Assembly: GCF_001447995.1 (NCBI RefSeq)
Contig: NZ_LDPE01000007.1
Span: 62,001-126,000 of the forward strand
Length of the DNA stretch: 64,000 nucleotides
Reading direction: 5' to 3'
From: Maribacter dokdonensis DSW-8
GTDB taxonomy: Bacteria > Bacteroidota > Bacteroidia > Flavobacteriales > Flavobacteriaceae
Within the stretch, counting starts at the first letter, position 1, and each line of letters begins with the position of its first letter. Shown here piece by piece: positions 1 through 64,000 of the stretch. The translations under genes and the position numbers were made by a program. The notes under the pieces were generated by a model that was not told the origin of the DNA, did not search any database, and saw nothing but the letters and a program-made list of their open reading frames with translations.

Positions 1-44
1 AGGTGGGTATTTATAAACCTGAAAAAATTAAATTGGATGCTTAA
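1..44 (+). CDS. C-terminal tail of an upstream gene, probably 5-oxoprolinase subunit PxpB (partial)
   Basis: Reading frame 3 is open from the window edge and encodes VGIYKPEKIKLDA before a TAA stop at 42-44. The stop lies inside the next gene, whose ATG is at 37, so the two overlap by 8 bp and are translationally linked. In 5-oxoprolinase loci pxpB usually lies directly before pxpC, so this is probably the end of pxpB. The identification rests on position only; 13 residues are too few to recognise a family. Confidence 0.5.
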   Translation, partial: VGIYKPEKIKLDA

Positions 45-876
45 AGTTTTAAAAGCGGGTTTTTATACAACCATACAAGACTCAGGTAGATTTGGCTTAA
101 GGGATAAGGGTGTGCCAGTGTCTGGTATAATGGATGATATGTCTGTGTTTAAGATAAATTCTTTATTGGAGAATAAAGCATCTGCAGCAGTGTTGGAAAT
201 TACGATGACAGGACCAACCCTTATTTTTGAAGAAGATACCTATATGGTTATCGGTGGTGCAGAAATGTCCGCCACTCTTAATAATTTGCCCATAAAAAAT
301 TATAAAGTCTACCAGATAGCTGTAGGGGATATTCTATCCTTTGGAAAACTGGAAAAAGGTTTTAGGTCTTATTTGGGAGTAAAGGAAGGTTTTTCTGTTA
401 AAGAAGTTTTAGGTAGTAGATCGTTTTATAAGCCCCTTACAAAGTTCGCTAGATTAATAGATAATGACATTGTTCCTTTTAATGCCCAACAGTTGTTTGA
501 GCCAAAAATATCAGAGATAAAAGTTGATTGCTTTTTGGATGTTGATGTTTTAGAAGTCACTAAAGGACCCGAGTTTGATATTTTGAACGATAGACAATTG
601 GAAGAAATTTTTTCTAAAACCTTTACAGTGGCCCATGAGAACAATAGAATGGCTTATCAGTTAACAGAAACAATTACTCCACATGCTATATCCATGTTAA
701 CTTCTGCTACATTACCTGGTACGGTTCAGTTAACTCCTGCGGGTAAATTGATCGTGTTAATGAAAGATGGTCAAACAACGGGTGGTTATCCTAGAGTTAT
801 TCAGTTAACAGATAGATCTATTTGTATATTGGCACAAAAGAAAGGTGGAGATCGTATTAGTATTAAATTAGTTTAA
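37..876 (+). CDS. pxpC: 5-oxoprolinase subunit C / biotin-dependent carboxyltransferase-like protein (PxpC, KipA family)
   Basis: The 279-residue cytoplasmic protein matches the PxpC/KipA (allophanate hydrolase subunit 2-like) family. It begins with the family pattern LKAGFYTTIQDSGR and continues with GVPVSGIMDD (residues about 26-35), LEITMTGPTL (53-62) and a C-terminal GGYPRVIQLTD segment. PxpA, PxpB and PxpC together hydrolyse 5-oxoproline to glutamate using ATP, clearing a spontaneous glutamine breakdown product. The length is at the short end for the family but all conserved blocks are present. It overlaps the preceding gene by 8 bp. No pxpA follows in the window; it may lie upstream. 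A rho-independent terminator follows about 150 bp downstream. Confidence 0.85.
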   Translation: MLKVLKAGFYTTIQDSGRFGLRDKGVPVSGIMDDMSVFKINSLLENKASAAVLEITMTGPTLIFEEDTYMVIGGAEMSATLNNLPIKNYKVYQIAVGDILSFGKLEKGFRSYLGVKEGFSVKEVLGSRSFYKPLTKFARLIDNDIVPFNAQQLFEPKISEIKVDCFLDVDVLEVTKGPEFDILNDRQLEEIFSKTFTVAHENNRMAYQLTETITPHAISMLTSATLPGTVQLTPAGKLIVLMKDGQTTGGYPRVIQLTDRSICILAQKKGGDRISIKLV

Positions 877-1022
877 TTTAATACTTTTCATGCCTTTTTT
901 GTTAAGCAGGTATTTATTGAAGTATTTTTTATTACTATTGTAATATGAATTTATTGAAATCAATTTTTGAAGTAGTCATCGTCATTCCTAAACAGGGATG
1001 ATATAGCTTTTCATAATTTTAG

Positions 1023-1061
1023 AAAACCTGTATCAGATTTATTTGATGCAGGTTTTTTTTT
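1023..1061 (+). terminator. Rho-independent terminator after pxpC
   Basis: The arm AACCTGTATCA at 1025-1035 pairs with TGATGCAGGTT at 1045-1055, 11 bp with a single G-T wobble, and is followed directly by a run of T to 1061. It separates the 5-oxoprolinase locus from the ilv operon. Confidence 0.85.
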
Positions 1062-1214
1062 GTGGTTTACTATGAATATGGAACAGTTTTAAAGTATTGA
1101 ATATGATATATAATGATTGTTTAAATGCTTGATTATAAATTGTTTAAGTGGTTTTTTGTTAAAATGAATTTGTATTGACCATTATTGTTAAAAACTGAAA
1201 TTTTTATAAACTTT

Positions 1215-1222
1215 TATCTTTG
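1215..1222 (+). promoter_or_regulatory. Putative Bacteroidota -7 promoter element for the ilv operon
   Basis: TATCTTTG matches the known Flavobacterium/Bacteroides -7 consensus TAnnTTTG and lies 46 bp upstream of the ilvD ATG. A good -33 TTG at the usual 17-23 bp spacing is missing (only CTG at 1195-1197), so the call is tentative. Confidence 0.4.
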
Positions 1223-1268
1223 GTTTAACGGTATTAGAAAATCAAGATAAGCATACGAGATTTATATT

Positions 1269-2945
1269 ATGGAATTAAATAAATACAGTAAAAACGTTAC
1301 TCAAGATCCAACACAACCAGCAGCACAAGCAATGCTATATGCAATAGGTTTTAAAGATGAGGATTTTAATAAGCCATTAGTTGGTATTGCAAGTACAGGT
1401 TATGAAGGTAACCCTTGTAATATGCACTTAAATGATTTGGCAAAGTTGGTTAAAGAGGGAGTTAACTCTAAAGAAACTGTAGGTTTAATTTTTAATACTA
1501 TTGGTGTTAGTGATGGTATTTCTATGGGTACACCAGGAATGCGTTTTTCATTACCGTCAAGGGATATTATCGCAGATTCTATGGAAACCGTTGTACAAGG
1601 CATGTCTTATGATGCATTGGTAACGGTTGTAGGTTGTGATAAGAACATGCCAGGTGCATTAATGGCAATGTTACGTTTAAACCGTCCTGCAATTTTAGTG
1701 TATGGGGGTACAATAGCATCTGGATGTCATGAGGATAGAAAGTTGGATATCGTTTCTGCGTTCGAGGCATGGGGAGAGAAAGTAGCTGGTACCATGGACG
1801 AGAAAAATTATAAATCCATCATTAAAAAATCCATACCGGGAGCTGGTGCTTGTGGTGGTATGTATACGGCAAATACAATGGCTTCCGCTATAGAAGCGCT
1901 AGGAATGTCTATGCCATATAATTCTTCTAACCCTGCAATCAGCAACAATAAAGAAGAAGAGTGTATTGCGGCAGGAAAACAAATGCGAATTCTCATTGAA
2001 AAAGATATTAAACCTCTGGATATTGTTACCCGTAAGTCATTGGAGAATGCTATACGTCTAGTAACCATAATGGGAGGTTCTACCAATGCAGTTTTACATT
2101 TCTTGGCTATTGCAAGAGCTGCAGACATAGATTTTACGCTAAAAGATTTTCAGCATATTAGTGATACTACACCATTTATTGCAGATTTAAAACCTAGTGG
2201 TAAGTATTTAATGGAAGATGTTCATAGAATAGGTGGTATACCAGCTGTATTAAAGTACTTATTGAAAAATGGTCTTTTACATGGAGATTGTTTAACGGTA
2301 ACAGGAATGACTTTAGCGGAAAATTTAGAAAGTGTTCCAGATTTGGAAGAAGGTCAGGATGTTATTATGCCTTTAGATAAACCAATTAAAGCAACAGGGC
2401 ATTTAAGAATGTTATATGGTAATTTGGCAGAGAATGGTTCTGTAGCAAAAATTACAGGAAAAGAAGGTTTGTTGTTTAAAGGAACTGCAAAAGTATTTAA
2501 TAGTGAGTATGATGCCAATGATGCTATACGCGGAGGTAAAGTGGAAAAAGGGAATGTAGTCGTCATTAGATATGAAGGTCCTAAAGGAGGTCCAGGAATG
2601 CCTGAAATGTTAAAACCTACAGCAGCCATTATGGGTGCAGGCTTAGGTAAAGATGTGGCCTTAATTACAGACGGTCGTTTCTCAGGAGGTACACACGGTT
2701 TTGTAGTAGGGCATATTTCGCCAGAAGCACAAGAAGGTGGTACTATTGCCTTAGTTAAGGATGGAGATACAATTACGATAGACGCAGAAACAAATTCTAT
2801 TAATTTAGAAGTGTCGGCTGAGGAATTGGCAAAGCGTAAAGAAGCATGGGTAGAGCCAGCTTTAAAGTTTAAAAAAGGAGTATTATACAAATATGCTCGT
2901 TCCGTATCCTCTGCTGCACAAGGTTGTGTAACCGATGAGTTTTAA
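1269..2945 (+). CDS. ilvD: Dihydroxy-acid dehydratase
   Basis: IlvD dehydrates 2,3-dihydroxy-isovalerate and 2,3-dihydroxy-3-methylvalerate to the 2-oxoacid precursors of valine and isoleucine. The 558-residue length is normal. The three iron-sulfur cluster cysteines of the family are visible at C50 (EGNPCNMH), C123 ([10 protein letters not shown]) and C195 ([17 protein letters not shown]). The C-terminal active-site block [19 protein letters not shown] is intact. It is the first gene of the ilv operon, with 94 bp to ilvB. The ATG at 1269 gives the family N-terminus [20 protein letters not shown]. The cluster should make the enzyme oxygen-sensitive or resistant according to cluster type, which the sequence does not settle. 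Confidence 0.97.
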
Positions 2946-3039
2946 AAAAAATATTGGCTAGAATTTAATGAGTTCTAGTAAGTACGTAATATCGGGTAAT
3001 TGTGGCTGTAATGCGCATACTTGAATTTGATTATTAATT

Positions 3040-4773
3040 ATGGAAACAGTAAAAGAGAAGAAAAAAGGTACAGGTTCCAAGAATACCATTAGAGTTTCTG
3101 GGGCAGAGGCAATAATCCATTGTTTATTAGCAGAAGGTGTTGAAACAATGTATGGTTACCCTGGTGGGGCTATTATGCCCGTCTATGATGAGTTATATAA
3201 ATTTCAAGATAAGCTCGATCATATTTTAACAAGACATGAGCAAGGTGCTACACACGCTGCTCAAGGTTATGCTCGTGTTTCCGGTAAAGTAGGTGTTGCT
3301 ATTGCCACCTCTGGTCCTGGAGCAACTAATTTGGTTACCGGTCTTGCAGATGCGCAGATAGATTCTACACCAATGGTATGTATCACTGGTCAGGTAACAA
3401 GACATTTATTGGGTACCGATGCTTTTCAAGAAACTGATATTATAGGTATTTCTACCCCTGTAACTAAATGGAACTATCAGGTGACCGAAGCTTCTGAAAT
3501 TCCAGAAGTTATGGCTAAGGCTTTTTATATTGCCAAATCTGGCAGACCCGGTCCGGTTTTAGTAGATATTACAAAAAATGCTCAAATAGATGAGCTGGAC
3601 TTCTCCTATGAGAAATGTGTTGGAGTAAGAAGTTATAAGCCAGTACCTAAGCCAAAAATGAGTGCAATTGAGGCAGCGGCAGAATTAATAAACAATGCTA
3701 AAAAACCATTTATAGTATGGGGGCAAGGTGTTATTCTTGGTAAAGCGGAAAACGAGTTGAAAACCTTGGTTGAGAAAACAGGGATTCCTGCCGCTTGGAC
3801 CATTATGGGTGCCTCTGCATTAGATACTGCACATCCATTAAATGTGGGTATGGTTGGTATGCACGGTAATTATGGACCTAATTTACTGACCAATGAGTGC
3901 GATTTGTTAATTGCCATTGGTATGCGTTTTGACGATCGTGTAACGGGTAGATTAGAAGATTACGCCAAACAAGCAAAAGTTATTCACTTTGAAATTGATC
4001 CTGCAGAGGTAAACAAAAATGTACATGCAGATGTTGCAGTGTTGGGTAACTCAAAAGAGACTTTAGGCTTGATTTTGCCATTGCTTAATGAAAATAAGCA
4101 TGAGGCTTGGCATAATATGTTTAAGGAGAAATACAAAATTGAGTTCGATACCATTATAAAAAATGACATTCATCCTACCAAAGAAGGGTTGACTATGGGT
4201 GAAGTTATAGAGGAAATTAATTTAGCTTCAAATAATAAGGCGGTGATAGTATCAGACGTAGGTCAGCATCAAATGATTGCGTGTAGATATGCTAAGTTTT
4301 CACAGTCTAAAAGTAATATTACTTCTGGTGGATTAGGTACCATGGGCTTTGCTTTACCGGCTGCAATTGGAGCTAAAATGGGTGCTATGGATAGGGAAGT
4401 AGTAGCTATTATTGGTGATGGTGGTTATCAAATGACCATTCAAGAATTAGGTGTTATATTTCAGCATAACCTTCCAGTTAAGATTGTAGTGCTTAATAAT
4501 GAGCACTTAGGTATGGTACGTCAATGGCAAGAGTTATTTTTTGATAAGAGATATGCATCTACCGTAATGGTAAATCCAGATTTCGTTAAAATAGCCGAAG
4601 GATATAGTATTGAGGCAAAGCGCATATCTGAACGTATAGATTTAAAATCTACGATACAGGAAATGATGGCTTCGGATAAACCATACTTTTTAGAGGTAAA
4701 GGTAGAGCAAGAAGATAATGTTTTTCCAATGATTCCTTCTGGAGCTTCTGTGTCTGAAGTGCGTTTAAAGTAA
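3040..4773 (+). CDS. ilvB: Acetolactate synthase (acetohydroxyacid synthase) large catalytic subunit
   Basis: This is the ThDP/FAD enzyme that condenses pyruvate with pyruvate or 2-oxobutyrate. The 577 residues follow the three-domain AHAS plan: an N-terminal PYR domain with GYPGGAIMPVYDEL and the catalytic glutamate E67 in RHEQGATHAAQGYAR; a central FAD-binding domain; and a C-terminal PP domain with the ThDP/Mg motif GDGGYQM near residue 457 ending in VLNNEHLGMVRQWQ. The N-terminal extension METVKEKKKGTGSKN is short and charged. The regulatory subunit ilvN is encoded downstream but is separated from it by a methyltransferase gene, which is unusual. Confidence 0.97.
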   Translation: METVKEKKKGTGSKNTIRVSGAEAIIHCLLAEGVETMYGYPGGAIMPVYDELYKFQDKLDHILTRHEQGATHAAQGYARVSGKVGVAIATSGPGATNLVTGLADAQIDSTPMVCITGQVTRHLLGTDAFQETDIIGISTPVTKWNYQVTEASEIPEVMAKAFYIAKSGRPGPVLVDITKNAQIDELDFSYEKCVGVRSYKPVPKPKMSAIEAAAELINNAKKPFIVWGQGVILGKAENELKTLVEKTGIPAAWTIMGASALDTAHPLNVGMVGMHGNYGPNLLTNECDLLIAIGMRFDDRVTGRLEDYAKQAKVIHFEIDPAEVNKNVHADVAVLGNSKETLGLILPLLNENKHEAWHNMFKEKYKIEFDTIIKNDIHPTKEGLTMGEVIEEINLASNNKAVIVSDVGQHQMIACRYAKFSQSKSNITSGGLGTMGFALPAAIGAKMGAMDREVVAIIGDGGYQMTIQELGVIFQHNLPVKIVVLNNEHLGMVRQWQELFFDKRYASTVMVNPDFVKIAEGYSIEAKRISERIDLKSTIQEMMASDKPYFLEVKVEQEDNVFPMIPSGASVSEVRLK

Positions 4774-4794
4774 ATTAGAACAATCAATAACCTC

Positions 4795-5373
4795 ATGAAC
4801 GATAGCATCATACTTGATATTCCAAAAGTACATAGCTCTATTGTGCGTAAATCTGAAGAAATTGGATTTACAATGCCTTCTGATCTATATATAGGAAGTT
4901 TTCTTAAGACCTTGATTGCTTCAAAACCTAATGGTAGATTTTTAGAAATAGGAACTGGTATTGGGTTAAGCCTTTCTTGGATGATTGACGGTATGGATAC
5001 TGATTCTTTTTTGATTTCTATAGATAATGATCAACAGTTGACAACCATTGCCGAAAATTACTTTGGTGATGACCAGAGAGTTGAACTTATTTGTGAAAAT
5101 GGGACAGAGTGGATAAAAGGTTACACCGGTGAAAAATTCGATTTAATTTTTGCCGATGCCTGGCCAGGAAAGTATAGTGAGATAGATGAGGTTCTGGATT
5201 TGATCAAGGTTGGCGGGTTTTATATCGTGGATGATATGACCAAACAACCTAACTGGCCAGAAGGGCATGAGGAGAATGTAAAGTCATTGGTTGCGTATTT
5301 GGAGAAACGCGAAGACTTGACATTGACCAAATTAAATTGGTCAACAGGTGTAATAATGGCTGTAAAAAATTAG
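4795..5373 (+). CDS. Class I SAM-dependent O-methyltransferase
   Basis: The 192-residue protein has a Rossmann-type SAM-binding fold: motif I FLEIGTGIGLSLSW (about 44-57), an acidic strand end (SIDND), and the post-motif DLIFADAWPGKYSEIDEVL with hydrophobic strand GGFYIVDDM. This is the pattern of the methyltransferase family 3/24 (catechol O-methyltransferase-like) proteins. The substrate is not predictable. It lies between ilvB (21 bp after its stop) and ilvN (60 bp before it), on the same strand, so it is almost certainly cotranscribed with the AHAS subunits. No role in isoleucine/valine synthesis is known for such an enzyme; whether it acts on a pathway intermediate or is simply a passenger is open. 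Confidence 0.8.
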   Translation: MNDSIILDIPKVHSSIVRKSEEIGFTMPSDLYIGSFLKTLIASKPNGRFLEIGTGIGLSLSWMIDGMDTDSFLISIDNDQQLTTIAENYFGDDQRVELICENGTEWIKGYTGEKFDLIFADAWPGKYSEIDEVLDLIKVGGFYIVDDMTKQPNWPEGHEENVKSLVAYLEKREDLTLTKLNWSTGVIMAVKN

Positions 5374-5402
5374 TAAAGATTAATAATAACAATACCATAA
5401 AA

Positions 5403-5420
5403 TCCTTTTTTAAGGAGTAG
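5403..5420 (+). promoter_or_regulatory. Small hairpin covering a Shine-Dalgarno sequence before ilvN
   Basis: TCCTT at 5403-5407 can pair with AAGGA at 5412-5416 across a four-T loop, sequestering the only strong AAGGAG motif seen in this operon. The motif lies 7 bp before an ATG at 5424 that opens a six-codon ORF (MKAYGK, stop 5442-5444) overlapping the ilvN ATG at 5434. This could couple or restrict ilvN translation; it is an inference from a short stem. Confidence 0.3.
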
Positions 5421-5433
5421 GTAATGAAAGCTT

Positions 5434-5955
5434 ATGGAAAATAAATGGTTTACAATCTCAGTATACTCAGAGAATAACGTTGGGTTGTTAAATAGAATAT
5501 CGGGTATATTCTTAAAGAGACATATTAATATTGAGAGCTTAAATGTATCTAAATCGGAAATTGACGATGTTTCTAAATTTACTATTGTAGCACATACAAC
5601 AGAAAAATGGGTTCACAATATTGTTGGACAGATCGAAAAACAAATCGAAGTTATTAAGGCGTATTATCATACGGATGACGAGACTATTTATCAGGAGTCT
5701 GCATTGTTCAAAATAGCATCGGGACTGTTGTTTGACGAGCGTCAAATTCAAAATATTATTAAGGATAATAATGCACAGATTGTCACGGTTTCAAGAGATT
5801 TCTTTGTCATTGCAAAAAGCGGGAGAAGAAATGAAATTGATCAAATGCATGACCAACTAAAACCATATGGCATTATGCAATTTGTACGCTCTGGGCGTAT
5901 TTCAGTGACAAAAGATGAAATGAAGATTTCCGCTTTGCTAAAAGAGTTTAAATAA
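5434..5955 (+). CDS. ilvN: Acetolactate synthase small regulatory subunit
   Basis: The 173-residue protein opens with an ACT domain (WFTISVYSENNVGLLNRISGIFLKRHINIESLNV, residues about 5-39), which in this family binds valine and controls the large subunit. A second ACT-like C-terminal domain includes QIVTVSRDFFVIAKSGRRNEIDQM. The length is typical of bacterial IlvN/IlvH. It lies 37 bp upstream of ilvC. The AHAS holoenzyme should be formed with the product of ilvB at 3040-4773. Possible translational control is noted at 5403-5444. Confidence 0.95.
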   Translation: MENKWFTISVYSENNVGLLNRISGIFLKRHINIESLNVSKSEIDDVSKFTIVAHTTEKWVHNIVGQIEKQIEVIKAYYHTDDETIYQESALFKIASGLLFDERQIQNIIKDNNAQIVTVSRDFFVIAKSGRRNEIDQMHDQLKPYGIMQFVRSGRISVTKDEMKISALLKEFK

Positions 5956-5992
5956 AAGAATTATAACATAAATCAAATAAAGTAAATATAAA

Positions 5993-7468
5993 ATGGCCAA
6001 TTATTTTAATACGCTATCATTAAGAGATCAGTTAACGCAACTTGGAAAATGTCGCTTCATGGATTCGTCTGAGTTCGCTGATGGTGTAAATGCTTTAAAA
6101 GGCAAAAAAATTGTTATCGTAGGTTGTGGTGCTCAGGGGCTTAACCAAGGGTTGAACATGAGAGATTCTGGTTTGGATATTGCTTATACACTACGTGATG
6201 CTGCAATAAAAGAGAAAAGACAATCTTTTATCAATGCAACTGAGAACGGTTTTACGGTAGGTACATATGAAGAATTGATTCCTACTGCTGACGTCGTTAT
6301 AAACCTTACACCAGATAAGCAGCATACAGCTGTAGTAGGTGCGGTTATGCCATTAATGAAAAAAGGAGCTACCCTTTCTTATTCTCATGGTTTCAATATC
6401 GTGGAAGAAGGTACTCAAGTTCGTAAAGATTTAACCGTAATCATGGTAGCGCCAAAAAGTCCTGGTTCTGAAGTAAGGGAAGAGTATAAGAGAGGATTCG
6501 GTGTACCAACATTAATTGCGGTTCATCCAGAAAATGATCCGGAAGGTAAAGGTTTGGCACAGGCAAAAGCTTATGCTGCGGGTACTGGTGGACATAGAGC
6601 CGGTGTTCTGGAGTCTTCTTTTGTTGCTGAGGTAAAATCAGATTTAATGGGTGAGCAAACTATTCTTTGTGGTCTGCTACAAACTGGTTCTATACTTTGT
6701 TTTGATAAAATGGTTGAGAAAGGTATTGATGCCGGTTATGCATCTAAATTGATACAATTCGGTTGGGAAACTATTACCGAAGGTATGAAGTACGGCGGTA
6801 TTACCCATATGATGGACCGTCTTTCAAATCCTGCTAAGATTAAGGCTTTTGAACTTTCAGAAGAATTGAAGGATATTATGCGTCCATTGTTCCAAAAACA
6901 TATGGATGATATTATGACCGGTCATTTCTCTAAAACTATGATGGAAGACTGGGCAAATGATGATAAGAATTTATTGACTTGGAGAGCTGCAACTGGTGAA
7001 ACTGCTTTTGAAAAAACTCCTGCAGGTAGTCAAGAGATTACAGAACAAGAATTTTATGATAACGGTGTACTAATGGTTGCTATGGTAAGAGCAGGTGTAG
7101 AGCTGGCTTTTGAGGCAATGACAGAGTCTGGTATTATTGCTGAGTCTGCTTATTATGAGTCTTTACATGAAACGCCATTAATTGCAAATACTATTGCACG
7201 TAAGAAATTGTTCGAGATGAACCGTGTTATTTCAGATACTGCAGAATATGGTTGTTACTTGTTCGATCATGCTTGTAAGCCATTGTTGACTGACTTTATG
7301 AAGAATATAGATACTGATGTTATCGGTAAAAATTTCTCTGCGGATATAGATAATGATGTAGATAACGCCCAATTGATTGCAGTGAACAAAGCATTGCGTG
7401 AGCATCCGGTAGAAATAGTTGGAGCACGTTTGCGTGAGTCTATGACAGCAATGAAGCCTATAGTTTAG
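5993..7468 (+). CDS. ilvC: Ketol-acid reductoisomerase, class II (long form)
   Basis: IlvC isomerises and reduces acetolactate or acetohydroxybutyrate using NADPH. At 491 residues this is the long class II form. It begins [20 protein letters not shown] and has the nucleotide-binding motif [13 protein letters not shown] (41-53). The NADPH phosphate-recognition residues R68, R76 and S78 ([12 protein letters not shown]) sit at the same positions as in the E. coli enzyme, so NADPH dependence is expected. The repeated C-terminal knotted helical domains are present. From memory the sequence looks strikingly close to the enterobacterial enzyme throughout, which would suit an ancient transfer or strong conservation. 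Confidence 0.97.
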
Positions 7469-7495
7469 GTATCAATAACTTAAGGTAATCTTACT

Positions 7496-7575
7496 GATTG
7501 TCCGGTTGGGTATGTTCAAATCTGCAAGCACTTTTGCTCTTGCAGATTTAATGGGCACTACTTAAGCGGACAATT
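7496..7575. repeat. Nested inverted repeats between ilvC and ilvA
   Basis: An outer pair ATTGTCCG (7497-7504) / CGGACAAT (7567-7574) encloses a perfect 11-bp inner pair AAATCTGCAAG (7518-7528) / CTTGCAGATTT (7539-7549) with a 10-nt loop. In RNA this would form a long hairpin with an internal loop. No T-run follows, so it is not an ordinary intrinsic terminator. It may be a processing or stability element that sets ilvA apart from ilvDBNC, or a palindromic repeat found elsewhere in the genome. Confidence 0.75.
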
Positions 7576-7622
7576 TCGGTTTTATGCATTAATGATAAAT
7601 TATTAATAGCAAAGAAAAAAAT

Positions 7623-8888
7623 ATGAAAGGGAACAAACCGGAGTATTTTCCAGTTTTAGAAGATGTTTTACAAGCGGCACAGATTATTTCTGAAATTTCA
7701 GAAATTACACCGTTAACAGATAGTATTAGATTGTCTAAAGAGTTTAATTGTCAAATTCGTTTAAAACGAGAAGATCTACAAAGGGTAAGGTCGTATAAAA
7801 TTAGAGGAGCTTTTAATAAAATTAGTTCGTTAACAGAGGAAGAAAGGGGTAAAGGGGTTATATGTGCCAGTGCTGGCAATCATGCCCAAGGTGTAGCTTT
7901 TGCTTGTTGTCATTTAAAGATCAAGGGTACCATTTACATGCCATCGGTTACACCCAAACAAAAGGTGGAACAAACCAAACTTTTTGGTGGTGAATGGGTA
8001 GAAATAGTGTTGCAAGGTGATACGTTTGACGATTCATCATTGGCAGCTAAAATACATGGTGATCAAACCGGTAAAATATTTGTCCATCCTTTTGATGACC
8101 CTAAGATTATTGAAGGTCAGGCTACTGTTGGTTTAGAACTTATAGAGCAGGCAAAAAAGCCAATTGATTACCTGTTCGTATGTATAGGTGGTGGTGGATT
8201 GGCATCTGGTCTTATTAGTGTATTTAGTCAACTATCTCCTAATACCAAAATTATAGGGGTAGAACCCAAAGGGGCTCCTTCTATGAAATCGGCAATCGAT
8301 TCTGGTGCAGTGATTACCGTAGATAATATTGATAAATTTATTGATGGGGCTGCTGTTAAAAGGGTTGGTGACCTCACATTTCCTATCTGTAATTATTATT
8401 TGGATGATATGATTACGGTTGATGAAGGTAAAGTTTGTCAGACTATTTTAGATCTGTATAATAGAGATGCTATTGTAGTAGAGCCTGCGGGGGCATTATC
8501 TATTGCCGCGTTGGTAAAATACAAAGAAGAAATAGTTGGCAAGAATGTGGTTTGCATTATTGGGGGTAGTAATAATGATATTACGAGAACAGCGGAGATT
8601 AAGGAGAGAGCCTTATTATATGCCAAGTTGAAGCATTATTTTATTATTAGATTTCCTCAAAGACCGGGAGCTTTAAAAGAATTTGTGGTAGATATTTTAG
8701 GGGAAACTGATGATATTACCCATTTTGAATACTCTAAAAAATCCAGCAGGGAGAATGCACCGGCAGTCGTAGGTATAGAATTAAAGCACCCAGATGATTT
8801 ACAACCATTGATCGAGCGTATGAAAAATAACAATTTCTATGGCGATTATATAAATGATAAACCGGATTTGTTTGAGTATTTGGTTTAA
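7623..8888 (+). CDS. ilvA: Threonine ammonia-lyase (threonine deaminase), biosynthetic type
   Basis: IlvA is a PLP enzyme converting threonine to 2-oxobutyrate, the entry step to isoleucine. The 421-residue chain has the PLP lysine K59 in SYKIRGAFNK and the phosphate-binding glycine loop CIGGGGLASG near residue 188. A C-terminal ACT-like regulatory region starts near residue 335 (HYFIIRFPQRPGALKEFVVDIL), a single module rather than the two of the 514-residue E. coli enzyme. Isoleucine feedback is likely but not shown. It follows ilvC after 154 bp containing nested inverted repeats and ends the ilv operon. Confidence 0.95.
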   Translation: MKGNKPEYFPVLEDVLQAAQIISEISEITPLTDSIRLSKEFNCQIRLKREDLQRVRSYKIRGAFNKISSLTEEERGKGVICASAGNHAQGVAFACCHLKIKGTIYMPSVTPKQKVEQTKLFGGEWVEIVLQGDTFDDSSLAAKIHGDQTGKIFVHPFDDPKIIEGQATVGLELIEQAKKPIDYLFVCIGGGGLASGLISVFSQLSPNTKIIGVEPKGAPSMKSAIDSGAVITVDNIDKFIDGAAVKRVGDLTFPICNYYLDDMITVDEGKVCQTILDLYNRDAIVVEPAGALSIAALVKYKEEIVGKNVVCIIGGSNNDITRTAEIKERALLYAKLKHYFIIRFPQRPGALKEFVVDILGETDDITHFEYSKKSSRENAPAVVGIELKHPDDLQPLIERMKNNNFYGDYINDKPDLFEYLV

Positions 8889-8920
8889 ACTACTTTTAAT
8901 ATGTTAGATTCGGTTTTCTG

Positions 8921-8928
8921 TAATTTTG
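8921..8928 (+). promoter_or_regulatory. Putative -7 promoter element for gapN
   Basis: TAATTTTG matches the TAnnTTTG consensus 52 bp before the gapN ATG, in the 92-bp gap after ilvA. No clear TTG is seen at the expected -33 distance. Confidence 0.35.
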
Positions 8929-8980
8929 GAGTGCCGTTTTATAATACATTTATCAATCATAGTGCAAAATATAAAAAGAA

Positions 8981-10567
8981 ATGAGCGATATTAAAATTCC
9001 AGAAGAATTTCAAATTACATCAACTATAGATCAAAAACAATATTTGGTCAACGGAGAACTAAAAGAATGGAAAGGAGATACCACAAATGTATACTCTACA
9101 ATCTCTTCAACTAAAGAATATAAGCCAACATTATTGGGCAGTATTCCAGACCTGCAAGAAGCGGAAGCGCTCGAAGCTTTAGACGGAGCTTTAAAGGCGT
9201 ATGACAAAGGTCAAGGGGTTTGGCCCACCATGCATGTAAAAGATCGTATTGAATGTATGGAGGTTTTCGTTTCAAAGATGAAAACGAAAAGAGAAGAGGT
9301 AGTAAAACTTTTAATGTGGGAAATTGGTAAATCATTGCCAGATTCTCAAAAAGAGTTTGATAGAACGGTAGAGTATATTGAAGATACCATTGAAGATTAT
9401 AAACAGTTAGATAGAGACGCAGCAAAGTTTACAAAGCATGATGGCGTGTATGCCCATATTAAGAGAGGACCTTTAGGGGTTGTTTTATGTTTGGGGCCTT
9501 ATAATTATCCATTGAACGAAACATTTGCATTACTTATTCCTGCAATTATAATGGGCAATACCACCATTTTCAAACCTGCTAAACACGGTGTTCTGTTGAT
9601 AACACCACTTTTAGAGGCTTTTCAAACAAGCTTTCCTAAAGGAGTAGTAAATGTATTGTTCGGTCGTGGTAGAACGGTTGCCGCGCCCATTATGCAAACC
9701 GGTAAGGTAGATGTACTAGCATTAATTGGTAATAGTAAATCTGCCAATGCTTTACAGGATCAGCATCCAAAAAGCAATAGATTACGATTAGTTCTTGGGT
9801 TAGAAGCAAAAAATCCTGCTATTATATTACCTGACGCTGATTTGGACCTAACTATTAATGAATGTTTAGCCGGAACATTGTCATTTAATGGGCAGCGTTG
9901 TACCGCTTTAAAAGTGGTTTATGTTCATGAAGATATCAGGGCAGATTTCAATAAAAACTTTGCAAAGAAAGTAGACGAGCTAAAGTTCGGAAATCCTTGG
10001 GAAGATGGTGTCAAACTTACTCCCTTGCCTGAACCTGATAAAGCAGCTTACATACAAGGACTTATTGATGATGCGCTTTCTAAAGGTGCTAAGATCATTA
10101 ATAAAAAAGGCGGTCAACATTTTGATAATTACATTTGGCCAGCGGTGCTATATCCTGTGACCAAAGAAATGCGTGTATATCAAGAAGAGCAATTTGGTCC
10201 TATTATTCCTATAGTACCTTTTACGGATATTGAAGAACCTTTAGATGATATGGCAGAAAGTAATTATGGTCAACAAGTAAGCTTGTTCGGTAAAGATGTG
10301 TATGCACTTTCACCGCTGATAGATACCTTGGTGAACTTGGTATGTCGTGTCAACTTGAACAGCTCTTGCCAAAGGGGACCAGATGTTTATCCGTTTACCG
10401 GAAGAAAAGACTCGGCCCAGGCAACTTTAAGTGTGCATGATGCCTTACGCTCATTTTCAATAAGAACATTCGTTGCATTTAAGGATAACGAATTAAATAC
10501 CGATATTATTGAAAATTTATTAGAGGCTAAACTGTCCAATTTTGTAAGTACAGACTATATCTTATAA
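8981..10567 (+). CDS. gapN: NADP-dependent non-phosphorylating glyceraldehyde-3-phosphate dehydrogenase (aldehyde dehydrogenase family)
   Basis: The 528-residue aldehyde dehydrogenase has the nucleophilic cysteine C307 in [16 protein letters not shown] and the general-base glutamate near residue 275 in [36 protein letters not shown] is the N-terminal cofactor-domain block. The N-terminal pattern ([29 protein letters not shown]) resembles plant and bacterial GAPN, which oxidises glyceraldehyde-3-phosphate straight to 3-phosphoglycerate and makes NADPH while skipping ATP formation. The substrate is inferred from family resemblance; another aldehyde is possible. It sits 92 bp after ilvA with a possible own promoter and ends at a strong terminator. 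The NADPH could support IlvC and glutamate-linked steps. Confidence 0.8.
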
Positions 10568-10593
10568 GTTACCTTAATTGATTTATTTTAAGG

Positions 10594-10629
10594 AAAACCT
10601 CTTCTAATTTTTAGGAGAGGTTTCTTTTT
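10594..10629. terminator. Bidirectional terminator between gapN and the convergent TPR-like gene
   Basis: AAACCTCTTCT pairs with AGGAGAGGTTT (10 of 11 pairs) around an AATTTTT loop, with T-rich sequence after it on the + strand and A-rich sequence on the other side. It overlaps the stop codon of the reverse-strand gene at 10604. Confidence 0.8.
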
Positions 10630-11245
10630 TGCATTCTGTGGAAATGGCTTTTGCTCTTTCTAAACCAGAATATGGGTAGTAAGGTGTGGTTTGTTCTTCT
10701 GCTTCAAATAATGTGATGGCGCGTTCAATATCTTTACAAAATGGAATTGTTGATTTGCCAAAGAACTTAGCTGCGCCCATGTCCCATTCGGTTTTGCTTA
10801 AGACCACTCTTGGATTGTTTGGTGCAATACTTAAAGCTTTTTGATAAATTGCTGCATTCTCTCCAGACAAGGTCATGCCATACTTAGCACCGTCAAAAGC
10901 TATATATGCTGTATTTAAGAGCGCATAGGATATCATGATTTCTGGATTGTTTTCCGAAATTGCCGATGCTGTATCTAAAAACTCCTTAGCCCTTGTGAGT
11001 TTTGTGGTCAATACCGTTTCATCTTTTAGCCCAAAGCTACTTACAATTTCAATTAAACCTGCATAATATGGTGGCAACCAATTATCGGTTTCTGCAGCTG
11101 AAATTCTTTCAAAAAGTTGAGATGCTTCGGTATTCTTTTGTTGGTCCCATAAAGCAAAAGCTTTGTTCATACCTTTTTCGTATGACGTTTGTGCGGTAAT
11201 GTTCATTGTGAAAATAAAGGTGATGACTAGTAGTAAGGTTCTCAT
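10604..11245 (-). CDS. Exported TPR-like protein of unknown function
   Basis: The 213-residue protein starts with a signal peptide (MRTLLLVITFIFTMNITAQ, cleavage after Gln-less AQ-type site near residue 19), so it is periplasmic or surface-located. The mature part is helical and TPR-like: YEKGMNKAFALWDQQKNTEASQLFERI, then NWLPPYYAGLIEIV and YQKALSIAPNNPRVVLSKTEW, which follow tetratricopeptide spacing. No catalytic motif is seen. It lies 107 bp downstream of the TonB-dependent receptor on the same strand and may be cotranscribed with it, suggesting a role in the same uptake system; that link is inference only. Confidence 0.7.
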   Translation of the reverse strand: MRTLLLVITFIFTMNITAQTSYEKGMNKAFALWDQQKNTEASQLFERISAAETDNWLPPYYAGLIEIVSSFGLKDETVLTTKLTRAKEFLDTASAISENNPEIMISYALLNTAYIAFDGAKYGMTLSGENAAIYQKALSIAPNNPRVVLSKTEWDMGAAKFFGKSTIPFCKDIERAITLFEAEEQTTPYYPYSGLERAKAISTECKKETSPKN

Positions 11246-11352
11246 GGTATAATTTTTATATGTTATTTATTGTTTTCAAATATCTTTCTATTTAAATGTT
11301 ATTAATAAAATAGATGACCCAGTTGTAGGTTATGGGTATTGAGTTGTAAGTA

Positions 11353-13506
11353 TTAAAGGTTGTCTAGCTGGTTGTAATTTTTATTTTTACTGATTGTCCA
11401 GAAGAAACCAATGAAAAAGAAGCGGTCTGCGGCGGGTGTAATTGTTCTTCGGTCGAATATACCATCAGTATTTGGCTGATCCGCATATTGGTAACCATTT
11501 ATGTTTTTTGTTCCCAGTACATTACTAACGGATAAGTACAATATTTTCTGCGGACTTATCAAATAGGCGTAGTTGAAGTTTAGTGAGTTGAAACTTTTGG
11601 CTTGTTCCGTTAAAAAACGGCCTGTGCTTGGGTCTGTATAACTACGACCGGATGCATAGTTGTAGCTGAATCCGATCTGACTTTTCCAATCCTCAACCCA
11701 TCGTTTTACCACTAATGATGCATTATGCTTGCTGGCAAAATCTGGTGTAGCTTTGGTTGGGTAATTTCGATAATTTCTTTTCGTATCTAAATAAGAATAA
11801 GACATCCAATATTCTGTATTTTTTAATGTTTTGTTGTCTCTCCAGAAAATGTCCAATCCTTTTGCAAAACCATTGCCAGTATTATCGTAGGTAGAAGTGG
11901 ACAGTGTAAAAGCTGTATTGTATTTGACTAAATTATTATAGTCTTTATAATATGCTTCGGCTCTAAAAATCTGTTTGTTTTTTACAAATTGATAGTTGGC
12001 AATATAATGTGTGGTTTTTTCAGCCGTAAAATCGGTATTGAACTTTAGGTACTCATTTCTAGGGTTTTGAAAGAACTCTCCGTATGCCAGAGAAAATTGT
12101 GCATTTTGCCCAGCTTTATAGGCTAGAGAGAGTCTTGGAGATAGATTAAATTCTTGTAATAATTGTGAATATTCACCTCTAAGACCCACTTTTGTCGCTA
12201 GATTTTTTGAGAAGAAAATATCTGCCTCGGCAAAGCCGCCTAAAAGGTTGTTGTTAAATTTGTATTCATTTTCAATAGTATTCGCACTGTAATCTTCTTT
12301 GAAGTCGGTTATAAAATATTCAGCACCAAAGTTTAATTTGTAACTACTGGAAAAGTATTTCTTCAGTGCTAATTTAAAATGGGCAGAATTTTCGGTGTCC
12401 GTAATATCTGCTGTGTCTAACTTTAATTTCGTTTGATCGCTAGCAAAGCTTATTCCAGTTGAAATACTCCAATCCTTTTCCATAAAATCTTGATAAGAAG
12501 TATTTAGATAAAGGTTGTTATTGTTCAACCCAAATCTAACACCATTAACTTCATTGATGTCTTCTTGTGTTAAGTCAAAGTCAACAGCGCTGTAGGCACC
12601 ATATACTTTTAGAAGTCCGTCATTATTGAATTTATATCTGTATACTGCTTCGCCTCCAAAAGATGCTACAGGTTTATGCCATTCATTGTTATCTGGATAT
12701 AATTCCTGATACGGTGCAAGATTTATATAATTGGCATTGACGCTTAGCGAACTTTTATCCCATATTTGGGTATTTCCAAGTCCTAGGCCAACCGTCATTA
12801 TTGAAATATCCGTTTTTTCTTCTTGTGGTTCGTTTACACTGTTCAATAGTAAAACACTTGATAGTGCTTGACCGTATTCTGCGGAATAACCTCCCGTTGA
12901 GAAGGTAATTCCTTTAAATAAGAAAGGAGATAACCGGCCCCTTGACGGTATGTTGTTTGCCGAAGGAGAATACGGAGTAAACACACGCATACCATCAACG
13001 AATATTTGAGTTTCCTCTGCATCGCCACCTCTAACGAATAATCTGCCATCCTCGGCAACATTAGAAGTACCGGGTAATGTCTGTAATGCGCCTACAAAGT
13101 CTCCTAAGGCTCCTGCTGTGGTTACAATATCAAGTGGTTTTAAAGCGGTAACCTTTGCATTGTCGCCTGCATTAAATGTACCGGCGTTAACGGTAACGGC
13201 ATCCAATGTGTTTACATCATCTCTTAATTTGATGGTGATATTTTGAAAATGATTGATTTTGTCTGATTTTGAATAGGTTTCAAACGAAATGGATGAAGCA
13301 ATTAAAGTATGTATTCCAGTAGCATCGGTTTCAAAGGAAAATACCCCTTGATCATTGGTTGCAGTACCATCATACGTTCCTTTTAAATATACATTTGCCC
13401 CAATAATTGGTAAGCCTTGTTGGTCAATTATCTTACCGGAGATAGTTGATTGCGCGTATGTATGCACGTAGAGTAGTGTAAGTAAAGCAATTAGTAGCGT
13501 CTTCAT
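11353..13506 (-). CDS. TonB-dependent outer-membrane receptor with carboxypeptidase-like regulatory domain
   Basis: The 717-residue form starts with a clean signal peptide, MKTLLIALLTLLYVHTYAQ. A CarboxypepD_reg-like domain follows (STISGKIIDQQGLPIIGANVYLKGT), then a plug domain (LQTLPGTSNVAEDGRLFVRGGDAEETQIFVDGM) and a C-terminal 22-strand-type barrel. The family imports ligands across the outer membrane using TonB energy. No SusD partner is adjacent, so the ligand may be a siderophore, vitamin or oligosaccharide; it is not predictable. A longer start at 13566 is open, but it would place 20 odd residues before the signal peptide and would run over a promoter-like motif at 13535-13566, so the ATG at 13506 is preferred. 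Confidence 0.9.
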   Translation of the reverse strand: MKTLLIALLTLLYVHTYAQSTISGKIIDQQGLPIIGANVYLKGTYDGTATNDQGVFSFETDATGIHTLIASSISFETYSKSDKINHFQNITIKLRDDVNTLDAVTVNAGTFNAGDNAKVTALKPLDIVTTAGALGDFVGALQTLPGTSNVAEDGRLFVRGGDAEETQIFVDGMRVFTPYSPSANNIPSRGRLSPFLFKGITFSTGGYSAEYGQALSSVLLLNSVNEPQEEKTDISIMTVGLGLGNTQIWDKSSLSVNANYINLAPYQELYPDNNEWHKPVASFGGEAVYRYKFNNDGLLKVYGAYSAVDFDLTQEDINEVNGVRFGLNNNNLYLNTSYQDFMEKDWSISTGISFASDQTKLKLDTADITDTENSAHFKLALKKYFSSSYKLNFGAEYFITDFKEDYSANTIENEYKFNNNLLGGFAEADIFFSKNLATKVGLRGEYSQLLQEFNLSPRLSLAYKAGQNAQFSLAYGEFFQNPRNEYLKFNTDFTAEKTTHYIANYQFVKNKQIFRAEAYYKDYNNLVKYNTAFTLSTSTYDNTGNGFAKGLDIFWRDNKTLKNTEYWMSYSYLDTKRNYRNYPTKATPDFASKHNASLVVKRWVEDWKSQIGFSYNYASGRSYTDPSTGRFLTEQAKSFNSLNFNYAYLISPQKILYLSVSNVLGTKNINGYQYADQPNTDGIFDRRTITPAADRFFFIGFFWTISKNKNYNQLDNL

Positions 13507-13534
13507 TATTGATTGTATTTTTTGATTGATGCCA

Positions 13535-13566
13535 CAAATATGAATTGTTCGTAATGGTTTGAACAA
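13535..13566 (-). promoter_or_regulatory. Putative promoter of the TonB-dependent receptor
   Basis: Read on the reverse strand this is TTG (13566-13564), a 21-bp spacer, then CATATTTG (13542-13535), one mismatch from the TAnnTTTG consensus. It lies about 30 bp before the preferred start at 13506 and supports that start. Confidence 0.45.
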
Positions 13567-13672
13567 AATGGTTTTCTCAATTGTAGATTTTCTGTACTGA
13601 ATTGGGTCAATTTATAATTGTGAGGAATTACGTGGGGTTAATTTTTCACAGAAATATGGTAATTAATTTGAG

Positions 13673-13701
13673 TTGAAACCGACATATGCGTTCTAACTTT
13701 G
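13673..13701 (+). promoter_or_regulatory. Putative promoter of the MFS exporter gene
   Basis: TTG at 13673-13675, an 18-bp spacer and TAACTTTG at 13694-13701 match the Flavobacterium consensus TTG-N17-23-TAnnTTTG. The expected transcript start is about 50 bp before the ATG at 13758. Confidence 0.55.
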
Positions 13702-13757
13702 CCTTTTTAATTGCTTGTGTTATATAGATTGATGCAGAAAGATTTAAAGTTTGAATT

Positions 13758-14957
13758 ATGGAAAAATTAAAAACAAATAAAAAAGCATTATTTGCTTTAG
13801 CTATAGGAGGTTTTGGAATAGGGCTTACCGAGTTCGTTATCATGGGAATTTTAACGGAAGTATCTGGTTCTTTAGGAATAACAATTCCACAGGCAGGGCA
13901 TTTTATTGCTGCTTATGCTTTAGGGGTAGTTGTGGGCGCGCCGTTGTTGACAGGTTTTGGGTCTAAGCTTAGTCCTAAAAAAATGTTGTTCTTGTTAATG
14001 ATTTGGTTTACGGTTTTTAACACCCTGTCTGGTTTGGCAACTGGGTATACCAGTTTGTTATTTTTAAGATTTTTATCAGGAATACCACATGGTGCCTTTT
14101 TTGGTATTGGTGCGGTAGTGGCCACTAAGCTTGCGAAAAAAGGAAAAGGTGCTCAGGCTATTTCCATTATGTTCTCTGGCTTAACCGTAGCCAATGTAAT
14201 AGGAGTGCCAATTGGTACGTATTTAGGTCAGCAATTTAGTTGGAGTGTTTCTTTTTACCTAGTGGGTCTTGTTGGTTTATTGGCACTTGGCAGTATTTAT
14301 TTATGGATGCCGCAAATTAAGGTTGAAGAGCGGGAAGAAAAGGTTACGGTGTCCCAAGGTTTAAAAAATAGCGAACTATGGGCATTGATTGCGCTGACCA
14401 CTATAGGTACAGGCGGATTTTTTGCATGGTACAGTTATGTTGCTCCTTTAATTACGGATGTAGCAGGTCTGCCAAATCATTTTGTTGGTTACGCTATGAT
14501 GTTGGCCGGTTTGGGTATGGTTGCAGGAAATTTTTTAGGGGCTAAAATGGCAGAGTGGTTTTCTCCTTTAAAAGCGGTTATAATTAGTCTATCGGTAATG
14601 TGTGGTATTTTGTTATTGAATATGATGGTAGCGACCAACCCTTATCTGTTAATGGTACTTACTTTTGTAATTGGAGCAATATCATTTACTGTGGCAACGC
14701 CTATTCAAATGGCTATCATAAATACCTCTAAGGGTTCAGAAATGCTAGGTTCTTCCATGAACCAAAGTGCTTTTAATATGGGTAATGCATCTGGAGCGTA
14801 TTTGGCTGGCTTACCAATTGCCTTTGGGTACGGTATTGTGTATTCTAGCTTAGTGGGTGCTATACTTGCTTTTTCTGGTGTAGCAATAGCTGTAGGTATT
14901 TTAATCGTAAGAAAAAGAAAGGAAAGTAAATATAGAAAAATGGCTATGGGCTGTTAA
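13758..14957 (+). CDS. MFS transporter, DHA1/AraJ-like efflux family
   Basis: The 399-residue inner-membrane protein has about 12 transmembrane segments. The first block ALAIGGFGIGLTEFVIMGIL and the fourth-segment pattern FLRFLSGIPHGAFFGIGAVVATKLA are hallmarks of the AraJ/YdhP-like DHA1 subgroup, as is IMFSGLTVANVIGVPIGTYLGQ in segment five. These proteins usually export sugars or small drugs by proton antiport; the substrate here is unknown. It is divergent from the TonB-dependent receptor across a 251-bp region with promoters for both, and it is closed by a strong terminator, so it is probably monocistronic. Confidence 0.88.
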   Translation: MEKLKTNKKALFALAIGGFGIGLTEFVIMGILTEVSGSLGITIPQAGHFIAAYALGVVVGAPLLTGFGSKLSPKKMLFLLMIWFTVFNTLSGLATGYTSLLFLRFLSGIPHGAFFGIGAVVATKLAKKGKGAQAISIMFSGLTVANVIGVPIGTYLGQQFSWSVSFYLVGLVGLLALGSIYLWMPQIKVEEREEKVTVSQGLKNSELWALIALTTIGTGGFFAWYSYVAPLITDVAGLPNHFVGYAMMLAGLGMVAGNFLGAKMAEWFSPLKAVIISLSVMCGILLLNMMVATNPYLLMVLTFVIGAISFTVATPIQMAIINTSKGSEMLGSSMNQSAFNMGNASGAYLAGLPIAFGYGIVYSSLVGAILAFSGVAIAVGILIVRKRKESKYRKMAMGC

Positions 14958-14980
14958 TTAATTATTGTAATAAAATAGTA

Positions 14981-15012
14981 AAAAGCAACCTTGTTCAAGG
15001 TTGCTTTTTTTT
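14981..15012 (+). terminator. Rho-independent terminator after the MFS exporter
   Basis: AAAAGCAACCTTG pairs perfectly with CAAGGTTGCTTTT (13 bp, very small loop) and runs into eight or nine T. Confidence 0.92.
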
Positions 15013-15147
15013 GTTATTCTGTTTGGTTTATGGTTATATCAAAATGCTTGTAATCAATACCTTTTATTGTTAAATTTTTTATTTTGTGCAGTTCATCGGT
15101 AATTTTATACATTTTAACGCGTTATAAGGGTCTAAACCTACAATGCT

Positions 15148-16416
15148 TTGTCACGTACCAAACTATTCTTTGGAACCATAATTATGGTTCTCTTACTTTT
15201 TGTTCTAACGGCTTCATCTTTTAAGCCTGAACATTCAGAGGCAATTATTGCAAATCCTAACGCTGTTAAAACGCTTGCGGAGAAAAGGGAAATCAAACTG
15301 TATAATATACGGCAGAAAGCTTTGAACAAAGCATTATCGGAATATTTTGATAAGGCTATAAAATCTGGCGATATTGTAGGAGCAGGTGTAAGTATTGTAA
15401 ATGGCGATTCTGTAATTCTTTCTAATGGATACGGAAAAAGAAGTTATAATGGTAAAGAGTCGGTAGATGCAGAAACATTGTTTAGACTAGGATCAATATC
15501 TAAGGGATTTACCGGTATATTGGCTGCAAGTTTGGAGAGTGATGGTAAGCTTCGTTTAGAAGATAAGGTTTCAAGTTATTTGCCCAATTTTCATTTTGGT
15601 AGTCAACAGAATACAGAGCGTATAAAACTTTCACATCTTCTTTCGCATACCTCTGGTACGCCATATCATAGTTATACAGATTTGGTTGAGGCTGGGTTAT
15701 CTATGTCCTCTATAAGTGAAAAATTCAATAATGTGGATCCTATCAGTGAACCTGGTATACAATACAGTTATCAGAATGCCATGTTTTCTGTTTCACAGGA
15801 AGTAATGTTGAAAGCCACAGGAAAAGATATAAAGGCCTTATTGACCGATAGATTTTTTGACCCTCTTGGTATGAGTTCGGTTTCTATGGATCATGAGTCT
15901 TTAATGAATACAGATAATATTGCATTGCCTCATATTAAGAGGCGTAATGGGTGGAAACAGGTATTGCCTAGGGACAATTATTACAACGCAATTGCTGCAG
16001 GTGGTATAAACGCAAATTCATTGGATATGGCCAAGTGGATGCGATTTTTATTGGGACATAATCCAGAAGTGATGTCAAAAGATGAAATGGCACCGGCTTT
16101 TAAACCATTTATAGAATTAAAAGGTCATCGTAAATATTATCAAAAGTGGCCTGGTCATGTAAAATCATCGTACGGTTTTGGTTGGAGAATTCATACTTTA
16201 AAAGAGAATGAAAGTGGGGCAGAAGAAACCATTTGGCATCATGGTGGGAGTGTAAACAACTATAGAAATGAAATTGCACTTTTTCCTGAATCTGATTTAG
16301 GAATCTGTGTATTGATCAATGGACCATCAAAGTTGGTAAAAACCGTAATCCCGGATTTACGGGCAATAGTTAAAAGTATTTATGATAAGGATATTGCTGT
16401 TGCAACTAGTATTTAA
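15148..16416 (+). CDS. Exported serine hydrolase, class C beta-lactamase/D-Ala-D-Ala carboxypeptidase fold (family S12)
   Basis: The three catalytic motifs are visible: SISK at S116-K119 in LFRLGSISKGFTG, YQN in YSYQNAMFSVSQE, and HHGG in WHHGGSVNNYRNE. The family includes beta-lactamases, penicillin-binding carboxypeptidases and esterases; this one cannot be assigned further and is not evidence of resistance. A TTG start at 15148 is chosen because no in-frame ATG exists between the upstream stop (15133-15135) and residue 12. Only the TTG start gives a signal peptide with a basic n-region (MSRTK) before the hydrophobic core FFGTIIMVLLLFVLTASS. Starting at ATG 15181 would remove that region. 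It is followed by a strong terminator. Confidence 0.82.
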   Translation: MSRTKLFFGTIIMVLLLFVLTASSFKPEHSEAIIANPNAVKTLAEKREIKLYNIRQKALNKALSEYFDKAIKSGDIVGAGVSIVNGDSVILSNGYGKRSYNGKESVDAETLFRLGSISKGFTGILAASLESDGKLRLEDKVSSYLPNFHFGSQQNTERIKLSHLLSHTSGTPYHSYTDLVEAGLSMSSISEKFNNVDPISEPGIQYSYQNAMFSVSQEVMLKATGKDIKALLTDRFFDPLGMSSVSMDHESLMNTDNIALPHIKRRNGWKQVLPRDNYYNAIAAGGINANSLDMAKWMRFLLGHNPEVMSKDEMAPAFKPFIELKGHRKYYQKWPGHVKSSYGFGWRIHTLKENESGAEETIWHHGGSVNNYRNEIALFPESDLGICVLINGPSKLVKTVIPDLRAIVKSIYDKDIAVATSI

Positions 16417-16437
16417 AATTGAAATAGGAATTTAACT

Positions 16438-16476
16438 AAAAAGTCCCTTTAATCAGTGATTAAAGGGACTTTTTTA
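16438..16476. terminator. Bidirectional terminator between the serine hydrolase and leuB
   Basis: AAGTCCCTTTAATCA and TGATTAAAGGGACTT form a perfect long stem (about 17 bp with flanking A/T) around a one-base centre, with T-run on one side and A-run on the other. It serves the convergent genes ending at 16416 and 16490. Confidence 0.92.
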
Positions 16477-16489
16477 TTTAAAAATTGGT

Positions 16490-17545
16490 CTAGATATTGT
16501 TAGCCAACCAATCTCCAACTTCACTGGTTTTATAGCTTTTGCCACCTTCGGATAAATCCTCTGTAACATAACCTTCGGCCAATGACTTATTAACTACTCG
16601 TCTAATTTCTTCAGCTTCTTCAGTTAAATCTAAATCTTCAAAAAGCATGGCTGCAGAAAGTACAGTTGCTAAAGGGTTTGCAATGTCCTTACCTGCCGCT
16701 TGCGGATAAGAACCATGTATAGGCTCGTATAAAGAGACATCACTACCAACAGATGAAGAAGGCATTAGTCCCATAGATCCTGCAATTACAGATGCTTCGT
16801 CTGTTAGAATATCACCAAATAGGTTTGCTGTAATGATTACATCATATCCTTTTGGCCACTGAATTAAACGCATTGCTACGGCATCTATAAACTCATATGT
16901 AACCTCTACTTCCGGATAATCTTTTTCCATGGCCTGTACGGTCTCTCTCCAAAGTCTAGATGATTCCAATACGTTGGCCTTGTCTACACAACATAATTTT
17001 TTAGAACGTTTCATAGCAAATTCAAAGCCTTTTTTAGCTAATCTTTCTATTTCAAAACGTTGGTAGGTCATGGTGTCAAATGCAGTATTTCCATCATCTT
17101 TTCTACCACGTTCCCCAAAATAAACCCCTCCTGTTAATTCTCTTAGAATAATTAAATCCGTTCCTTCTATACGATCTCTTTTCAAAGGAGATTTGTCTAT
17201 CAATGAAGGAAATGTAAATGTTGGTCTAACGTTAGCAAATAAGCCTAATTTTTGTCTCATTTTCAACAATCCCTGTTCTGGACGAACTTTTGCTGACGGG
17301 TCATTGTCAAAACGGGGGTGACCTATAGCACCGAATAAAACAGCATCTGCATTTGCACAAATTTCATGTGTTTCGTCTGGGTAAGGCTCTCCAACGGCAT
17401 CAATAGCTGCCGCACCGGTAAGCGCTGGCTGCCAAGTGATATGGTGCTCATATTTTTTAGCAATGGCATCACATACCTTTACTGCTTGATCAATAACTTC
17501 AGGACCGATACCATCACCGGCCAATAAGGCAATATTTAATTTCAT
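16490..17545 (-). CDS. leuB: 3-isopropylmalate dehydrogenase
   Basis: LeuB oxidises and decarboxylates 3-isopropylmalate to 2-oxoisocaproate with NAD. The 351-residue chain opens with LNIALLAGDGIGPEVIDQAVKV. It has the substrate arginine region (RPEQGLLKMRQKLGLFANVRP), RELTGGVYFGERGR and the Mg-binding ANLFGDILTDEASVIAGSMGLMPS. GSYPQAAGKDIANPLAT is the cofactor loop of the NAD-specific type (EPIHGS..PD..GK). It is the last gene of the leucine operon. It is separated from leuA by a four-helix-bundle gene and repeat-rich spacers, 75 bp of which lie directly before its ATG. Confidence 0.97.
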   Translation of the reverse strand: MKLNIALLAGDGIGPEVIDQAVKVCDAIAKKYEHHITWQPALTGAAAIDAVGEPYPDETHEICANADAVLFGAIGHPRFDNDPSAKVRPEQGLLKMRQKLGLFANVRPTFTFPSLIDKSPLKRDRIEGTDLIILRELTGGVYFGERGRKDDGNTAFDTMTYQRFEIERLAKKGFEFAMKRSKKLCCVDKANVLESSRLWRETVQAMEKDYPEVEVTYEFIDAVAMRLIQWPKGYDVIITANLFGDILTDEASVIAGSMGLMPSSSVGSDVSLYEPIHGSYPQAAGKDIANPLATVLSAAMLFEDLDLTEEAEEIRRVVNKSLAEGYVTEDLSEGGKSYKTSEVGDWLANNI

Positions 17546-17552
17546 GGTTAAT

Positions 17553-17588
17553 CGCTTTTTCGCTTTTCGCTGTACGCTAAACGTTATA
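17553..17588. repeat. CGCTnnn heptad repeats between the four-helix-bundle gene and leuB
   Basis: On the + strand the units CGCTTTTT, CGCTTTT, CGCTGTA, CGCTAAA, CGTTATA run head to tail. CG dinucleotides begin at 17553, 17561, 17568, 17575, 17582 and again 17596, so the 7-bp phase is nearly perfect. The array ends 7 bp before the leuB ATG. A matching CG-phased array lies on the other side of the neighbouring gene. Confidence 0.7.
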
Positions 17589-17620
17589 CTTTAATCGTAT
17601 ATAGTTTAGGCTATTTATAA

Positions 17621-17977
17621 TTATATCTTATTAATTAAACTATTTAAACTTCTTCTCACTTTATTTACTTTATCATGAATGCTTAAAAACTCTTTATTCA
17701 TAATATAGTCAAGGTCTTTTGCTAATATTGTAAAATACTCTAATTCACTTGCCGAGCCTTGAGCTATAATTAAAAATCTTTTGAATTCAGCATCAGATTC
17801 CCTTCCGCACCCTTCAGCTATATTTGCTGGTATGGATGAAGAAGCTCTTCTCATTTGACTTGTTAATCCAAAATTTTCATCGTTTGGGAAGTTCTTGGTC
17901 AATTTATACGTTTCTAAAGTAATTTCATGACCTAATTCCCAAACTGTATATTTTTTATAATCCCTCATTTTTGGCAT
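17621..17977 (-). CDS. Four-helix-bundle protein, 23S rRNA intervening-sequence protein (S23/IVP) family
   Basis: The 118-residue protein has the S23/IVP family core: WELGHEITLETYKLTKNFP, then FGLTSQMRRASSSIPANIAEG and a helix EFKRFLIIAQGSASELEYFTILAKDL. Homologues were first found as ORFs inside 23S rRNA intervening sequences and also stand alone in many genomes; the related bAvd protein works with diversity-generating retroelements. Here the gene stands between leuA (34 bp upstream) and leuB (75 bp downstream) on the operon strand, flanked by CG-phased heptad repeats. No leucine-related role is known. No reverse transcriptase or rRNA is nearby. It may be a passenger cassette, a nucleic-acid-binding protein or an RNA-level regulator. 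Confidence 0.85.
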   Translation of the reverse strand: MPKMRDYKKYTVWELGHEITLETYKLTKNFPNDENFGLTSQMRRASSSIPANIAEGCGRESDAEFKRFLIIAQGSASELEYFTILAKDLDYIMNKEFLSIHDKVNKVRRSLNSLINKI

Positions 17978-17978
17978 T

Positions 17979-18014
17979 TAGCGCTTAACGAACAGCGTCA
18001 AGCGCTTTGCGCTA
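17979..18014. repeat. CG-phased heptad repeats with dyad symmetry between leuA and the four-helix-bundle gene
   Basis: From 17980 the + strand reads AGCGCTT, AACGAAC, AGCGTCA, AGCGCTT, TGCGCTA: five heptads with CG at 17982, 17989, 17996, 18003 and 18010, exactly 7 bp apart. AGCGCTT (17980-17986) and AAGCGCT (18000-18006) are also inverted repeats, so the leader RNA can fold. The array fills the whole 34-bp gap and includes the leuA stop codon. Confidence 0.7.
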
Positions 18015-19529
18015 TATTATATTCAACATTTTCTCGGTAGCTTTAATAGCACTAACCGTTTGGTCTGAATCCAATCCTCTTGATGTGAATTCTTTTCCGT
18101 TCAATTCCCAAGTAATTACTGTTTCGCATAATGCATCAGAAGTACTACCAGGAGGAATTCTTACCGCATAATCCGTTAGTTTAGGTAAGGCAATTTTTTT
18201 GGCAATGTACACCTTTTTAAGGGCATTCATAAAAGCATCATACTGTCCGTCTCCTTGAGCATGCGCTTCAATTACTTTTCCATCGATTTCAACAGATAGG
18301 GTAGTAGAAGGCATTAATCCCTTGGCGTGTGTAAGTACGTAAGATTTTATAAAAACCTTTTGCTTATAATCTGCAGTATCTAAAACATCGGATATTATAA
18401 AAGGAAGGTCATCTTTGGTTACACGTTCTTTCTTGTCTCCTAATTCTATAATTCTGGCAGTAACTTTTTTTAATTCTTCATTATTTAGGGTTAATCCAAG
18501 CTCCTGTAGATTTTTCTGTATGTTGGCTTTGCCAGACATTTTTCCTAATGCATATTTGCGCTTTCTACCAAAACGTTCTGGCATTAAGTCACTGAAGTAG
18601 AGATTGTTTTTACTGTCTCCATCTGCGTGAATACCAGCGGTTTGGGTAAATACATTATCGCCTACTATAGGTTTATTCGCTGGTATGGTAAAACCTGTAA
18701 AAGCAGATACCAGTTTACTTACTTTATATAAAGAGGTTTCATTTACATTAATTTTTACTTCTGGTAAAAAGTCATTGATTACCGCAATGGCACTTGCCAT
18801 TGGAGCATTACCAGCGCGTTCTCCCATACCATTTACGGTTAGGTGTAGACCATGACAACCGGCTTTTACGGCTTCCATAATATTGGCAACACCTAAATCG
18901 TAATCGTTATGCCCATGAAAATCAAAATGTAAATTCGGAAATTTTTGAATGATTTCAGTTAAATAAGCATAGGTTTCTGTGTGCGTAAGAATACCTAATG
19001 TATCTGGTAATAAAATCCTTTTTACATTTTGTGTTGAAAGGAATTCTAAAAATTCAAAAACATACTCTTTTGAATTTCGCATTCCATTACTCCAATCCTC
19101 TAAATAAATATTATTGATAATGCCTCTTTCTGTGGCTTGTTCAAAAATAGCTGCTATTTCATTGAAGTGTTGCTCAGGGATTTTCTTTAACTGATATTTT
19201 AAATGGTTAAGAGAGCCCTTGGTCAACAAATTTTGTGAAACGGCACCAGAAGTTTTCATCCAATCCAAAGAAACCCCACCGTCCACAAAAGTTAGAACCT
19301 CTACACGTTCTAAAAAACCATTTTCAGCGGCCCATTCGGTAATTTTTTGAACAGCTTCAAGCTCACCATCGGAAACTCGTGCCGAAGCTACTTCAATACG
19401 GTCTACTTTTAGCTCTTCTAAAAGTAGTTTCGCCAAGGTCAATTTTTCCGATGCAGAAAAGGATACGCCTGAGGTCTGTTCACCATCCCTAAGGGTGGTA
19501 TCCATTATTTCTAACTTTCTTTTTTTCAT
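18012..19529 (-). CDS. leuA: 2-isopropylmalate synthase family enzyme (LeuA; citramalate synthase not excluded)
   Basis: The HMGL-like TIM barrel carries the catalytic start motif IMDTTLRDGEQTSG, the metal-binding FHGHNDYDLG and NGMGERAGNAPMAS. The C-terminal LeuA dimerisation/regulatory domain (about residues 375-505) includes HAQGDGQYDAFMNALKK. The operon context (leuC, leuD, leuB) favours 2-isopropylmalate synthesis from 2-oxoisovalerate and acetyl-CoA. The sequence is of the divergent Bacteroidota type and somewhat CimA-like, but ilvA is present so citramalate is not needed for isoleucine. The start at 19529 (MKKRKLEIMD) is preferred; an upstream ATG at 19550 lies inside a hairpin arm. 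Confidence 0.88.
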   Translation of the reverse strand: MKKRKLEIMDTTLRDGEQTSGVSFSASEKLTLAKLLLEELKVDRIEVASARVSDGELEAVQKITEWAAENGFLERVEVLTFVDGGVSLDWMKTSGAVSQNLLTKGSLNHLKYQLKKIPEQHFNEIAAIFEQATERGIINNIYLEDWSNGMRNSKEYVFEFLEFLSTQNVKRILLPDTLGILTHTETYAYLTEIIQKFPNLHFDFHGHNDYDLGVANIMEAVKAGCHGLHLTVNGMGERAGNAPMASAIAVINDFLPEVKINVNETSLYKVSKLVSAFTGFTIPANKPIVGDNVFTQTAGIHADGDSKNNLYFSDLMPERFGRKRKYALGKMSGKANIQKNLQELGLTLNNEELKKVTARIIELGDKKERVTKDDLPFIISDVLDTADYKQKVFIKSYVLTHAKGLMPSTTLSVEIDGKVIEAHAQGDGQYDAFMNALKKVYIAKKIALPKLTDYAVRIPPGSTSDALCETVITWELNGKEFTSRGLDSDQTVSAIKATEKMLNII

Positions 19530-19538
19530 GTGATCTAA

Positions 19539-19570
19539 TTGCCGTTTCATCTTATATTAGGAAACGGCAA
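19539..19570 (-). promoter_or_regulatory. Hairpin at the leuA translation start
   Basis: TTGCCGTTTC and GAAACGGCAA (+ strand 19539-19548 and 19561-19570) form a perfect 10-bp inverted repeat with a 12-nt loop. On the mRNA strand the second arm covers the upstream candidate start (ATG at 19550) and ends 9 nt before the preferred ATG at 19529. It could limit leuA translation within the leu mRNA. There is no T-run. Confidence 0.6.
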
Positions 19571-19614
19571 ATGGTTAGTTAACGTAAATGATGTTGGTAC
19601 TTTGAAAATTGAGT

Positions 19615-20211
19615 TTATAACGGAGTGTTTTCCGCAAATGTCTCAATATCCTTTTTGATGTTCAATAAGTAATCAATATCATCAAAACCGTTCAACATAT
19701 TGTTTTTCTTGTAATCATTGATGTCAAAAGATTCACTTTCACCTGTAGCCAACAATGTTATTTTTTGCTCAGGAAGATTAATTTCCAATTCTGCAGAAGG
19801 GTCTGCCTCCACGGCATCAAAAATTTTCTGTAAAAACTCTGCACTTACCTGTACGGGTAAAACACCGATGTTTAAACAGTTGTTTCTGAAAATATCTGCA
19901 AAGAAACTAGAAACTACACATCTAAATCCGTAATCATAAACTGCCCATGCAGCGTGCTCACGGGATGAACCAGAACCAAAGTTTTTTCCACCTACTAAAA
20001 TTTTTCCACTGAATTTATCTTGGTTTAAAACAAAATCTTCTTTCAGGGTGTTGTCCTGATTGTATCTCCAGTCTCTAAAAAGATTATCACCGAAACCTAC
20101 ACGCTCTGTTGCTTTTAAGAATCTAGCCGGTATTATTTGATCGGTATCTACATTTTCAATTGGCAACGGTACTGCCGTTGATGTCAATATATTGAATTTA
20201 TCGTATGCCAT
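19615..20211 (-). CDS. leuD: 3-isopropylmalate dehydratase small subunit
   Basis: The 198-residue swivel-domain subunit pairs with LeuC to isomerise 2- to 3-isopropylmalate. The family patterns are clear: VPLPIENVDTDQIIPARFLK (about 17-36), the substrate loop VGGKNFGSGSSREHAAWAVYDYG and SSFFADIFRNNCLNIGVLP. Length and start (MAYDKFNILTSTAVPL) are normal. A 99-bp gap separates it from leuC upstream, and leuA follows. Confidence 0.97.
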   Translation of the reverse strand: MAYDKFNILTSTAVPLPIENVDTDQIIPARFLKATERVGFGDNLFRDWRYNQDNTLKEDFVLNQDKFSGKILVGGKNFGSGSSREHAAWAVYDYGFRCVVSSFFADIFRNNCLNIGVLPVQVSAEFLQKIFDAVEADPSAELEINLPEQKITLLATGESESFDINDYKKNNMLNGFDDIDYLLNIKKDIETFAENTPL

Positions 20212-20310
20212 TTTTTATAGCTTTTTGCCTCTGGTTATTGACCATTGGCCTGTATTATTATCATTGTTTTTTCACTAAAAGCCTTAGGCTAATAGTTAAG
20301 GACAAAATTG

Positions 20311-21723
20311 TTATACTAATTCTGCCATTAATTCCCTTGGGTCTGTTACTTTACCGGTTACGGCAGCCGCAGCAGCAACTAAAGGACTAGCCAACAAAGT
20401 TCTTGATCCAGGACCTTGTCTTCCTTCAAAGTTTCTGTTAGATGTACTTACGGCCAGTTTACCAGCAGGTATCTTATCATCGTTCATTGCTAAACAAGCA
20501 GAACAACCAGGCTCACGAAGTTCAAAACCGGCTTCGGTTAAAATATCCAATATGCCTTCTTCTTTAATGGCAGTTTCTACTTTGTGAGATCCAGGAACCA
20601 ACCATGCGGTTACATTATCGGCTTTTTTCTTTCCTTTTACTATTGATGCAAAAGCACGGAAATCTTCTATACGACCATTGGTACAACTTCCAAGGAAAAC
20701 AAAGTCAATAGGCTTGCCCATCATACTTTCACCTTCATTGAAATCCATATATTTCAATGATTTTTGATATGTTGATGCACCACCTTGAACGGCATTTGCC
20801 ATAGGTATATCATTTGATATTCCCATTCCCATACCCGGGTTGGTACCGTAGGTAATCATTGGTTCTATTAACGAACCGTCAAAAGTCAATTCTTTATCGA
20901 AAATGGCATCTTCATCGGTATACAATGTTTCCCAATAAGCCATTGCCTTATCCCAGTCGGCACCTTTTGGTGTAAACTCACGACCTTTTATATATTCAAA
21001 CGTTTTTTCATCTGGCGCGATCATACCACCACGGGCACCCATTTCAATACTCAGGTTACACACGGTCATACGACCTTCCATACTCATGTCCCTGAAAATT
21101 TCACCTGCATATTCTACAAAGTATCCAGTAGCACCAGAAGTAGTTAATTGAGAGATAATGAATAAGGCAACATCTTTAGGAGTAACACCTTTGCTCATTT
21201 TTCCGTTGATATTGATACGCATTCTCTTTGGTTTAGGCTGCATAATACATTGCGTAGCCAATACCATTTCAACTTCAGATGTTCCAATACCAAAGGCAAT
21301 AGCACCAAATGCACCATGTGTAGAGGTGTGTGAATCTCCACATACTATAGTAGCACCAGGTTGTGTAATACCGTATTCAGGACCAACAACGTGTACAATA
21401 CCATTTTTTGCGTGACCTAATCCCCAATAAGAAATACCATATTCATTAGCATTTTCCTCTAACATTTTTAATTGGTTCGCAGAAAGTGGATCGGCAACCG
21501 GCAAATGTTGGTTTATTGTAGGCGTATTATGGTCAGCCGTTGCAAAAGTTTTCTCCGGATGCATTACAGGAATATTTCTATTCTTAATACCAAGGAAAGC
21601 AACAGGACTGGTTACCTCATGTACCATGTGTCTGTCAATGAACAGTACATCTGGACCATCTTGTATTTTATGTACTACGTGGGAATCCCACACTTTGTCA
21701 AATAATGTTTTTGTTGCGCTCAT
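20311..21723 (-). CDS. leuC: 3-isopropylmalate dehydratase large subunit
   Basis: This aconitase-family subunit carries the [4Fe-4S] cluster. The three cysteine ligands are C347 (FLGSCTNGR), C407 and C410 ([12 protein letters not shown]). [30 protein letters not shown] aconitase signature residues lie at about 128-152 (here [10 protein letters not shown]). The 470-residue length is normal. It is the first gene of the leucine operon leuC-leuD-leuA-(four-helix bundle)-leuB. The 468-bp upstream region, shared with a divergent sugar-acid operon, has a promoter-like motif 22 bp before the ATG. Confidence 0.97.
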
Positions 21724-22191
21724 ATTCTATATAATCTAAGTTCACAAATCTATTAAAACCAAGGGTTTTTTCGAAATTAACACCCTTCTAAATTACGATG
21801 TTCAACGATAAAGTTGTTATATTTTAATGAATTCCTAAGTACAATATAAATTTATAAGAGTCACTTGGTTTATTGTTTAAAAATTTAGGAAAACACATAT
21901 ATTCTTTAGAAAAATTCAATTTTTTCCTTCCCATGAACACATTCTTAATTTTTTTGAACATTGTCTAGTTTATGTATAGTAGTTAATTCAATTGTTCTAT
22001 TGTTTTCTATAAGTATAAATAGCAGTTCAATTTTATATGTGGTAATTTTTGGATGTTCTTTTAAGGTCTGTTTTTGATAGACTTATTGTTTGATTATCGG
22101 CACGTAGTTTAAAGATTGATAATGAAATATTGTCAAAGGTGTAGCGTCGTTAAATTCAAGGATAAAAATTACGATAATAATTTTAGGATAC
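21724..22191. other. 468-bp divergent intergenic region between leuC and the sugar-acid operon
   Basis: Very AT-rich and without a credible ORF. It holds a leuC -7-type motif at 21745-21752 on the reverse strand and a perfect 15-nt palindrome with odd centre at 21910-21924 (AAAAATTCAATTTTT) that could be an operator. I see no TAnnTTTG motif on the + strand for the sugar-acid operon, and no regulator gene is adjacent. Confidence 0.55.
21745..21752 (-). promoter_or_regulatory. Putative -7 promoter element of the leucine operon
   Basis: Reverse-strand TAGATTTG fits TAnnTTTG, 21 bp before the leuC ATG. No consensus TTG stands at -33; TTCG is the nearest match. This predicts a very short leader, too short for attenuation. 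Confidence 0.35.
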
Positions 22192-23481
22192 ATGTTAGAA
22201 AAATCTACTAAAAAGCGTTACAACATATTGGCAATGGTATTTTTTACTGTTGTGATCAATTACTTAGATCGTAGTAATATTTCGGTTGCTGCGTTTGCTT
22301 TAAGTGATGAATTAGAATTAAGTACCGTACAAATGGGATATATTTTTTCGGCCTTTGCGTGGACCTATGCTATTTTGCAAATACCAGGGGGTATTATGGC
22401 CGATAAGATAAAAACAAGATTCTTATACCCTATTCTTATGGCATTTTGGTCAATTGCTACATTAATACAAGGTGTCGCCAATTCTTTTTTATTATTAATA
22501 GGGTTAAGGGCTAGCATTGGAATTTTTGAAGCACCATCTTATCCCATTAATAACTTAATAGTTACTCGTTGGTTTCCTGATAATGAAAGGGCTTCCGCAA
22601 TTGCTGTTTATACCTCTGGACAATACTTGGGTTTGGCATTTTTAACTCCAGTCTTAACTTGGATACAATCTCAAATGGGGTGGAGGGGCTTGTTCATTGT
22701 AAGTGGTATTATTGGTTTGGTTTGGGCTTTGGTGTGGTATATTTTTTATCGAGATCCAAAAGAACACAAAAGCATAAGCCAAAATGAATTGAAACATATT
22801 GCCGATGGTGGCGGACTTATTGACTTAAAATCGAATGTAAAAGGGCAACCGAAAGAGAAATTTGAGATGTCAGATTTAATTCAGGTTTTCAAATATAGGA
22901 AGCTTTGGGGTATTTACATAGGTCAGTTCTGTTTAGGTGCTACAGCAATATTCTTTCTTACATGGTTTCCAACATATTTAGTGAAATATAGGGGGTTAGA
23001 CTTTTTGCAATCTGGTTTTTTGGCGTCTATACCATTTTTGGCGGCATTCGCAGGTATTTTATTGTCTGGGTTTAGTTCAGATTATTTAGTAAAAAAAGGA
23101 TATAGTAATGAAATTGCCAGAAAAGGACCTATTGTTATAGGTATGTTACTATCTACGGCAATCATTGGTGCCAATTATACAGATGACAATACTTTGGTTA
23201 TTCTGTTTTTGGCAATTGCTTTCTTTGGTAATGGGCTGGCAAGTATAGCATGGGTTTTTGTTTCGCTTATGGCACCTAAGAACTTAATTGGCTTAACCGG
23301 AGGGGCCTTTAATTTTATTGGAGGCTTGTCTGCTGTGGTCGTACCAGTTATTATAGGGTATTTAGTAGAGGATGGAGATTTTAAACCAGCTTTGTTCTTT
23401 ATTGGAGGAGTTGCCTTTCTAGGGTTCTTCTGCTACACCTTTGTTATTGGTAAGGTTAAAAGAATAGTGTCAAAATCTTAA
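22192..23481 (+). CDS. MFS sugar-acid importer, anion:cation symporter (ACS) family
   Basis: The 429-residue protein has about 12 transmembrane segments and ACS-family signatures: FFTVVINYLDRSNISVAAFAL in the first segment, QMGYIFSAFAWTYAILQIPGG in the second and LRASIGIFEAPSYPINNLIVTRWFP in the fourth. ExuT, GudP and DgoT of this family import hexuronates, glucarate and galactonate with protons. Its place as first gene of an operon with a galactonate dehydratase-like enzyme makes a hexonate or related sugar acid the likely cargo. It is separated by 13 bp from the next gene. Confidence 0.88.
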   Translation: MLEKSTKKRYNILAMVFFTVVINYLDRSNISVAAFALSDELELSTVQMGYIFSAFAWTYAILQIPGGIMADKIKTRFLYPILMAFWSIATLIQGVANSFLLLIGLRASIGIFEAPSYPINNLIVTRWFPDNERASAIAVYTSGQYLGLAFLTPVLTWIQSQMGWRGLFIVSGIIGLVWALVWYIFYRDPKEHKSISQNELKHIADGGGLIDLKSNVKGQPKEKFEMSDLIQVFKYRKLWGIYIGQFCLGATAIFFLTWFPTYLVKYRGLDFLQSGFLASIPFLAAFAGILLSGFSSDYLVKKGYSNEIARKGPIVIGMLLSTAIIGANYTDDNTLVILFLAIAFFGNGLASIAWVFVSLMAPKNLIGLTGGAFNFIGGLSAVVVPVIIGYLVEDGDFKPALFFIGGVAFLGFFCYTFVIGKVKRIVSKS

Positions 23482-23494
23482 ATAAACTTATGAA

Positions 23495-24655
23495 ATGAGA
23501 ATTACGGATATTAAAACATTTCCTATTAACATAGGCAAAGGTATTCAGTTGGTGGTAAAAATAGAGACCGATGAGAATATTCATGGATGGGGAGCATCTG
23601 GTCTTTCAGGTAGAGAGTTAGCCGTAGTAGGTGCTATTCAACATTTTAAAATTTTCTTAATAGGTAGGGACCCAAGGCAAATTGGTGCACTTTGGCAAGA
23701 AATGTATCGTGGTCAATATTTTGAAGGAGGTCGTGTATTAACAGCCGCTATCTCTGCAATTGATATTGCCTTGCATGATGTTAAAAGTAAAGTTCTTGAA
23801 ATTCCCATATATGATCTTTTAGGGGGTAAGCAACGAGATTATGTAGAGTGTTTTGCTTCCGTGCGTTTCACGACAAAAGAAGAGTTGTTGCATTATTCAA
23901 GAATTTTGGTAAAAGATGGATGGAATATGCTACGATTGGCTCCCGCAGAGTTTGAATCTCAGAAAGACCCGGGTGTTTTTGAGCCAAGAACTTCTATTGC
24001 ACTTTTGGCAGATTGGGTTACGGAATTGCGCAAAGAAATTGGTTCTAAAATAACAATGGGCATAGATTATCATACTAGGCTGTCTATACCAGAAACTTAT
24101 TCGTTCATACAAAGAATGCCTAAAGGAACTTTAGATTTTATTGAGGAACCTATTAGAGATGAAAACCCTGAAGCTTATAAAAGTTTGCGTCAAATGGTTG
24201 ATGTGCCTTTTGCTATTGGTGAGGAATTTGCAAGTAAATGGCAGTTTATGCCTTTTATTGAACAGAATATAACTCAATTTGCACGCATAGACGTATGTAA
24301 TGTGGGCGGTTTGACCGAGGCTAAAAAAGTAGCGGCAATGGCAGAAACACATTACATAGATTTAATGCCGCACAATCCATTAGGACCTATATGTACAGCA
24401 GCAACTATACAATTGGCGGCTTCTTGCCCAAATTTTAGTTGGTTAGAAGAAATAAATACACCTGCCCAATATATGGGTACAAATGCACCAGAGTTTTACC
24501 CAGAGCAACCCATTCTTGAAGGTCCCCGGTATAAAGTATCGGATTTGCCTGGTCTGGGTGTAGCGTTTAACGAGCAATTGGCGCTTTCTAAAGATTTCAA
24601 GCCTATTGAAATTCCTAGATTAAGAAAAAATGATGGATCATTAACAAATTGGTAA
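23495..24655 (+). CDS. Enolase-superfamily sugar-acid dehydratase, D-galactonate dehydratase-like
   Basis: The 386-residue protein has the mandelate racemase/enolase superfamily layout: an N-terminal capping domain (ETDENIHGWGASG) and a barrel with metal ligands D191 (GIDYHTR), E217 (FIEEPI) and the GEE at about 242-244. Catalytic histidines H193 (next but one to the first ligand, as in DgoD) and H293 (MPHNPLGP) are present. This points to dehydration of a hexonate such as D-galactonate to 2-keto-3-deoxy-galactonate, fitting the kinase and aldolase that follow. Gluconate, other aldonates or cycloisomerisation of 3,6-anhydrogalactonate cannot be excluded from sequence alone. Confidence 0.82.
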   Translation: MRITDIKTFPINIGKGIQLVVKIETDENIHGWGASGLSGRELAVVGAIQHFKIFLIGRDPRQIGALWQEMYRGQYFEGGRVLTAAISAIDIALHDVKSKVLEIPIYDLLGGKQRDYVECFASVRFTTKEELLHYSRILVKDGWNMLRLAPAEFESQKDPGVFEPRTSIALLADWVTELRKEIGSKITMGIDYHTRLSIPETYSFIQRMPKGTLDFIEEPIRDENPEAYKSLRQMVDVPFAIGEEFASKWQFMPFIEQNITQFARIDVCNVGGLTEAKKVAAMAETHYIDLMPHNPLGPICTAATIQLAASCPNFSWLEEINTPAQYMGTNAPEFYPEQPILEGPRYKVSDLPGLGVAFNEQLALSKDFKPIEIPRLRKNDGSLTNW

Positions 24656-24659
24656 TCAA

Positions 24660-25667
24660 ATGAGCTTTGTAACTTTTGGAGAAATAATGTTGCGGTTAAC
24701 GCCGAACGATCACGGACAGAAAATAAATTCTAGCAATACTTTTAATGTTAATTATGCTGGTTCAGAATCTAATGTGGCAAGTGCATTGGGCGTTTTGAAC
24801 AATGATATTTCTTTTGTTACCAAATTACCGTCCAATCAGTTGGGTGATGCAGCTGTTAGAAACTTACAGGGGTTTGGTGTTCAAACTAATTTTGTGGTCC
24901 GTGGTGGCAGCAGAATTGGCACATACTTTATAGAGATAGGTGACTCCATTAGGCCATCAAGTGTTATTTATGATAGGGCAAATTCTGCAATTAGTACTAT
25001 AAAAGAAGGTGAGTTTCCGTGGGAAGAAATCCTTAGAAATAAAAAATGGATCTTTCTTTCTGGTATTACACCTGTACTTAGTGAACAATGTGCCAAAGAG
25101 ACTATAAATGTTGCAAAAATAGCCAAGGAATTAGGGGTTAAGGTTGCTTTTGATATGAATTATAGAAGGACCTTATGGAAATCCAATAAAGATGCACAGC
25201 TTATTTTTAACAAGATACTTGGTTATACTGATTTGCTTTTTGGTAATGCAGGTGTATTAAAAGATGTTTATGAGATGGATTTTGAAGGTGATTGTCCTGA
25301 AGAAAAGACTATAAACGCTGTTCTAAAGGCAAAGAAAAAGTTTGGCATTGAGCAACTGGCATTTACGATTAGAAAGCATAGCTCTGCCAGTGAGAATGAG
25401 CTATCTGGTGTGTTGCTGTCCAATAATAACTTATCGGTAGCAAAAATTATAAAGGTGAACATAACAGATCGTTTTGGCACAGGAGATGCCTTCGCCGCTG
25501 CTTGTTTACATAGTATTAATAAAGGTGATGCGGATCAAGAAATTATAGATTTTTCTACGGCGGCTTTTGCATTAAAGCACACTATAAAGGGAGATCAGCA
25601 TACCAGTTCAGAAAATGAAATTAAATCAATAATGGAAGGTAATATCTCCGGACATGTTTTAAGATGA
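24660..25667 (+). CDS. kdgK: PfkB-family sugar kinase, 2-keto-3-deoxy-gluconate/galactonate kinase-like
   Basis: The 335-residue ribokinase-fold enzyme begins MSFVTFGEIMLRLTPNDHGQK, contains the substrate-binding region NYAGSESNVASALGVL and the catalytic GTGDAFAAACLHSI near residue 273-286 (anion hole and base aspartate). KdgK phosphorylates 2-keto-3-deoxy-gluconate or -galactonate at C6. It starts 4 bp after the dehydratase stop and shares an ATGA overlap with the aldolase, so the three enzymes are translationally coupled. Confidence 0.85.
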   Translation: MSFVTFGEIMLRLTPNDHGQKINSSNTFNVNYAGSESNVASALGVLNNDISFVTKLPSNQLGDAAVRNLQGFGVQTNFVVRGGSRIGTYFIEIGDSIRPSSVIYDRANSAISTIKEGEFPWEEILRNKKWIFLSGITPVLSEQCAKETINVAKIAKELGVKVAFDMNYRRTLWKSNKDAQLIFNKILGYTDLLFGNAGVLKDVYEMDFEGDCPEEKTINAVLKAKKKFGIEQLAFTIRKHSSASENELSGVLLSNNNLSVAKIIKVNITDRFGTGDAFAAACLHSINKGDADQEIIDFSTAAFALKHTIKGDQHTSSENEIKSIMEGNISGHVLR

Positions 25668-26296
25668 ATAGAAAAGAAATAGTTGCTAGAATCAAAAATG
25701 AAAAAATTGTGGCCATTCTTCGTACAAAGAGTCAAAATGATGTGCCCCAGTTGGTGAAAATTGTCTTGGAAACCGGGGTAGATGTTCTTGAGATTACATC
25801 TAATACGCCTGGTTATTTAGAAGAAATTACGAATGCTCGTGCCTTGTATCCAAATAAAATTATTGGAGTTGGCACAGCTATTAATGTCAAAATTGCGGAG
25901 CAAGCCATAGCAGCTGGAGCACAGTTTCTGGTTACTCCAAATACTAATGTGGATGTCGTTGCACTGAGCCATAAATATGATGTGCCCGTTTTAATGGGCG
26001 CTATGACGCCTTCAGAGGTTTGTGTGGCTAGCGAAAATGGAGCAGATGTTGTAAAACTTTTTCCTGCCGGTGCAATGGGTCTTCAATATTTTAAAGCGTT
26101 AAAAGCACCTTTGGATCATATTGAATATTTTGCGGTGGGTGGTATTAATCCGAATTACGTTGGCGATTGGTTTAAAGCTGGTGCATCGGGTATAGGTTAC
26201 GGTTGTGTGGTCAATGATGCCAAGACCGGTAAAATCGATTTTGAGGCCAGTAAAAAATTATCTGAAGATTTTGTAATTCAGGCAAAATCCAATTAA
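25664..26296 (+). CDS. eda: KDPG/KDPGal-type aldolase (2-keto-3-deoxy-6-phospho-hexonate aldolase)
   Basis: The 210-residue class I aldolase has the Schiff-base lysine K131 in DVVKLFPAGAMG and the general-acid glutamate E43 in VLEITSNTPG, as in Eda. It cleaves KDPG or its galactose epimer into pyruvate and glyceraldehyde-3-phosphate. The start ATG overlaps the kinase stop (ATGA). A single 1-bp gap separates it from the lactonase gene. Together with the preceding genes it completes a catabolic route from an imported sugar acid. Confidence 0.92.
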   Translation: MNRKEIVARIKNEKIVAILRTKSQNDVPQLVKIVLETGVDVLEITSNTPGYLEEITNARALYPNKIIGVGTAINVKIAEQAIAAGAQFLVTPNTNVDVVALSHKYDVPVLMGAMTPSEVCVASENGADVVKLFPAGAMGLQYFKALKAPLDHIEYFAVGGINPNYVGDWFKAGASGIGYGCVVNDAKTGKIDFEASKKLSEDFVIQAKSN

Positions 26297-26297
26297 C

Positions 26298-27329
26298 ATG
26301 ATTAAAAAAGTTCTATACCTACTAGTATTCATTGTTACAGCTTCCTGTAAAATGTCTAGGACTAAAGAAATATTGGGGGATGGATCCATAACATCAAACT
26401 TTTCAATTGAGATACTAGATGATGAAGCTTTACAGGTTTTAGACTCAAAAAGTACATTGAAAATAATAGCTAGTGGTTTTGATTGGGTAGAGGGACCATT
26501 GTGGATAGAAGATGGTCAATACCTTTTGTTTTCTGATATTCCTAAAAATAAAGTCTATAAACTGAATGCCCAGAATGATACGGTAACTTATTTAAACCCT
26601 TCTGGTTTTGATGTTGAAAATTATACAGGTTTTGGACCGGGTTCAAACGGTTTGCTGTTAAGTCCACAGGGGCAGCTGGTACTTATGCAGCATGGAGAGC
26701 GGCGTGTTGGGGTGATGAAATCAGATTTGGATAATCCAAGTCCTACGTATGCTTCTTTAATAAACAGCTTTGAAGGTAAAAGGCTGAATAGTCCCAACGA
26801 CGGTGTTTTTGACAAAAATGGAAATTTGTATTTCACCGATCCACCATACGGACTTCGAAACTTAATGGAAGATGAGGATAAGGAATTGGATTTTCAGGGA
26901 GTTTATTGTCTTTTAAGATCTGGTGAACTAATTCTAATAGATAAAGAATTGAGTTTTCCGAACGGAATTACACTTTCTAGTGATAACAAATTACTTTATG
27001 TAGCAGTGTCAGATGATAAGGTTGGTGGTGCTTGGTTTCAATATAGTCTAGAAGCACCAGGTAAAGCTGTTGACAAGAAGTTATTTTATGATGTTAAGCA
27101 CTTGTTGGGCAAACCTGATCAACAAGGACTTCCAGATGGTTTGAAAGCAAATAGTAAAGGCTATATTTTTGCCACGGGTCCAGGTGGGTTGTGGATTTTT
27201 AATAAAGAAGCTAAACCTATAGCTAGAGTATACACGGGTTTATTGACTTCTAACTGTGCCTTAACAACTAATGAAAAGCGATTATTTTTAACTGCAGATA
27301 GTTATATATTGGCTTTGGCTTTAAAATAA
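26298..27329 (+). CDS. SMP-30/gluconolactonase-like lipoprotein
   Basis: The 343-residue protein has a lipoprotein signal peptide ending in the lipobox TASC (C17), so it should be membrane-anchored outside the cytoplasm. The body is a six-bladed propeller of the SMP-30/gluconolactonase family: WVEGPLWIEDGQYLLFSDIPKNKVY, FGPGSNGLLLSPQGQLVLMQHGERRV, SPNDGVFDKNGNLYFTDPPYG and FPNGITLSSDNKLLYVAVSD, which carry the family's metal-site Glu, Asn and Asp residues. It probably opens a sugar lactone to the aldonate before import by the operon's transporter. It ends 2 bp from the convergent recG stop. Confidence 0.85.
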   Translation: MIKKVLYLLVFIVTASCKMSRTKEILGDGSITSNFSIEILDDEALQVLDSKSTLKIIASGFDWVEGPLWIEDGQYLLFSDIPKNKVYKLNAQNDTVTYLNPSGFDVENYTGFGPGSNGLLLSPQGQLVLMQHGERRVGVMKSDLDNPSPTYASLINSFEGKRLNSPNDGVFDKNGNLYFTDPPYGLRNLMEDEDKELDFQGVYCLLRSGELILIDKELSFPNGITLSSDNKLLYVAVSDDKVGGAWFQYSLEAPGKAVDKKLFYDVKHLLGKPDQQGLPDGLKANSKGYIFATGPGGLWIFNKEAKPIARVYTGLLTSNCALTTNEKRLFLTADSYILALALK

Positions 27330-27331
27330 AA

Positions 27332-29437
27332 CTAACTAATATACGTCCAGATATTCTTGTGTTTTACCAGCTGTGCATACATATGTCTAATAATTAGATT
27401 TTCTGGCTTGCTTAAAGATGGGTCTTCTTTTAGTAATTGTAGGGCATAGTAGCGAGCCGATTTTAAGATGTCGTTATCTTTAACTATATCCGCAATTTTG
27501 AGATTTAACAGACCACTTTGTTGGGTGCCCATAATGTCACCTGGCCCTCGGAGTTTTAGATCTACTTCTGCAATTTCAAAGCCGTCATTTGTGGCCACCA
27601 TAGTTTCTAGTCTGGTTTTGGAGTCGTTAGATAGCTTATGGCCGGTCATTAAAATACAAAAACTTTGATCGGCACCACGGCCAACACGACCACGTAATTG
27701 GTGTAGTTGCGATAAGCCAAACCGTTCTGCGCTTTCAATGATCATAACCGATGCATTAGGCACGTTGACCCCAACTTCAATAACTGTAGTGGCTACCATT
27801 ATTTGTGTTTCTCCCTTTACAAAGCGCACCATTTCAAAATCTTTGTCCGCCGGTTTCATTTGTCCATGAACTATGGAAATCTGATATTTTGGTTGTGGAA
27901 AATCGCGCACAATACTTTCATAGCCATCCATAAGATCTTTGTAATCCATGGCTTCAGATTCCTGTATTAATGGGTATACCACATAAACCTGGCGTCCTTT
28001 TTCAATTTCATCTCGTATAAAACGAAATACCTTTAATCTGTTACCGTCATAGCGATGCACTGTTTTAATGGGTTTTCTACCAGGTGGTAATTCATCTATT
28101 ACAGAAATATCCAGATCACCATACAGGCTCATAGCCAATGTTCTTGGTATGGGTGTTGCTGTCATGACCAATATATGGGGCGGAAATTCATTTTTATGCC
28201 ATAATTTAGAACGTTGCGCTACGCCAAACCGATGTTGCTCATCGATAATAGCCATTCCTAAATTCTTGTATTTAACCTTGTCCTCTAAAAGGGCATGGGT
28301 TCCTATAAGTATATTCAATTCCCCATTTTCCAATTGCTCATGTATAGGCTTTCTAGCCGATTTTTTTACTGAGCCCGTAAGTAACGCGCAGGTAATTTCA
28401 GTACCTGCCAGTAACTCTGATATGCCTTGAAAATGTTGGTTGGCCAGAATTTCCGTAGGCGCCATTAAACAGGCTTGAAATCCGTTGTCAATAGCCAACA
28501 ACATGGTCATTACCGCAACTATGGTTTTTCCCGATCCTACATCACCCTGCAGCAATCTATTCATTTGTGCATTACTGCCAAGGTCTGCCCGTATTTCTTT
28601 TATAACCCTTTTTTGTGCTCCCGTTAATTCAAAGGGTAGTTTGTTGTTGTAGAAGTCTTTAAAATATTCACCAACTTCAAGAAATGGAAACCCTTTTATC
28701 TTTTTCTTCCGAGATACATTTTTTCCTATCAGTTGCAATTGTATATAAAAGAGCTCTTCAAATTTTAATCGCCACTGGGCTTTTGCAAGCAATTCTTGGT
28801 TTTTTGGAAAATGTATATTGAACATTGCCTCACTTTTGTCCAATAGCTTTAACTCGTACAGTAATTTGTCCGAAAGGCTTTCGGTGAACTTCCCGTTGAT
28901 TTCCATGAAAAGCTGCTGCATCAATTTGCTTATGACCTTGTTGGTTATACCTTTATTACCTAATTTCTCCGTAGATGGGTACACGGGTTGCATGTACACT
29001 TTTGTGCCTTGCTCGTGCTCTTTTAATGGCTCCATCTCTGGGTGGGGCATTGAGAAAGTACCATTAAACCAATTGCATTTACCGAATATCACGTACGGTA
29101 CGTTTAATTTTAGATTTTCACGAATCCATTTTTGACCTCTAAACCAGACTAATTCTATTTCTCCTGTGTCATCTTTAAAACGAGCTACCAACCGTGTACC
29201 TTTTTTTTGTTCAACGGTTTTAATATTGATGATTTTTCCAATAATCTGCACATCGGCATTGCTACGTTGCAATTGACCAATTTTATAATATTGGGTTTTA
29301 TCAATGTAGCGGTTAGGAAAAAGGTTCAGCAAATCTTGGTAGGTGCTTACTCCTAATTCTGACTTTAAGGTTTCGGCCCTATTGGGACCAACACCTTTTA
29401 AGTATACTACGGGAGTTTGCAAGAAGTTTGCGTTCAT
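27332..29437 (-). CDS. recG: ATP-dependent DNA helicase RecG
   Basis: RecG remodels stalled replication forks and branch-migrates Holliday junctions. The 701 residues contain an N-terminal wedge/OB domain (VYLKGVGPNRAETLKSELGV), then the helicase core with Walker A GDVGSGKTIVAVM, the DEQH box IIDEQHRFGVAQR, MTATPIPRT and a motif VI region LHQLRGRVGRGADQS. The C-terminal LRGPGDIMGTQQSG is family-typical. The length and start (MNANFLQTPVVYLKGVGP) are normal. It is convergent with the lactonase gene. Confidence 0.97.
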   Translation of the reverse strand: MNANFLQTPVVYLKGVGPNRAETLKSELGVSTYQDLLNLFPNRYIDKTQYYKIGQLQRSNADVQIIGKIINIKTVEQKKGTRLVARFKDDTGEIELVWFRGQKWIRENLKLNVPYVIFGKCNWFNGTFSMPHPEMEPLKEHEQGTKVYMQPVYPSTEKLGNKGITNKVISKLMQQLFMEINGKFTESLSDKLLYELKLLDKSEAMFNIHFPKNQELLAKAQWRLKFEELFYIQLQLIGKNVSRKKKIKGFPFLEVGEYFKDFYNNKLPFELTGAQKRVIKEIRADLGSNAQMNRLLQGDVGSGKTIVAVMTMLLAIDNGFQACLMAPTEILANQHFQGISELLAGTEITCALLTGSVKKSARKPIHEQLENGELNILIGTHALLEDKVKYKNLGMAIIDEQHRFGVAQRSKLWHKNEFPPHILVMTATPIPRTLAMSLYGDLDISVIDELPPGRKPIKTVHRYDGNRLKVFRFIRDEIEKGRQVYVVYPLIQESEAMDYKDLMDGYESIVRDFPQPKYQISIVHGQMKPADKDFEMVRFVKGETQIMVATTVIEVGVNVPNASVMIIESAERFGLSQLHQLRGRVGRGADQSFCILMTGHKLSNDSKTRLETMVATNDGFEIAEVDLKLRGPGDIMGTQQSGLLNLKIADIVKDNDILKSARYYALQLLKEDPSLSKPENLIIRHMYAQLVKHKNIWTYIS

Positions 29438-29464
29438 GGTACTAAAATAGGGATAAGCCCCTTA

Positions 29465-29479
29465 ATCCCCAAAGGGGAT
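29465..29479. repeat. Short perfect palindrome upstream of recG
   Basis: ATCCCC-AAA-GGGGAT forms a small GC-rich hairpin, preceded by another CCCC run at 29457-29461. It lies in the 186-bp region between the divergent recG and M1 peptidase genes. It may be an intergenic repeat family member; that cannot be judged from one copy. Confidence 0.4.
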
Positions 29480-29590
29480 AATGTCATTACTGCTCTTGTA
29501 AATATGGTTCTAATGGTAACTGGCGAAATAAGTGTTGTTTAGCATCACATTCAATTCAGGTAAAGGTTAGGGAAGTGCTCCCCAAAACAT

Positions 29591-29598
29591 TAAATTTG
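29591..29598 (+). promoter_or_regulatory. Putative -7 promoter element of the M1 peptidase gene
   Basis: TAAATTTG matches TAnnTTTG, 26 bp before the ATG at 29624. The -33 position carries TTA (29566-29568) rather than TTG. Confidence 0.45.
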
Positions 29599-29623
29599 AA
29601 ATGTTATTTGTTTGGTATGCTGT

Positions 29624-31693
29624 ATGAAGAAATTAATTTTCACCCTTTTTTTATTCTTATCCCTCTATGCTTTTGGGCAACATCAAGATAAAGTAGATTT
29701 TATTAAAGCCAAGGTTTACTTAGGTTTTTTACCTAAAGAGAAAAAGATTAAAGGCGGAGTGATCTATCGTTTTCATGTGTTACAAAATGTTGATTCCGTA
29801 TTTTTTGATGCAAAGAATATGGATTTTTCAAAAGTAGAACTGGATGGGGAAAATATAGACTTCACTGCCACAGAAAAGACAATTTCCATTACACAAAAAT
29901 TCAAAGCGGGTGAATCACATAAACTGATGATCCAGTATATAGCCAAGCCTAAACAAACGGTTTATTTTATTGGTTGGGATGATGAATTAGAAGGTAATGA
30001 ACAAATATGGACGCAAGGCCAAGGAAAGTATACCAGTTATTGGCTTCCTAGTTTTGATGACATGGAAGAAAAGGTAGAATTTGATCTTACCATTGAAGCC
30101 GATAAAAAATATCAAGTAATTGCAAATGGTAAACTACTTCTAAAAACTGATAATGATGAGGAAGATGCTATTTGGTTATTTGATATGAAAAAACCTATGA
30201 GCAGTTATTTGTTGGCATTCGCTATAGGTATATATCAAAAGCAGGTATTAACATCTGAAAGTGGGATAACTATCGAAAACTATTACTACCCAAATGATAG
30301 TCTAAAAGTGGAACCTACTTACAGGAACACTAAAGAGATATTTAATTTTTTAGAAAATGAATTAGGTGTGCCGTATCCATGGCAAGATTATAAACAGGTT
30401 CCTGTTCATGATTTTTTATATGCAGGCATGGAAAATCCGAGCGCTACTTTTTTCTCTGATGCATATGTTATTGATTCCACTTCGTTTATAGATAGAAATT
30501 ATGTAAACATCAATGCGCATGAATTAGCGCACCAATGGTTTGGTAATTTGGTAACGGAAAAGAATAGTGAACACCACTGGTTACATGAAGGTTTTGCTAC
30601 CTATTATGCCTATTTGGCCGAAAAGGAAATTTTTGGTGACGATTATTTCTATTGGAAGCTATTTGATACAGCTAAAACGCTAAGTGATATTTCTGAAAAA
30701 GGAGAGGGGCAGAGTTTATTGAACCCTAAGGCTAGTAGTCTTACCTTTTATGAAAAAGGGGCATGGGCTTTAGCTATTTTGAGAGAAGAAATTGGGGACT
30801 CCGCATTTAAAACAGGAATTAAAGCTTACTTAGATAAATATAAGTTTAAAAATGTGACTGTTACTGATTTTATTAATGAAATGGAGGAAGTAAGTAATCA
30901 AGATTTAGACAGTTTCCGGAGGAATTGGTTAGAAGCTGATTTATTCCTGATTGAAGAAGCAAAAGAGTACCTTATAAGAAATAGTGCTACCCATAAAAAA
31001 TATTATGATTTAATTTCAGGTAATTCAAAAGAGTTTTCGCCTTCTGAAATTTTATCAAATCCTAAGTTTTCATTACAATTAAAGCTGGCCTTACTTAGCC
31101 TAAGAAATGACTTTTCTGCATTGGAATTACCTGTTTTGATTACGAGTGACAATGTAAAAGTTAGGCAATTTGCCGCTGAGAAAATGGGTAAAATACATGA
31201 GTCTCTTAAAGAGGATGCAGAAGCGCTATTATTAGATGATAGTTACGTAACCAACGAAATAATGTTATATAATTTGTGGTCTAGTTTTGAGCAGGATAGG
31301 GTTATGTATTTAGAAGAAACAAAGGATTTTGTTGGTTTGCCTAATAAAAGCTTTCGGCAACTTTGGTTGACATTGGCATTGTTTACACCCGAATATAAAC
31401 CTACGGAGAAGGTATACTTTCACCGAGAACTTGTGGGATATACAAGCGCTGTATACAATCCGGAAGTAAGACAAACGGCCTTTCAATATCTGTCCGAAAT
31501 TAATGCTCTAAATGATGAAGCCTTGGTCAATTTAATTAAAGCTACCAACCATCATTCTTGGCAATTTAGAAATTATGCCAGGCTATTGTTAGATAGGTTA
31601 TGGGAAAACGACGAACAGAAAAAGGAAATTGAAAAGGTGGCAAATCAACTAAATTCAGCAGATTTGCGTTATCTTAAAACGAAATTAAAATAA
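29624..31693 (+). CDS. Exported M1-family aminopeptidase
   Basis: A 689-residue zinc peptidase with signal peptide MKKLIFTLFLFLSLYAFGQ. The exopeptidase signature GMENPSA is at 268-274, the zinc motif HELAH at 299-303, and the third ligand E322 in WLHEGFATYY, the exact 18-residue M1 spacing. A C-terminal helical domain follows. It should trim peptides in the periplasm or at the surface. The ATG at 29624 is chosen because a TTG 12 bp upstream would add MVCC before the natural signal peptide. The gene ends 2 bp before the patatin gene, so the two are probably cotranscribed. Confidence 0.93.
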   Translation: MKKLIFTLFLFLSLYAFGQHQDKVDFIKAKVYLGFLPKEKKIKGGVIYRFHVLQNVDSVFFDAKNMDFSKVELDGENIDFTATEKTISITQKFKAGESHKLMIQYIAKPKQTVYFIGWDDELEGNEQIWTQGQGKYTSYWLPSFDDMEEKVEFDLTIEADKKYQVIANGKLLLKTDNDEEDAIWLFDMKKPMSSYLLAFAIGIYQKQVLTSESGITIENYYYPNDSLKVEPTYRNTKEIFNFLENELGVPYPWQDYKQVPVHDFLYAGMENPSATFFSDAYVIDSTSFIDRNYVNINAHELAHQWFGNLVTEKNSEHHWLHEGFATYYAYLAEKEIFGDDYFYWKLFDTAKTLSDISEKGEGQSLLNPKASSLTFYEKGAWALAILREEIGDSAFKTGIKAYLDKYKFKNVTVTDFINEMEEVSNQDLDSFRRNWLEADLFLIEEAKEYLIRNSATHKKYYDLISGNSKEFSPSEILSNPKFSLQLKLALLSLRNDFSALELPVLITSDNVKVRQFAAEKMGKIHESLKEDAEALLLDDSYVTNEIMLYNLWSSFEQDRVMYLEETKDFVGLPNKSFRQLWLTLALFTPEYKPTEKVYFHRELVGYTSAVYNPEVRQTAFQYLSEINALNDEALVNLIKATNHHSWQFRNYARLLLDRLWENDEQKKEIEKVANQLNSADLRYLKTKLK

Positions 31694-31695
31694 TA

Positions 31696-32610
31696 ATGAA
31701 AGCATTGGTTATTTCTGGTGGTGGTAGTAAAGGTGCCTTTGCAGGTGGTGTTGCTCAATACCTTATTCAAGAAGAGGGTAGAAAATATGATATTTTCGTA
31801 GGTACTTCTACTGGTAGTCTTCTAATCTCTCATTTGGCATTAGGTAAGCTAGATAAGATTAAGGAAATCTATTCTAATGTGAATCAAAAGAGTATTTTTA
31901 ACAACTGCCCTTTTCTAGTGAAGAACATTCGTGGTAATGAAGAAATTTCAATTAACCATTGGAATGTTTTACGAAATTTTCTAACCGGTAAAAAGACCTT
32001 TGGTGAGAGTGAAAATCTTAGAAAGCTTATTGAAAATAGTTTAACCATTGAAGAATTTGAAACTTTAAAAAATGGAGATTCTGATGTAGTTATAACAGTT
32101 TCTAACCTCTCATTAAATCAAGTGGAGTATAAGTCAATTAAAGATTGCACTTATGAAGATTATTGTGACTGGGTATGGATTTCGGCAAACTACACTCCCT
32201 TTATGAGTTTGGTGCGCAAAAACTATTGTGAATATGCAGATGGTGGTCTAGGTAGTATTGTGCCAATTGAGGAAGCAATAAAAAGAGGTGCTACTGAAGT
32301 AGATGTTGTTGTTTTACATACAGAAGTAAATTATATGAACAGGGTAGCTTCTCGAAATCCGTTTGAGTTAATTACTACGATGATGAGTTTTATTCTTGAC
32401 CGTATTGAAAATCAGAATATAAGAATTGGAAAATTGGTCGCTAATCAAAAGAATGCCATTATAAACCTGTTTTATACCCCCACGATATTAACGACTAATT
32501 CTTTAATTTTTGATAAGGCAAAAATGACACTTTGGTGGAAAAGAGGATACTTGTATGCCAAAAATAAAAATGAAGAGACAAACCCCATAGAGCCAAACGA
32601 ACACGAATAA
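31696..32610 (+). CDS. Patatin-like phospholipase family protein
   Basis: The 304-residue protein carries the patatin oxyanion loop SGGGSKG (7-13), the nucleophile elbow GTSTG with S38, and the catalytic aspartate in YADGGLGS near residue 182, giving the Ser-Asp dyad. No signal peptide is seen, so it is probably cytoplasmic or membrane-associated. Family members hydrolyse phospholipid or neutral-lipid acyl esters. It follows the M1 peptidase by 2 bp and is convergent with a DUF3995-like gene across only 7 bp. Confidence 0.87.
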   Translation: MKALVISGGGSKGAFAGGVAQYLIQEEGRKYDIFVGTSTGSLLISHLALGKLDKIKEIYSNVNQKSIFNNCPFLVKNIRGNEEISINHWNVLRNFLTGKKTFGESENLRKLIENSLTIEEFETLKNGDSDVVITVSNLSLNQVEYKSIKDCTYEDYCDWVWISANYTPFMSLVRKNYCEYADGGLGSIVPIEEAIKRGATEVDVVVLHTEVNYMNRVASRNPFELITTMMSFILDRIENQNIRIGKLVANQKNAIINLFYTPTILTTNSLIFDKAKMTLWWKRGYLYAKNKNEETNPIEPNEHE

Positions 32611-32617
32611 AGATTGG

Positions 32618-33061
32618 TTATTTATCTATAGTTTTTTGGTTTTTTAATGCAAGAAATATTCCAACACAGCCATTACCCAAGCATAAAGGGGAAAAGAGCA
32701 AAGTGTCCATTTGAGCAAATTCAGTTGTGGTTACTTCTTTGAAAAAACCAACATATTTAAATTCTCCTATAGCTCTTATTAAAAATATGATAGGAATTAT
32801 CCATTGCCCAAATTTAAAGAAGTACTTGAAAACTTTAAAGTTCAAATTGCTTGGGTTTTGCGTATAAACAATTGCGAATAAGAGCAAAACTACTCCCACA
32901 AGTATACAATCTACTGTAGTTGGGGCAAGTAAAATATTTCCGTTTTCATCGGCTGGTAATGAGCTGCTATAGCCAATTGACCCACCTGCACTCCAATAAA
33001 AGTGAATTATGGATAAGGCGAGAAATGTTGTTATCAAACAATATTTTAAAACATTCCTCAT
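32618..33061 (-). CDS. Small integral membrane protein, DUF3995-like
   Basis: The 147-residue form from the ATG at 33061 has about four transmembrane segments: ISTFLALSIIHFYWSAGG-type first helix, then VDCILVGVVLLLFAIV, FGQWIIPIIFLIRAIGEF and a C-terminal hydrophobic stretch. The HFYWSAGGSIGYSSSLP block and RAIGEFKYVGFF are typical of the DUF3995 family, whose function is unknown. A longer frame to 33103 would overlap the upstream gene and place charged residues before the first helix, so it was not chosen. It follows the next gene by 10 bp and is likely cotranscribed. Confidence 0.75.
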   Translation of the reverse strand: MRNVLKYCLITTFLALSIIHFYWSAGGSIGYSSSLPADENGNILLAPTTVDCILVGVVLLLFAIVYTQNPSNLNFKVFKYFFKFGQWIIPIIFLIRAIGEFKYVGFFKEVTTTEFAQMDTLLFSPLCLGNGCVGIFLALKNQKTIDK

Positions 33062-33071
33062 TTTCAAAAGA

Positions 33072-33590
33072 TTACCATAAGTCACCAATCTCCTTTTTAA
33101 CAAAGGATAGGGCAGTGGCAGATGGTGAAGTTTTATCCATGGTTTCGTTTAAGATGTCTTCTCGTAATTTATCTGCTGTCTCAGTATTGCTCATCGCAGC
33201 TTTTCTGATCATTTGAATTGTTGCGCTCTTAGCCGCTTTGATGACATTCCAACATTCATCTGTCATATATATTTGTTGGGAAAGGTTGTGGTCAAATTCG
33301 GTTTCTATGCTTTTGATCAATAAGTTTTCATAAGCATTTTTATCATCGGATTGTGGAGAAACACGAACAACCAAACTTGGTATGGCAATACGTTCTAAAA
33401 ATAAGGCCATTCTTTCATAAGCCTGTAAACGTACTGGTAATGTATCTTTTTGAGAGTCTTTGTGCAATAGAAAACGTCGTCTTCCTTCTTCATTATTGGT
33501 GTGCATTCTAAAGAAATAGAAAGCAATTGCACCAGTTACTACTGATGGTATTAAATAAGCGAAAAGTTGAAAAATTTGGTCGGAGTTCAT
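33072..33590 (-). CDS. Conserved membrane-anchored protein of unknown function
   Basis: The 172-residue protein has one N-terminal transmembrane segment (IFQLFAYLIPSVVTGAIAFYFF) and a soluble, charged helical domain with LQAYERMALFLERIAIP, IYMTDECWNVIKAAKSATIQMI and a coiled-coil-like tail. No catalytic motif is evident and I do not recognise the family; similar proteins appear to be common in flavobacteria. It probably forms an operon with the DUF3995-like gene 10 bp downstream. Confidence 0.65.
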   Translation of the reverse strand: MNSDQIFQLFAYLIPSVVTGAIAFYFFRMHTNNEEGRRRFLLHKDSQKDTLPVRLQAYERMALFLERIAIPSLVVRVSPQSDDKNAYENLLIKSIETEFDHNLSQQIYMTDECWNVIKAAKSATIQMIRKAAMSNTETADKLREDILNETMDKTSPSATALSFVKKEIGDLW

Positions 33591-33673
33591 TTTTTAATCA
33601 GTTATTATTTACGAAACAAGAACGTCCAAATTTTTCAATTAGTATAGTACTTCATCGATGAAATACAAGTATT

Positions 33674-34444
33674 TTAATTTTTAACGTCTCCCTTGGCCAT
33701 ATCATAAAAAGCTTTATAATCTGGTTGAAACTTAATTTGTAACGATTCTCTTAGCCCTCCATCTTGGCCAACGGCAATAACTCGCTCTCCATTAACACCA
33801 AAATCTTTGATCAATATACTAGCGATAGCTGCGGCTTGTTGCAGCGCTATGTTCATTTCACCGGTAATATTTAAGCTTGCTACCGTTATGGTGCTTTTTG
33901 GGTTTGCATTGACAACCTTAGCTACATTTTCAAGCCAGCCTTTAGATTCGTTAGATGGATTTAAGCCTACACCATCGGCAAAGAAAAAATCTAATTTTTC
34001 TGAAATGATCACAGATCCATCTGTAACACCAACTTTAGCGTTTTCCCCTAAGACTTGCTTTGCATTCGTCAATACAACAACAGCGGTAGAGTCATTACTT
34101 GCCACAGCATCGGTAATTCCTTTTAATTGTTTTTCCTTACGTTCTAATGTTGCTAAGGTTTTGTTGATATTCTCTGAATTTTGGCTAGATAATGCAGCAA
34201 AACTATTGAGGTTCTTCATTAAGGTGGCATTGGCATCTTGCAGTTCTGTAACTTGAGACTGGTATTCGTCTGAGCGTTGATTTGCTAATTTCTCATTGCG
34301 TTGAGAGGTGCTTACCATTTTTGAAATGGAATCCAACTTAAATTTTAAATCTTGATTTTGTTCTATCAATTCACTTTTTTTCTGAGCTTGAATTGTACTT
34401 AATCCCAATAAGAATATAGCTGAACATATAAAAAATCGTTTCAT
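33674..34444 (-). CDS. Periplasmic coiled-coil protein with a degenerate OmpA-like C-terminal domain
   Basis: The 256-residue form begins with signal peptide MKRFFICSAIFLLGLSTIQAQ, followed by a coiled coil (about 25-115) and a domain that aligns with OmpA/MotB from about 125 (KLDFFFADGVGLNPSNESKGWLENVAKVVNANP). The plan and the C-terminal tail (QPDYKAFYDMAK) match the OmpA lipoprotein at 40614-41468 (LPKIDQFYSMIEE), suggesting paralogy. However, the peptidoglycan-binding GHTDN and NRR elements of the paralogue are missing. Lipobox is also absent. It starts 25 bp after the upstream flavoprotein gene stop. Confidence 0.72.
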   Translation of the reverse strand: MKRFFICSAIFLLGLSTIQAQKKSELIEQNQDLKFKLDSISKMVSTSQRNEKLANQRSDEYQSQVTELQDANATLMKNLNSFAALSSQNSENINKTLATLERKEKQLKGITDAVASNDSTAVVVLTNAKQVLGENAKVGVTDGSVIISEKLDFFFADGVGLNPSNESKGWLENVAKVVNANPKSTITVASLNITGEMNIALQQAAAIASILIKDFGVNGERVIAVGQDGGLRESLQIKFQPDYKAFYDMAKGDVKN

Positions 34445-34469
34445 AGTAATATGCATTGAATAGGTTAAT

Positions 34470-36029
34470 CTAATTTTTGCCGCCAAGATACGAACAGTCT
34501 TTTAAATCTTGTACACAGGTAAAAGGTACTTTGGCTTTATTGTAACCATATGTAGAAGCCAAGCTCCTATTAAGGTCGTTATCATCTACATTTACCTGTA
34601 CATCATCCATGGTAAATTGACTTGGGTGTTCATAGCCGGCAGCATGGGTAATTTCTAAAAATTCTTTTCTGAACGTGCTAAAATATTGTGCCAAACGATC
34701 AGATTTTAAAGGAATGTTTATTCCCTTCTGTAACCATTTACTTTGTGTTGCAATACCGGTTGGGCAAGTATTGTTATGGCAAGCTTGCGCTTGTATGCAG
34801 CCAATACTCATCATAGCCTCTCTTGCTACATTAATACAGTCTACACCCATTGCAAATGCCATTGCCGCTTTTGCCGGAAATCCTAATTTTCCTGAACCTA
34901 TAAATACGATTCTATCGGTTAGGTTTCTGTTCAAGAAAACACGGTATAAACTAGAAAAGCCGTACACCCATGGTAATGAAACATGGTCTGCAAATGATGG
35001 GGGAGCGGCACCTGTACCACCTTCACCACCATCTACGGTAATAAAGTCAGGACCTTTTCCCGTCTCCAGCATTAAATCTGCCAACTCTTCCCATTGATCC
35101 AATTTTCCTATTGCTCCTTTGATACCTACAGGTAAACCAGTTTCATTTGCAATATCTTCAATTAGGGCCATAAGCTCTGTTACATTGGAAAATGCCTTGT
35201 GTGTTGCGGGTGATAAGACATCTTTGCCCACTTCCACACCTCTGATCTCTGCGAGTTCAGGAGTAATTTTTGCACCAGGTAATACTCCACCTTTTCCTGG
35301 TTTTGCGCCTTGTGACAGTTTTATCTCTATGGCTTTAATACACGGATTGTCTTCAACCAGTTTTTTCATTTTCTCCATAGAGAAATTACCATCTGGGGTT
35401 CTTACGCCAAAATATCCGGTACCAAAATGAAATACAATGTCCCCGCCATGTTTGTGGTATGGTGACAAACCACCTTCACCTGTGTTATGATATGCTCCCG
35501 CCTTTTTTACGCCTTTATTCATGGCCTCGACCGCTGCGGCAGATAAAGAGCCAAAACTCATAGCCGATACGTTTACAATACTACTGGGCCTAAAGGGTTT
35601 TCTACGATTATTATGTTGTCCCATAACTTTTGCACATGGTAAAAAGTAAGGGTCAATAGCATTTGGATGTCCTTCAGGAACCACAAAGCCCATCATTCTA
35701 TTTTTCACGAAAATGTGCTGATGAGCGTAAAGGTCACGGTCAGAACCAAAGCCCTCATAATTATTCTCTTTTTTTGCCGATGCATAGATCCATCCTCTTT
35801 CAATTCTATTAAAAGGAAGTTCCTCTCTATTGTTAGCCACAAAATATTGCCTCATTTCAGGACCTATACTTTCTAACCAATAGCGTAAATGCCCTACTAT
35901 AGGAAAGTTATGTTTAATAGTGTGCTTTTTTTGAATAAAAATATCATAGATAGCAACTATTAGAAGAAACAAAAAAATCCAAGTCCACCATGGTGGACTT
36001 GGAATTGAATTAAAAAAATCGTTCATCAA
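34470..36029 (-). CDS. Membrane-anchored FMN-binding glutamate synthase-like protein
   Basis: The 519-residue protein has one N-terminal transmembrane segment (WWTWIFLFLLIVAIYDIFI) and then a glutamate-synthase central-type TIM barrel: VSAMSFGSLSAAAVEAMNKGVKKAGAYHNTGEGGLSPYH, IEIKLSQGAKPGKGGVLPG, FITVDGGEGGTGAAPPSF and a cysteine trio GCIQAQACHNNTCPTGIA that fits the [3Fe-4S] cluster. There is no glutaminase domain and no small GltD subunit nearby, so it is not a full glutamate synthase; the electron donor and product are unknown. It is 2 bp downstream of the M20 gene, implying cotranscription. Confidence 0.85.
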   Translation of the reverse strand: MMNDFFNSIPSPPWWTWIFLFLLIVAIYDIFIQKKHTIKHNFPIVGHLRYWLESIGPEMRQYFVANNREELPFNRIERGWIYASAKKENNYEGFGSDRDLYAHQHIFVKNRMMGFVVPEGHPNAIDPYFLPCAKVMGQHNNRRKPFRPSSIVNVSAMSFGSLSAAAVEAMNKGVKKAGAYHNTGEGGLSPYHKHGGDIVFHFGTGYFGVRTPDGNFSMEKMKKLVEDNPCIKAIEIKLSQGAKPGKGGVLPGAKITPELAEIRGVEVGKDVLSPATHKAFSNVTELMALIEDIANETGLPVGIKGAIGKLDQWEELADLMLETGKGPDFITVDGGEGGTGAAPPSFADHVSLPWVYGFSSLYRVFLNRNLTDRIVFIGSGKLGFPAKAAMAFAMGVDCINVAREAMMSIGCIQAQACHNNTCPTGIATQSKWLQKGINIPLKSDRLAQYFSTFRKEFLEITHAAGYEHPSQFTMDDVQVNVDDNDLNRSLASTYGYNKAKVPFTCVQDLKDCSYLGGKN

Positions 36030-36031
36030 AA

Positions 36032-37342
36032 TTATCCTTTTGGTTTAATATCTAAACGAGGCGTTTGATCACTATTTAGGTAATCCAAACTCATTTCGGT
36101 TAGTGTTCTAACCCCTAAAAGTAAGCCACTATCATCAATTAGAAAGTCTGGCGTATGATGTGGGTAAGATTCTGTCGTACCCGGTGTCATTCCTCCTAAG
36201 AAAAAGAAAAAGCCTGGAGCCTCACGTTGAAAATAAGAAAAATCTTCTGCTCCGGTTACCGCTTTTTGAAAAAGAACATTGTTTTCACCTGCAACCCTTT
36301 TCATGGTCGGTAGCATTTGTTCTACTAATTCTGGGTTGTTATACGTAATATCGGTAGCATCTGTAATTACACAAGTAGCTTCACCACCGTAGGCTTTGGC
36401 AATATCGCTCACCATTTCTACCATACGCTTGTTAAGCTTGTCTTTCATGTCATAGTCCAACGTTCTAATAGTACCGATCATTTCTGCAGATTCTGGTATA
36501 ATATTAAAACGTACGCCACTCTTTATTTTACCTACGGTAATAACAGCGGCTTCATTGGTTAGTTCTGTCTCTCTACTGATTATTGTCTGTAGACCATCAA
36601 TAATTTTTGCACTAATTAAAATAGGGTCTATTCCTGACCATGGCTGCGATCCGTGGGATTGTTTACCTTTTACATTGATCACAAATTGCTGTGCCGCGGC
36701 CATAGTACCACCAGATTTGTAGCGTATGGTACCCACAGGTGTTTGAGAATTGATGTGAAGTCCAAAAATGGCATCAACTTTAGGACTGTCCATTACGCCT
36801 TCTTTAACCATTAAAAGTGCACCACCTTCTTCACCCTGTGGCGGACCTTCTTCTGCAGGTTGAAAAATGAACTTTACGGTTCCTTTGATCTTATCTTTGT
36901 TCTTGGACATAACTTCCGCAACACCCATAAGAATTGCCGTATGTGTATCATGACCACAAGCATGCATTACGCCTACTTTTTCACCCATAAATTCTGTAGT
37001 AACGTTCGATTTGTATGGCAAATCATTTCTTTCTGTAACAGGTAAGGCATCAATGTCTGCTCTTAGTGCCACTACTTTTCCAGGTAAATCTCCTTTCAAT
37101 AGACCTACAACACCGGTATGTGCCACTCCTGTTTGTACTTCTATGCCAAGTGATTTTAAATGTTTGGCTATTTTTTCGGCAGTCTTAAACTCACGGTTTC
37201 CCAATTCAGGATTTTGGTGAATTTCTCTTCTCCAATCAATTACTTTGCTTTCAATAGCTTTGTAATCCTTTTCAAGATTGGGACCTTGTGCTTGTACGGA
37301 AACCCCAAAAAGTACAATGGCCATTAACCATAATTTTCTCAT
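36032..37342 (-). CDS. Exported M20-family amidohydrolase (aminoacylase/carboxypeptidase-like)
   Basis: A signal peptide (MRKLWLMAIVLFGVSVQAQ) is followed by an M20D metallopeptidase: WRREIHQNPELGNREFKTAEKI, ALRADIDALPVTE, the metal block HACGHDTHTAILMG and FQPAEEGPPQGEEGGALLMV with the catalytic glutamate. A dimerisation domain lies in the middle. Relatives hydrolyse N-acyl amino acids or hippurate. Export to the periplasm is common in flavobacterial members. A TATATTTG motif (-7 type, reverse strand 37379-37386) lies upstream, so it probably heads the operon with the flavoprotein. Confidence 0.9.
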   Translation of the reverse strand: MRKLWLMAIVLFGVSVQAQGPNLEKDYKAIESKVIDWRREIHQNPELGNREFKTAEKIAKHLKSLGIEVQTGVAHTGVVGLLKGDLPGKVVALRADIDALPVTERNDLPYKSNVTTEFMGEKVGVMHACGHDTHTAILMGVAEVMSKNKDKIKGTVKFIFQPAEEGPPQGEEGGALLMVKEGVMDSPKVDAIFGLHINSQTPVGTIRYKSGGTMAAAQQFVINVKGKQSHGSQPWSGIDPILISAKIIDGLQTIISRETELTNEAAVITVGKIKSGVRFNIIPESAEMIGTIRTLDYDMKDKLNKRMVEMVSDIAKAYGGEATCVITDATDITYNNPELVEQMLPTMKRVAGENNVLFQKAVTGAEDFSYFQREAPGFFFFLGGMTPGTTESYPHHTPDFLIDDSGLLLGVRTLTEMSLDYLNSDQTPRLDIKPKG

Positions 37343-37540
37343 AATGTATATTTAAAGTTAGTTAAAGTAGTCGTTCAACAAATATATTGATCAAACATAC
37401 ATAATACTAAGATTATGATAGTGATTTTGTATTTATTATCAATTTCAAAAAAATACCCGTATTTGTTTATAAAACTAGCGGACTTCACTTTTACTATCCC
37501 TCAATAATAGCTAAATTCACGGCTCTAAAAAAAAGAAAAT

Positions 37541-39868
37541 TTGAGCTCATTTATAGATGAATTGAACGATGCCCAAAAAGCTCCTGTTTTGCATAAAGAC
37601 GGACCTTTAATGGTTATTGCCGGGGCAGGGTCTGGAAAAACACGTGTATTAACGTATAGAATTGCGTATCTAATGGCGCAAGGTGTAGATTCCTTTAATA
37701 TTTTGGCGTTAACCTTTACCAATAAAGCGGCACGTGAAATGAAAGAACGTATTGCGCATATTGTTGGTGCCAGTGAAGCTAAAAACTTATGGATGGGTAC
37801 CTTTCACTCGGTTTTTGCAAAGTTATTGCGTATAGATGGAGACAAGTTGGGTTACCCAGCCAACTTTACAATTTATGACACACAAGATTCCCAAAGGCTA
37901 ATTGCCTCTATCATCAAGGAAATGGGACTTGACAAGGATATCTACAAGTATAAGCAGATTCAAAATAGAATTTCATCATTTAAAAATAGTTTGATCACGG
38001 TTAAGGCCTACCGAAATGACCCAGATCTTGTTGAACAAGATGCTATGGCCAAAAAGCCAAGAACTGGAGATATTTATGAGAATTATGTTGACCGTTGCTT
38101 TAAGGCAGGGGCAATGGATTTTGATGATCTCTTATTACGAACCAATGAACTCTTGACACGTTACCCAGATGTGTTGATGAAATATCAGAATAGATTTAGA
38201 TATATTTTGGTAGATGAGTATCAGGATACCAACCATTCACAGTACTTGATCGTAAAAGCATTGGCCGATCGTTTTCAGAATATATGTGTGGTAGGAGATG
38301 ATGCTCAAAGTATATATTCTTTTAGAGGTGCGAACATCAGCAATATTCTGAACTTTCAAAAAGATTATGATAATGTAGGTATGTATCGCCTAGAGCAGAA
38401 TTACCGTTCTACCAGAAATATCGTAAATGCGGCCAATTCCATCATCGGGAAAAACCAAAATCAAATTGAGAAAGTGGTTTGGACAGATAATGATGATGGG
38501 CCTTCAATTAAAATTCATAGAAGTACCACCGATGCTGAAGAAGGTAGATTTGTAGCAAATTCTATTTGGGAACATAGAATGCAGCAACAAATGACAAATG
38601 GTCAATTTTGTGTATTATATAGAACAAACTCCCAATCAAGGGCAATTGAAGATGCCTTGCGTAAAAGAGATATTCCATATCGTATTTATGGCGGACTGTC
38701 ATTCTACCAACGTAAAGAGATCAAAGATGTTTTGTCATATCTACGTTTGGTCATCAACCCAAAAGATGAAGAAGCTTTAAAAAGGGTAATCAATTTTCCG
38801 GCAAGGGGTATTGGTGGTACAACATTGGATAAATTGGTGGTAGCCGCCAACCATTACAATCGTTCCATTTTTGAGGTCATGGAGAATATTGATAGAATTG
38901 ATTTAAAAATTAATTCTGGTACCAAACGAAAGCTACAGGACTTTGTAACTATGATCAAAAGTTTTCAGGTAATGAACGAAACTACCGATGCTTTTGCGTT
39001 GTCTGAACATGTTGCCAAGAAAACAGGTATTCTTTTAGAGTTTAAAAAGGATGGAACTCCAGAGGGTATTGGTAAAATGGAGAACATTGAAGAACTTTTA
39101 AACGGTATTAAGGATTTTGTTGAAGGGCAACAGGAAATTGATGAAGCTACCGGTAATATTAGTGAATTTTTAGAAGATGTAGCTTTGGCTACTGATTTGG
39201 ACAATGATACTGGTGATGATGATAGGGTTGCCTTAATGACTATTCACTTGGCAAAAGGATTGGAATTCCCTTACGTTTACATTGTTGGTATGGAAGAAGA
39301 TCTTTTTCCTTCAGGAATGAGTATGAATACCAGAAGCGAATTAGAAGAAGAAAGAAGATTGTTCTATGTTGCTTTGACCAGGGCAGAGAAACAGGCGTAT
39401 CTTACATATACACAAAATAGATATCGTTGGGGTAAGTTGATCGATGCCGAACCTAGTAGGTTTTTGGAAGAAATAGATGAAAAATATGTTGAGAACCTTA
39501 CTCCTGTAGATGGTGGCTATCGTTATAAATCATTGATTAATGCAGATATTTTCGGTGAGGTAGATAAAAGTAAATTACGACAACAAAAACCGGTTAGGGG
39601 AACTCCACCATCTATAAGTCAACCAAATTCTGGTCAACTTAAAAAGCTGCGTAAAATTAAACCACAATTATCAGAACCAGTAGGTAATACCAATAAGATA
39701 GACCCTAATTTACAAGAAGGTTCTCTAATCAATCACACTCGTTTTGGGCGAGGTAAAGTGGTGAAGATTGAAGGCGCCGGAAACGATAGAAAGGCAGAGA
39801 TAATGTTTGATAAAGGTGATATTAAGAAACTACTGCTTCGTTTCGCAAAGTTAGAAGTGATCGGATAG
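37541..39868 (+). CDS. UvrD/PcrA-type ATP-dependent DNA helicase
   Basis: This SF1A 3'-5' helicase of 775 residues works in repair and replication restart. Motifs in order: Q motif LNDAQKAPV, Walker A GAGSGKTRVLT (about 28-38), ILVDEYQDTNHSQY, VVGDDAQSIYSFRGA, LEQNYRSTRNIV, and motif VI FYVALTRAEKQAYLTY. A C-terminal Tudor/SH3-like segment (GSLINHTRFGRGKVVKIEG) matches the PcrA/UvrD tail. The start is a TTG at 37541: it directly follows an A-rich stretch after an in-frame stop, and the first in-frame ATG (residue 24) would cut off the Q motif. Confidence 0.93.
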   Translation: MSSFIDELNDAQKAPVLHKDGPLMVIAGAGSGKTRVLTYRIAYLMAQGVDSFNILALTFTNKAAREMKERIAHIVGASEAKNLWMGTFHSVFAKLLRIDGDKLGYPANFTIYDTQDSQRLIASIIKEMGLDKDIYKYKQIQNRISSFKNSLITVKAYRNDPDLVEQDAMAKKPRTGDIYENYVDRCFKAGAMDFDDLLLRTNELLTRYPDVLMKYQNRFRYILVDEYQDTNHSQYLIVKALADRFQNICVVGDDAQSIYSFRGANISNILNFQKDYDNVGMYRLEQNYRSTRNIVNAANSIIGKNQNQIEKVVWTDNDDGPSIKIHRSTTDAEEGRFVANSIWEHRMQQQMTNGQFCVLYRTNSQSRAIEDALRKRDIPYRIYGGLSFYQRKEIKDVLSYLRLVINPKDEEALKRVINFPARGIGGTTLDKLVVAANHYNRSIFEVMENIDRIDLKINSGTKRKLQDFVTMIKSFQVMNETTDAFALSEHVAKKTGILLEFKKDGTPEGIGKMENIEELLNGIKDFVEGQQEIDEATGNISEFLEDVALATDLDNDTGDDDRVALMTIHLAKGLEFPYVYIVGMEEDLFPSGMSMNTRSELEEERRLFYVALTRAEKQAYLTYTQNRYRWGKLIDAEPSRFLEEIDEKYVENLTPVDGGYRYKSLINADIFGEVDKSKLRQQKPVRGTPPSISQPNSGQLKKLRKIKPQLSEPVGNTNKIDPNLQEGSLINHTRFGRGKVVKIEGAGNDRKAEIMFDKGDIKKLLLRFAKLEVIG

Positions 39869-39910
39869 TTTTGGTATATTTAATATCAATATGGTTTAAA
39901 ACCTAAAGCT

Positions 39911-40531
39911 ATGGCAGAGTTCATCAGAATATACGAAGAGAATCCTAACCCCAAGGAAATAAAAAAGGTGGTGGATGTATTACGTAAAGGTGGTTTGGTC
40001 ATTTACCCCACAGATACCGTATACGGTTTAGGTTGTGATATTACCAATACCAAAGCTTTGGAGAAAATAGCACGTATAAAAGGTATTAAACTGGCAAAAG
40101 CAAATTGGTCATTTATTTGTACAGATTTGAGTAACCTGTCAGATTACGTTAGACAAATAGATACCGCAACATTTAAAATTTTGAAAAGGGCATTGCCGGG
40201 TCCTTATACCTTTATTCTTCCTGGTAATAACAATCTACCTAAAGAATTTAAAAAAAAGAAAACCGTTGGTATTCGTGTTCCTGATAATAGTATTGTCAAA
40301 GCTTTGGTAGAAGAACTGGGCAATCCTATTGTCTCTACATCTATAAGAGATGATGATGATGTTTTGGAGTATACGACCGATCCTGAATTAATCTATGAAA
40401 AATGGGATAATCTTGTTGATGTCGTAATTGATGGTGGTTATGGGGGTAATGTAGGTTCTACTATAATAGATGTGTCTACCGGTTATCCAGAGGTAATAAG
40501 AGAAGGTAAGGGGAGTTTAGATATTATTTAA
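39911..40531 (+). CDS. Sua5/YciO/YrdC family protein, YciO-like
   Basis: The 206-residue protein has the YrdC fold: GGLVIYPTDTVYGLGCDI (about 27-44), KRALPGPYTFILPG and VGIRVPDN. Its length and the region IKLAKANWSFIC resemble E. coli YciO more than TsaC/Sua5, which normally carry a KR-rich loop here for threonylcarbamoyl-AMP synthesis. It could still support t6A formation; the sequence alone does not decide. It is 42 bp after the helicase gene and ends at a strong terminator. Confidence 0.82.
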   Translation: MAEFIRIYEENPNPKEIKKVVDVLRKGGLVIYPTDTVYGLGCDITNTKALEKIARIKGIKLAKANWSFICTDLSNLSDYVRQIDTATFKILKRALPGPYTFILPGNNNLPKEFKKKKTVGIRVPDNSIVKALVEELGNPIVSTSIRDDDDVLEYTTDPELIYEKWDNLVDVVIDGGYGGNVGSTIIDVSTGYPEVIREGKGSLDII

Positions 40532-40561
40532 GTTAGATCCTTATTCCACAATTTCAATCAT

Positions 40562-40595
40562 AAAAAAAGCGGCTCAATTGAGCCGCTTTAATTTT
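40562..40595. terminator. Bidirectional terminator between yciO-like and OmpA lipoprotein genes
   Basis: AAAGCGGCTC-AATT-GAGCCGCTTT is a perfect 10-bp stem, with an A-run before it and T-rich sequence after it. It serves the convergent genes ending at 40531 and 40614. Confidence 0.92.
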
Positions 40596-40613
40596 ATATG
40601 TAACAATCAATTA

Positions 40614-41468
40614 TTATTTGTTGATTGCAGGATCTTTCATTCCTTCTTCGATCATGCTGTAGAACTGATCAATTTTTGGAAGAACTACGATACGGGTTCT
40701 TCTGTTTTTAGATTTTTCAGTTGTAGATACCGGTACATATTCTGATCTACCAGCGGCAGTCATACGCTTAGGGTCTACATTGAAATCGTTCTGTAAAATA
40801 CGAACAACAGCTGTAGCACGTTTAACACTTAAATCCCAGTTATCCAATAGAGAACCGTTACCTCTGTAAGGAACGTTGTCTGTATGACCTTCTACCATAA
40901 ATTCAAAATCAGGCTTGTTATTTACAACTTTAGCTACTTTTCCTAAAACTTCTTTAGCTCTACTTGTAACATTATAGCTACCGCTGCTAAATAAAAGCTT
41001 GTCTGATATAGATACGAAAACAACACCTTTTTCTACGCTGATTTCAATATCCTCGTCATCCATGTTTCCTAACACACCTTTTAAGCTCTGTACCAATGAA
41101 AGGTTTACAGAATCTCTACGGGTAATAGCGTCATTTAACTTACGAATAGTTAAATCTTTTTCTTGTAAGCTTTCTAAAGACTTCTCTAAGTTCTCAGCAC
41201 CTTTGGTAGTCAAAGTTGTTAGGTTGCCCATATTGTTGATCAACTCTTGGTTGTTTGCCTTTAAAAACGCATTTTGATCTTCTAAAGTTTGAAGTCTAGA
41301 TGAAGCTGTTGCTTTCTCTTCTAAACAGTCATTTAACTTTACAGTTGCAGAGTTTAATAAATCTTGGGCATTTTTGTGTTTTGCTTCAAGATCGGCATAC
41401 TTCTTTGATGATACACAAGAAGAAAGTAAAAGCGTTACTCCAAGACATCCTAATAATACTTTTTTCAT
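40614..41468 (-). CDS. OmpA-family outer-membrane lipoprotein with peptidoglycan-binding domain
   Basis: The 284-residue lipoprotein has lipobox LLSSC (C18), a long coiled coil (about 25-130) and a C-terminal OmpA/MotB domain. That domain has the expected LLFSSGSYNVTSRAKEVL, VEGHTDNVPYRG, WDLSVKRATAVVRIL and KNRRTRIVVLPK, whose Asp and Arg bind the diaminopimelate of peptidoglycan. It would tether the outer membrane to the wall. A TAATTTTG motif at 41526-41533 (reverse strand) lies upstream. It appears paralogous to the degenerate protein at 33674-34444. Confidence 0.9.
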   Translation of the reverse strand: MKKVLLGCLGVTLLLSSCVSSKKYADLEAKHKNAQDLLNSATVKLNDCLEEKATASSRLQTLEDQNAFLKANNQELINNMGNLTTLTTKGAENLEKSLESLQEKDLTIRKLNDAITRRDSVNLSLVQSLKGVLGNMDDEDIEISVEKGVVFVSISDKLLFSSGSYNVTSRAKEVLGKVAKVVNNKPDFEFMVEGHTDNVPYRGNGSLLDNWDLSVKRATAVVRILQNDFNVDPKRMTAAGRSEYVPVSTTEKSKNRRTRIVVLPKIDQFYSMIEEGMKDPAINK

Positions 41469-41525
41469 AATTTGATTCTATTATAATAATTTAGTTATTT
41501 ACTCAATTTCGCATCTAAGCGACTC

Positions 41526-41533
41526 CAAAATTA
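41526..41533 (-). promoter_or_regulatory. Putative -7 promoter element of the OmpA lipoprotein gene
   Basis: Reverse-strand TAATTTTG matches TAnnTTTG, about 58 bp before the ATG. No TTG is seen at the -33 spacing. Confidence 0.4.
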
Positions 41534-41566
41534 TATAATTACAAAGTCACTTATATGTGTTGTTAG

Positions 41567-42568
41567 TTAATCTTTTACTAAAATGTTAAAATTACTTATT
41601 CTATGTACGAAGTAAGACCATACAATGGACTTCGTAACATAGTATTTTCTCAGGAATTGAGTTTTTTCCCGTTTTTTATACATTTTTCTAAATTGTCTGT
41701 AAAAGCTTAAATGTGCCCTAAAAATAGCGAAAAAGTGTTTGAATCTTAACTGAAAAAGAAATCGTATTGCTGCAATACCATCTAACAGTAATCTTAAGAA
41801 GATAATTATAAAGGCTTTTCGTCTGGGCAGGTTCTTTGTAATGGAGAATAGTGTATTTCTGAAATTTAAATACGTCTTTTTAGGATTCATGTTACTTAAG
41901 GTAGAACCTCCTAAATGAAATATATGCGATGTACCCACATATAATATTTTATACCCATGGTTTTTTGCTCTCCAACAGAGATCTACTTCTTCCTGGTGGG
42001 CAAAGTAATCTTCATCAAAACCATTGAGTTCATGAAAAACAGATTTCTTAATGAACATGCAGGCTCCGGTTGCCCAAAAAATTTCTCTAACATCATTATA
42101 CTGCCCGTTGTCTTTTTCTAAAGTTTGAAAAAGCCTACCCCTACAAAAAGGATATCCTAATTGGTCTATAAAACCACCGGCTGCACCTGCATATTCAAAG
42201 TGGTCTTTTTTAAGAAGGTCCAGTATTTTTGGTTGTATAATGGCAGCGTCTGGCACATTATTGAAAGTTTCCTTAATAGGTATTAACCAGTTGGGCGATA
42301 CTTCTACATCTGAGTTTAACAAGCAGAAAATATCGGCATCTACATGAACAAGTGCATCATTATACCCTTTTGTAAACCCTCCGTTAACGGCATTTTGAAT
42401 GATTTTTACCGTAGGGTAATTTTCAGTGATAAATGCTACCGAACCATCTGTAGAAGCATTATCGGCAACATATATATCCGCTCCTTGAGAATATGAGATA
42501 ACAGAAGGTAGGTACCTCTCTAAAAGCACTTCACCATTCCAGTTTAATATGACTACGGCTATCTTCAA
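41567..42568 (-). CDS. Family 2 glycosyltransferase
   Basis: The 333-residue GT-A enzyme starts MKIAVVILNWNGEVLLERYLPSV, with VADNASTDGSVAFI for nucleotide-sugar binding, the NSDVEVSPNWL DxD-like metal site and GACMFIKKSVFHELNGFDEDYFAHQEEVDLCWRA, which includes the ED-type acceptor site. The C-terminal quarter is hydrophobic and basic, probably membrane-associated. It resembles dTDP-rhamnosyl and related surface-polysaccharide transferases; donor and acceptor are unknown. It begins 12 bp after the stop of the nuclease-like gene, so the two may be cotranscribed. Confidence 0.88.
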   Translation of the reverse strand: MKIAVVILNWNGEVLLERYLPSVISYSQGADIYVADNASTDGSVAFITENYPTVKIIQNAVNGGFTKGYNDALVHVDADIFCLLNSDVEVSPNWLIPIKETFNNVPDAAIIQPKILDLLKKDHFEYAGAAGGFIDQLGYPFCRGRLFQTLEKDNGQYNDVREIFWATGACMFIKKSVFHELNGFDEDYFAHQEEVDLCWRAKNHGYKILYVGTSHIFHLGGSTLSNMNPKKTYLNFRNTLFSITKNLPRRKAFIIIFLRLLLDGIAAIRFLFQLRFKHFFAIFRAHLSFYRQFRKMYKKREKTQFLRKYYVTKSIVWSYFVHRISNFNILVKD

Positions 42569-42580
42569 AACGATCGCAAA

Positions 42581-43027
42581 TTAACGGCTAAAATCAGGAA
42601 TTTCCTGCATGAATTGATATTTTTCCGCAACAAAGTCCATTTGACAGTAATAATGTGCGAGTCCGTTAGTGACCATTAGGTAGTTGGCGTTAAGTTTAAA
42701 ATTGTATTGTGCAATCTGATCAAATGTATTTTGGGAAATGGTAATTTCCGGTGCTTTACACTCTACAAGTATATCTAATTTTCCATCTGGCTTAAATACT
42801 ACTATATCATATCTTTTTTTTAACCCGTTCAAGGTAATCTGCTTTTCAACGTTGATATGACTGATCGGATAATTTTTTTCTTGTATCAAGAATTTTACCA
42901 CATGCTGCCTTACCCATTCTTCTGGAGTAAGTACTATAAATTTTTTACGTATTTCGTCAAATATTAAGGGTCTATTTTCGCTATTTTTGACCCTGAAAGT
43001 GTAGCTGGGAAAATTTAGTGGCTGCAT
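42581..43027 (-). CDS. Stand-alone HsdR N-terminal-like (PD-(D/E)XK) nuclease domain protein
   Basis: The 148-residue protein matches the type I restriction HsdR_N fold: D74 in RYDIVVFKPDG and E89-x-K91 in LDILVECKAPE form the PD-(D/E)XK metal site, followed by the QIAQYN helix. It has no helicase domain and no hsdM or hsdS neighbour, so it is not a restriction enzyme. It is divergent from holA (26 bp between starts), a position that suggests a repair or replication link, which is inference. Confidence 0.8.
   Translation of the reverse strand: MQPLNFPSYTFRVKNSENRPLIFDEIRKKFIVLTPEEWVRQHVVKFLIQEKNYPISHINVEKQITLNGLKKRYDIVVFKPDGKLDILVECKAPEITISQNTFDQIAQYNFKLNANYLMVTNGLAHYYCQMDFVAEKYQFMQEIPDFSR
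42982..42989 (+). promoter_or_regulatory. Putative -7 promoter element of holA inside the nuclease gene
   Basis: TATTTTTG matches TAnnTTTG, 65 bp before the holA ATG and within the 5' end of the divergent nuclease-like gene. The -33 TTG is not present. Since only 26 bp separate the two starts, the holA promoter must lie in this coding sequence. Confidence 0.35.
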
Positions 43028-43053
43028 TATACAAAGTTGATGAATTTTTCTGA

Positions 43054-44055
43054 ATGGATGAAGCTGTACAAATAGTCAATGCGATCAAGAAAGGACAAAT
43101 AAGTCCTATTTACTTCTTATATGGCGAAGAGGCGTATTTTATTGATAAAATATCAGATTTTATTGGTGCTAAAGTGTTGACGGAAGAAGAGAAAGGCTTT
43201 AACCAAATGGTACTTTATGGAAAAGATGTTTCTATAGACGATATTGTTGGTAACGCCAAGCGCTATCCAATGATGGCAGAAAGACAAGTGGTAATAGTAA
43301 AAGAAGCCCAACACCTTTCTAGAACTATAGAGGATCTATGTGCCTATGCAGAAAATCCGCAGCGAACAACCGTCCTTGTTATGTGCTATAAATATAAAAA
43401 GCTTGATAAGCGTAAAAAGTTACACAAGATCATTAAAAAGAACGGTGTAATCTTTGAGAGTAAAAAGTTATACGAAAATCAAGTGAGTGACTGGCTTAGA
43501 AAGCATCTTTTAGGGCATGGCTATACCATTTCCCATAAAGCTTCATTGTTATTGATAGAATATCTGGGTACGGATTTAGGGAAAATCAGTAAAGAATTAG
43601 AAAAACTAAAACTGGTTCTTCCTAAGGAGACAGAAATTAATCCTCAGCATATTGAAGAACATATAGGCATAAGTAAGGATTATAATAATTTTGAATTAAA
43701 ACGGGCCATTGGTGATAGGGATATAGTAAAAGCTACTAAAATCATTAATTACTTTGCTCAAAATCCTAAGGATAACCCGTTTATATTGACAATAACCTTA
43801 TTACATTCATTTTTTACCCAACTGTTACAATATCATGCGCTAAGTGATCATTCTCCTAAGAATGTAGCCAGTACATTGCGTATTAATCCATATTTTGTAA
43901 AGGAAATACAGACGGCAGCTAGAAATTACCCTATGAAAAAAGTAAGTGCTATTATTTCCAGTCTACGGGAAATGGATCTTAAGGGTAAAGGTGTAGGGGC
44001 AAGCCCAATGAAAGAGGCTGATCTGCTAAAAGAACTTCTTTATAAAATAGTTTAG
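43054..44055 (+). CDS. holA: DNA polymerase III subunit delta
   Basis: The 333-residue clamp-loader subunit has the HolA three-domain plan: IYFLYGEEAYFIDKISDFI near the N-terminus, KRYPMMAERQVVIVKEAQ for the clamp-interacting part, then helical domains (LRKHLLGHGYTISHKASLLLIEYLGTDLGKISKELEKL, and LHSFFTQLLQYHAL, ISSLREMDLKGKGV). Length is normal. The subunit opens the sliding clamp during DNA loading. It is divergent from the HsdR_N-like gene and ends 3 bp from the convergent DoxX gene. Confidence 0.93.
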   Translation: MDEAVQIVNAIKKGQISPIYFLYGEEAYFIDKISDFIGAKVLTEEEKGFNQMVLYGKDVSIDDIVGNAKRYPMMAERQVVIVKEAQHLSRTIEDLCAYAENPQRTTVLVMCYKYKKLDKRKKLHKIIKKNGVIFESKKLYENQVSDWLRKHLLGHGYTISHKASLLLIEYLGTDLGKISKELEKLKLVLPKETEINPQHIEEHIGISKDYNNFELKRAIGDRDIVKATKIINYFAQNPKDNPFILTITLLHSFFTQLLQYHALSDHSPKNVASTLRINPYFVKEIQTAARNYPMKKVSAIISSLREMDLKGKGVGASPMKEADLLKELLYKIV

Positions 44056-44058
44056 CAT

Positions 44059-44436
44059 CTATCTTTTATCGATACCAAATTTTCCTGGTCCCAATAAAGA
44101 AATGGTAATAAATGCAACCAGATAGAAAACAGCCTTTTCTTTTGTACTGAAATCATCTGCACCGTGAGCAACAAAAGCTGCTACCGCCATAGTAATGGCT
44201 GGTGGAATTGCCGCTAATCGTGTTTTAAAACCGATAATGATCAAAATAGGACAAACAAATTCACCAATAACGGCTAAAAATAATGAAGGCGTAGCTCCTA
44301 TACCAAATGGGTCTGCAAATTGAAAATCTCCTGAAATTAATTTTTGGAATTTTGGAAGTCCATGAGTTAGCATCATTGCAGAAACAGCAATTCTAAAAAA
44401 AGCTAAACCAATATCTTTTAATAAGGTGTTTTTCAT
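44059..44436 (-). CDS. DoxX-family integral membrane protein
   Basis: The 125-residue protein has four transmembrane segments with the DoxX pattern: LAFFRIAVSAMMLTHGLPKFQKL, PSLFLAVIGEFVCPILIIIGFKTRLAAIP and AITMAVAAFVAH. Members are linked to terminal quinol oxidation or redox stress, but most are uncharacterised. It is convergent with holA across 3 bp. Confidence 0.87.
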   Translation of the reverse strand: MKNTLLKDIGLAFFRIAVSAMMLTHGLPKFQKLISGDFQFADPFGIGATPSLFLAVIGEFVCPILIIIGFKTRLAAIPPAITMAVAAFVAHGADDFSTKEKAVFYLVAFITISLLGPGKFGIDKR

Positions 44437-44672
44437 TAGTCGGAATTATTTCCTTTAAAAGTATCATTTTTTTTTTGTTTTTTGTTTATAGGTATGACGC
44501 AAGTATGTATTTACAGAATGTGTTTTGCCCAGTAATAGGCAGGCTGACCTTTATTATCAATAGATTAGATAGTTATAAATTTTTGTTAAAATAGATGGGC
44601 TTGATCCCTAGGAAGTTTACGTCTAAGAATAATGCAATGTTTTTATAAGTTTTTTCGTACCTAATAATACAA

Positions 44673-44703
44673 TTGTTCCATACTTTTTTAAAGATTATAT
44701 TTA
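44673..44703 (+). promoter_or_regulatory. Putative promoter of the M16 peptidase gene
   Basis: TTG at 44673-44675, a 20-bp spacer and TATATTTA at 44696-44703 (one mismatch to TAnnTTTG) precede the ATG at 44730 by 26 bp. Confidence 0.35.
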
Positions 44704-44729
44704 CTTAAATCATTAAAAAAGTATTCATC

Positions 44730-47510
44730 ATGAAAAAAACAATCTTATTTATTATGCTGTGTTTGTTTTGTTTAACAAAACAGCACGCACAAGATTTTGA
44801 ATTTAAATCTGATCAAATTGATCTAAAATACGAAAGGTTCATATTACCTAATGGTTTAACCTTGTTGGTGCATGAAGACCATAAGGCACCAATTGCTGCA
44901 GTGAACGTATGGTATCATGTAGGTTCTAAGAACGAGAAACCAGGTAAAAGTGGATTTGCACATTTATTTGAGCATTTAATGTTTAACGGTAGTGAGAATT
45001 ATAACGATGATTATTTTCAAGCTTTGGAGAGAATAGGGGGTACCGATCTAAATGGAACAACAAATACTGACCGTACCAACTACTTTCAAAATGTACCGGT
45101 TGCGGCCTTAGATCAAGTACTGTTTTTAGAGTCTGATAGAATGGGACACCTTTTAGGGGCAATTGACCAAGAAAGGTTAGATGAACAACGTGGTGTTGTT
45201 CAAAATGAAAAAAGACAAGGAGAAAATCAACCCTATGGTAAGCAATGGGATCTTTTAACCAAGGCGATGTACCCTAAAGGGCATCCGTATTCATGGACCG
45301 TTATTGGTGAAATGGAAGATTTAAATGCAGCTTCGCTTGAAGATGTACAAGAGTGGTTCAAGTCTTATTACGGTGCGGCTAATGCCGTAGTAGCTGTTGC
45401 AGGAGATATTAATCCTCAAGAGGTGTATAATAAAGTGTTGAATTATTTTGGCGATATACCTTCTGGGCCAACAATAGCTAGACAAGAAGTGAATATTCCT
45501 TTAAAAAGTTCAGACACCTATCAAGTTTATGAAGACAGAGTGCCAGAAGCTAGAATTTTATTTAGTTGGAATACGCCAGAATTTGGCAATAAAGAAGACA
45601 TTCATTTTGATCTAATCTCTTCTATATTGACAAGTGGTAAAAACTCTAGATTGTACAAAAGATTGGTATATGATGAGCAAGTTGCTAGTTCTGTGGTTTC
45701 TTTTCAAGCTTCAAATGAAATTGCAAGTGAATTTATCACTTGGGCAAATGTAAAGCCAGAGGGAGATATTGATAGGGTTCAACAGATTATGGAAGAAGAG
45801 TTAGCCAAATTAATTGAAGAAGGACCTACCGAAAGTGAACTTAAAAGGGTAAAAGCGGCTTATTTTTCAAGTTTTATAAAAGGTTTGGAGCGTATTGGCG
45901 GCTTTGGTGGAGTATCAGATATTCTAGCATCTAATCAAACTTATTTTGATGATGCAGCTTATTATAAAACCGTGTTGCAATATGTTGAAAATGCTACTGT
46001 ACTGGATATTCAGAATACAACTAAAAAGTGGCTTACTAGGGGTAAACATATTCTACTTTGTAAACCATTTCCGGAATATACCATTACTAAAAGTACTGTA
46101 GATCGCAGCAAATTGCCAGAAGTAGGAGAAGCTAAAAGTTCTCAATTTCCAGCCTTACAAAGAGATAAATTATCTAACGGTCTTAATATAGTACTTGCAA
46201 AAAGAACCGGTGTACCTACCGTTGTCATGAATTTAATGTTTAATGCAGGATATAAAACCGATTATCTTTCAAGTCCGGGTACTGCTGCTTTGGCTATGGA
46301 TTTATTGGATGAAGGAACTAAAGATTTAAATTCTTTAGAAATAAACGAGAAACTTCAATTATTAGGGGCAAGTCTTTACACGTACTCCAGTCAAGATAAT
46401 TCTAATATTTATCTTAATACTCTGAAACCAAGTTTAGATGCTAGTATTGATTTATTTGCCGATGTTGTTTTGAATCCTGCTTTCCCAGAAAAGGAATTTG
46501 ATCGTTTAAAGGATGAACAATTAAACAGAATACAGCAAGAGAAATCTCAACCTATTTCCATGGCACTGAGGGTGATGAACAAGTATTTATATGGTGAAGG
46601 TCATCCTTATAGTAATCCATACACAGGTACAGGTTATACGGAGACGGTTTCTAAGCTCTCAAAAGATGATGTGCAAAAGTTCTACGCTACGTGGATAAGA
46701 CCTAACAATGCAACTTTGGTAGTTACTGGTGATATAGAAATGAAAGATTTAAAATTGAAGTTAGAAAAGGCTTTAGGAAAATGGAAAAAGGCAGATGTAC
46801 CTAATATTACGTTTACCACACCAAAAGTAAATTCGAAAAATACACTTTATTTAATGGATAGGCCAGAGTCTGAGCAATCAGTGATTTTGGCAGGACATTT
46901 AACTGAAAAATACGGAGATGTCTCTCAAATTGCATTAGAGCAGATGGTCAGTATTCTGGGTGGTGATTTCACATCTAGAATTAATATGAATTTAAGGGAA
47001 GATAAACATTGGGCTTATGGAGCTAGTGGTTTTGTTATGGGCGCTAAAGCTGAAAGACCGTTTATAATGTACGCACCTGTGCAAACTGATAAATCTGCTG
47101 AATCCGTTACAGAATTGCGAAAAGAGATATCTGAGTTTATTTCTACACGACCGGTAACAAAGGAAGAATTGGAAAAAGTGAAGACCAATCAAATTTTAAG
47201 TCTGCCCGGTCAATGGGAGACTAATAGCTCTGTAAACCAGTCTATAACAAATTTGGTCAATTATGGTTTGCCAGATGATTATTATCAAAAATATGATGCC
47301 AATGTACGTAACCTTTCATTGCAAGAAGTGAGAGATGTGAGTAAAAAAGTGGTTAAACCAGAAGCTGTAAATTGGTTTATGGTAGGCGATAGGGCAAAAA
47401 TTGCGGACAAATTAGATGAATTGGGTTTTGATGCCATTATTGAAATAGATGCCGATGGTAACCCTAAAAAACCAGCTATAAAGGAGGTGAAGCCTGAGAT
47501 TAAAAATTAA
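44730..47510 (+). CDS. Exported M16-family zinc peptidase (double-domain, pitrilysin/PqqL-like)
   Basis: The 926-residue protein has a signal peptide (MKKTILFIMLCLFCLTKQHAQ) and two M16 halves. The N-terminal half holds the inverse zinc motif HLFEH (H78-H82) and the downstream glutamate in VVQNEKRQGENQP. The C-terminal half (from about residue 480, QRDKLSNGLNIVLAKRTGVPTVVMNLMFNAGYKTD) lacks HxxEH and is the usual inactive partner domain, which closes the substrate chamber. It probably degrades exported peptides in the periplasm. It is monocistronic and ends at a clear terminator. Confidence 0.93.
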   Translation: MKKTILFIMLCLFCLTKQHAQDFEFKSDQIDLKYERFILPNGLTLLVHEDHKAPIAAVNVWYHVGSKNEKPGKSGFAHLFEHLMFNGSENYNDDYFQALERIGGTDLNGTTNTDRTNYFQNVPVAALDQVLFLESDRMGHLLGAIDQERLDEQRGVVQNEKRQGENQPYGKQWDLLTKAMYPKGHPYSWTVIGEMEDLNAASLEDVQEWFKSYYGAANAVVAVAGDINPQEVYNKVLNYFGDIPSGPTIARQEVNIPLKSSDTYQVYEDRVPEARILFSWNTPEFGNKEDIHFDLISSILTSGKNSRLYKRLVYDEQVASSVVSFQASNEIASEFITWANVKPEGDIDRVQQIMEEELAKLIEEGPTESELKRVKAAYFSSFIKGLERIGGFGGVSDILASNQTYFDDAAYYKTVLQYVENATVLDIQNTTKKWLTRGKHILLCKPFPEYTITKSTVDRSKLPEVGEAKSSQFPALQRDKLSNGLNIVLAKRTGVPTVVMNLMFNAGYKTDYLSSPGTAALAMDLLDEGTKDLNSLEINEKLQLLGASLYTYSSQDNSNIYLNTLKPSLDASIDLFADVVLNPAFPEKEFDRLKDEQLNRIQQEKSQPISMALRVMNKYLYGEGHPYSNPYTGTGYTETVSKLSKDDVQKFYATWIRPNNATLVVTGDIEMKDLKLKLEKALGKWKKADVPNITFTTPKVNSKNTLYLMDRPESEQSVILAGHLTEKYGDVSQIALEQMVSILGGDFTSRINMNLREDKHWAYGASGFVMGAKAERPFIMYAPVQTDKSAESVTELRKEISEFISTRPVTKEELEKVKTNQILSLPGQWETNSSVNQSITNLVNYGLPDDYYQKYDANVRNLSLQEVRDVSKKVVKPEAVNWFMVGDRAKIADKLDELGFDAIIEIDADGNPKKPAIKEVKPEIKN

Positions 47511-47529
47511 AGTTGAACACATAAAATAT

Positions 47530-47565
47530 AAATAGTCCCATTTTAAATGGGACTATTTTATTTTA
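47530..47565. terminator. Terminator between the M16 peptidase and the fused E1 gene
   Basis: AAATAGTCCCATTT (47530-47543) pairs perfectly with AAATGGGACTATTT (47545-47558) around a single base and is followed by T-rich sequence. It probably works in both directions, as the E1 gene ends at 47580. Confidence 0.9.
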
Positions 47566-47579
47566 TGATCGTATTGATT

Positions 47580-49991
47580 TTATCTCAATTTAGGATAATC
47601 GTCTGGGTGGACTTCATGCATAATGCTATACACCTTTTCGAAAATATCTTCTCTATTGGGTTTGGAGAAATAATCCCCATCTGAACCATATGCAGGTCTA
47701 TGAGCTTTTGCGCTTAAAGTTTGTGGTGCACTGTCCAAGTATTTAAATGCCCCTTGTCTTTCTATAATTTCATTTAGCAAGTAAGCAGAGCATCCTCCAG
47801 GAACATCTTCATCTATGACCAAAAGTCTATTCGTCTTTTTAACACTTTCTAAAACCTCCATTTCAATATCAAAAGGTAATAAGGTCTGCGCATCTATAAC
47901 TTCTGCATCAATACCAACCTCTATTAATTCTTTTGCTGCTTTTTCAACAATTCGTAGTGTGGAACCGTACGATACCAGTGTTATGTCTTTTCCTTCCTTT
48001 AATGTTTCAACCTTACCGATCGGGGTACAGAATTCACCTAAGTTCTTTGGTTTCTTTTCTTTTAACCTATAGCCGTTAAGACTTTCAATGACTAAGGCAG
48101 GCTCATCACTTTTTAAAAGGGTATTGTAAAAACCGGCAGCTTGTGTCATGTTTCTAGGCGCTAAAATATACATGCCTCGTAACAAATGAATCAATCCGCC
48201 CATTTCTGATCCAGAATGCCATATCCCCTCTAATCGGTGACCTCTTGTTCTTATAATTAGCGGTGCTTTTTGTTTTCCGGCAGTTCTGTAAAGTAATGAA
48301 GCCAAATCATCTGTAAGCGTTGCCAGTGCATAAAATATATAATCTAAATACTGTATTTCTGCAATGGGTCTTAGTCCTCTAAGGGCCATTCCTATTCCTT
48401 GCCCAATAATGGTGGTTTCACGTATACCGGTATCTGCAACACGTATTTTGCCATACTTTTGCTGCATTCCTTCTAGCCCCTGGTTTACATCTCCAATTGC
48501 TCCAGTATCTTCACCAAAGATTAGTGTATTTGGGTATTTTTCAAATAATTTGTCAAAATTGTCACGTAAAATTACCCTGCCGTCAACTAGCTCTGAATCG
48601 TCATTGTAACTTGGGTTTATTGCGGTAATGTTACTTGCTTTACTATCATTTTCACTGTAAAGGTGAGAACTATACTTTTCTTGAGCTTCTGCCAAGAAAT
48701 TGGTAGTCCAATTAATTAAATCTTGCTTTTCGGGTGTATTCTCACCAATTAAATAACGCAGGGATTTTCTTGCGGTAATGGCTAAGTCTTTACGAACAGG
48801 TTCTTCCGTGGCAATTAAATCGTTCTTTAATTTATTCAAGAAGTTTTTGTTCGGACTTGTAGCAGCAACTTTATCAATTAAATTGACCAATATTGTTTTA
48901 TTGGAAAGCAAGGTTTTTAAATACTCGTCCCAAGCTTCTTTTTTTGCTTCACGAACAGTACGCTTAATTCTTTTTTCAATAGTTGCCAGTTCTTCTGTTG
49001 TGGCAATACCAGACTCTAAAATCCATTCTTTAAAGCGTTTGTTGCAATCATGGTCACGTTCCCATTCTAATCGCTCATTGTCTTTGTAACGTTCATGGGA
49101 TCCAGATGTAGAGTGTCCCTGAGGTTGTGTTAATTCTTTTACGTGAATTAAAACAGGTACGTGCTCTTGTCTGGCAATATCGGCAGCATTTTCATAAGCA
49201 TGCATAAGGGCGGTATAGTCCCAGCCATTAACTTTTAAAATTTCATAACCGCTATTGTCCTCTGTTCTTTGAAATCCTGAGAGTATTTCAGATATATCTT
49301 CTTTAGTAGTATGAAACTTTGCAGGTACTGATATACCGTATTCATCATCCCATATACTTATGACCATTGGTACTTGTAATACACCTGCAGCATTTATAGT
49401 TTCAAAGAACATGCCTTCGCTTGTACTTGCATTACCTATGGTACCCCAAGCTATCTCATTTCCATTAACGGAGAATTTTGCACTATCTAGTCCCTTTTGA
49501 TTTCTATAAACTTTTGATGCTTGTGCCAAACCTAATAGACGTGGCATTTGTCCAGCGGTACAAGAGATATCTGCACTACTGTTTTTTTGTTTGGTCAAAT
49601 CTTTCCAACTACCATCGGCATTTAAGCTGTGGGTAAGAAAGTGTCCGCCCATCTGCCTTCCCGCGCTCATAGGTTCTTTTTCTATATCGGTAGTGGCATA
49701 AAGGGCGTGAAAAAACTCCTTGGGATGTAAAAGACCCAACGCCATCATAAACGTTTGATCTCTATAATAACCACTTCTAAAATCTCCGTTTTTAAAAGAT
49801 CTGGCCATGGCAAGTTGTGGAAGTTCTTTACCGTCACCAAAAATCCCGAATTTGGCTTTACCGGTAAGCACTTCCTTTCTTCCCAATAAACTACAGGTTC
49901 TGCTTAAAAAAGCAATTTCATAGTCATTGATAATTTGTTCTTTGAAATCTTCGAAAGAAATATCATTACTGGTTTTAGAAGAAACATCCAT
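47580..49991 (-). CDS. 2-oxoacid dehydrogenase E1 component, fused alpha and beta subunits (branched-chain type likely)
   Basis: The 803-residue chain contains an E1-alpha-like half (about 20-390, with ISCTAGQMPRLLGLAQA and a ThDP region near 186-221) and an E1-beta-like half (about 455-803, with LIFGEDTGAIGDVNQGLEGM, RVADTGIRETTIIGQGIGMALRGLRPIAEIQYLDYIFYA and VPGGCSAYLLNEI). Such fusions are common in Bacteroidota and are usually assigned to branched-chain or pyruvate-type dehydrogenases; the substrate is not decided. E2 and E3 are not in the window. The usual ThDP/Mg motif GDG...NNGY appears as GNA...DDEY (residues 186-218), an odd swap. A strong promoter motif lies just upstream. Confidence 0.85.
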   Translation of the reverse strand: MDVSSKTSNDISFEDFKEQIINDYEIAFLSRTCSLLGRKEVLTGKAKFGIFGDGKELPQLAMARSFKNGDFRSGYYRDQTFMMALGLLHPKEFFHALYATTDIEKEPMSAGRQMGGHFLTHSLNADGSWKDLTKQKNSSADISCTAGQMPRLLGLAQASKVYRNQKGLDSAKFSVNGNEIAWGTIGNASTSEGMFFETINAAGVLQVPMVISIWDDEYGISVPAKFHTTKEDISEILSGFQRTEDNSGYEILKVNGWDYTALMHAYENAADIARQEHVPVLIHVKELTQPQGHSTSGSHERYKDNERLEWERDHDCNKRFKEWILESGIATTEELATIEKRIKRTVREAKKEAWDEYLKTLLSNKTILVNLIDKVAATSPNKNFLNKLKNDLIATEEPVRKDLAITARKSLRYLIGENTPEKQDLINWTTNFLAEAQEKYSSHLYSENDSKASNITAINPSYNDDSELVDGRVILRDNFDKLFEKYPNTLIFGEDTGAIGDVNQGLEGMQQKYGKIRVADTGIRETTIIGQGIGMALRGLRPIAEIQYLDYIFYALATLTDDLASLLYRTAGKQKAPLIIRTRGHRLEGIWHSGSEMGGLIHLLRGMYILAPRNMTQAAGFYNTLLKSDEPALVIESLNGYRLKEKKPKNLGEFCTPIGKVETLKEGKDITLVSYGSTLRIVEKAAKELIEVGIDAEVIDAQTLLPFDIEMEVLESVKKTNRLLVIDEDVPGGCSAYLLNEIIERQGAFKYLDSAPQTLSAKAHRPAYGSDGDYFSKPNREDIFEKVYSIMHEVHPDDYPKLR

Positions 49992-50009
49992 GTATTAAAC
50001 GTGTTTATA

Positions 50010-50040
50010 CAAAATTACCGAATCAAGTACTTTCTAGCAA
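50010..50040 (-). promoter_or_regulatory. Putative promoter of the fused E1 gene
   Basis: On the reverse strand TTG (50040-50038), a 20-bp spacer and TAATTTTG (50017-50010) match the flavobacterial consensus, 18 bp before the ATG at 49991. It is one of the two best promoter matches in the window. Confidence 0.6.
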
Positions 50041-50148
50041 CGCTCTTACCAGTTAATTTATTCCATATTTTTCAACAAATTTGATATTTTTTTAAAAATA
50101 TCTTAATTTATTGTAAAAATTCTACGGACCGTATTAGAAATTCTTAGT

Positions 50149-52998
50149 TTAAAACCATTTTCTTGTGAAAAGCCCTGTTAAGGTTTTTGGACTTACGGTA
50201 ATGATGAATCTTATTTTTTCACCATAATTTGGTTGAGACACTTCCCATCCGTTGTTGGAGTATACTGGTAGGTAAAGTTCAAAGTAGTCGGTAACCAAAT
50301 TTAATCTGACACCAGAATCATAAACGAATTTACCGTCAAAATCCCTGTTTTTTACTAAACCGGCATCACCATAAAGCTCAATCCATTTCCAAAGATTAAA
50401 GCTTCCGTTCATGGTTGCCATCCAATCATTTGAAAAACGGTATCGTTGATCTAAGAAAGATTTAAATCCCCCTTCTGCGATAATAATTTGCTGACTATAA
50501 ATACCTGAGTCCTCTGATCTTCCTAAATATCCGTAATCAAACAAGTAATCTGTTGGGCGATCTAAGGCAAAACTGAAAAAGTCCGTTTGGGTTTTATTAC
50601 TTAAAAATTTACCGGCAAAAAATCTAAGATTTAACTGTCTGTTATTCTCAAATAATTTTCGGTATTCATATTCAAATGATAGTTTACTGAAATTTCCTGC
50701 TAGCTGAAAATCTAAAAACCATGATTTGTAATCCAGTATTCCATTGTCCCTATTGATGTATCTAGCATTAAACACACTATAATCTGGGTTTTCTGGATCG
50801 TTGGCCAAATTCTGTAAAGAAGGGTCAAAGTCCCTTAAAATATTTACATACCTAAATGAAAGAAACTCTCTTTTGTTCGATAAGAGATCAGCTGGTCTAA
50901 ATCCAAAACTTAAAGACGGAGTTATAGATGTGTATCTGGAATTTTCATTGAAATGGGAGGTAGATGCACCAATACCGTAGTTTGCTACATATAATCCACT
51001 TTTACTTAAGTACTTTCTGTAGTTGAATTTTCCATAGCCTACAAAGGCTTTTTCCCTAAAGGAATAAGACGGGGCAAAGTCATAGACAAAGGGTCTCTCA
51101 AGCAAGGTTTTGTTATAAAGTCGCATACCCGGTACCCAGCCATCATACACGTTAAAATTTAATATGGGAACATAGAATACCTGGTTGTAATATGGATTCT
51201 CAGCATCTTTAAAAAAGGTAAACTTTAGCTTTTTGTTGCTTGATAAAAAGCCTTTAAGTGATTTCCAATTATCTCGCTGGTTAAACTCAGGAATCTTTTG
51301 GTCATAATTAAGAACAAGTCTATCTTCTTGATTATTGGGTATGCTAAAGGTTTCTTCTAATTCTATATCTTTAAACCAATATTCTGATATTACGGAATCT
51401 TTCTTTAAACCAAAAACAGAAATAGGCACGTTGGTTCCTTCCTTGTTCTTAAGGGTAATATGTAGGGAGTCTGCTTCCTTTTTTACTTTCTTGATCTTGA
51501 AATCTATCTTACGATCTGTAGAAACATAATCATTAAAAAACCAATTGATATCAACGTCGGTTGATCGTTTTAAAATAGACTCAAAATCATGAACTTTGAC
51601 GTTATTTAACTTAAAATACTTGAAGAAGGTTTTTATACTTTCATCAACATGTTCTTTGCCTATATAATCCGCTAAATATGCTAATCCTAGACCTGCCTTG
51701 TATTTATTGGCAATTTTTTGATTGAATTTTATTAAAGAATCATTAGAGGTTTCTAATGCCTGATCTAAATTTTTACGAGCAGTTAAATTATAAAGAAAAG
51801 AATATTGGTCGTTAAAATCCATTTTGGCCAGTTCAAAACTTCTAAAGCCCCATATTTTAGAAAGTTTGCCCATGAGCTTTTGGTCTGGGTAATATTGCTC
51901 TACAAAGGCAATCATTAAATAGTTGGCTATGGCGCTGTTCAACCACTGTTCTTTACGTGGGTTTAAGAACATAGTCTCTTTTAAAATACTATTGATGGCC
52001 GTTTTCAAGAATTTCATTTCAAATTGAAATTGTTCTTCATACGGTCTAATGAAAGAGGGGAGTTGGTTTATACCGTAAAGCGGATTTTTGTTATAATCCA
52101 GCTCGCTAACCAATATCTTTTCATGAGGGTAGTCACCAAGATTGTTATGTATAAAATTGGCAACCTTGTTAATGGATAGCCCTTGACCTATTGGACTGTA
52201 TCTTGGTGCTCTAAAATCCGTTAGGAACGTCATGTATGGCGTTCTGTGTGTTATAAAGTTTTTTTGTGGGTTTAGAATGATTTCACCACCACGTTGCAGA
52301 TTACCTTTTAATTGGGCAAATTGACCATTTGGAAAAGAGGATTCTGATGTTATATCAAAGTTTGAAGCTAAAAAAAGACTATCTGGAAATTTAAAATTTA
52401 TGACCGTATTGGTCACGTCCATATATAAATCCTCAATGTTCTTATTTGAGTAAAGGTGCCATTTGCCATCATAAACCGCAGGTGTTAGGTACCAATCTTT
52501 TAGATAGTAATCTCCCTTATTATCATAACCATACGGAGTGTACTTATTTGGTGGTAACTTCACTTTATAAGTGATATGGATTTTGGTAGACTCGCCAGGT
52601 GGTAGAATATCTTTTAAGGTGACCTTTACTATATCTTTACCTTCCGTACGGCTCCATTCAAGTCCATTATAGGTTTCGTCGACTACACTTGTAATTGTAG
52701 TTTTACCGCGTTCATCTGCTTTTGCCAAATGAAGCGATTTTTTGAATTCTTGAGCAAACCTCTTTGCTAATGCTGTGTTTTTATCTGAATAGGCATTTGC
52801 CCAATCGTTGAAATATATAACACCTAAATTATAGTTAGATTTATTGAAATAGGTGAATTCTTGCTTAATATCCAACTCTTTGGTATACTCGTTTAAACTA
52901 ACTGTAAGGTTAGTGTTATACTGAGCATAACCAATAGTAATGTTGGTTACTAAGAGAATAATACAGTAAAGGAAAAAGGATTGAAAGTTACGTACCAA
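50149..52998 (-). CDS. Pseudo-M1 peptidase-like protein fused to a C-terminal outer-membrane beta-barrel
   Basis: The 949-residue exported protein (hydrophobic N-terminus with cleavage near YAQ, residue 26) has an M1-like N-terminal part: a beta domain (about 30-260) and a thermolysin-like region. Aligned on the anchor WLNSAIANYL (352-361), the HExxH position reads KTAIN (332-336), the third-ligand Glu is Ser, and the GxMEN loop reads GINQL, so no zinc or peptidase activity is expected. From about residue 590 the sequence alternates in barrel fashion (VFYVPILNFNVYDGWVPGMRLYN) and ends in Phe (TRKWF), the outer-membrane sorting signature. Its function is unknown; peptide or glycan binding, or secretion, are possibilities. 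The LOG protein is next upstream. Confidence 0.78.
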   Translation of the reverse strand: MVRNFQSFFLYCIILLVTNITIGYAQYNTNLTVSLNEYTKELDIKQEFTYFNKSNYNLGVIYFNDWANAYSDKNTALAKRFAQEFKKSLHLAKADERGKTTITSVVDETYNGLEWSRTEGKDIVKVTLKDILPPGESTKIHITYKVKLPPNKYTPYGYDNKGDYYLKDWYLTPAVYDGKWHLYSNKNIEDLYMDVTNTVINFKFPDSLFLASNFDITSESSFPNGQFAQLKGNLQRGGEIILNPQKNFITHRTPYMTFLTDFRAPRYSPIGQGLSINKVANFIHNNLGDYPHEKILVSELDYNKNPLYGINQLPSFIRPYEEQFQFEMKFLKTAINSILKETMFLNPRKEQWLNSAIANYLMIAFVEQYYPDQKLMGKLSKIWGFRSFELAKMDFNDQYSFLYNLTARKNLDQALETSNDSLIKFNQKIANKYKAGLGLAYLADYIGKEHVDESIKTFFKYFKLNNVKVHDFESILKRSTDVDINWFFNDYVSTDRKIDFKIKKVKKEADSLHITLKNKEGTNVPISVFGLKKDSVISEYWFKDIELEETFSIPNNQEDRLVLNYDQKIPEFNQRDNWKSLKGFLSSNKKLKFTFFKDAENPYYNQVFYVPILNFNVYDGWVPGMRLYNKTLLERPFVYDFAPSYSFREKAFVGYGKFNYRKYLSKSGLYVANYGIGASTSHFNENSRYTSITPSLSFGFRPADLLSNKREFLSFRYVNILRDFDPSLQNLANDPENPDYSVFNARYINRDNGILDYKSWFLDFQLAGNFSKLSFEYEYRKLFENNRQLNLRFFAGKFLSNKTQTDFFSFALDRPTDYLFDYGYLGRSEDSGIYSQQIIIAEGGFKSFLDQRYRFSNDWMATMNGSFNLWKWIELYGDAGLVKNRDFDGKFVYDSGVRLNLVTDYFELYLPVYSNNGWEVSQPNYGEKIRFIITVSPKTLTGLFTRKWF

Positions 52999-53006
52999 GG
53001 CTTAGA

Positions 53007-53693
53007 TTAAAAATTAGGACTCATGCTGTGCCCTTTGTAAAAGGAATCGATTATTTCAACTACTTCTTCTTCTGTATCTACTATTTTGATAAGGTTTAAA
53101 TCTTCCGGACTTATATTGCCCATCTTCAACATGGTGCCTTTAACCCAGTCCATAAGACCTGTCCAGAATTCACTGCCAACCAATATGATCGGGAACTTAC
53201 CAATTTTATGTGTTTGTATTAACGTTATTGCTTCAAAAAGCTCATCTAAAGTTCCAAAGCCACCTGGCATTACCACAAAACCTTGAGAATATTTTACGAA
53301 CATTACTTTCCTTACGAAGAAGTAATCAAAATCCAAGCTTTTATCATTGTCGATATAGGGATTGTCATGCTGTTCAAAAGGAAGGTCTATGTTCAGACCC
53401 ACAGAAGTTCCACCGGCAAGATTTGCACCTCTGTTACCCGCTTCCATAATACCAGGGCCACCACCAGTAATTACACCATAGCCAGCTTCTGCTATACTTT
53501 TTGCAATAGAAACCGCCAATTTGTAGTAAGGGTCTTCTTCTTTGGTTCTGGCAGAACCAAAAATAGATACACATGGGCCAATCTTGCTCATACGCTCAAA
53601 ACCATTTACAAACTCTCCCATTATCTTAAAAATGGCCCAAGAGTCATTGGTTTTTATTTCATTCCAGCCTTTGTGATGTTTTTCTGATCTCAT
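53007..53693 (-). CDS. LOG-family protein (TIGR00730; nucleoside-5'-monophosphate phosphoribohydrolase-like)
   Basis: The 228-residue Rossmann protein has the LOG signatures GGGPGIMEAGNRGA (77-90) and PGGFGTLDE (143-151), which form the ribosyl-phosphate site of cytokinin-activating LOG enzymes. Bacterial homologues cleave the N-glycosidic bond of AMP or cytokinin nucleotides, or are uncharacterised. The N-terminus is longer than minimal LOG, with the block WAIFKIMGEFVNGFERM seen in many bacterial forms. It lies 8 bp upstream of the pseudo-M1 gene. Confidence 0.88.
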   Translation of the reverse strand: MRSEKHHKGWNEIKTNDSWAIFKIMGEFVNGFERMSKIGPCVSIFGSARTKEEDPYYKLAVSIAKSIAEAGYGVITGGGPGIMEAGNRGANLAGGTSVGLNIDLPFEQHDNPYIDNDKSLDFDYFFVRKVMFVKYSQGFVVMPGGFGTLDELFEAITLIQTHKIGKFPIILVGSEFWTGLMDWVKGTMLKMGNISPEDLNLIKIVDTEEEVVEIIDSFYKGHSMSPNF

Positions 53694-53733
53694 TCGTTTA
53701 TATATTCTTTTAGATAATTTTTTTATCTATTTA

Positions 53734-56565
53734 TTATTTTAATTCTCTCTTTAAAAATTTAGCCGTGTAGCTTTTCTTGTTTTTAGCTACTTGCTCTGGA
53801 GTACCTTTGGCAACCAATTGCCCTCCTGAGCGACCACCTTCGTAACCAATATCAATAATGTGGTCTACCATTTTAATTACGTCCATATTATGTTCAATAA
53901 CTAACACAGTATTTCCTTTATTGGCTAATTTATTCAAAACTTCCATCAAAACCCTTATATCTTCAAAATGAAGTCCGGTTGTAGGTTCATCTAAAATATA
54001 GAAGGTATTACCGGTATCTCTTTTAGAAAGTTCGGTAGCCAATTTTATACGTTGTGCTTCTCCCCCGGATAGGGTGGTGGATTGTTGCCCCAACGATATA
54101 TATCCCAATCCTACATCTTGGATGGTCTTTAACTTACGATGTATTTTTGGAATAAGTTCAAAAAATGATACGGCTTCGTTAATGGTCATTTCCAGAACGT
54201 CTGATATAGATTTGCCTTTATAGCGTATTTCCAAGGTTTCCCTATTGAATCTTTTGCCGTTGCAGGTTTCACATTCCACATAAACATCGGGCAAGAAATT
54301 CATTTCTATGACCCTTAGACCTCCACCTTGACAGGTTTCACATCTACCGCCTTTTACATTAAAACTGAATCTACCTGGTTTATACCCCCTTATAGATGCT
54401 TCGGTGGTTTTTGCGAACAAAGATCTTATTTCGCTGAACACACCGGTGTATGTTGCAGGGTTTGATCTTGGTGTTCTACCAATGGGAGATTGGTTAATGT
54501 CAATTACTTTATCTATATGCTCTAGACCGGTTATCTTTTTATAAGGCATTGGTTTTTTAACGCCATTAAAGTAATGTGCGTTCATTATAGGATAAAGCGT
54601 CTCATTGATCAAGGTAGATTTTCCACTACCTGAGACACCGGTTACCCCGATCATTTTCCCCAGTGGGAATTTTACGGTAATGTTCTTTAAGTTGTTACCT
54701 GTGCAGCCAGATAACACAATCTCATTACCGTTGCCTTCTCTTCTTTTTTTAGGAACTTCAATCTCCTTAACTCCCGTCATGTAATCCGCGGTCAAGGTAT
54801 GTACATGTTTTAACTCTTCCGGTGTTCCTTGAGAAATTATTTCACCACCGTTCTTACCCGCTTTTGGACCTATGTCAATGACATGGTCTGCACGCTCAAT
54901 CATATCACGGTCATGTTCCACTACTATGACAGAATTTCCTATATCCCTTAAAGATTCCAACGATTTTATTAATCTTTCGTTATCTCGTTGGTGTAGCCCA
55001 ATACTAGGCTCATCAAGAATATAGAGTACGCCTACCAATTGTGAACCTATCTGTGTGGCCAATCTAATACGTTGTGCTTCACCACCTGAGAGCGATTTAG
55101 AACTTCTGTTCAATGAAAGGTAATCTAAACCTACATCTAATAAAAACTGTATTCTTGTGGTAATTTCCTTAATGATTTCTTCGGCTATTTTTAGCTGGTT
55201 ACCACTAAGTTTTTTGTCTAACCCTTTAAAAAATGATGCAAGTTCAACAATGTCAAAATTTGCCAATTCGGCAATATTCTTCTCTTCAATTTTGAAATAA
55301 AGTGATTCCTTTTTTAGGCGAAAACCTGTACATGTAGGACATGTAATTTTGTCCATATACTCTTTTGCCCATCTTTTGATTGAAGTAGAAGCGGCCTCCT
55401 CGAACTGATTTTTTATAAAGTTTGATATACCTTCATAATCTATCTTATAGGTGCGTTTAACACCTAAGGTTTTTGAATCTACATCAAAACTTTCTTTGCC
55501 TCCGTTCAACAGAATCTCAATAGCTTCAGCAGGAATAGTGTCTATTGGGTCCGTGATTTTAAAACTATATCGTTCGGCAATAGTTTCTATTTGTTTAAAG
55601 GCCCATGACTTTTTGTAATCTCCCAAAGGAGCAATACCACCACCTTTAATGGATAATTTTTTGTTAGGGAATATTTTCTTTTCATTCACCTCATACACAT
55701 GGCCTAATCCTTTACAATTGGGACACATACCCTTAGGGGAATTAAAAGAAAATGTATTGGGCTCAGGAGTAGGATAGGAGATGCCTGTGGTGGGGCACAT
55801 TAAATCCCTACTGAAATACCTAGGTATATCGGTGCCTTCTTCAATCACCATTAAGACGTTGTCACCACTATACATGGCCGTATTGATACTTTCTGATAAT
55901 CGTTTATGAAAGTCCTCACTTTCTGCAACCTTTAACCTGTCTATAACGATCTCTATATCATGGGTTTTGTAACGGTCCACTTTCATGCCCTTTACAATAT
56001 CCTTTATTTCACCGTCAACTCTTACCTTTAAAAAACCTTGTTTGGCTATCTGCTCAAAAAGTTCACGGTAATGCCCTTTTCTTGACTTAATTACTGGTGC
56101 AAGAATGTTGATTTTCTTGTCTAAATAAGATTCAATGATCAAGTTTTTAATTTGCTCATCGCTATAGCTTACCATCTTTTCACCAGTATTGTAACTATGC
56201 GCATCTGCAGCACGGGCGTAAAGTAGCCTTAAGAAATCATAAATTTCGGTAATGGTACCAACGGTAGATCTTGGAGATTTTGAAGTGGTTTTTTGTTCTA
56301 TGGCAATTACAGGAGACAAGCCATCTATCTTATCAACATCTGGGCGTTCTAAACCTCCCAAAAATTGTCTTGCATAGGCAGAAAACGTTTCAATATATCG
56401 TCTTTGTCCTTCTGCATAAATGGTATCGAATGCCAATGATGATTTGCCACTACCAGATAGACCGGTAATAACGACCAATTTATCTCTAGGTATGGTAACA
56501 TCTATATTTTTAAGGTTATGAACGCGTGCGCCCTTGACCTCTATGTTTTCTTCAAAATTAATCAT
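53734..56565 (-). CDS. uvrA: Excinuclease ABC subunit A
   Basis: UvrA recognises DNA damage for nucleotide excision repair. The 943 residues contain two ABC ATPase modules: Walker A GLSGSGKSSLAFDT near residue 36 and VSGSGKSTLINET in the second half. Signatures LSGGEAQRIRLATQIG and LSGGEAQRIKLATEL occur, with zinc-finger CPNC-type and CETC motifs (GRCETCQGGG, VECETCNGKRF). The ATG at 56565 (MINFEENIEVKGARVHNLKNI) is chosen over one at 56586, since the latter would overlap a -7-like promoter motif at 56584-56591 and add seven atypical residues. Confidence 0.97.
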   Translation of the reverse strand: MINFEENIEVKGARVHNLKNIDVTIPRDKLVVITGLSGSGKSSLAFDTIYAEGQRRYIETFSAYARQFLGGLERPDVDKIDGLSPVIAIEQKTTSKSPRSTVGTITEIYDFLRLLYARAADAHSYNTGEKMVSYSDEQIKNLIIESYLDKKINILAPVIKSRKGHYRELFEQIAKQGFLKVRVDGEIKDIVKGMKVDRYKTHDIEIVIDRLKVAESEDFHKRLSESINTAMYSGDNVLMVIEEGTDIPRYFSRDLMCPTTGISYPTPEPNTFSFNSPKGMCPNCKGLGHVYEVNEKKIFPNKKLSIKGGGIAPLGDYKKSWAFKQIETIAERYSFKITDPIDTIPAEAIEILLNGGKESFDVDSKTLGVKRTYKIDYEGISNFIKNQFEEAASTSIKRWAKEYMDKITCPTCTGFRLKKESLYFKIEEKNIAELANFDIVELASFFKGLDKKLSGNQLKIAEEIIKEITTRIQFLLDVGLDYLSLNRSSKSLSGGEAQRIRLATQIGSQLVGVLYILDEPSIGLHQRDNERLIKSLESLRDIGNSVIVVEHDRDMIERADHVIDIGPKAGKNGGEIISQGTPEELKHVHTLTADYMTGVKEIEVPKKRREGNGNEIVLSGCTGNNLKNITVKFPLGKMIGVTGVSGSGKSTLINETLYPIMNAHYFNGVKKPMPYKKITGLEHIDKVIDINQSPIGRTPRSNPATYTGVFSEIRSLFAKTTEASIRGYKPGRFSFNVKGGRCETCQGGGLRVIEMNFLPDVYVECETCNGKRFNRETLEIRYKGKSISDVLEMTINEAVSFFELIPKIHRKLKTIQDVGLGYISLGQQSTTLSGGEAQRIKLATELSKRDTGNTFYILDEPTTGLHFEDIRVLMEVLNKLANKGNTVLVIEHNMDVIKMVDHIIDIGYEGGRSGGQLVAKGTPEQVAKNKKSYTAKFLKRELK

Positions 56566-56583
56566 GTATTCACAGCAAAGTTG

Positions 56584-56591
56584 CAAAAGTA
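56584..56591 (-). promoter_or_regulatory. Putative -7 promoter element of uvrA
   Basis: Reverse-strand TACTTTTG fits TAnnTTTG, about 19 bp before the preferred uvrA ATG at 56565. The -33 element is weak. Confidence 0.4.
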
Positions 56592-56680
56592 CGATTTTGA
56601 GTGCGAATTACATACGTTACCTTTTAGTTTGAAATGCTATAATCTCTTTAATTTTTAATGCAATACGTATATGATGTTAT

Positions 56681-57502
56681 TTATTCATGAAGAACGAGCA
56701 AGGGTACAGATGATTGATGGTTTAATTGTGATTTGGAAGGATTGAAAAATAATTGCTGGAACAGATTTATATTTTTTGCTGCCATGGTAAGCATTTCAAC
56801 ACTATTGTCAGTCAGATAGGTGGTAATGGTTTCTTTAATGTTCAATCCTTGAATTTCTTTGAAGCAATGAAAACCTGTAAACATTTCCTTTAAATAATCA
56901 TGCAAGTAAGCTTTGTTGGCAATTTGGGTGTTTGAGAAGTTTGTTTTTGCCTGCGTAACATGAACCACGTCTAAGGTCGCATTTGATATTTGTAAAACTT
57001 CGGTCAAAGATTTAAGAATGGGGTAGGTGTAGAAAATGTTATAATCTGTTGGAAACCCAATTTTGCTTGGTTTTTTGATAGAAACTTTGTCTGATACCAC
57101 CAATACATTGCATGGTACTTTTGTAATTACATTTACTGTATTGCGGCCAAAAATAGTGTGTTCATAATTTGAAGTGCCTTTTGCACCCATAATAATAAGG
57201 TCTATTTTTTTTTCGTCCACGGTTTTTTTAATGATGTCGGTAAAGTTGCCATAATCTCTTAAAGTGATAAACTGATGTAAAAAGTTAGACTTTAATTGTG
57301 CTAATTGATCAAAAAAGAGATTCAGTTTTTTATGTATGGGTAATGATGTACCTATACTATTTTTATTGACAGATTTGTCACTTAATTCTTCAACATATAG
57401 TACATAAAAGGTGCATTGGTCATAGCCATACAGGCATGCGGCATATTTTAGCGCATTCCAAGAATTTGCCGAGAAATCAGTAGGAATTAATATGTGTTTC
57501 AT
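56681..57502 (-). CDS. Universal stress protein with two UspA domains
   Basis: The 273-residue cytoplasmic protein begins MKHILIPTDFSANSWNALKYA. The first domain ends with the ATP-binding-type pattern LIIMGAKGTSNYEHTIFGRNTVNVI, close to GxxGx9GS(T). A second, more divergent UspA domain (about 150-273) has no clear nucleotide motif. Such tandem proteins respond to starvation, hypoxia or redox stress in Bacteroidota. It lies 68 bp downstream of the receiver-CRP regulator and has its own TACTTTTG motif at 57520-57527, so it may be transcribed separately or as part of the regulon. Confidence 0.88.
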   Translation of the reverse strand: MKHILIPTDFSANSWNALKYAACLYGYDQCTFYVLYVEELSDKSVNKNSIGTSLPIHKKLNLFFDQLAQLKSNFLHQFITLRDYGNFTDIIKKTVDEKKIDLIIMGAKGTSNYEHTIFGRNTVNVITKVPCNVLVVSDKVSIKKPSKIGFPTDYNIFYTYPILKSLTEVLQISNATLDVVHVTQAKTNFSNTQIANKAYLHDYLKEMFTGFHCFKEIQGLNIKETITTYLTDNSVEMLTMAAKNINLFQQLFFNPSKSQLNHQSSVPLLVLHE

Positions 57503-57570
57503 TCATAAGGCTTACTCGTCAAAAGTAATCCCATATTAAATGCTGGTAAATGATATTTATCAGATTTGAA

Positions 57571-58623
57571 TTAATTTACATATTGTAAGGCCTTTAACTC
57601 TATAATTTGAATGTTTCTACCTTCAATAACAATGAGTCCTTCTTTTTTAAAACCAGATAATGTACGTATTAAACTCTCTGTAGCTATGCCGGCAACACTT
57701 GCCAAATCATTCCTAGAAATTCGTATGGGTTCATTGGGTTTGGTATTCATTAACTCGGCAAATTGGAGTAAGGTCTGCGCCGTTTTTCTTCGAACGGAGC
57801 TATAGGCCATTTGTAATAATTGGGCTTTGATCATCGAAATGTTTTCAGACAACAACTCCATTAATTCCATAGAGATGTTCTTGTTCTCATTCAGTATTGT
57901 TTTGAGGTTATCTTTAGAAATCCCTGCAAGTTCTACCGTTTCTAAAGCCGTGGCAGTCTCTTGGTACGGTACGTTATTTAAAAAAGAGGTGAAACCTAAG
58001 AAGTCATCTGCCTTAGACAATGAGGTAATCAACTCTTTACCGTCAGTATCCATACTATGGCACTTTACAAGACCTTTTAAGATGAGATAAATCTTGTTTG
58101 ATCTGGCACCCTCATCATAAATTGATTCCCCTGCTTTAAAACTGGAAACCTCACCATTGTCGTCAAAGAAGTTTTTGAGTTCATGAACCGTACGTATTTC
58201 ATTATCTGTGACACCATGTTCTTTGGTGCTCTCATCTTGCATACGTTTAATCAATTCTGCTTTTGCAAGTCTACTTTCAATAGCGCTGATAAGATCTTCT
58301 TCATCAAAAGGCTTGGTAAGGTAATCATCTGCACCTAGATCCATTCCTTTCCGTATTTCTTTGTGCTCAGTTTTAGCCGATAAAAAGATAAAAGGAATTT
58401 GTTTTGTTTTTTCGTTATTAGATAATTGTTGTAGCACTCCATAGCCATCCAATTCTGGCATCATAATGTCGCAAATAATAATGTCCGGCACATCTTCAAT
58501 GGCTGCATCAACACCTATTTTTCCGTTGGGTGCGGTATTTACGCTATAACCAGCTAATTCTAAAAGTTCTTCCGTGTTTTCACGTAAGGCCTTGTCATCT
58601 TCGATCAATAGAATTTGTTTCAT
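57571..58623 (-). CDS. Receiver-CRP/FNR fusion transcriptional regulator
   Basis: The 350-residue protein joins two signal-input modules. Residues 1-125 form a response-regulator receiver with phospho-acceptor D52 (IICDIMMPELDG), acidic pocket EDD and conserved K in YLTKPFD. Residues about 155-265 are a CRP-like cyclic-nucleotide-binding fold (FKAGESIYDEGARSNKIYLILKGLV), without the classic cAMP-binding RxS set. The C-terminus (about 275-345) is a CRP/FNR winged helix (ISRNDLASVAGIATESLIRTLSGFKKEGLI). No FNR cysteines are present. It lies 4 bp after the kinase gene and is its likely partner. The architecture suggests an oxygen, redox or energy-status response. Confidence 0.9.
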   Translation of the reverse strand: MKQILLIEDDKALRENTEELLELAGYSVNTAPNGKIGVDAAIEDVPDIIICDIMMPELDGYGVLQQLSNNEKTKQIPFIFLSAKTEHKEIRKGMDLGADDYLTKPFDEEDLISAIESRLAKAELIKRMQDESTKEHGVTDNEIRTVHELKNFFDDNGEVSSFKAGESIYDEGARSNKIYLILKGLVKCHSMDTDGKELITSLSKADDFLGFTSFLNNVPYQETATALETVELAGISKDNLKTILNENKNISMELMELLSENISMIKAQLLQMAYSSVRRKTAQTLLQFAELMNTKPNEPIRISRNDLASVAGIATESLIRTLSGFKKEGLIVIEGRNIQIIELKALQYVN

Positions 58624-58627
58624 AATG

Positions 58628-60139
58628 TTAGCTGGTTTTTAAATTAGGTATACTTAGTGTAAACGTAGATCCAACACTTATTTTACTGGTGAATTCTAGA
58701 CTTCCTCCTAAGTTTTCCATATGTTGTTTTGCGATATTAAGACCAATACCGGTACCTTGGGTTAGTAATGCGTTTTCTGCTCTAAAATAGCGATTAAAAA
58801 TATGCTTCTGTTCTTCTTGGGGAATACCAATGCCTTGGTCAATTACGCTAATGATTATGTTAGTATCGTTCAATGTCACTTTAATGGTAATAGTAGTATC
58901 TTCAGGAGAGTACTTTATGGCGTTATGTATTAAATTAGATAAGGCCAACTCTAGTGTTTTTTCATCAAAATTGATGTTTAGCTCGTCAATATTTTCTGGG
59001 TAATGAATTTGTTGACCAGATTTTAAAAGCATATTACTATTGTATACTACTTCGTTTACAATTTTGCTTAACGGAAATTCTTCTACTTTGTAATTCACTT
59101 TGCCGGACTCTAAACGCTCTACAGATAAAAAATCGGTTAGTATGGTGTCTAAATATTTTACTTTACTTTTAATTGTTGCCACATGTTTGTCCCTCTTTGG
59201 TTGCTGATCGGTCTGAGTATATTTTCCTAGCAAGGTGATAGAGGTGAGTATACTACTTAAAGGCGTTTTAAATTCGTGCGATACCAATGATAAAAACCTG
59301 GTCTTTAATTCGTTGAGTTCTTTTTCTACGGCTAGAGCTTCCGTTAATTGCTGTGTGCGTTCCTCAACTTTTTTCTCTAGATTTTCGGTGTAATTTTTTC
59401 TTTCGGTTATATCTAGTATAAATGCTACGAAAACCTTCTTTTTTCCTAATTCGGACAACTGCAAATGAACTTCTACTGGGTAAGTAGAACCATCCTTTCT
59501 ACCGTGTATCGTTTCAAATTTAACTTTGGGAATTTCATTATTAAGTAATGGGGAAATCAATTTTTTAAAGTTTTCTTCATTGAACTCCGGTTTAATGTCT
59601 ACCGGGGTCATTTCATACATTTCCGTTATGGTATAACCAATGTTTCTTTGCGCTTCTTTATTGACATTCAAAAACTTGAAGGTTTCTGCATCAAACACAA
59701 AAATTTCGTTGAGGGATTCGTCAAAAATTCGTGCCCAATGACTTAGTTCTTCTTCTTTGTTCTTTCTTTCGGTAATATCGATCACCAAGGCCATAACATA
59801 AGTAGATCCGTAAAATTCAAACGGATTTAAGCCGGCCTCTACCGGAAATTCTTTGCCACTTTTAGTAATGCCGTAGAGATTTCTACCGTGTCCCATTTGT
59901 CGTTTATCACTATTGGCAATAAACTTGTTTACATTTTTACTATGGTTGGCAAGATATCTTTTAGGTATTAAGATATCCAACGGTTTTCCTAATAATTCCC
60001 CCTTTTCATACCCAAACATTTGTTCTGTAGACGTATTGGTGGCCACTACATTTTGTTGGGCATCAACAACAATAATACCTTCTGAAACTCCTTCTGAAAG
60101 CAAATTGAAGATATCACTGTTCTTTTGAAAATCTTGCAT
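58628..60139 (-). CDS. Cytoplasmic PAS-PAS sensor histidine kinase
   Basis: The 503-residue kinase has no transmembrane segment. Two PAS domains (about 10-125 and 135-250) each end in the DITERKN motif, followed by a coiled coil and HisKA with H288 (LSLVSHEFKTPLSSIL), then HATPase with NLIHNAIKYS, DQGIGIP and GTGIGLNIAK. It is oriented to phosphorylate the receiver-CRP protein, whose gene starts 4 bp later. The cytoplasmic PAS pair could sense redox or a small ligand. A TATATTTG motif at 60146-60153 lies only 6 bp before the ATG, which would give an almost leaderless mRNA. Confidence 0.92.
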   Translation of the reverse strand: MQDFQKNSDIFNLLSEGVSEGIIVVDAQQNVVATNTSTEQMFGYEKGELLGKPLDILIPKRYLANHSKNVNKFIANSDKRQMGHGRNLYGITKSGKEFPVEAGLNPFEFYGSTYVMALVIDITERKNKEEELSHWARIFDESLNEIFVFDAETFKFLNVNKEAQRNIGYTITEMYEMTPVDIKPEFNEENFKKLISPLLNNEIPKVKFETIHGRKDGSTYPVEVHLQLSELGKKKVFVAFILDITERKNYTENLEKKVEERTQQLTEALAVEKELNELKTRFLSLVSHEFKTPLSSILTSITLLGKYTQTDQQPKRDKHVATIKSKVKYLDTILTDFLSVERLESGKVNYKVEEFPLSKIVNEVVYNSNMLLKSGQQIHYPENIDELNINFDEKTLELALSNLIHNAIKYSPEDTTITIKVTLNDTNIIISVIDQGIGIPQEEQKHIFNRYFRAENALLTQGTGIGLNIAKQHMENLGGSLEFTSKISVGSTFTLSIPNLKTS

Positions 60140-60232
60140 AGTATCAAATATATAGATTACGACTGATTTTTATCATATATAAAGTGGGTTCTGAGCTGTA
60201 TTTTCATGGTAAATTCATAGAAAAATTATAAA

Positions 60233-60634
60233 ATGGAAAATACTGCGAAAACAATGAACGGTCTTTATGAGAGCTTAGGAAAGCTTTTTTATGCCGTGGC
60301 TATGTGCGATGGTAGCGTACATAGTAACGAATGGGATAAAGTTAAGGAGTTGGTGAAAGAAGATTGGTTGTACGTAGATGATTTTACGGATCGGTATGGT
60401 ACAGACGCCGCTAACCAAATTGAAATTGTATTTGATGTTCTTATGGAAACTTCAAAAGGGAGTAAGGAGTGCTTTGGAGAATTTGTGGAATTTTACAAGG
60501 AGCATCCACATGCTTTTTCAGATGAGATAAAAGCCTTGACCCAAAAAACGGCCAAGGCTATTGCAAATTCATTTTCAGGTAACAATAAATCTGAGCTAAT
60601 ACTTTTGGCCAAGATCAAATTGTTACTCAACTAA
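60233..60634 (+). CDS. TerB-like small helical protein
   Basis: The 133-residue soluble protein has the TerB-type opening FYAVAMCDGSVHSNEWDKVKELV (about 19-41), with acidic and polar residues of the metal-binding helical bundle. TerB-fold proteins are tied to tellurite and phage/stress systems, but stand-alone members have no proven role. It is divergent from the histidine kinase across 93 bp and ends 2 bp from the convergent mannitol dehydrogenase. Confidence 0.72.
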   Translation: MENTAKTMNGLYESLGKLFYAVAMCDGSVHSNEWDKVKELVKEDWLYVDDFTDRYGTDAANQIEIVFDVLMETSKGSKECFGEFVEFYKEHPHAFSDEIKALTQKTAKAIANSFSGNNKSELILLAKIKLLLN

Positions 60635-60636
60635 TG

Positions 60637-62112
60637 CTATTTCATTAACTTTTTTATATCTGGGTCTGCGTATATTTTCTGCACCATTTCACTGTACAAA
60701 CTGGAGAATGTCGTATTCTCTGCCAAGTTGCCAAATAAAGATTCTTGTTTTATAAAGGCAAGTGGGTCTTCATTGGTTTTACTGGCGGCTTGGTGCAGTT
60801 GGTCTTGCATGGCATCTATAATTTCTATGGATTCACCATTTTTATTTACGCCCTTATCACTATAATAACACCATGCAGCTATCACTAAAGTTGCATATTT
60901 AATACTGCCACCCTTAGCCAGATTATCTTGAATGGTGGCGATTAAAAATTTAGGAAGTTTTGCCGAACTCTCTGAGCAAATTCTACTAACACTATCCTTT
61001 ATGTTTGGGTTGGCAAAACGTTCTTGTAGACTGTCCTTATATGTTGTAAGATCAATTCCTTCTAGCTTATCTAATACGGGTGTTGCTTCCTTATCCATAA
61101 AAGCTCTTAAATAGGTAACAAAAAGATCATCTTCCATACAGGCATTAATGGTTGGGTGACCATGCAATGCGCCTAAAATGCCTAGCACGGAATGCCCAGC
61201 GTTTAAAAGGCGCAGTTTCATTTTTTCGTACGGTTTTACATCTGGTACAAATTGTACACCTACTTTTTCAAACGCAGGTCTTCCGTTAGAAAAGTTATCT
61301 TCAATGACCCATTGTATAAAAGGCTCACAAGTTACGGGCCACTCATCTTTTAGGTTGTAAGTTTGTTCTAAATAGTCAATGTCGGCCTGTGTGGTTACAG
61401 GGGTAATGCGATCAACCATGCTGTTAGGAAAGCTCACCTCTTCTTCAATATATGAAGCTAACTCTTCATCTTGTTTGTTGGAAAAAGTTAGCAACATTTC
61501 TTTGGCAACATCTCCGTTGTGTTGAATATTGTCACATGACATTACGGTAAAGGCCGGTAAACCGTTCTCCTTTCTTTTTCTAATGGCAGCGGTCAAAAAT
61601 CCATAAATGGTTTTTGGCTCTTCTGGGTTCGCTAATTCATGTTGCACATCTTTATTCTCAAAATCGAATTCACCTGTAGCCGGATTAAAATTATACCCAC
61701 CTTCCGTGATGGTCAATGATACTATTTTTGTGTCAGGATGCGCCATTTGGTCAATCACGACATTGGGAGTGTCAAATCCCAATTTAAAATCTATGATAGC
61801 ACCAATAACTTTAGAATCAATTTTTCCATCCGGATGTTTGATTATTAAGGTGTACATACCGTCTTGCTGTTGCAATACATCATGTATTTTTTGATCACCT
61901 TTTCGCAAGCCTATACCACAAATTCCCCATTCAGATGCATTTTCTTTTTCCTGTAATAAATGGGTGTAATATGCTTGGTGTGCTCTGTGGAACCCACCTA
62001 CGCCAACATGTACAATTCCTGATTTAAGAGTATCTCTTTGATAAGATGGTGTAGGTAATTGTCTGCTTATTTCTGCTAAATTCTTCGAGTTCAACATCGT
62101 TTCTTTTGTCAT
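60637..62112 (-). CDS. Mannitol dehydrogenase-family polyol oxidoreductase (mannitol 2-dehydrogenase likely)
   Basis: The 491-residue long-chain dehydrogenase has the family N-terminal Rossmann motif IVHVGVGGFHRAHQAYYTHLL and the diagnostic catalytic block KMKLRLLNAGHSVLG (about residues 289-303, K and H conserved). NGRPAFEKVGVQFVPDVKPYE matches mannitol 2-dehydrogenase rather than fructuronate or tagaturonate reductase. It would convert mannitol to fructose with NAD. No fructokinase is adjacent. It follows the permease gene by 3 bp. Confidence 0.87.
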   Translation of the reverse strand: MTKETMLNSKNLAEISRQLPTPSYQRDTLKSGIVHVGVGGFHRAHQAYYTHLLQEKENASEWGICGIGLRKGDQKIHDVLQQQDGMYTLIIKHPDGKIDSKVIGAIIDFKLGFDTPNVVIDQMAHPDTKIVSLTITEGGYNFNPATGEFDFENKDVQHELANPEEPKTIYGFLTAAIRKRKENGLPAFTVMSCDNIQHNGDVAKEMLLTFSNKQDEELASYIEEEVSFPNSMVDRITPVTTQADIDYLEQTYNLKDEWPVTCEPFIQWVIEDNFSNGRPAFEKVGVQFVPDVKPYEKMKLRLLNAGHSVLGILGALHGHPTINACMEDDLFVTYLRAFMDKEATPVLDKLEGIDLTTYKDSLQERFANPNIKDSVSRICSESSAKLPKFLIATIQDNLAKGGSIKYATLVIAAWCYYSDKGVNKNGESIEIIDAMQDQLHQAASKTNEDPLAFIKQESLFGNLAENTTFSSLYSEMVQKIYADPDIKKLMK

Positions 62113-62115
62113 TTT

Positions 62116-63834
62116 TTAGCTAATATTTTTAGATTTTCCGCGTAATAATGCCGCATAGGCAGTAACAAAGTAAACTACCGTGCATATAAACGCATAATAG
62201 TAAAAGGTTTCTCTATTTTCAATGTAAATATTTTCGCTTGCACTGCTAAACAATACAATGCCCGCCAAAATTAAGGTTATGATCAAAGCAATGAGCGATA
62301 CTATCTTTAAAATTTTTGTGAGTAGCGTGGTGTCCTTCACTGGTTTAGTTTCGGTTAAACTTTTTTCTTCTTGGTAGGAAATGATTTTTTCATTTCTTAA
62401 CCTCTCTTTTTCTTTTTCTTCCGGATATTTGTTTTTAGCACCAAATTTACCGGCAAGAACGGTGTAAATGATTATGGTGAAAATCCATGTAGGTATAAAT
62501 AAATAGAAGAAAGACATTACGTTTAAGGCATTTAAACCAAACCCAAAAACTAATCCTAATCCCCATGAAGCAATGGCAGGTGTGCTAAAGGTTAGATTAC
62601 GGTAGGCCGACCAATAACGGGTGTACCCTATTCTTGGGAAAATTTGGTGTTCGGCAAATACTATTGCGCCTACAGGTACAACCAATAGACCGGCATAGGT
62701 AAGTAAGGGCAGAATTTGAGAAAACACAAAAGGAAAACAAGCAATGGCAATGGTAATAAGACCAACGATAATGGTTGTTTTTTTACGAGAGTGTCTGTGG
62801 AATATGGCTTGTGCAGCCAACCCTGCCCTATATAAGTTAGTTATTGCAGTGGTCCATCCGGCAACGATAACAATGACAAATCCGGACCATCCCAAAGCAT
62901 AGAAGGCTACATCTCCTGGATCTAATTCAACGATAGTTTTACCTATGATCACAGCTGCACCGGCACCCATAATACCAGCTGCGATCCATGCAACGAAATG
63001 ACCGAACATCATACCCGTACTGGTTGCTAGCCCGTATGATTTCTTTTTGGCAAATCGTAACAACGCCATATCAATTAAACCAAAGTGGGTAATGGTATTG
63101 GCGGCCCATGCAAAGCCAATAACTTCCAATAATCCAATGCCAGGTTCCCCAGCACTGTTGATTCCGGTCCATATGGATTTATCGCCCAATGAAATCAATT
63201 CATTCCATCCGCTGGGTAAGGTAGTTCCTAAAACATCAAGGGATAATGCAGGTAATAAAACCATAGCACCGCTGGTAAACATTACAAATAACCATGGCGC
63301 ACATATTCCAGAAAATTCGGATACTGCGTTAAAACCATATAAAGCAATGGATACAACCACCAGACCAACACAAAAAACAATGACCACAAACCACATATTG
63401 GTAGGGTACCAATTAAGTTGTGCCGGAATGTCAAAAGCAAAACGTACCGCAGTGGCAGATACGGTAATCATTGCTGCGGATATAACGGAGAAAATAATGA
63501 CATTGGCCCAATTGTAAAGCTTGGTCATAGAATCCCCCGCAATCTTATTCAGGTAGGTATACAAGCTTAATCTTGTGTCTACGGCGATAGGAGAGGTAAT
63601 GAACGTCCAGCTTAAGACCGCTAATATATTACCGATCAGAAGCCCTAAAATAATATCCATTGTTTTTGCTCCAAGGGCTACGAAAGTAGCTCCAATAACA
63701 AATTCAGTTGCTGCTACGTGCTCGGCGGCATATAGACCGGCAAAATGAGTCCAATCGTGTAATTTATGTTTTGCAACGGGTAATTGCTCTTCGTTTAATT
63801 TTTTTAATGCGGAATAATCTTGAGTAGTTGGCAT
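62116..63834 (-). CDS. Purine-cytosine permease-like (NCS1-type) transporter
   Basis: The 572-residue membrane protein has about 12 core transmembrane segments with NCS1/CodB-like features: ATEFVIGATFVALGA, GLLIGNILAVLSWTFITSPIAVDTRLSLYTYL and GWSGFVIVIVAGWTTAITNLYRAG. After the core (about residue 470) comes a charged linker (KYPEEKEKERLRNEK) and two more hydrophobic helices, longer than classical NCS1 proteins. Annotated members carry nucleobases, but the tight operon with a mannitol-type dehydrogenase suggests a polyol or related sugar as cargo. Its ATG follows a TGTAATACA palindrome by 22 bp. Confidence 0.8.
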   Translation of the reverse strand: MPTTQDYSALKKLNEEQLPVAKHKLHDWTHFAGLYAAEHVAATEFVIGATFVALGAKTMDIILGLLIGNILAVLSWTFITSPIAVDTRLSLYTYLNKIAGDSMTKLYNWANVIIFSVISAAMITVSATAVRFAFDIPAQLNWYPTNMWFVVIVFCVGLVVVSIALYGFNAVSEFSGICAPWLFVMFTSGAMVLLPALSLDVLGTTLPSGWNELISLGDKSIWTGINSAGEPGIGLLEVIGFAWAANTITHFGLIDMALLRFAKKKSYGLATSTGMMFGHFVAWIAAGIMGAGAAVIIGKTIVELDPGDVAFYALGWSGFVIVIVAGWTTAITNLYRAGLAAQAIFHRHSRKKTTIIVGLITIAIACFPFVFSQILPLLTYAGLLVVPVGAIVFAEHQIFPRIGYTRYWSAYRNLTFSTPAIASWGLGLVFGFGLNALNVMSFFYLFIPTWIFTIIIYTVLAGKFGAKNKYPEEKEKERLRNEKIISYQEEKSLTETKPVKDTTLLTKILKIVSLIALIITLILAGIVLFSSASENIYIENRETFYYYAFICTVVYFVTAYAALLRGKSKNIS

Positions 63835-63855
63835 TAGCTGAGTTGGTAGTTAAGT

Positions 63856-63866
63856 TTGTAATACAA
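63856..63866. promoter_or_regulatory. Palindromic operator candidate TTGTAATACAA, proximal
   Basis: A perfect 11-bp palindrome with an odd centre lies 22 bp before the permease ATG. The same 9-bp core TGTAATACA recurs at 63970-63978. Spaced copies of a palindrome upstream of a catabolic operon suit a GntR-like or similar repressor, which is not encoded nearby. Confidence 0.4.
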
Positions 63867-63962
63867 TTTATGTAGCATACTGTTCCAAGACTTCGTATGC
63901 TTACATCTGTTTGAACAGGGGTGCAATGTATTTAAATTATATACAAACCCCCATATTTTTTA

Positions 63963-63987
63963 ACAGTTTTGTAATACAGTTTTGTAA
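63963..63987. repeat. Tandem 12-bp direct repeats with a second TGTAATACA core
   Basis: ACAGTTTTGTAA occurs at 63963-63974 and again at 63976-63987, a 13-bp period. The junction forms TGTAATACA at 63970-63978. The sequence continues to the window edge, so further copies may lie beyond it. Confidence 0.45.
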
Positions 63988-64000
63988 CAAATAGGTGCAA

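Follow-up and report, generated by a model that had tools for sequence, protein, structure and literature searches.

A leucine-operon S23 gene between mirrored heptad arrays in Maribacter points to a general rule linking the S23 family to seven-nucleotide repeats

The nearest literature precedent for the locus described here is a single S23p ORF with heptamers beside it. In the Coxiella intervening sequence (IVS), GACAGAT heptamers precede the S23p ORF, and passages of the same paper propose that an IVS with such an ORF is possibly mobile or selfish and describe the Xanthomonas S23 protein as a toroidal homopentamer (PMC4990558). In addition, passages of other reports place 18 IVP genes in cas loci (PMC3936711), IVP ORFs within rRNA insertions of CPR bacteria (PMC11270868), and a four helix bundle gene between those for guanylate kinase and nicotinate-nucleotide adenylyltransferase (PMC5524665). 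Heptads have also been reported on their own. For TAACTGA arrays before start codons, MacGregor 2015 proposed a post-transcriptional binder of then-unknown identity (PMC4679880), and in X. campestris, 186 GGGAATC patterns were counted in a passage by Rehm 2015 (PMC4692102). The terms 's23' and 'four helix' have 0 occurrences in the main texts of these two papers, and none of the open-licence PMC papers listed for S23, IVP or four-helix-bundle proteins together with heptads or tandem repeats states a rule joining S23 to heptad arrays.

The present locus lies in a 64 kb stretch of Maribacter dokdonensis DNA (the window, meaning the whole stretch that was analysed). It consists of an S23/IVP gene with a heptad array on each side, placed between two genes that we take, following the first-pass annotation, to be leuA and leuB (Table 1).

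Table 1. Features at the leuA-leuB junction, in window positions.
Feature	Position	Strand	Basis
S23/IVP four-helix-bundle gene, 118 aa	17621..17977	(-)	ORF, PF05635, TIGR02436, structure model, Foldseek
Upstream heptad array, CGCTnnn-like on the sense strand, ~5 units, abuts/overlaps the leuA stop	17979..18014	(-)	sequence, period-7 score 44.7
Downstream heptad array, AGCGnnn-like on the sense strand, ends just 5' of the leuB start	17551..17598	(-)	sequence, period-7 score 46.9
leuB (presumed name), downstream of the cassette	16490..17545	(-)	ORF
leuA (presumed name), upstream of the cassette	18012..19550	(-)	ORF

CG dinucleotides were read every 7 nt at 17982, 17989, 17996, 18003 and 18010 and, on the other side, at 17561, 17568, 17575, 17582 and 17596, all as claimed by the first-pass annotation; a further CG, absent from its list, was found at 17553 in the downstream array. 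In operon sense the two arrays are inverted, CGCTnnn upstream vs AGCGnnn downstream, with about four of the seven heptad positions conserved, and the leuA stop codon (18012-18014) lies at the edge of the upstream array. Since a 4-unit array scan at low threshold gave mostly noise, array scores were taken from 6 units, and rows of genome G033 arising from masked N runs (scored as A) were left out; at low thresholds, period-5 and period-6 repeats were common. By this 6-unit information score, the leu arrays are the top two period-7 places in the window, the next-best reaching 39.5 at 11313-11363. It had been claimed that the pattern occurs nowhere else in the window, which is true of the CG motif and not of heptads as such, given the weaker non-CG units at that place. 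The stretch in question lacks S23, is of the GTTGTAG/GTATTGA type and lies beside ORF 11353-13566. Within 260 kb of other stretches from the same genome, scores above 44 were reached by four stretches in two regions (L097, L098). The leu arrays were undetected by a generic repeat finder. In the predicted RNA fold of the leu element, its two arrays pair with each other (z -4.82, 0/100 shuffles as good), and among leu copies the heptad core is kept, with spacers and unit number varying.

The assignment of the 118-residue ORF to the S23 family was borne out by PF05635 (132.3 bits, cut-off 33.8, E 2.8e-38) and TIGR02436 (129.9 bits, cut-off 24, E 4.1e-38), and its NCBIfam matches were to S23-type models only. 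An AlphaFold model (pLDDT 96.2) has four helices, and the protein is predicted to share the four-helix-bundle fold of solved S23 members. Its best solved Foldseek match was 2gsc (TM 0.93), which is Xcc0516 of X. campestris, followed by 2rld; both relatives have five chains in the crystal. Avd structures ranked lower, namely 4dwl (TM 0.76) and 8ub7 (TM 0.82), at ~10% identity and E 0.06-0.1. The window protein matched no anti-phage defence system, with 0 PADLOC families at E up to 1.

Comparison across the genus showed how variable this junction is. leuA was found in 36/36 genomes searched, in some via a paralogue only, and 30 leuA-leuB junctions were read. S23 is present at six of them (one broken) and absent from 24, which agrees with the earlier view of gene and repeats as a cassette; the expected joint absence of the gene and both arrays did not prove to be the rule, as three S23-less junctions retain the right array only, with its trailer, and four the left only (by eye). 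At six junctions there is an array-free spacer of 55-57 nt with a common sequence; the others carry unrelated arrays or spacers (by eye). On the leuA tree, the S23 state requires five changes; some members of the genus have lost the cassette wholly or in part, and it has also been acquired again. The sister loci L010 and L011 are mostly 95-100% alike outside the cassette, which only L011 carries; L010 has a right remnant, 76% like that of L011. The L011 cassette is 95-100% like that of the window, while most of leuA is 75-91% alike. Break points are unplaceable because the gene ends adjoining the cassette are about equally window-like in L010 and L011, and the sequences would fit either insertion carried by the element or homologous exchange at the junction. 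In genome G028, an S23 gene 66% identical, with mirrored arrays of another motif, lies between what are presumably leuC and leuD, judging by likeness to window ORFs. S23-less arrays of other motifs were seen at some leu junctions (L021, L029, L034, L035); in L021 (G025), TAGTTAG x4 directly follows the leuA stop and is unlike the S23 motif at the relatives' junctions. None of the loci compared gave an exact filled/empty pair with clean borders, and a check for empty sites and target-site duplications at leuA-leuB and permease/gldG-like junctions met remnants and varied spacers, without clean borders.

The arrangement is not confined to leu. By PF05635, the strain has seven S23 genes in its 4.43 Mb, whereas 14 control genomes have none. 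By eye, all seven occupy short gaps, and each is bordered left and right by short repeats of a motif particular to that gene and mirrored across it, the period being usually 7 and the arrays usually inverted. The motifs include CGTTnnn / nnnAACG (L003), AGTATTA / ACTTAAT (L002), CAATTAnC with its reverse complement (L005) and, at period 8, AGTGAAAT / CACTAACC (L004); the repeats of L007 have period 6 and those of L006 are weak (all by eye). CG phasing, treated by the first-pass annotation as essential, is thus a peculiarity of one locus, the other S23 loci having motifs of their own. A period of 8 or 6 in place of 7 was observed at a few S23 loci (L004, L047, L059, L007 and L060).

In Maribacter and relatives, S23 was found in 16 of 21 genomes, and 61 loci were read from 67 listed places, which include some pairs of gene halves and a few unread sites. 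For the 60 loci with both 100-nt flanks, compared with dinucleotide shuffles, the mean period-7 z was 2.90 upstream and 3.16 downstream of S23, and the other periods from 4 to 13 gave means of -0.53 to 0.92. A period-7 z above 3 was seen in 48% and 55% of S23 flanks vs 1% of 104 random genome windows, whose mean was 0.11. Counting loci positive on either side, heptads were present at 32/60 S23 loci vs 11/447 ordinary gaps, the latter taken from three Maribacter genomes; the odds ratio is 45 (p 6e-25). Furthermore, the two flanks shared 9.53 6-mers in inverted orientation, against a mean of 4.24 and a maximum of 5.72 in 5000 re-pairings; in direct orientation, sharing was 4.77 vs 4.06 (p 0.015).

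An all-phyla set was obtained by a contig scan with a single conserved peptide pattern, keeping the best 80 of 586 confirmed places, because of which divergent S23 proteins are under-represented. Record titles among these best 80 name Bacteroidota, Chloroflexota, Verrucomicrobiota, Planctomycetota, Acidobacteria, Cyanobacteria, Clostridia, Saccharibacteria and others, as well as several proteobacterial classes and one archaeon. The non-Maribacter loci numbered 78 (L107-L184), 72 of them with both flanks. In these 72, the mean z on the two S23 sides was 3.29 and 3.04 for period 7, 2.72 and 2.31 for period 14, and -0.5 to 0.2 for the others. On at least one side, 50 loci exceeded a period-7 z of 3; the shuffle z test gave no clear period-7 signal on either side for the other 22. 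Control windows 500-900 nt off in the same loci (n=285) had a mean of -0.13, with 2% over 3. Inverted sharing between flanks reached 9.78 vs a permutation maximum of 3.93 (5000 permutations), and direct sharing 6.92 vs 4.08. With the cut-off at the 99% level of mismatched flank pairs, 23 loci were inverted, 12 direct and 34 either. Altogether, the DNA sequences show period-7 (sometimes 6 or 8) arrays on both sides of S23 genes from many phyla, with one motif per locus.

A pure RNA-stem model fails to explain the 12 direct-array loci set against the 23 inverted. Of 79 loci that have both arrays, the 68 inverted ones had suggested selection for an in-register stem in a first test (Wilcoxon 5e-9). 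A cleaner control with reversed unit order (67 loci) showed no register effect: with both arms reversed the value differed by 0.07 kcal from that with one arm reversed (p 0.89), and exact pairing of arm with arm is not detectably under selection. At the archaeal locus (L132), a downstream heptad array is visible by eye, the upstream flank being too short for the z test. In Chloroflexota, the S23 gene of L108 lies between near-perfect direct repeat copies of ~30 nt that contain part of the heptad array and are possibly an insertion-linked duplication.

The S23 motif differs between loci and, as far as sequences can tell, tracks S23 lineage even at unrelated sites. This was tested on 174 loci with at least 600 nt on each side (short loci, L350 and above, were left out). 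Pairs were taken in which the flanking genes are unrelated and the S23 proteins have an identity of 60% or more; in these 106 pairs, motif sharing was 16.92 vs 10.66 permuted; with permutations kept within GC classes, the maximum was 13.73 and 0/2000 reached the observed value. The Nostocaceae loci L321 (G479) and L327 (G486) have in common a 455-nt block, 86% identical, that spans the upstream GGGAACA array through S23 to the downstream TTCCCTG array, with nothing alike outside. A relocated array-bounded block likewise links L207 and L340 (74% identical). S23 is therefore relocated together with same-motif arrays and, as the borders of both blocks lie inside repeats, this would fit arrays that travel as well as homing of S23 into an array of the same motif. 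That S23 belongs with its arrays in a single motif-specific unit is very likely.

Arrays without the gene, often as inverted pairs, are also present in the sequences. CGCTnnn x4 was found in 20/36 genus genomes, nearly always away from leu; a reversed control of the pattern matched in five. The first-pass annotation had held that random occurrence of heptads away from S23 genes would speak against its reading. Heptads do formally occur there, but gene-less derivatives fit these better than random occurrence because ordinary Maribacter gaps rarely hold heptads (11/447). In the strain's own genome, CGCTnnn x4 occurs at two places away from leu, in array regions without evident S23, and L266 is by eye a gene-less inverted pair. 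The stretch L097:15723-16197 (G000 C1) is a composite of differing heptad arrays, including CGCTATA and AGCGAAC types, with no evident S23, and L098:5678-5798 (G000 C1) is a long near-perfect TCAGTAA array without S23. Arrays are also present in the S23-free Maribacter G033 (L284). In Nostocaceae, S23 lies in 2/30 junctions between genes that we take to encode an ABC permease and a gldG-like protein. Period 7 exceeded z 3 in 23 of the 29 gaps measured there, 21 of those being without S23, and periods 5, 6 and 8-11 did so in at most one gap each. Heptads fill 34/42 gaps of these loci in some Nostocaceae, and because of this an array beside a Nostocaceae S23 gene is uninformative by itself. The motifs of gene-less gaps matched the S23 motifs of their own genomes weakly, with ranks of 2, 1, 6, 3 and 1 of 13 in five genomes. 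At L400/L329 (G481), the S23 gene, with TCATTTG and CAAATGA arrays on its two sides, points the other way from the operon around it.

The published orphan heptads were then found beside S23 in some of the genomes that carry them. TAACTGA x3 occurs in 2/57 genomes of a Thiodictyon's family, and both have S23; the search for S23 in this set covered these two genomes and the Thiodictyon itself. In G066, one S23 gene has TTAGTTATCAGTTATCAG on its upstream side and CACTGAAAACTGAAAACTG on its downstream side, which is the dispersed TAACTGA motif, and a second, disrupted S23 gene has similar short stretches; by eye, 4/6 distinct dispersed TAACTGA places in this genome are gene-less inverted pairs. 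In G100, the dispersed motif is beside neither of its two S23 genes. A 24-nt GGGAATC pattern was found in 1/369 gammaproteobacterial genomes (G474), whose sole S23 gene, with a family match that ends at position 64, is flanked by GGGAATCGGCAATGGGGAATCGGGAATCG and, mirrored, GATTCCCTACTCCCCATTCCCGATTCCCG; its neighbours look like accB and accC. GGGGAYT x3 occurs in 24/40 Nostocaceae, with counts from 0 to 1442 across the set. Flanks of S23 genes were read in eight of the nine richest genomes (G045 outside) and in nine of the 16 zero-match genomes, a tenth zero-match genome being without S23. Each of the four richest genomes (1442, 1220, 509 and 499) has exactly one S23 gene between inverted GGGGAYT arrays, which makes 4/40 of the S23 genes read. 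In the next four (364, 143, 112 and 84), no S23 gene has two units in the flanks read, and in the zero-match genomes the motif accompanies 0/25 S23 genes. The difference of 4/8 vs 0/9 genomes gives a one-sided Fisher p of 0.03 (by hand), and the association may equal one phylogenetic event because the four S23 proteins are 88-94% alike in the pairs listed.

The leu-locus observation points to a general rule linking the S23 family to heptad arrays, and this flank rule may explain the orphan 7-letter repeats reported in several bacterial groups. The leu cassette itself is probably one copy of a widespread array-bounded mobile element, built as heptad array, S23 gene and heptad array, usually inverted. 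The first-pass annotation had suggested an RNA-binding or self-inserting element marked by CG phasing; that mark falls away, and the locus is best read as a mobile element whose build is akin to that of rRNA intervening sequences. Binding of the heptad by the S23 protein is judged on balance to be likely, and mobility of the unit of S23 and arrays about equally so. Several of the results above weigh against this reading: direct arrays at about a third of the clear cross-phylum loci, the 22/72 loci with no clear period-7 signal, arrays in the S23-free G033 and in most gaps of some Nostocaceae, the S23 flanks of G100 and of four GGGGAYT-rich genomes, which lack the dispersed motif, and the weak match of gene-less motifs to those of S23 in the same genome. 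Recognition of the core by the protein would be the simplest cause, because every S23 copy has a motif of its own on either side, this motif goes with the protein and the leu core is kept. In the proposed mechanism, an S23 pentamer would recognise, on RNA or single-stranded DNA, the core that is conserved in its own heptad, with about one unit per subunit; the leu copy, with ~five units in each array, would suit this. The mirrored arrays would be the ends of the element, and heptad specificity would let the element and its gene-less derivatives settle in intergenic gaps with the next gene still expressed. Cutting and copying would probably be supplied from elsewhere, by a host or trans-acting enzyme, because the NCBIfam matches are to S23-family models only. 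As RNA, the leu element would have its arrays paired, in the build of an rRNA intervening sequence. A wider synthesis is offered tentatively, as a possibility to which we give somewhat less than even weight: S23/IVP proteins may be pentameric-ring partners of 7-nt arrays, taking one heptad per subunit on RNA or ssDNA; S23 and arrays may be a pan-prokaryotic minimal mobile element without recognisable recombinase, of which the rRNA IVSs would be the rRNA copies; and the orphan heptads of Xanthomonas, Beggiatoaceae and cyanobacteria may be its gene-less progeny.

It is unlikely, though arguable, that the arrays came first, as independent intergenic repeats produced by slippage or kept as intercistronic hairpins, and that S23 homes into arrays of its own motif as a passenger and not their maker. 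Arrays do outnumber S23 genes (21/29 permease/gldG-like and 34/42 Nostocaceae gaps), exist in the S23-free G033 and occur with other motifs at the S23-less leu junctions named above, and the relocated blocks have their borders inside repeats, so that their arrays may not have travelled. However, such homing would still require an S23-specific motif; moreover, away from S23, arrays are seldom seen in Maribacter (11/447 gaps), and the genomes with a GGGGAYT-flanked S23 gene are precisely the four with the highest GGGGAYT counts. A domesticated post-transcriptional regulator is quite improbable. Here S23 would be a ring on mRNA heptad arrays, comparable to TRAP, controlling its own operon and leaders with the same array. 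Both neighbours are on the S23 strand in 113/141 loci, stop and start codons are often directly adjoined by arrays, S23 has the Avd fold, and a post-transcriptional binder was indeed what MacGregor 2015 proposed for TAACTGA (PMC4679880); yet, with mirrored arrays, every message would carry the motif's complement on one of its sides, the gene is patchily distributed (6/30 leu junctions) and the S23 gene of L400 runs against its operon. That heptads are ordinary low-complexity intergenic repeats, due to chance or base composition, is extremely improbable, for although they are pervasive in Nostocaceae gaps and period 5 and 6 repeats are common at low thresholds, beside S23 only period 7 (and 14) stands out, the signal is absent from shuffles, distant windows and ordinary gaps, which together with the other periods exclude this outside Nostocaceae, and two-side motif sharing lies above all 5000 permutations.

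If the reading of an array-bounded S23 element is true, a large role-less protein family would gain its first candidate partner sequence and a testable function, and three separately published, unexplained 7-nt repeat families would be tied to one cause. A protein-repeat recognition code would become readable from genomes, because each S23 gene has its presumed target beside it. In addition, a unit of ~450 nt that settles unharmfully inside biosynthetic operons would represent a selfish or regulatory element of a new kind, for which laboratory cyanobacteria with such genes would offer a test bed.

RAYT transposases are of the HUH/Y1 type, and the window protein is S23 by family and fold, not a tyrosine transposase. 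RAYT/REPIN systems nevertheless resemble the S23 loci in that a gene is tied to its own class of short repeat, accompanied by many gene-less inverted doublets; RAYT is a tyrosine transposase (PMC3116915). S23, a four-helix bundle, is not known to have any activity. Dispersed inverted doublets of the gene-flanking repeat were found for TAACTGA in G066 and at L266 of the strain's own genome, but the S23-flank repeats differ from REPINs in being tandem heptads with a locus-specific core. Avd of diversity-generating retroelements has the same fold as S23 by Foldseek (4dwl, 8ub7) and differs in acting, according to passages of one paper, with a reverse transcriptase and template/variable repeats (PMC10053308). 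The orphan heptads are like S23 arrays in that the same motifs flank S23 in genomes carrying such arrays; for them, passages of the two papers offer G-quadruplex or post-transcriptional ideas and no S23 (PMC4679880, PMC4692102). The 23S rRNA IVS, which is excised by RNase III, differs in lying inside an rRNA gene, unlike the leu unit between the protein genes leuA and leuB, and in having one near-perfect 28-bp stem in place of heptad arrays on both sides; the passages of the IVS paper treat a single case and leave a general rule unstated. The likeness extends, from those passages, to an S23 ORF between mirrored borders and to a size of ~430-470 nt (PMC4990558), and at the leu locus the S23 ORF is likewise predicted to lie in the loop of pairable mirrored borders.
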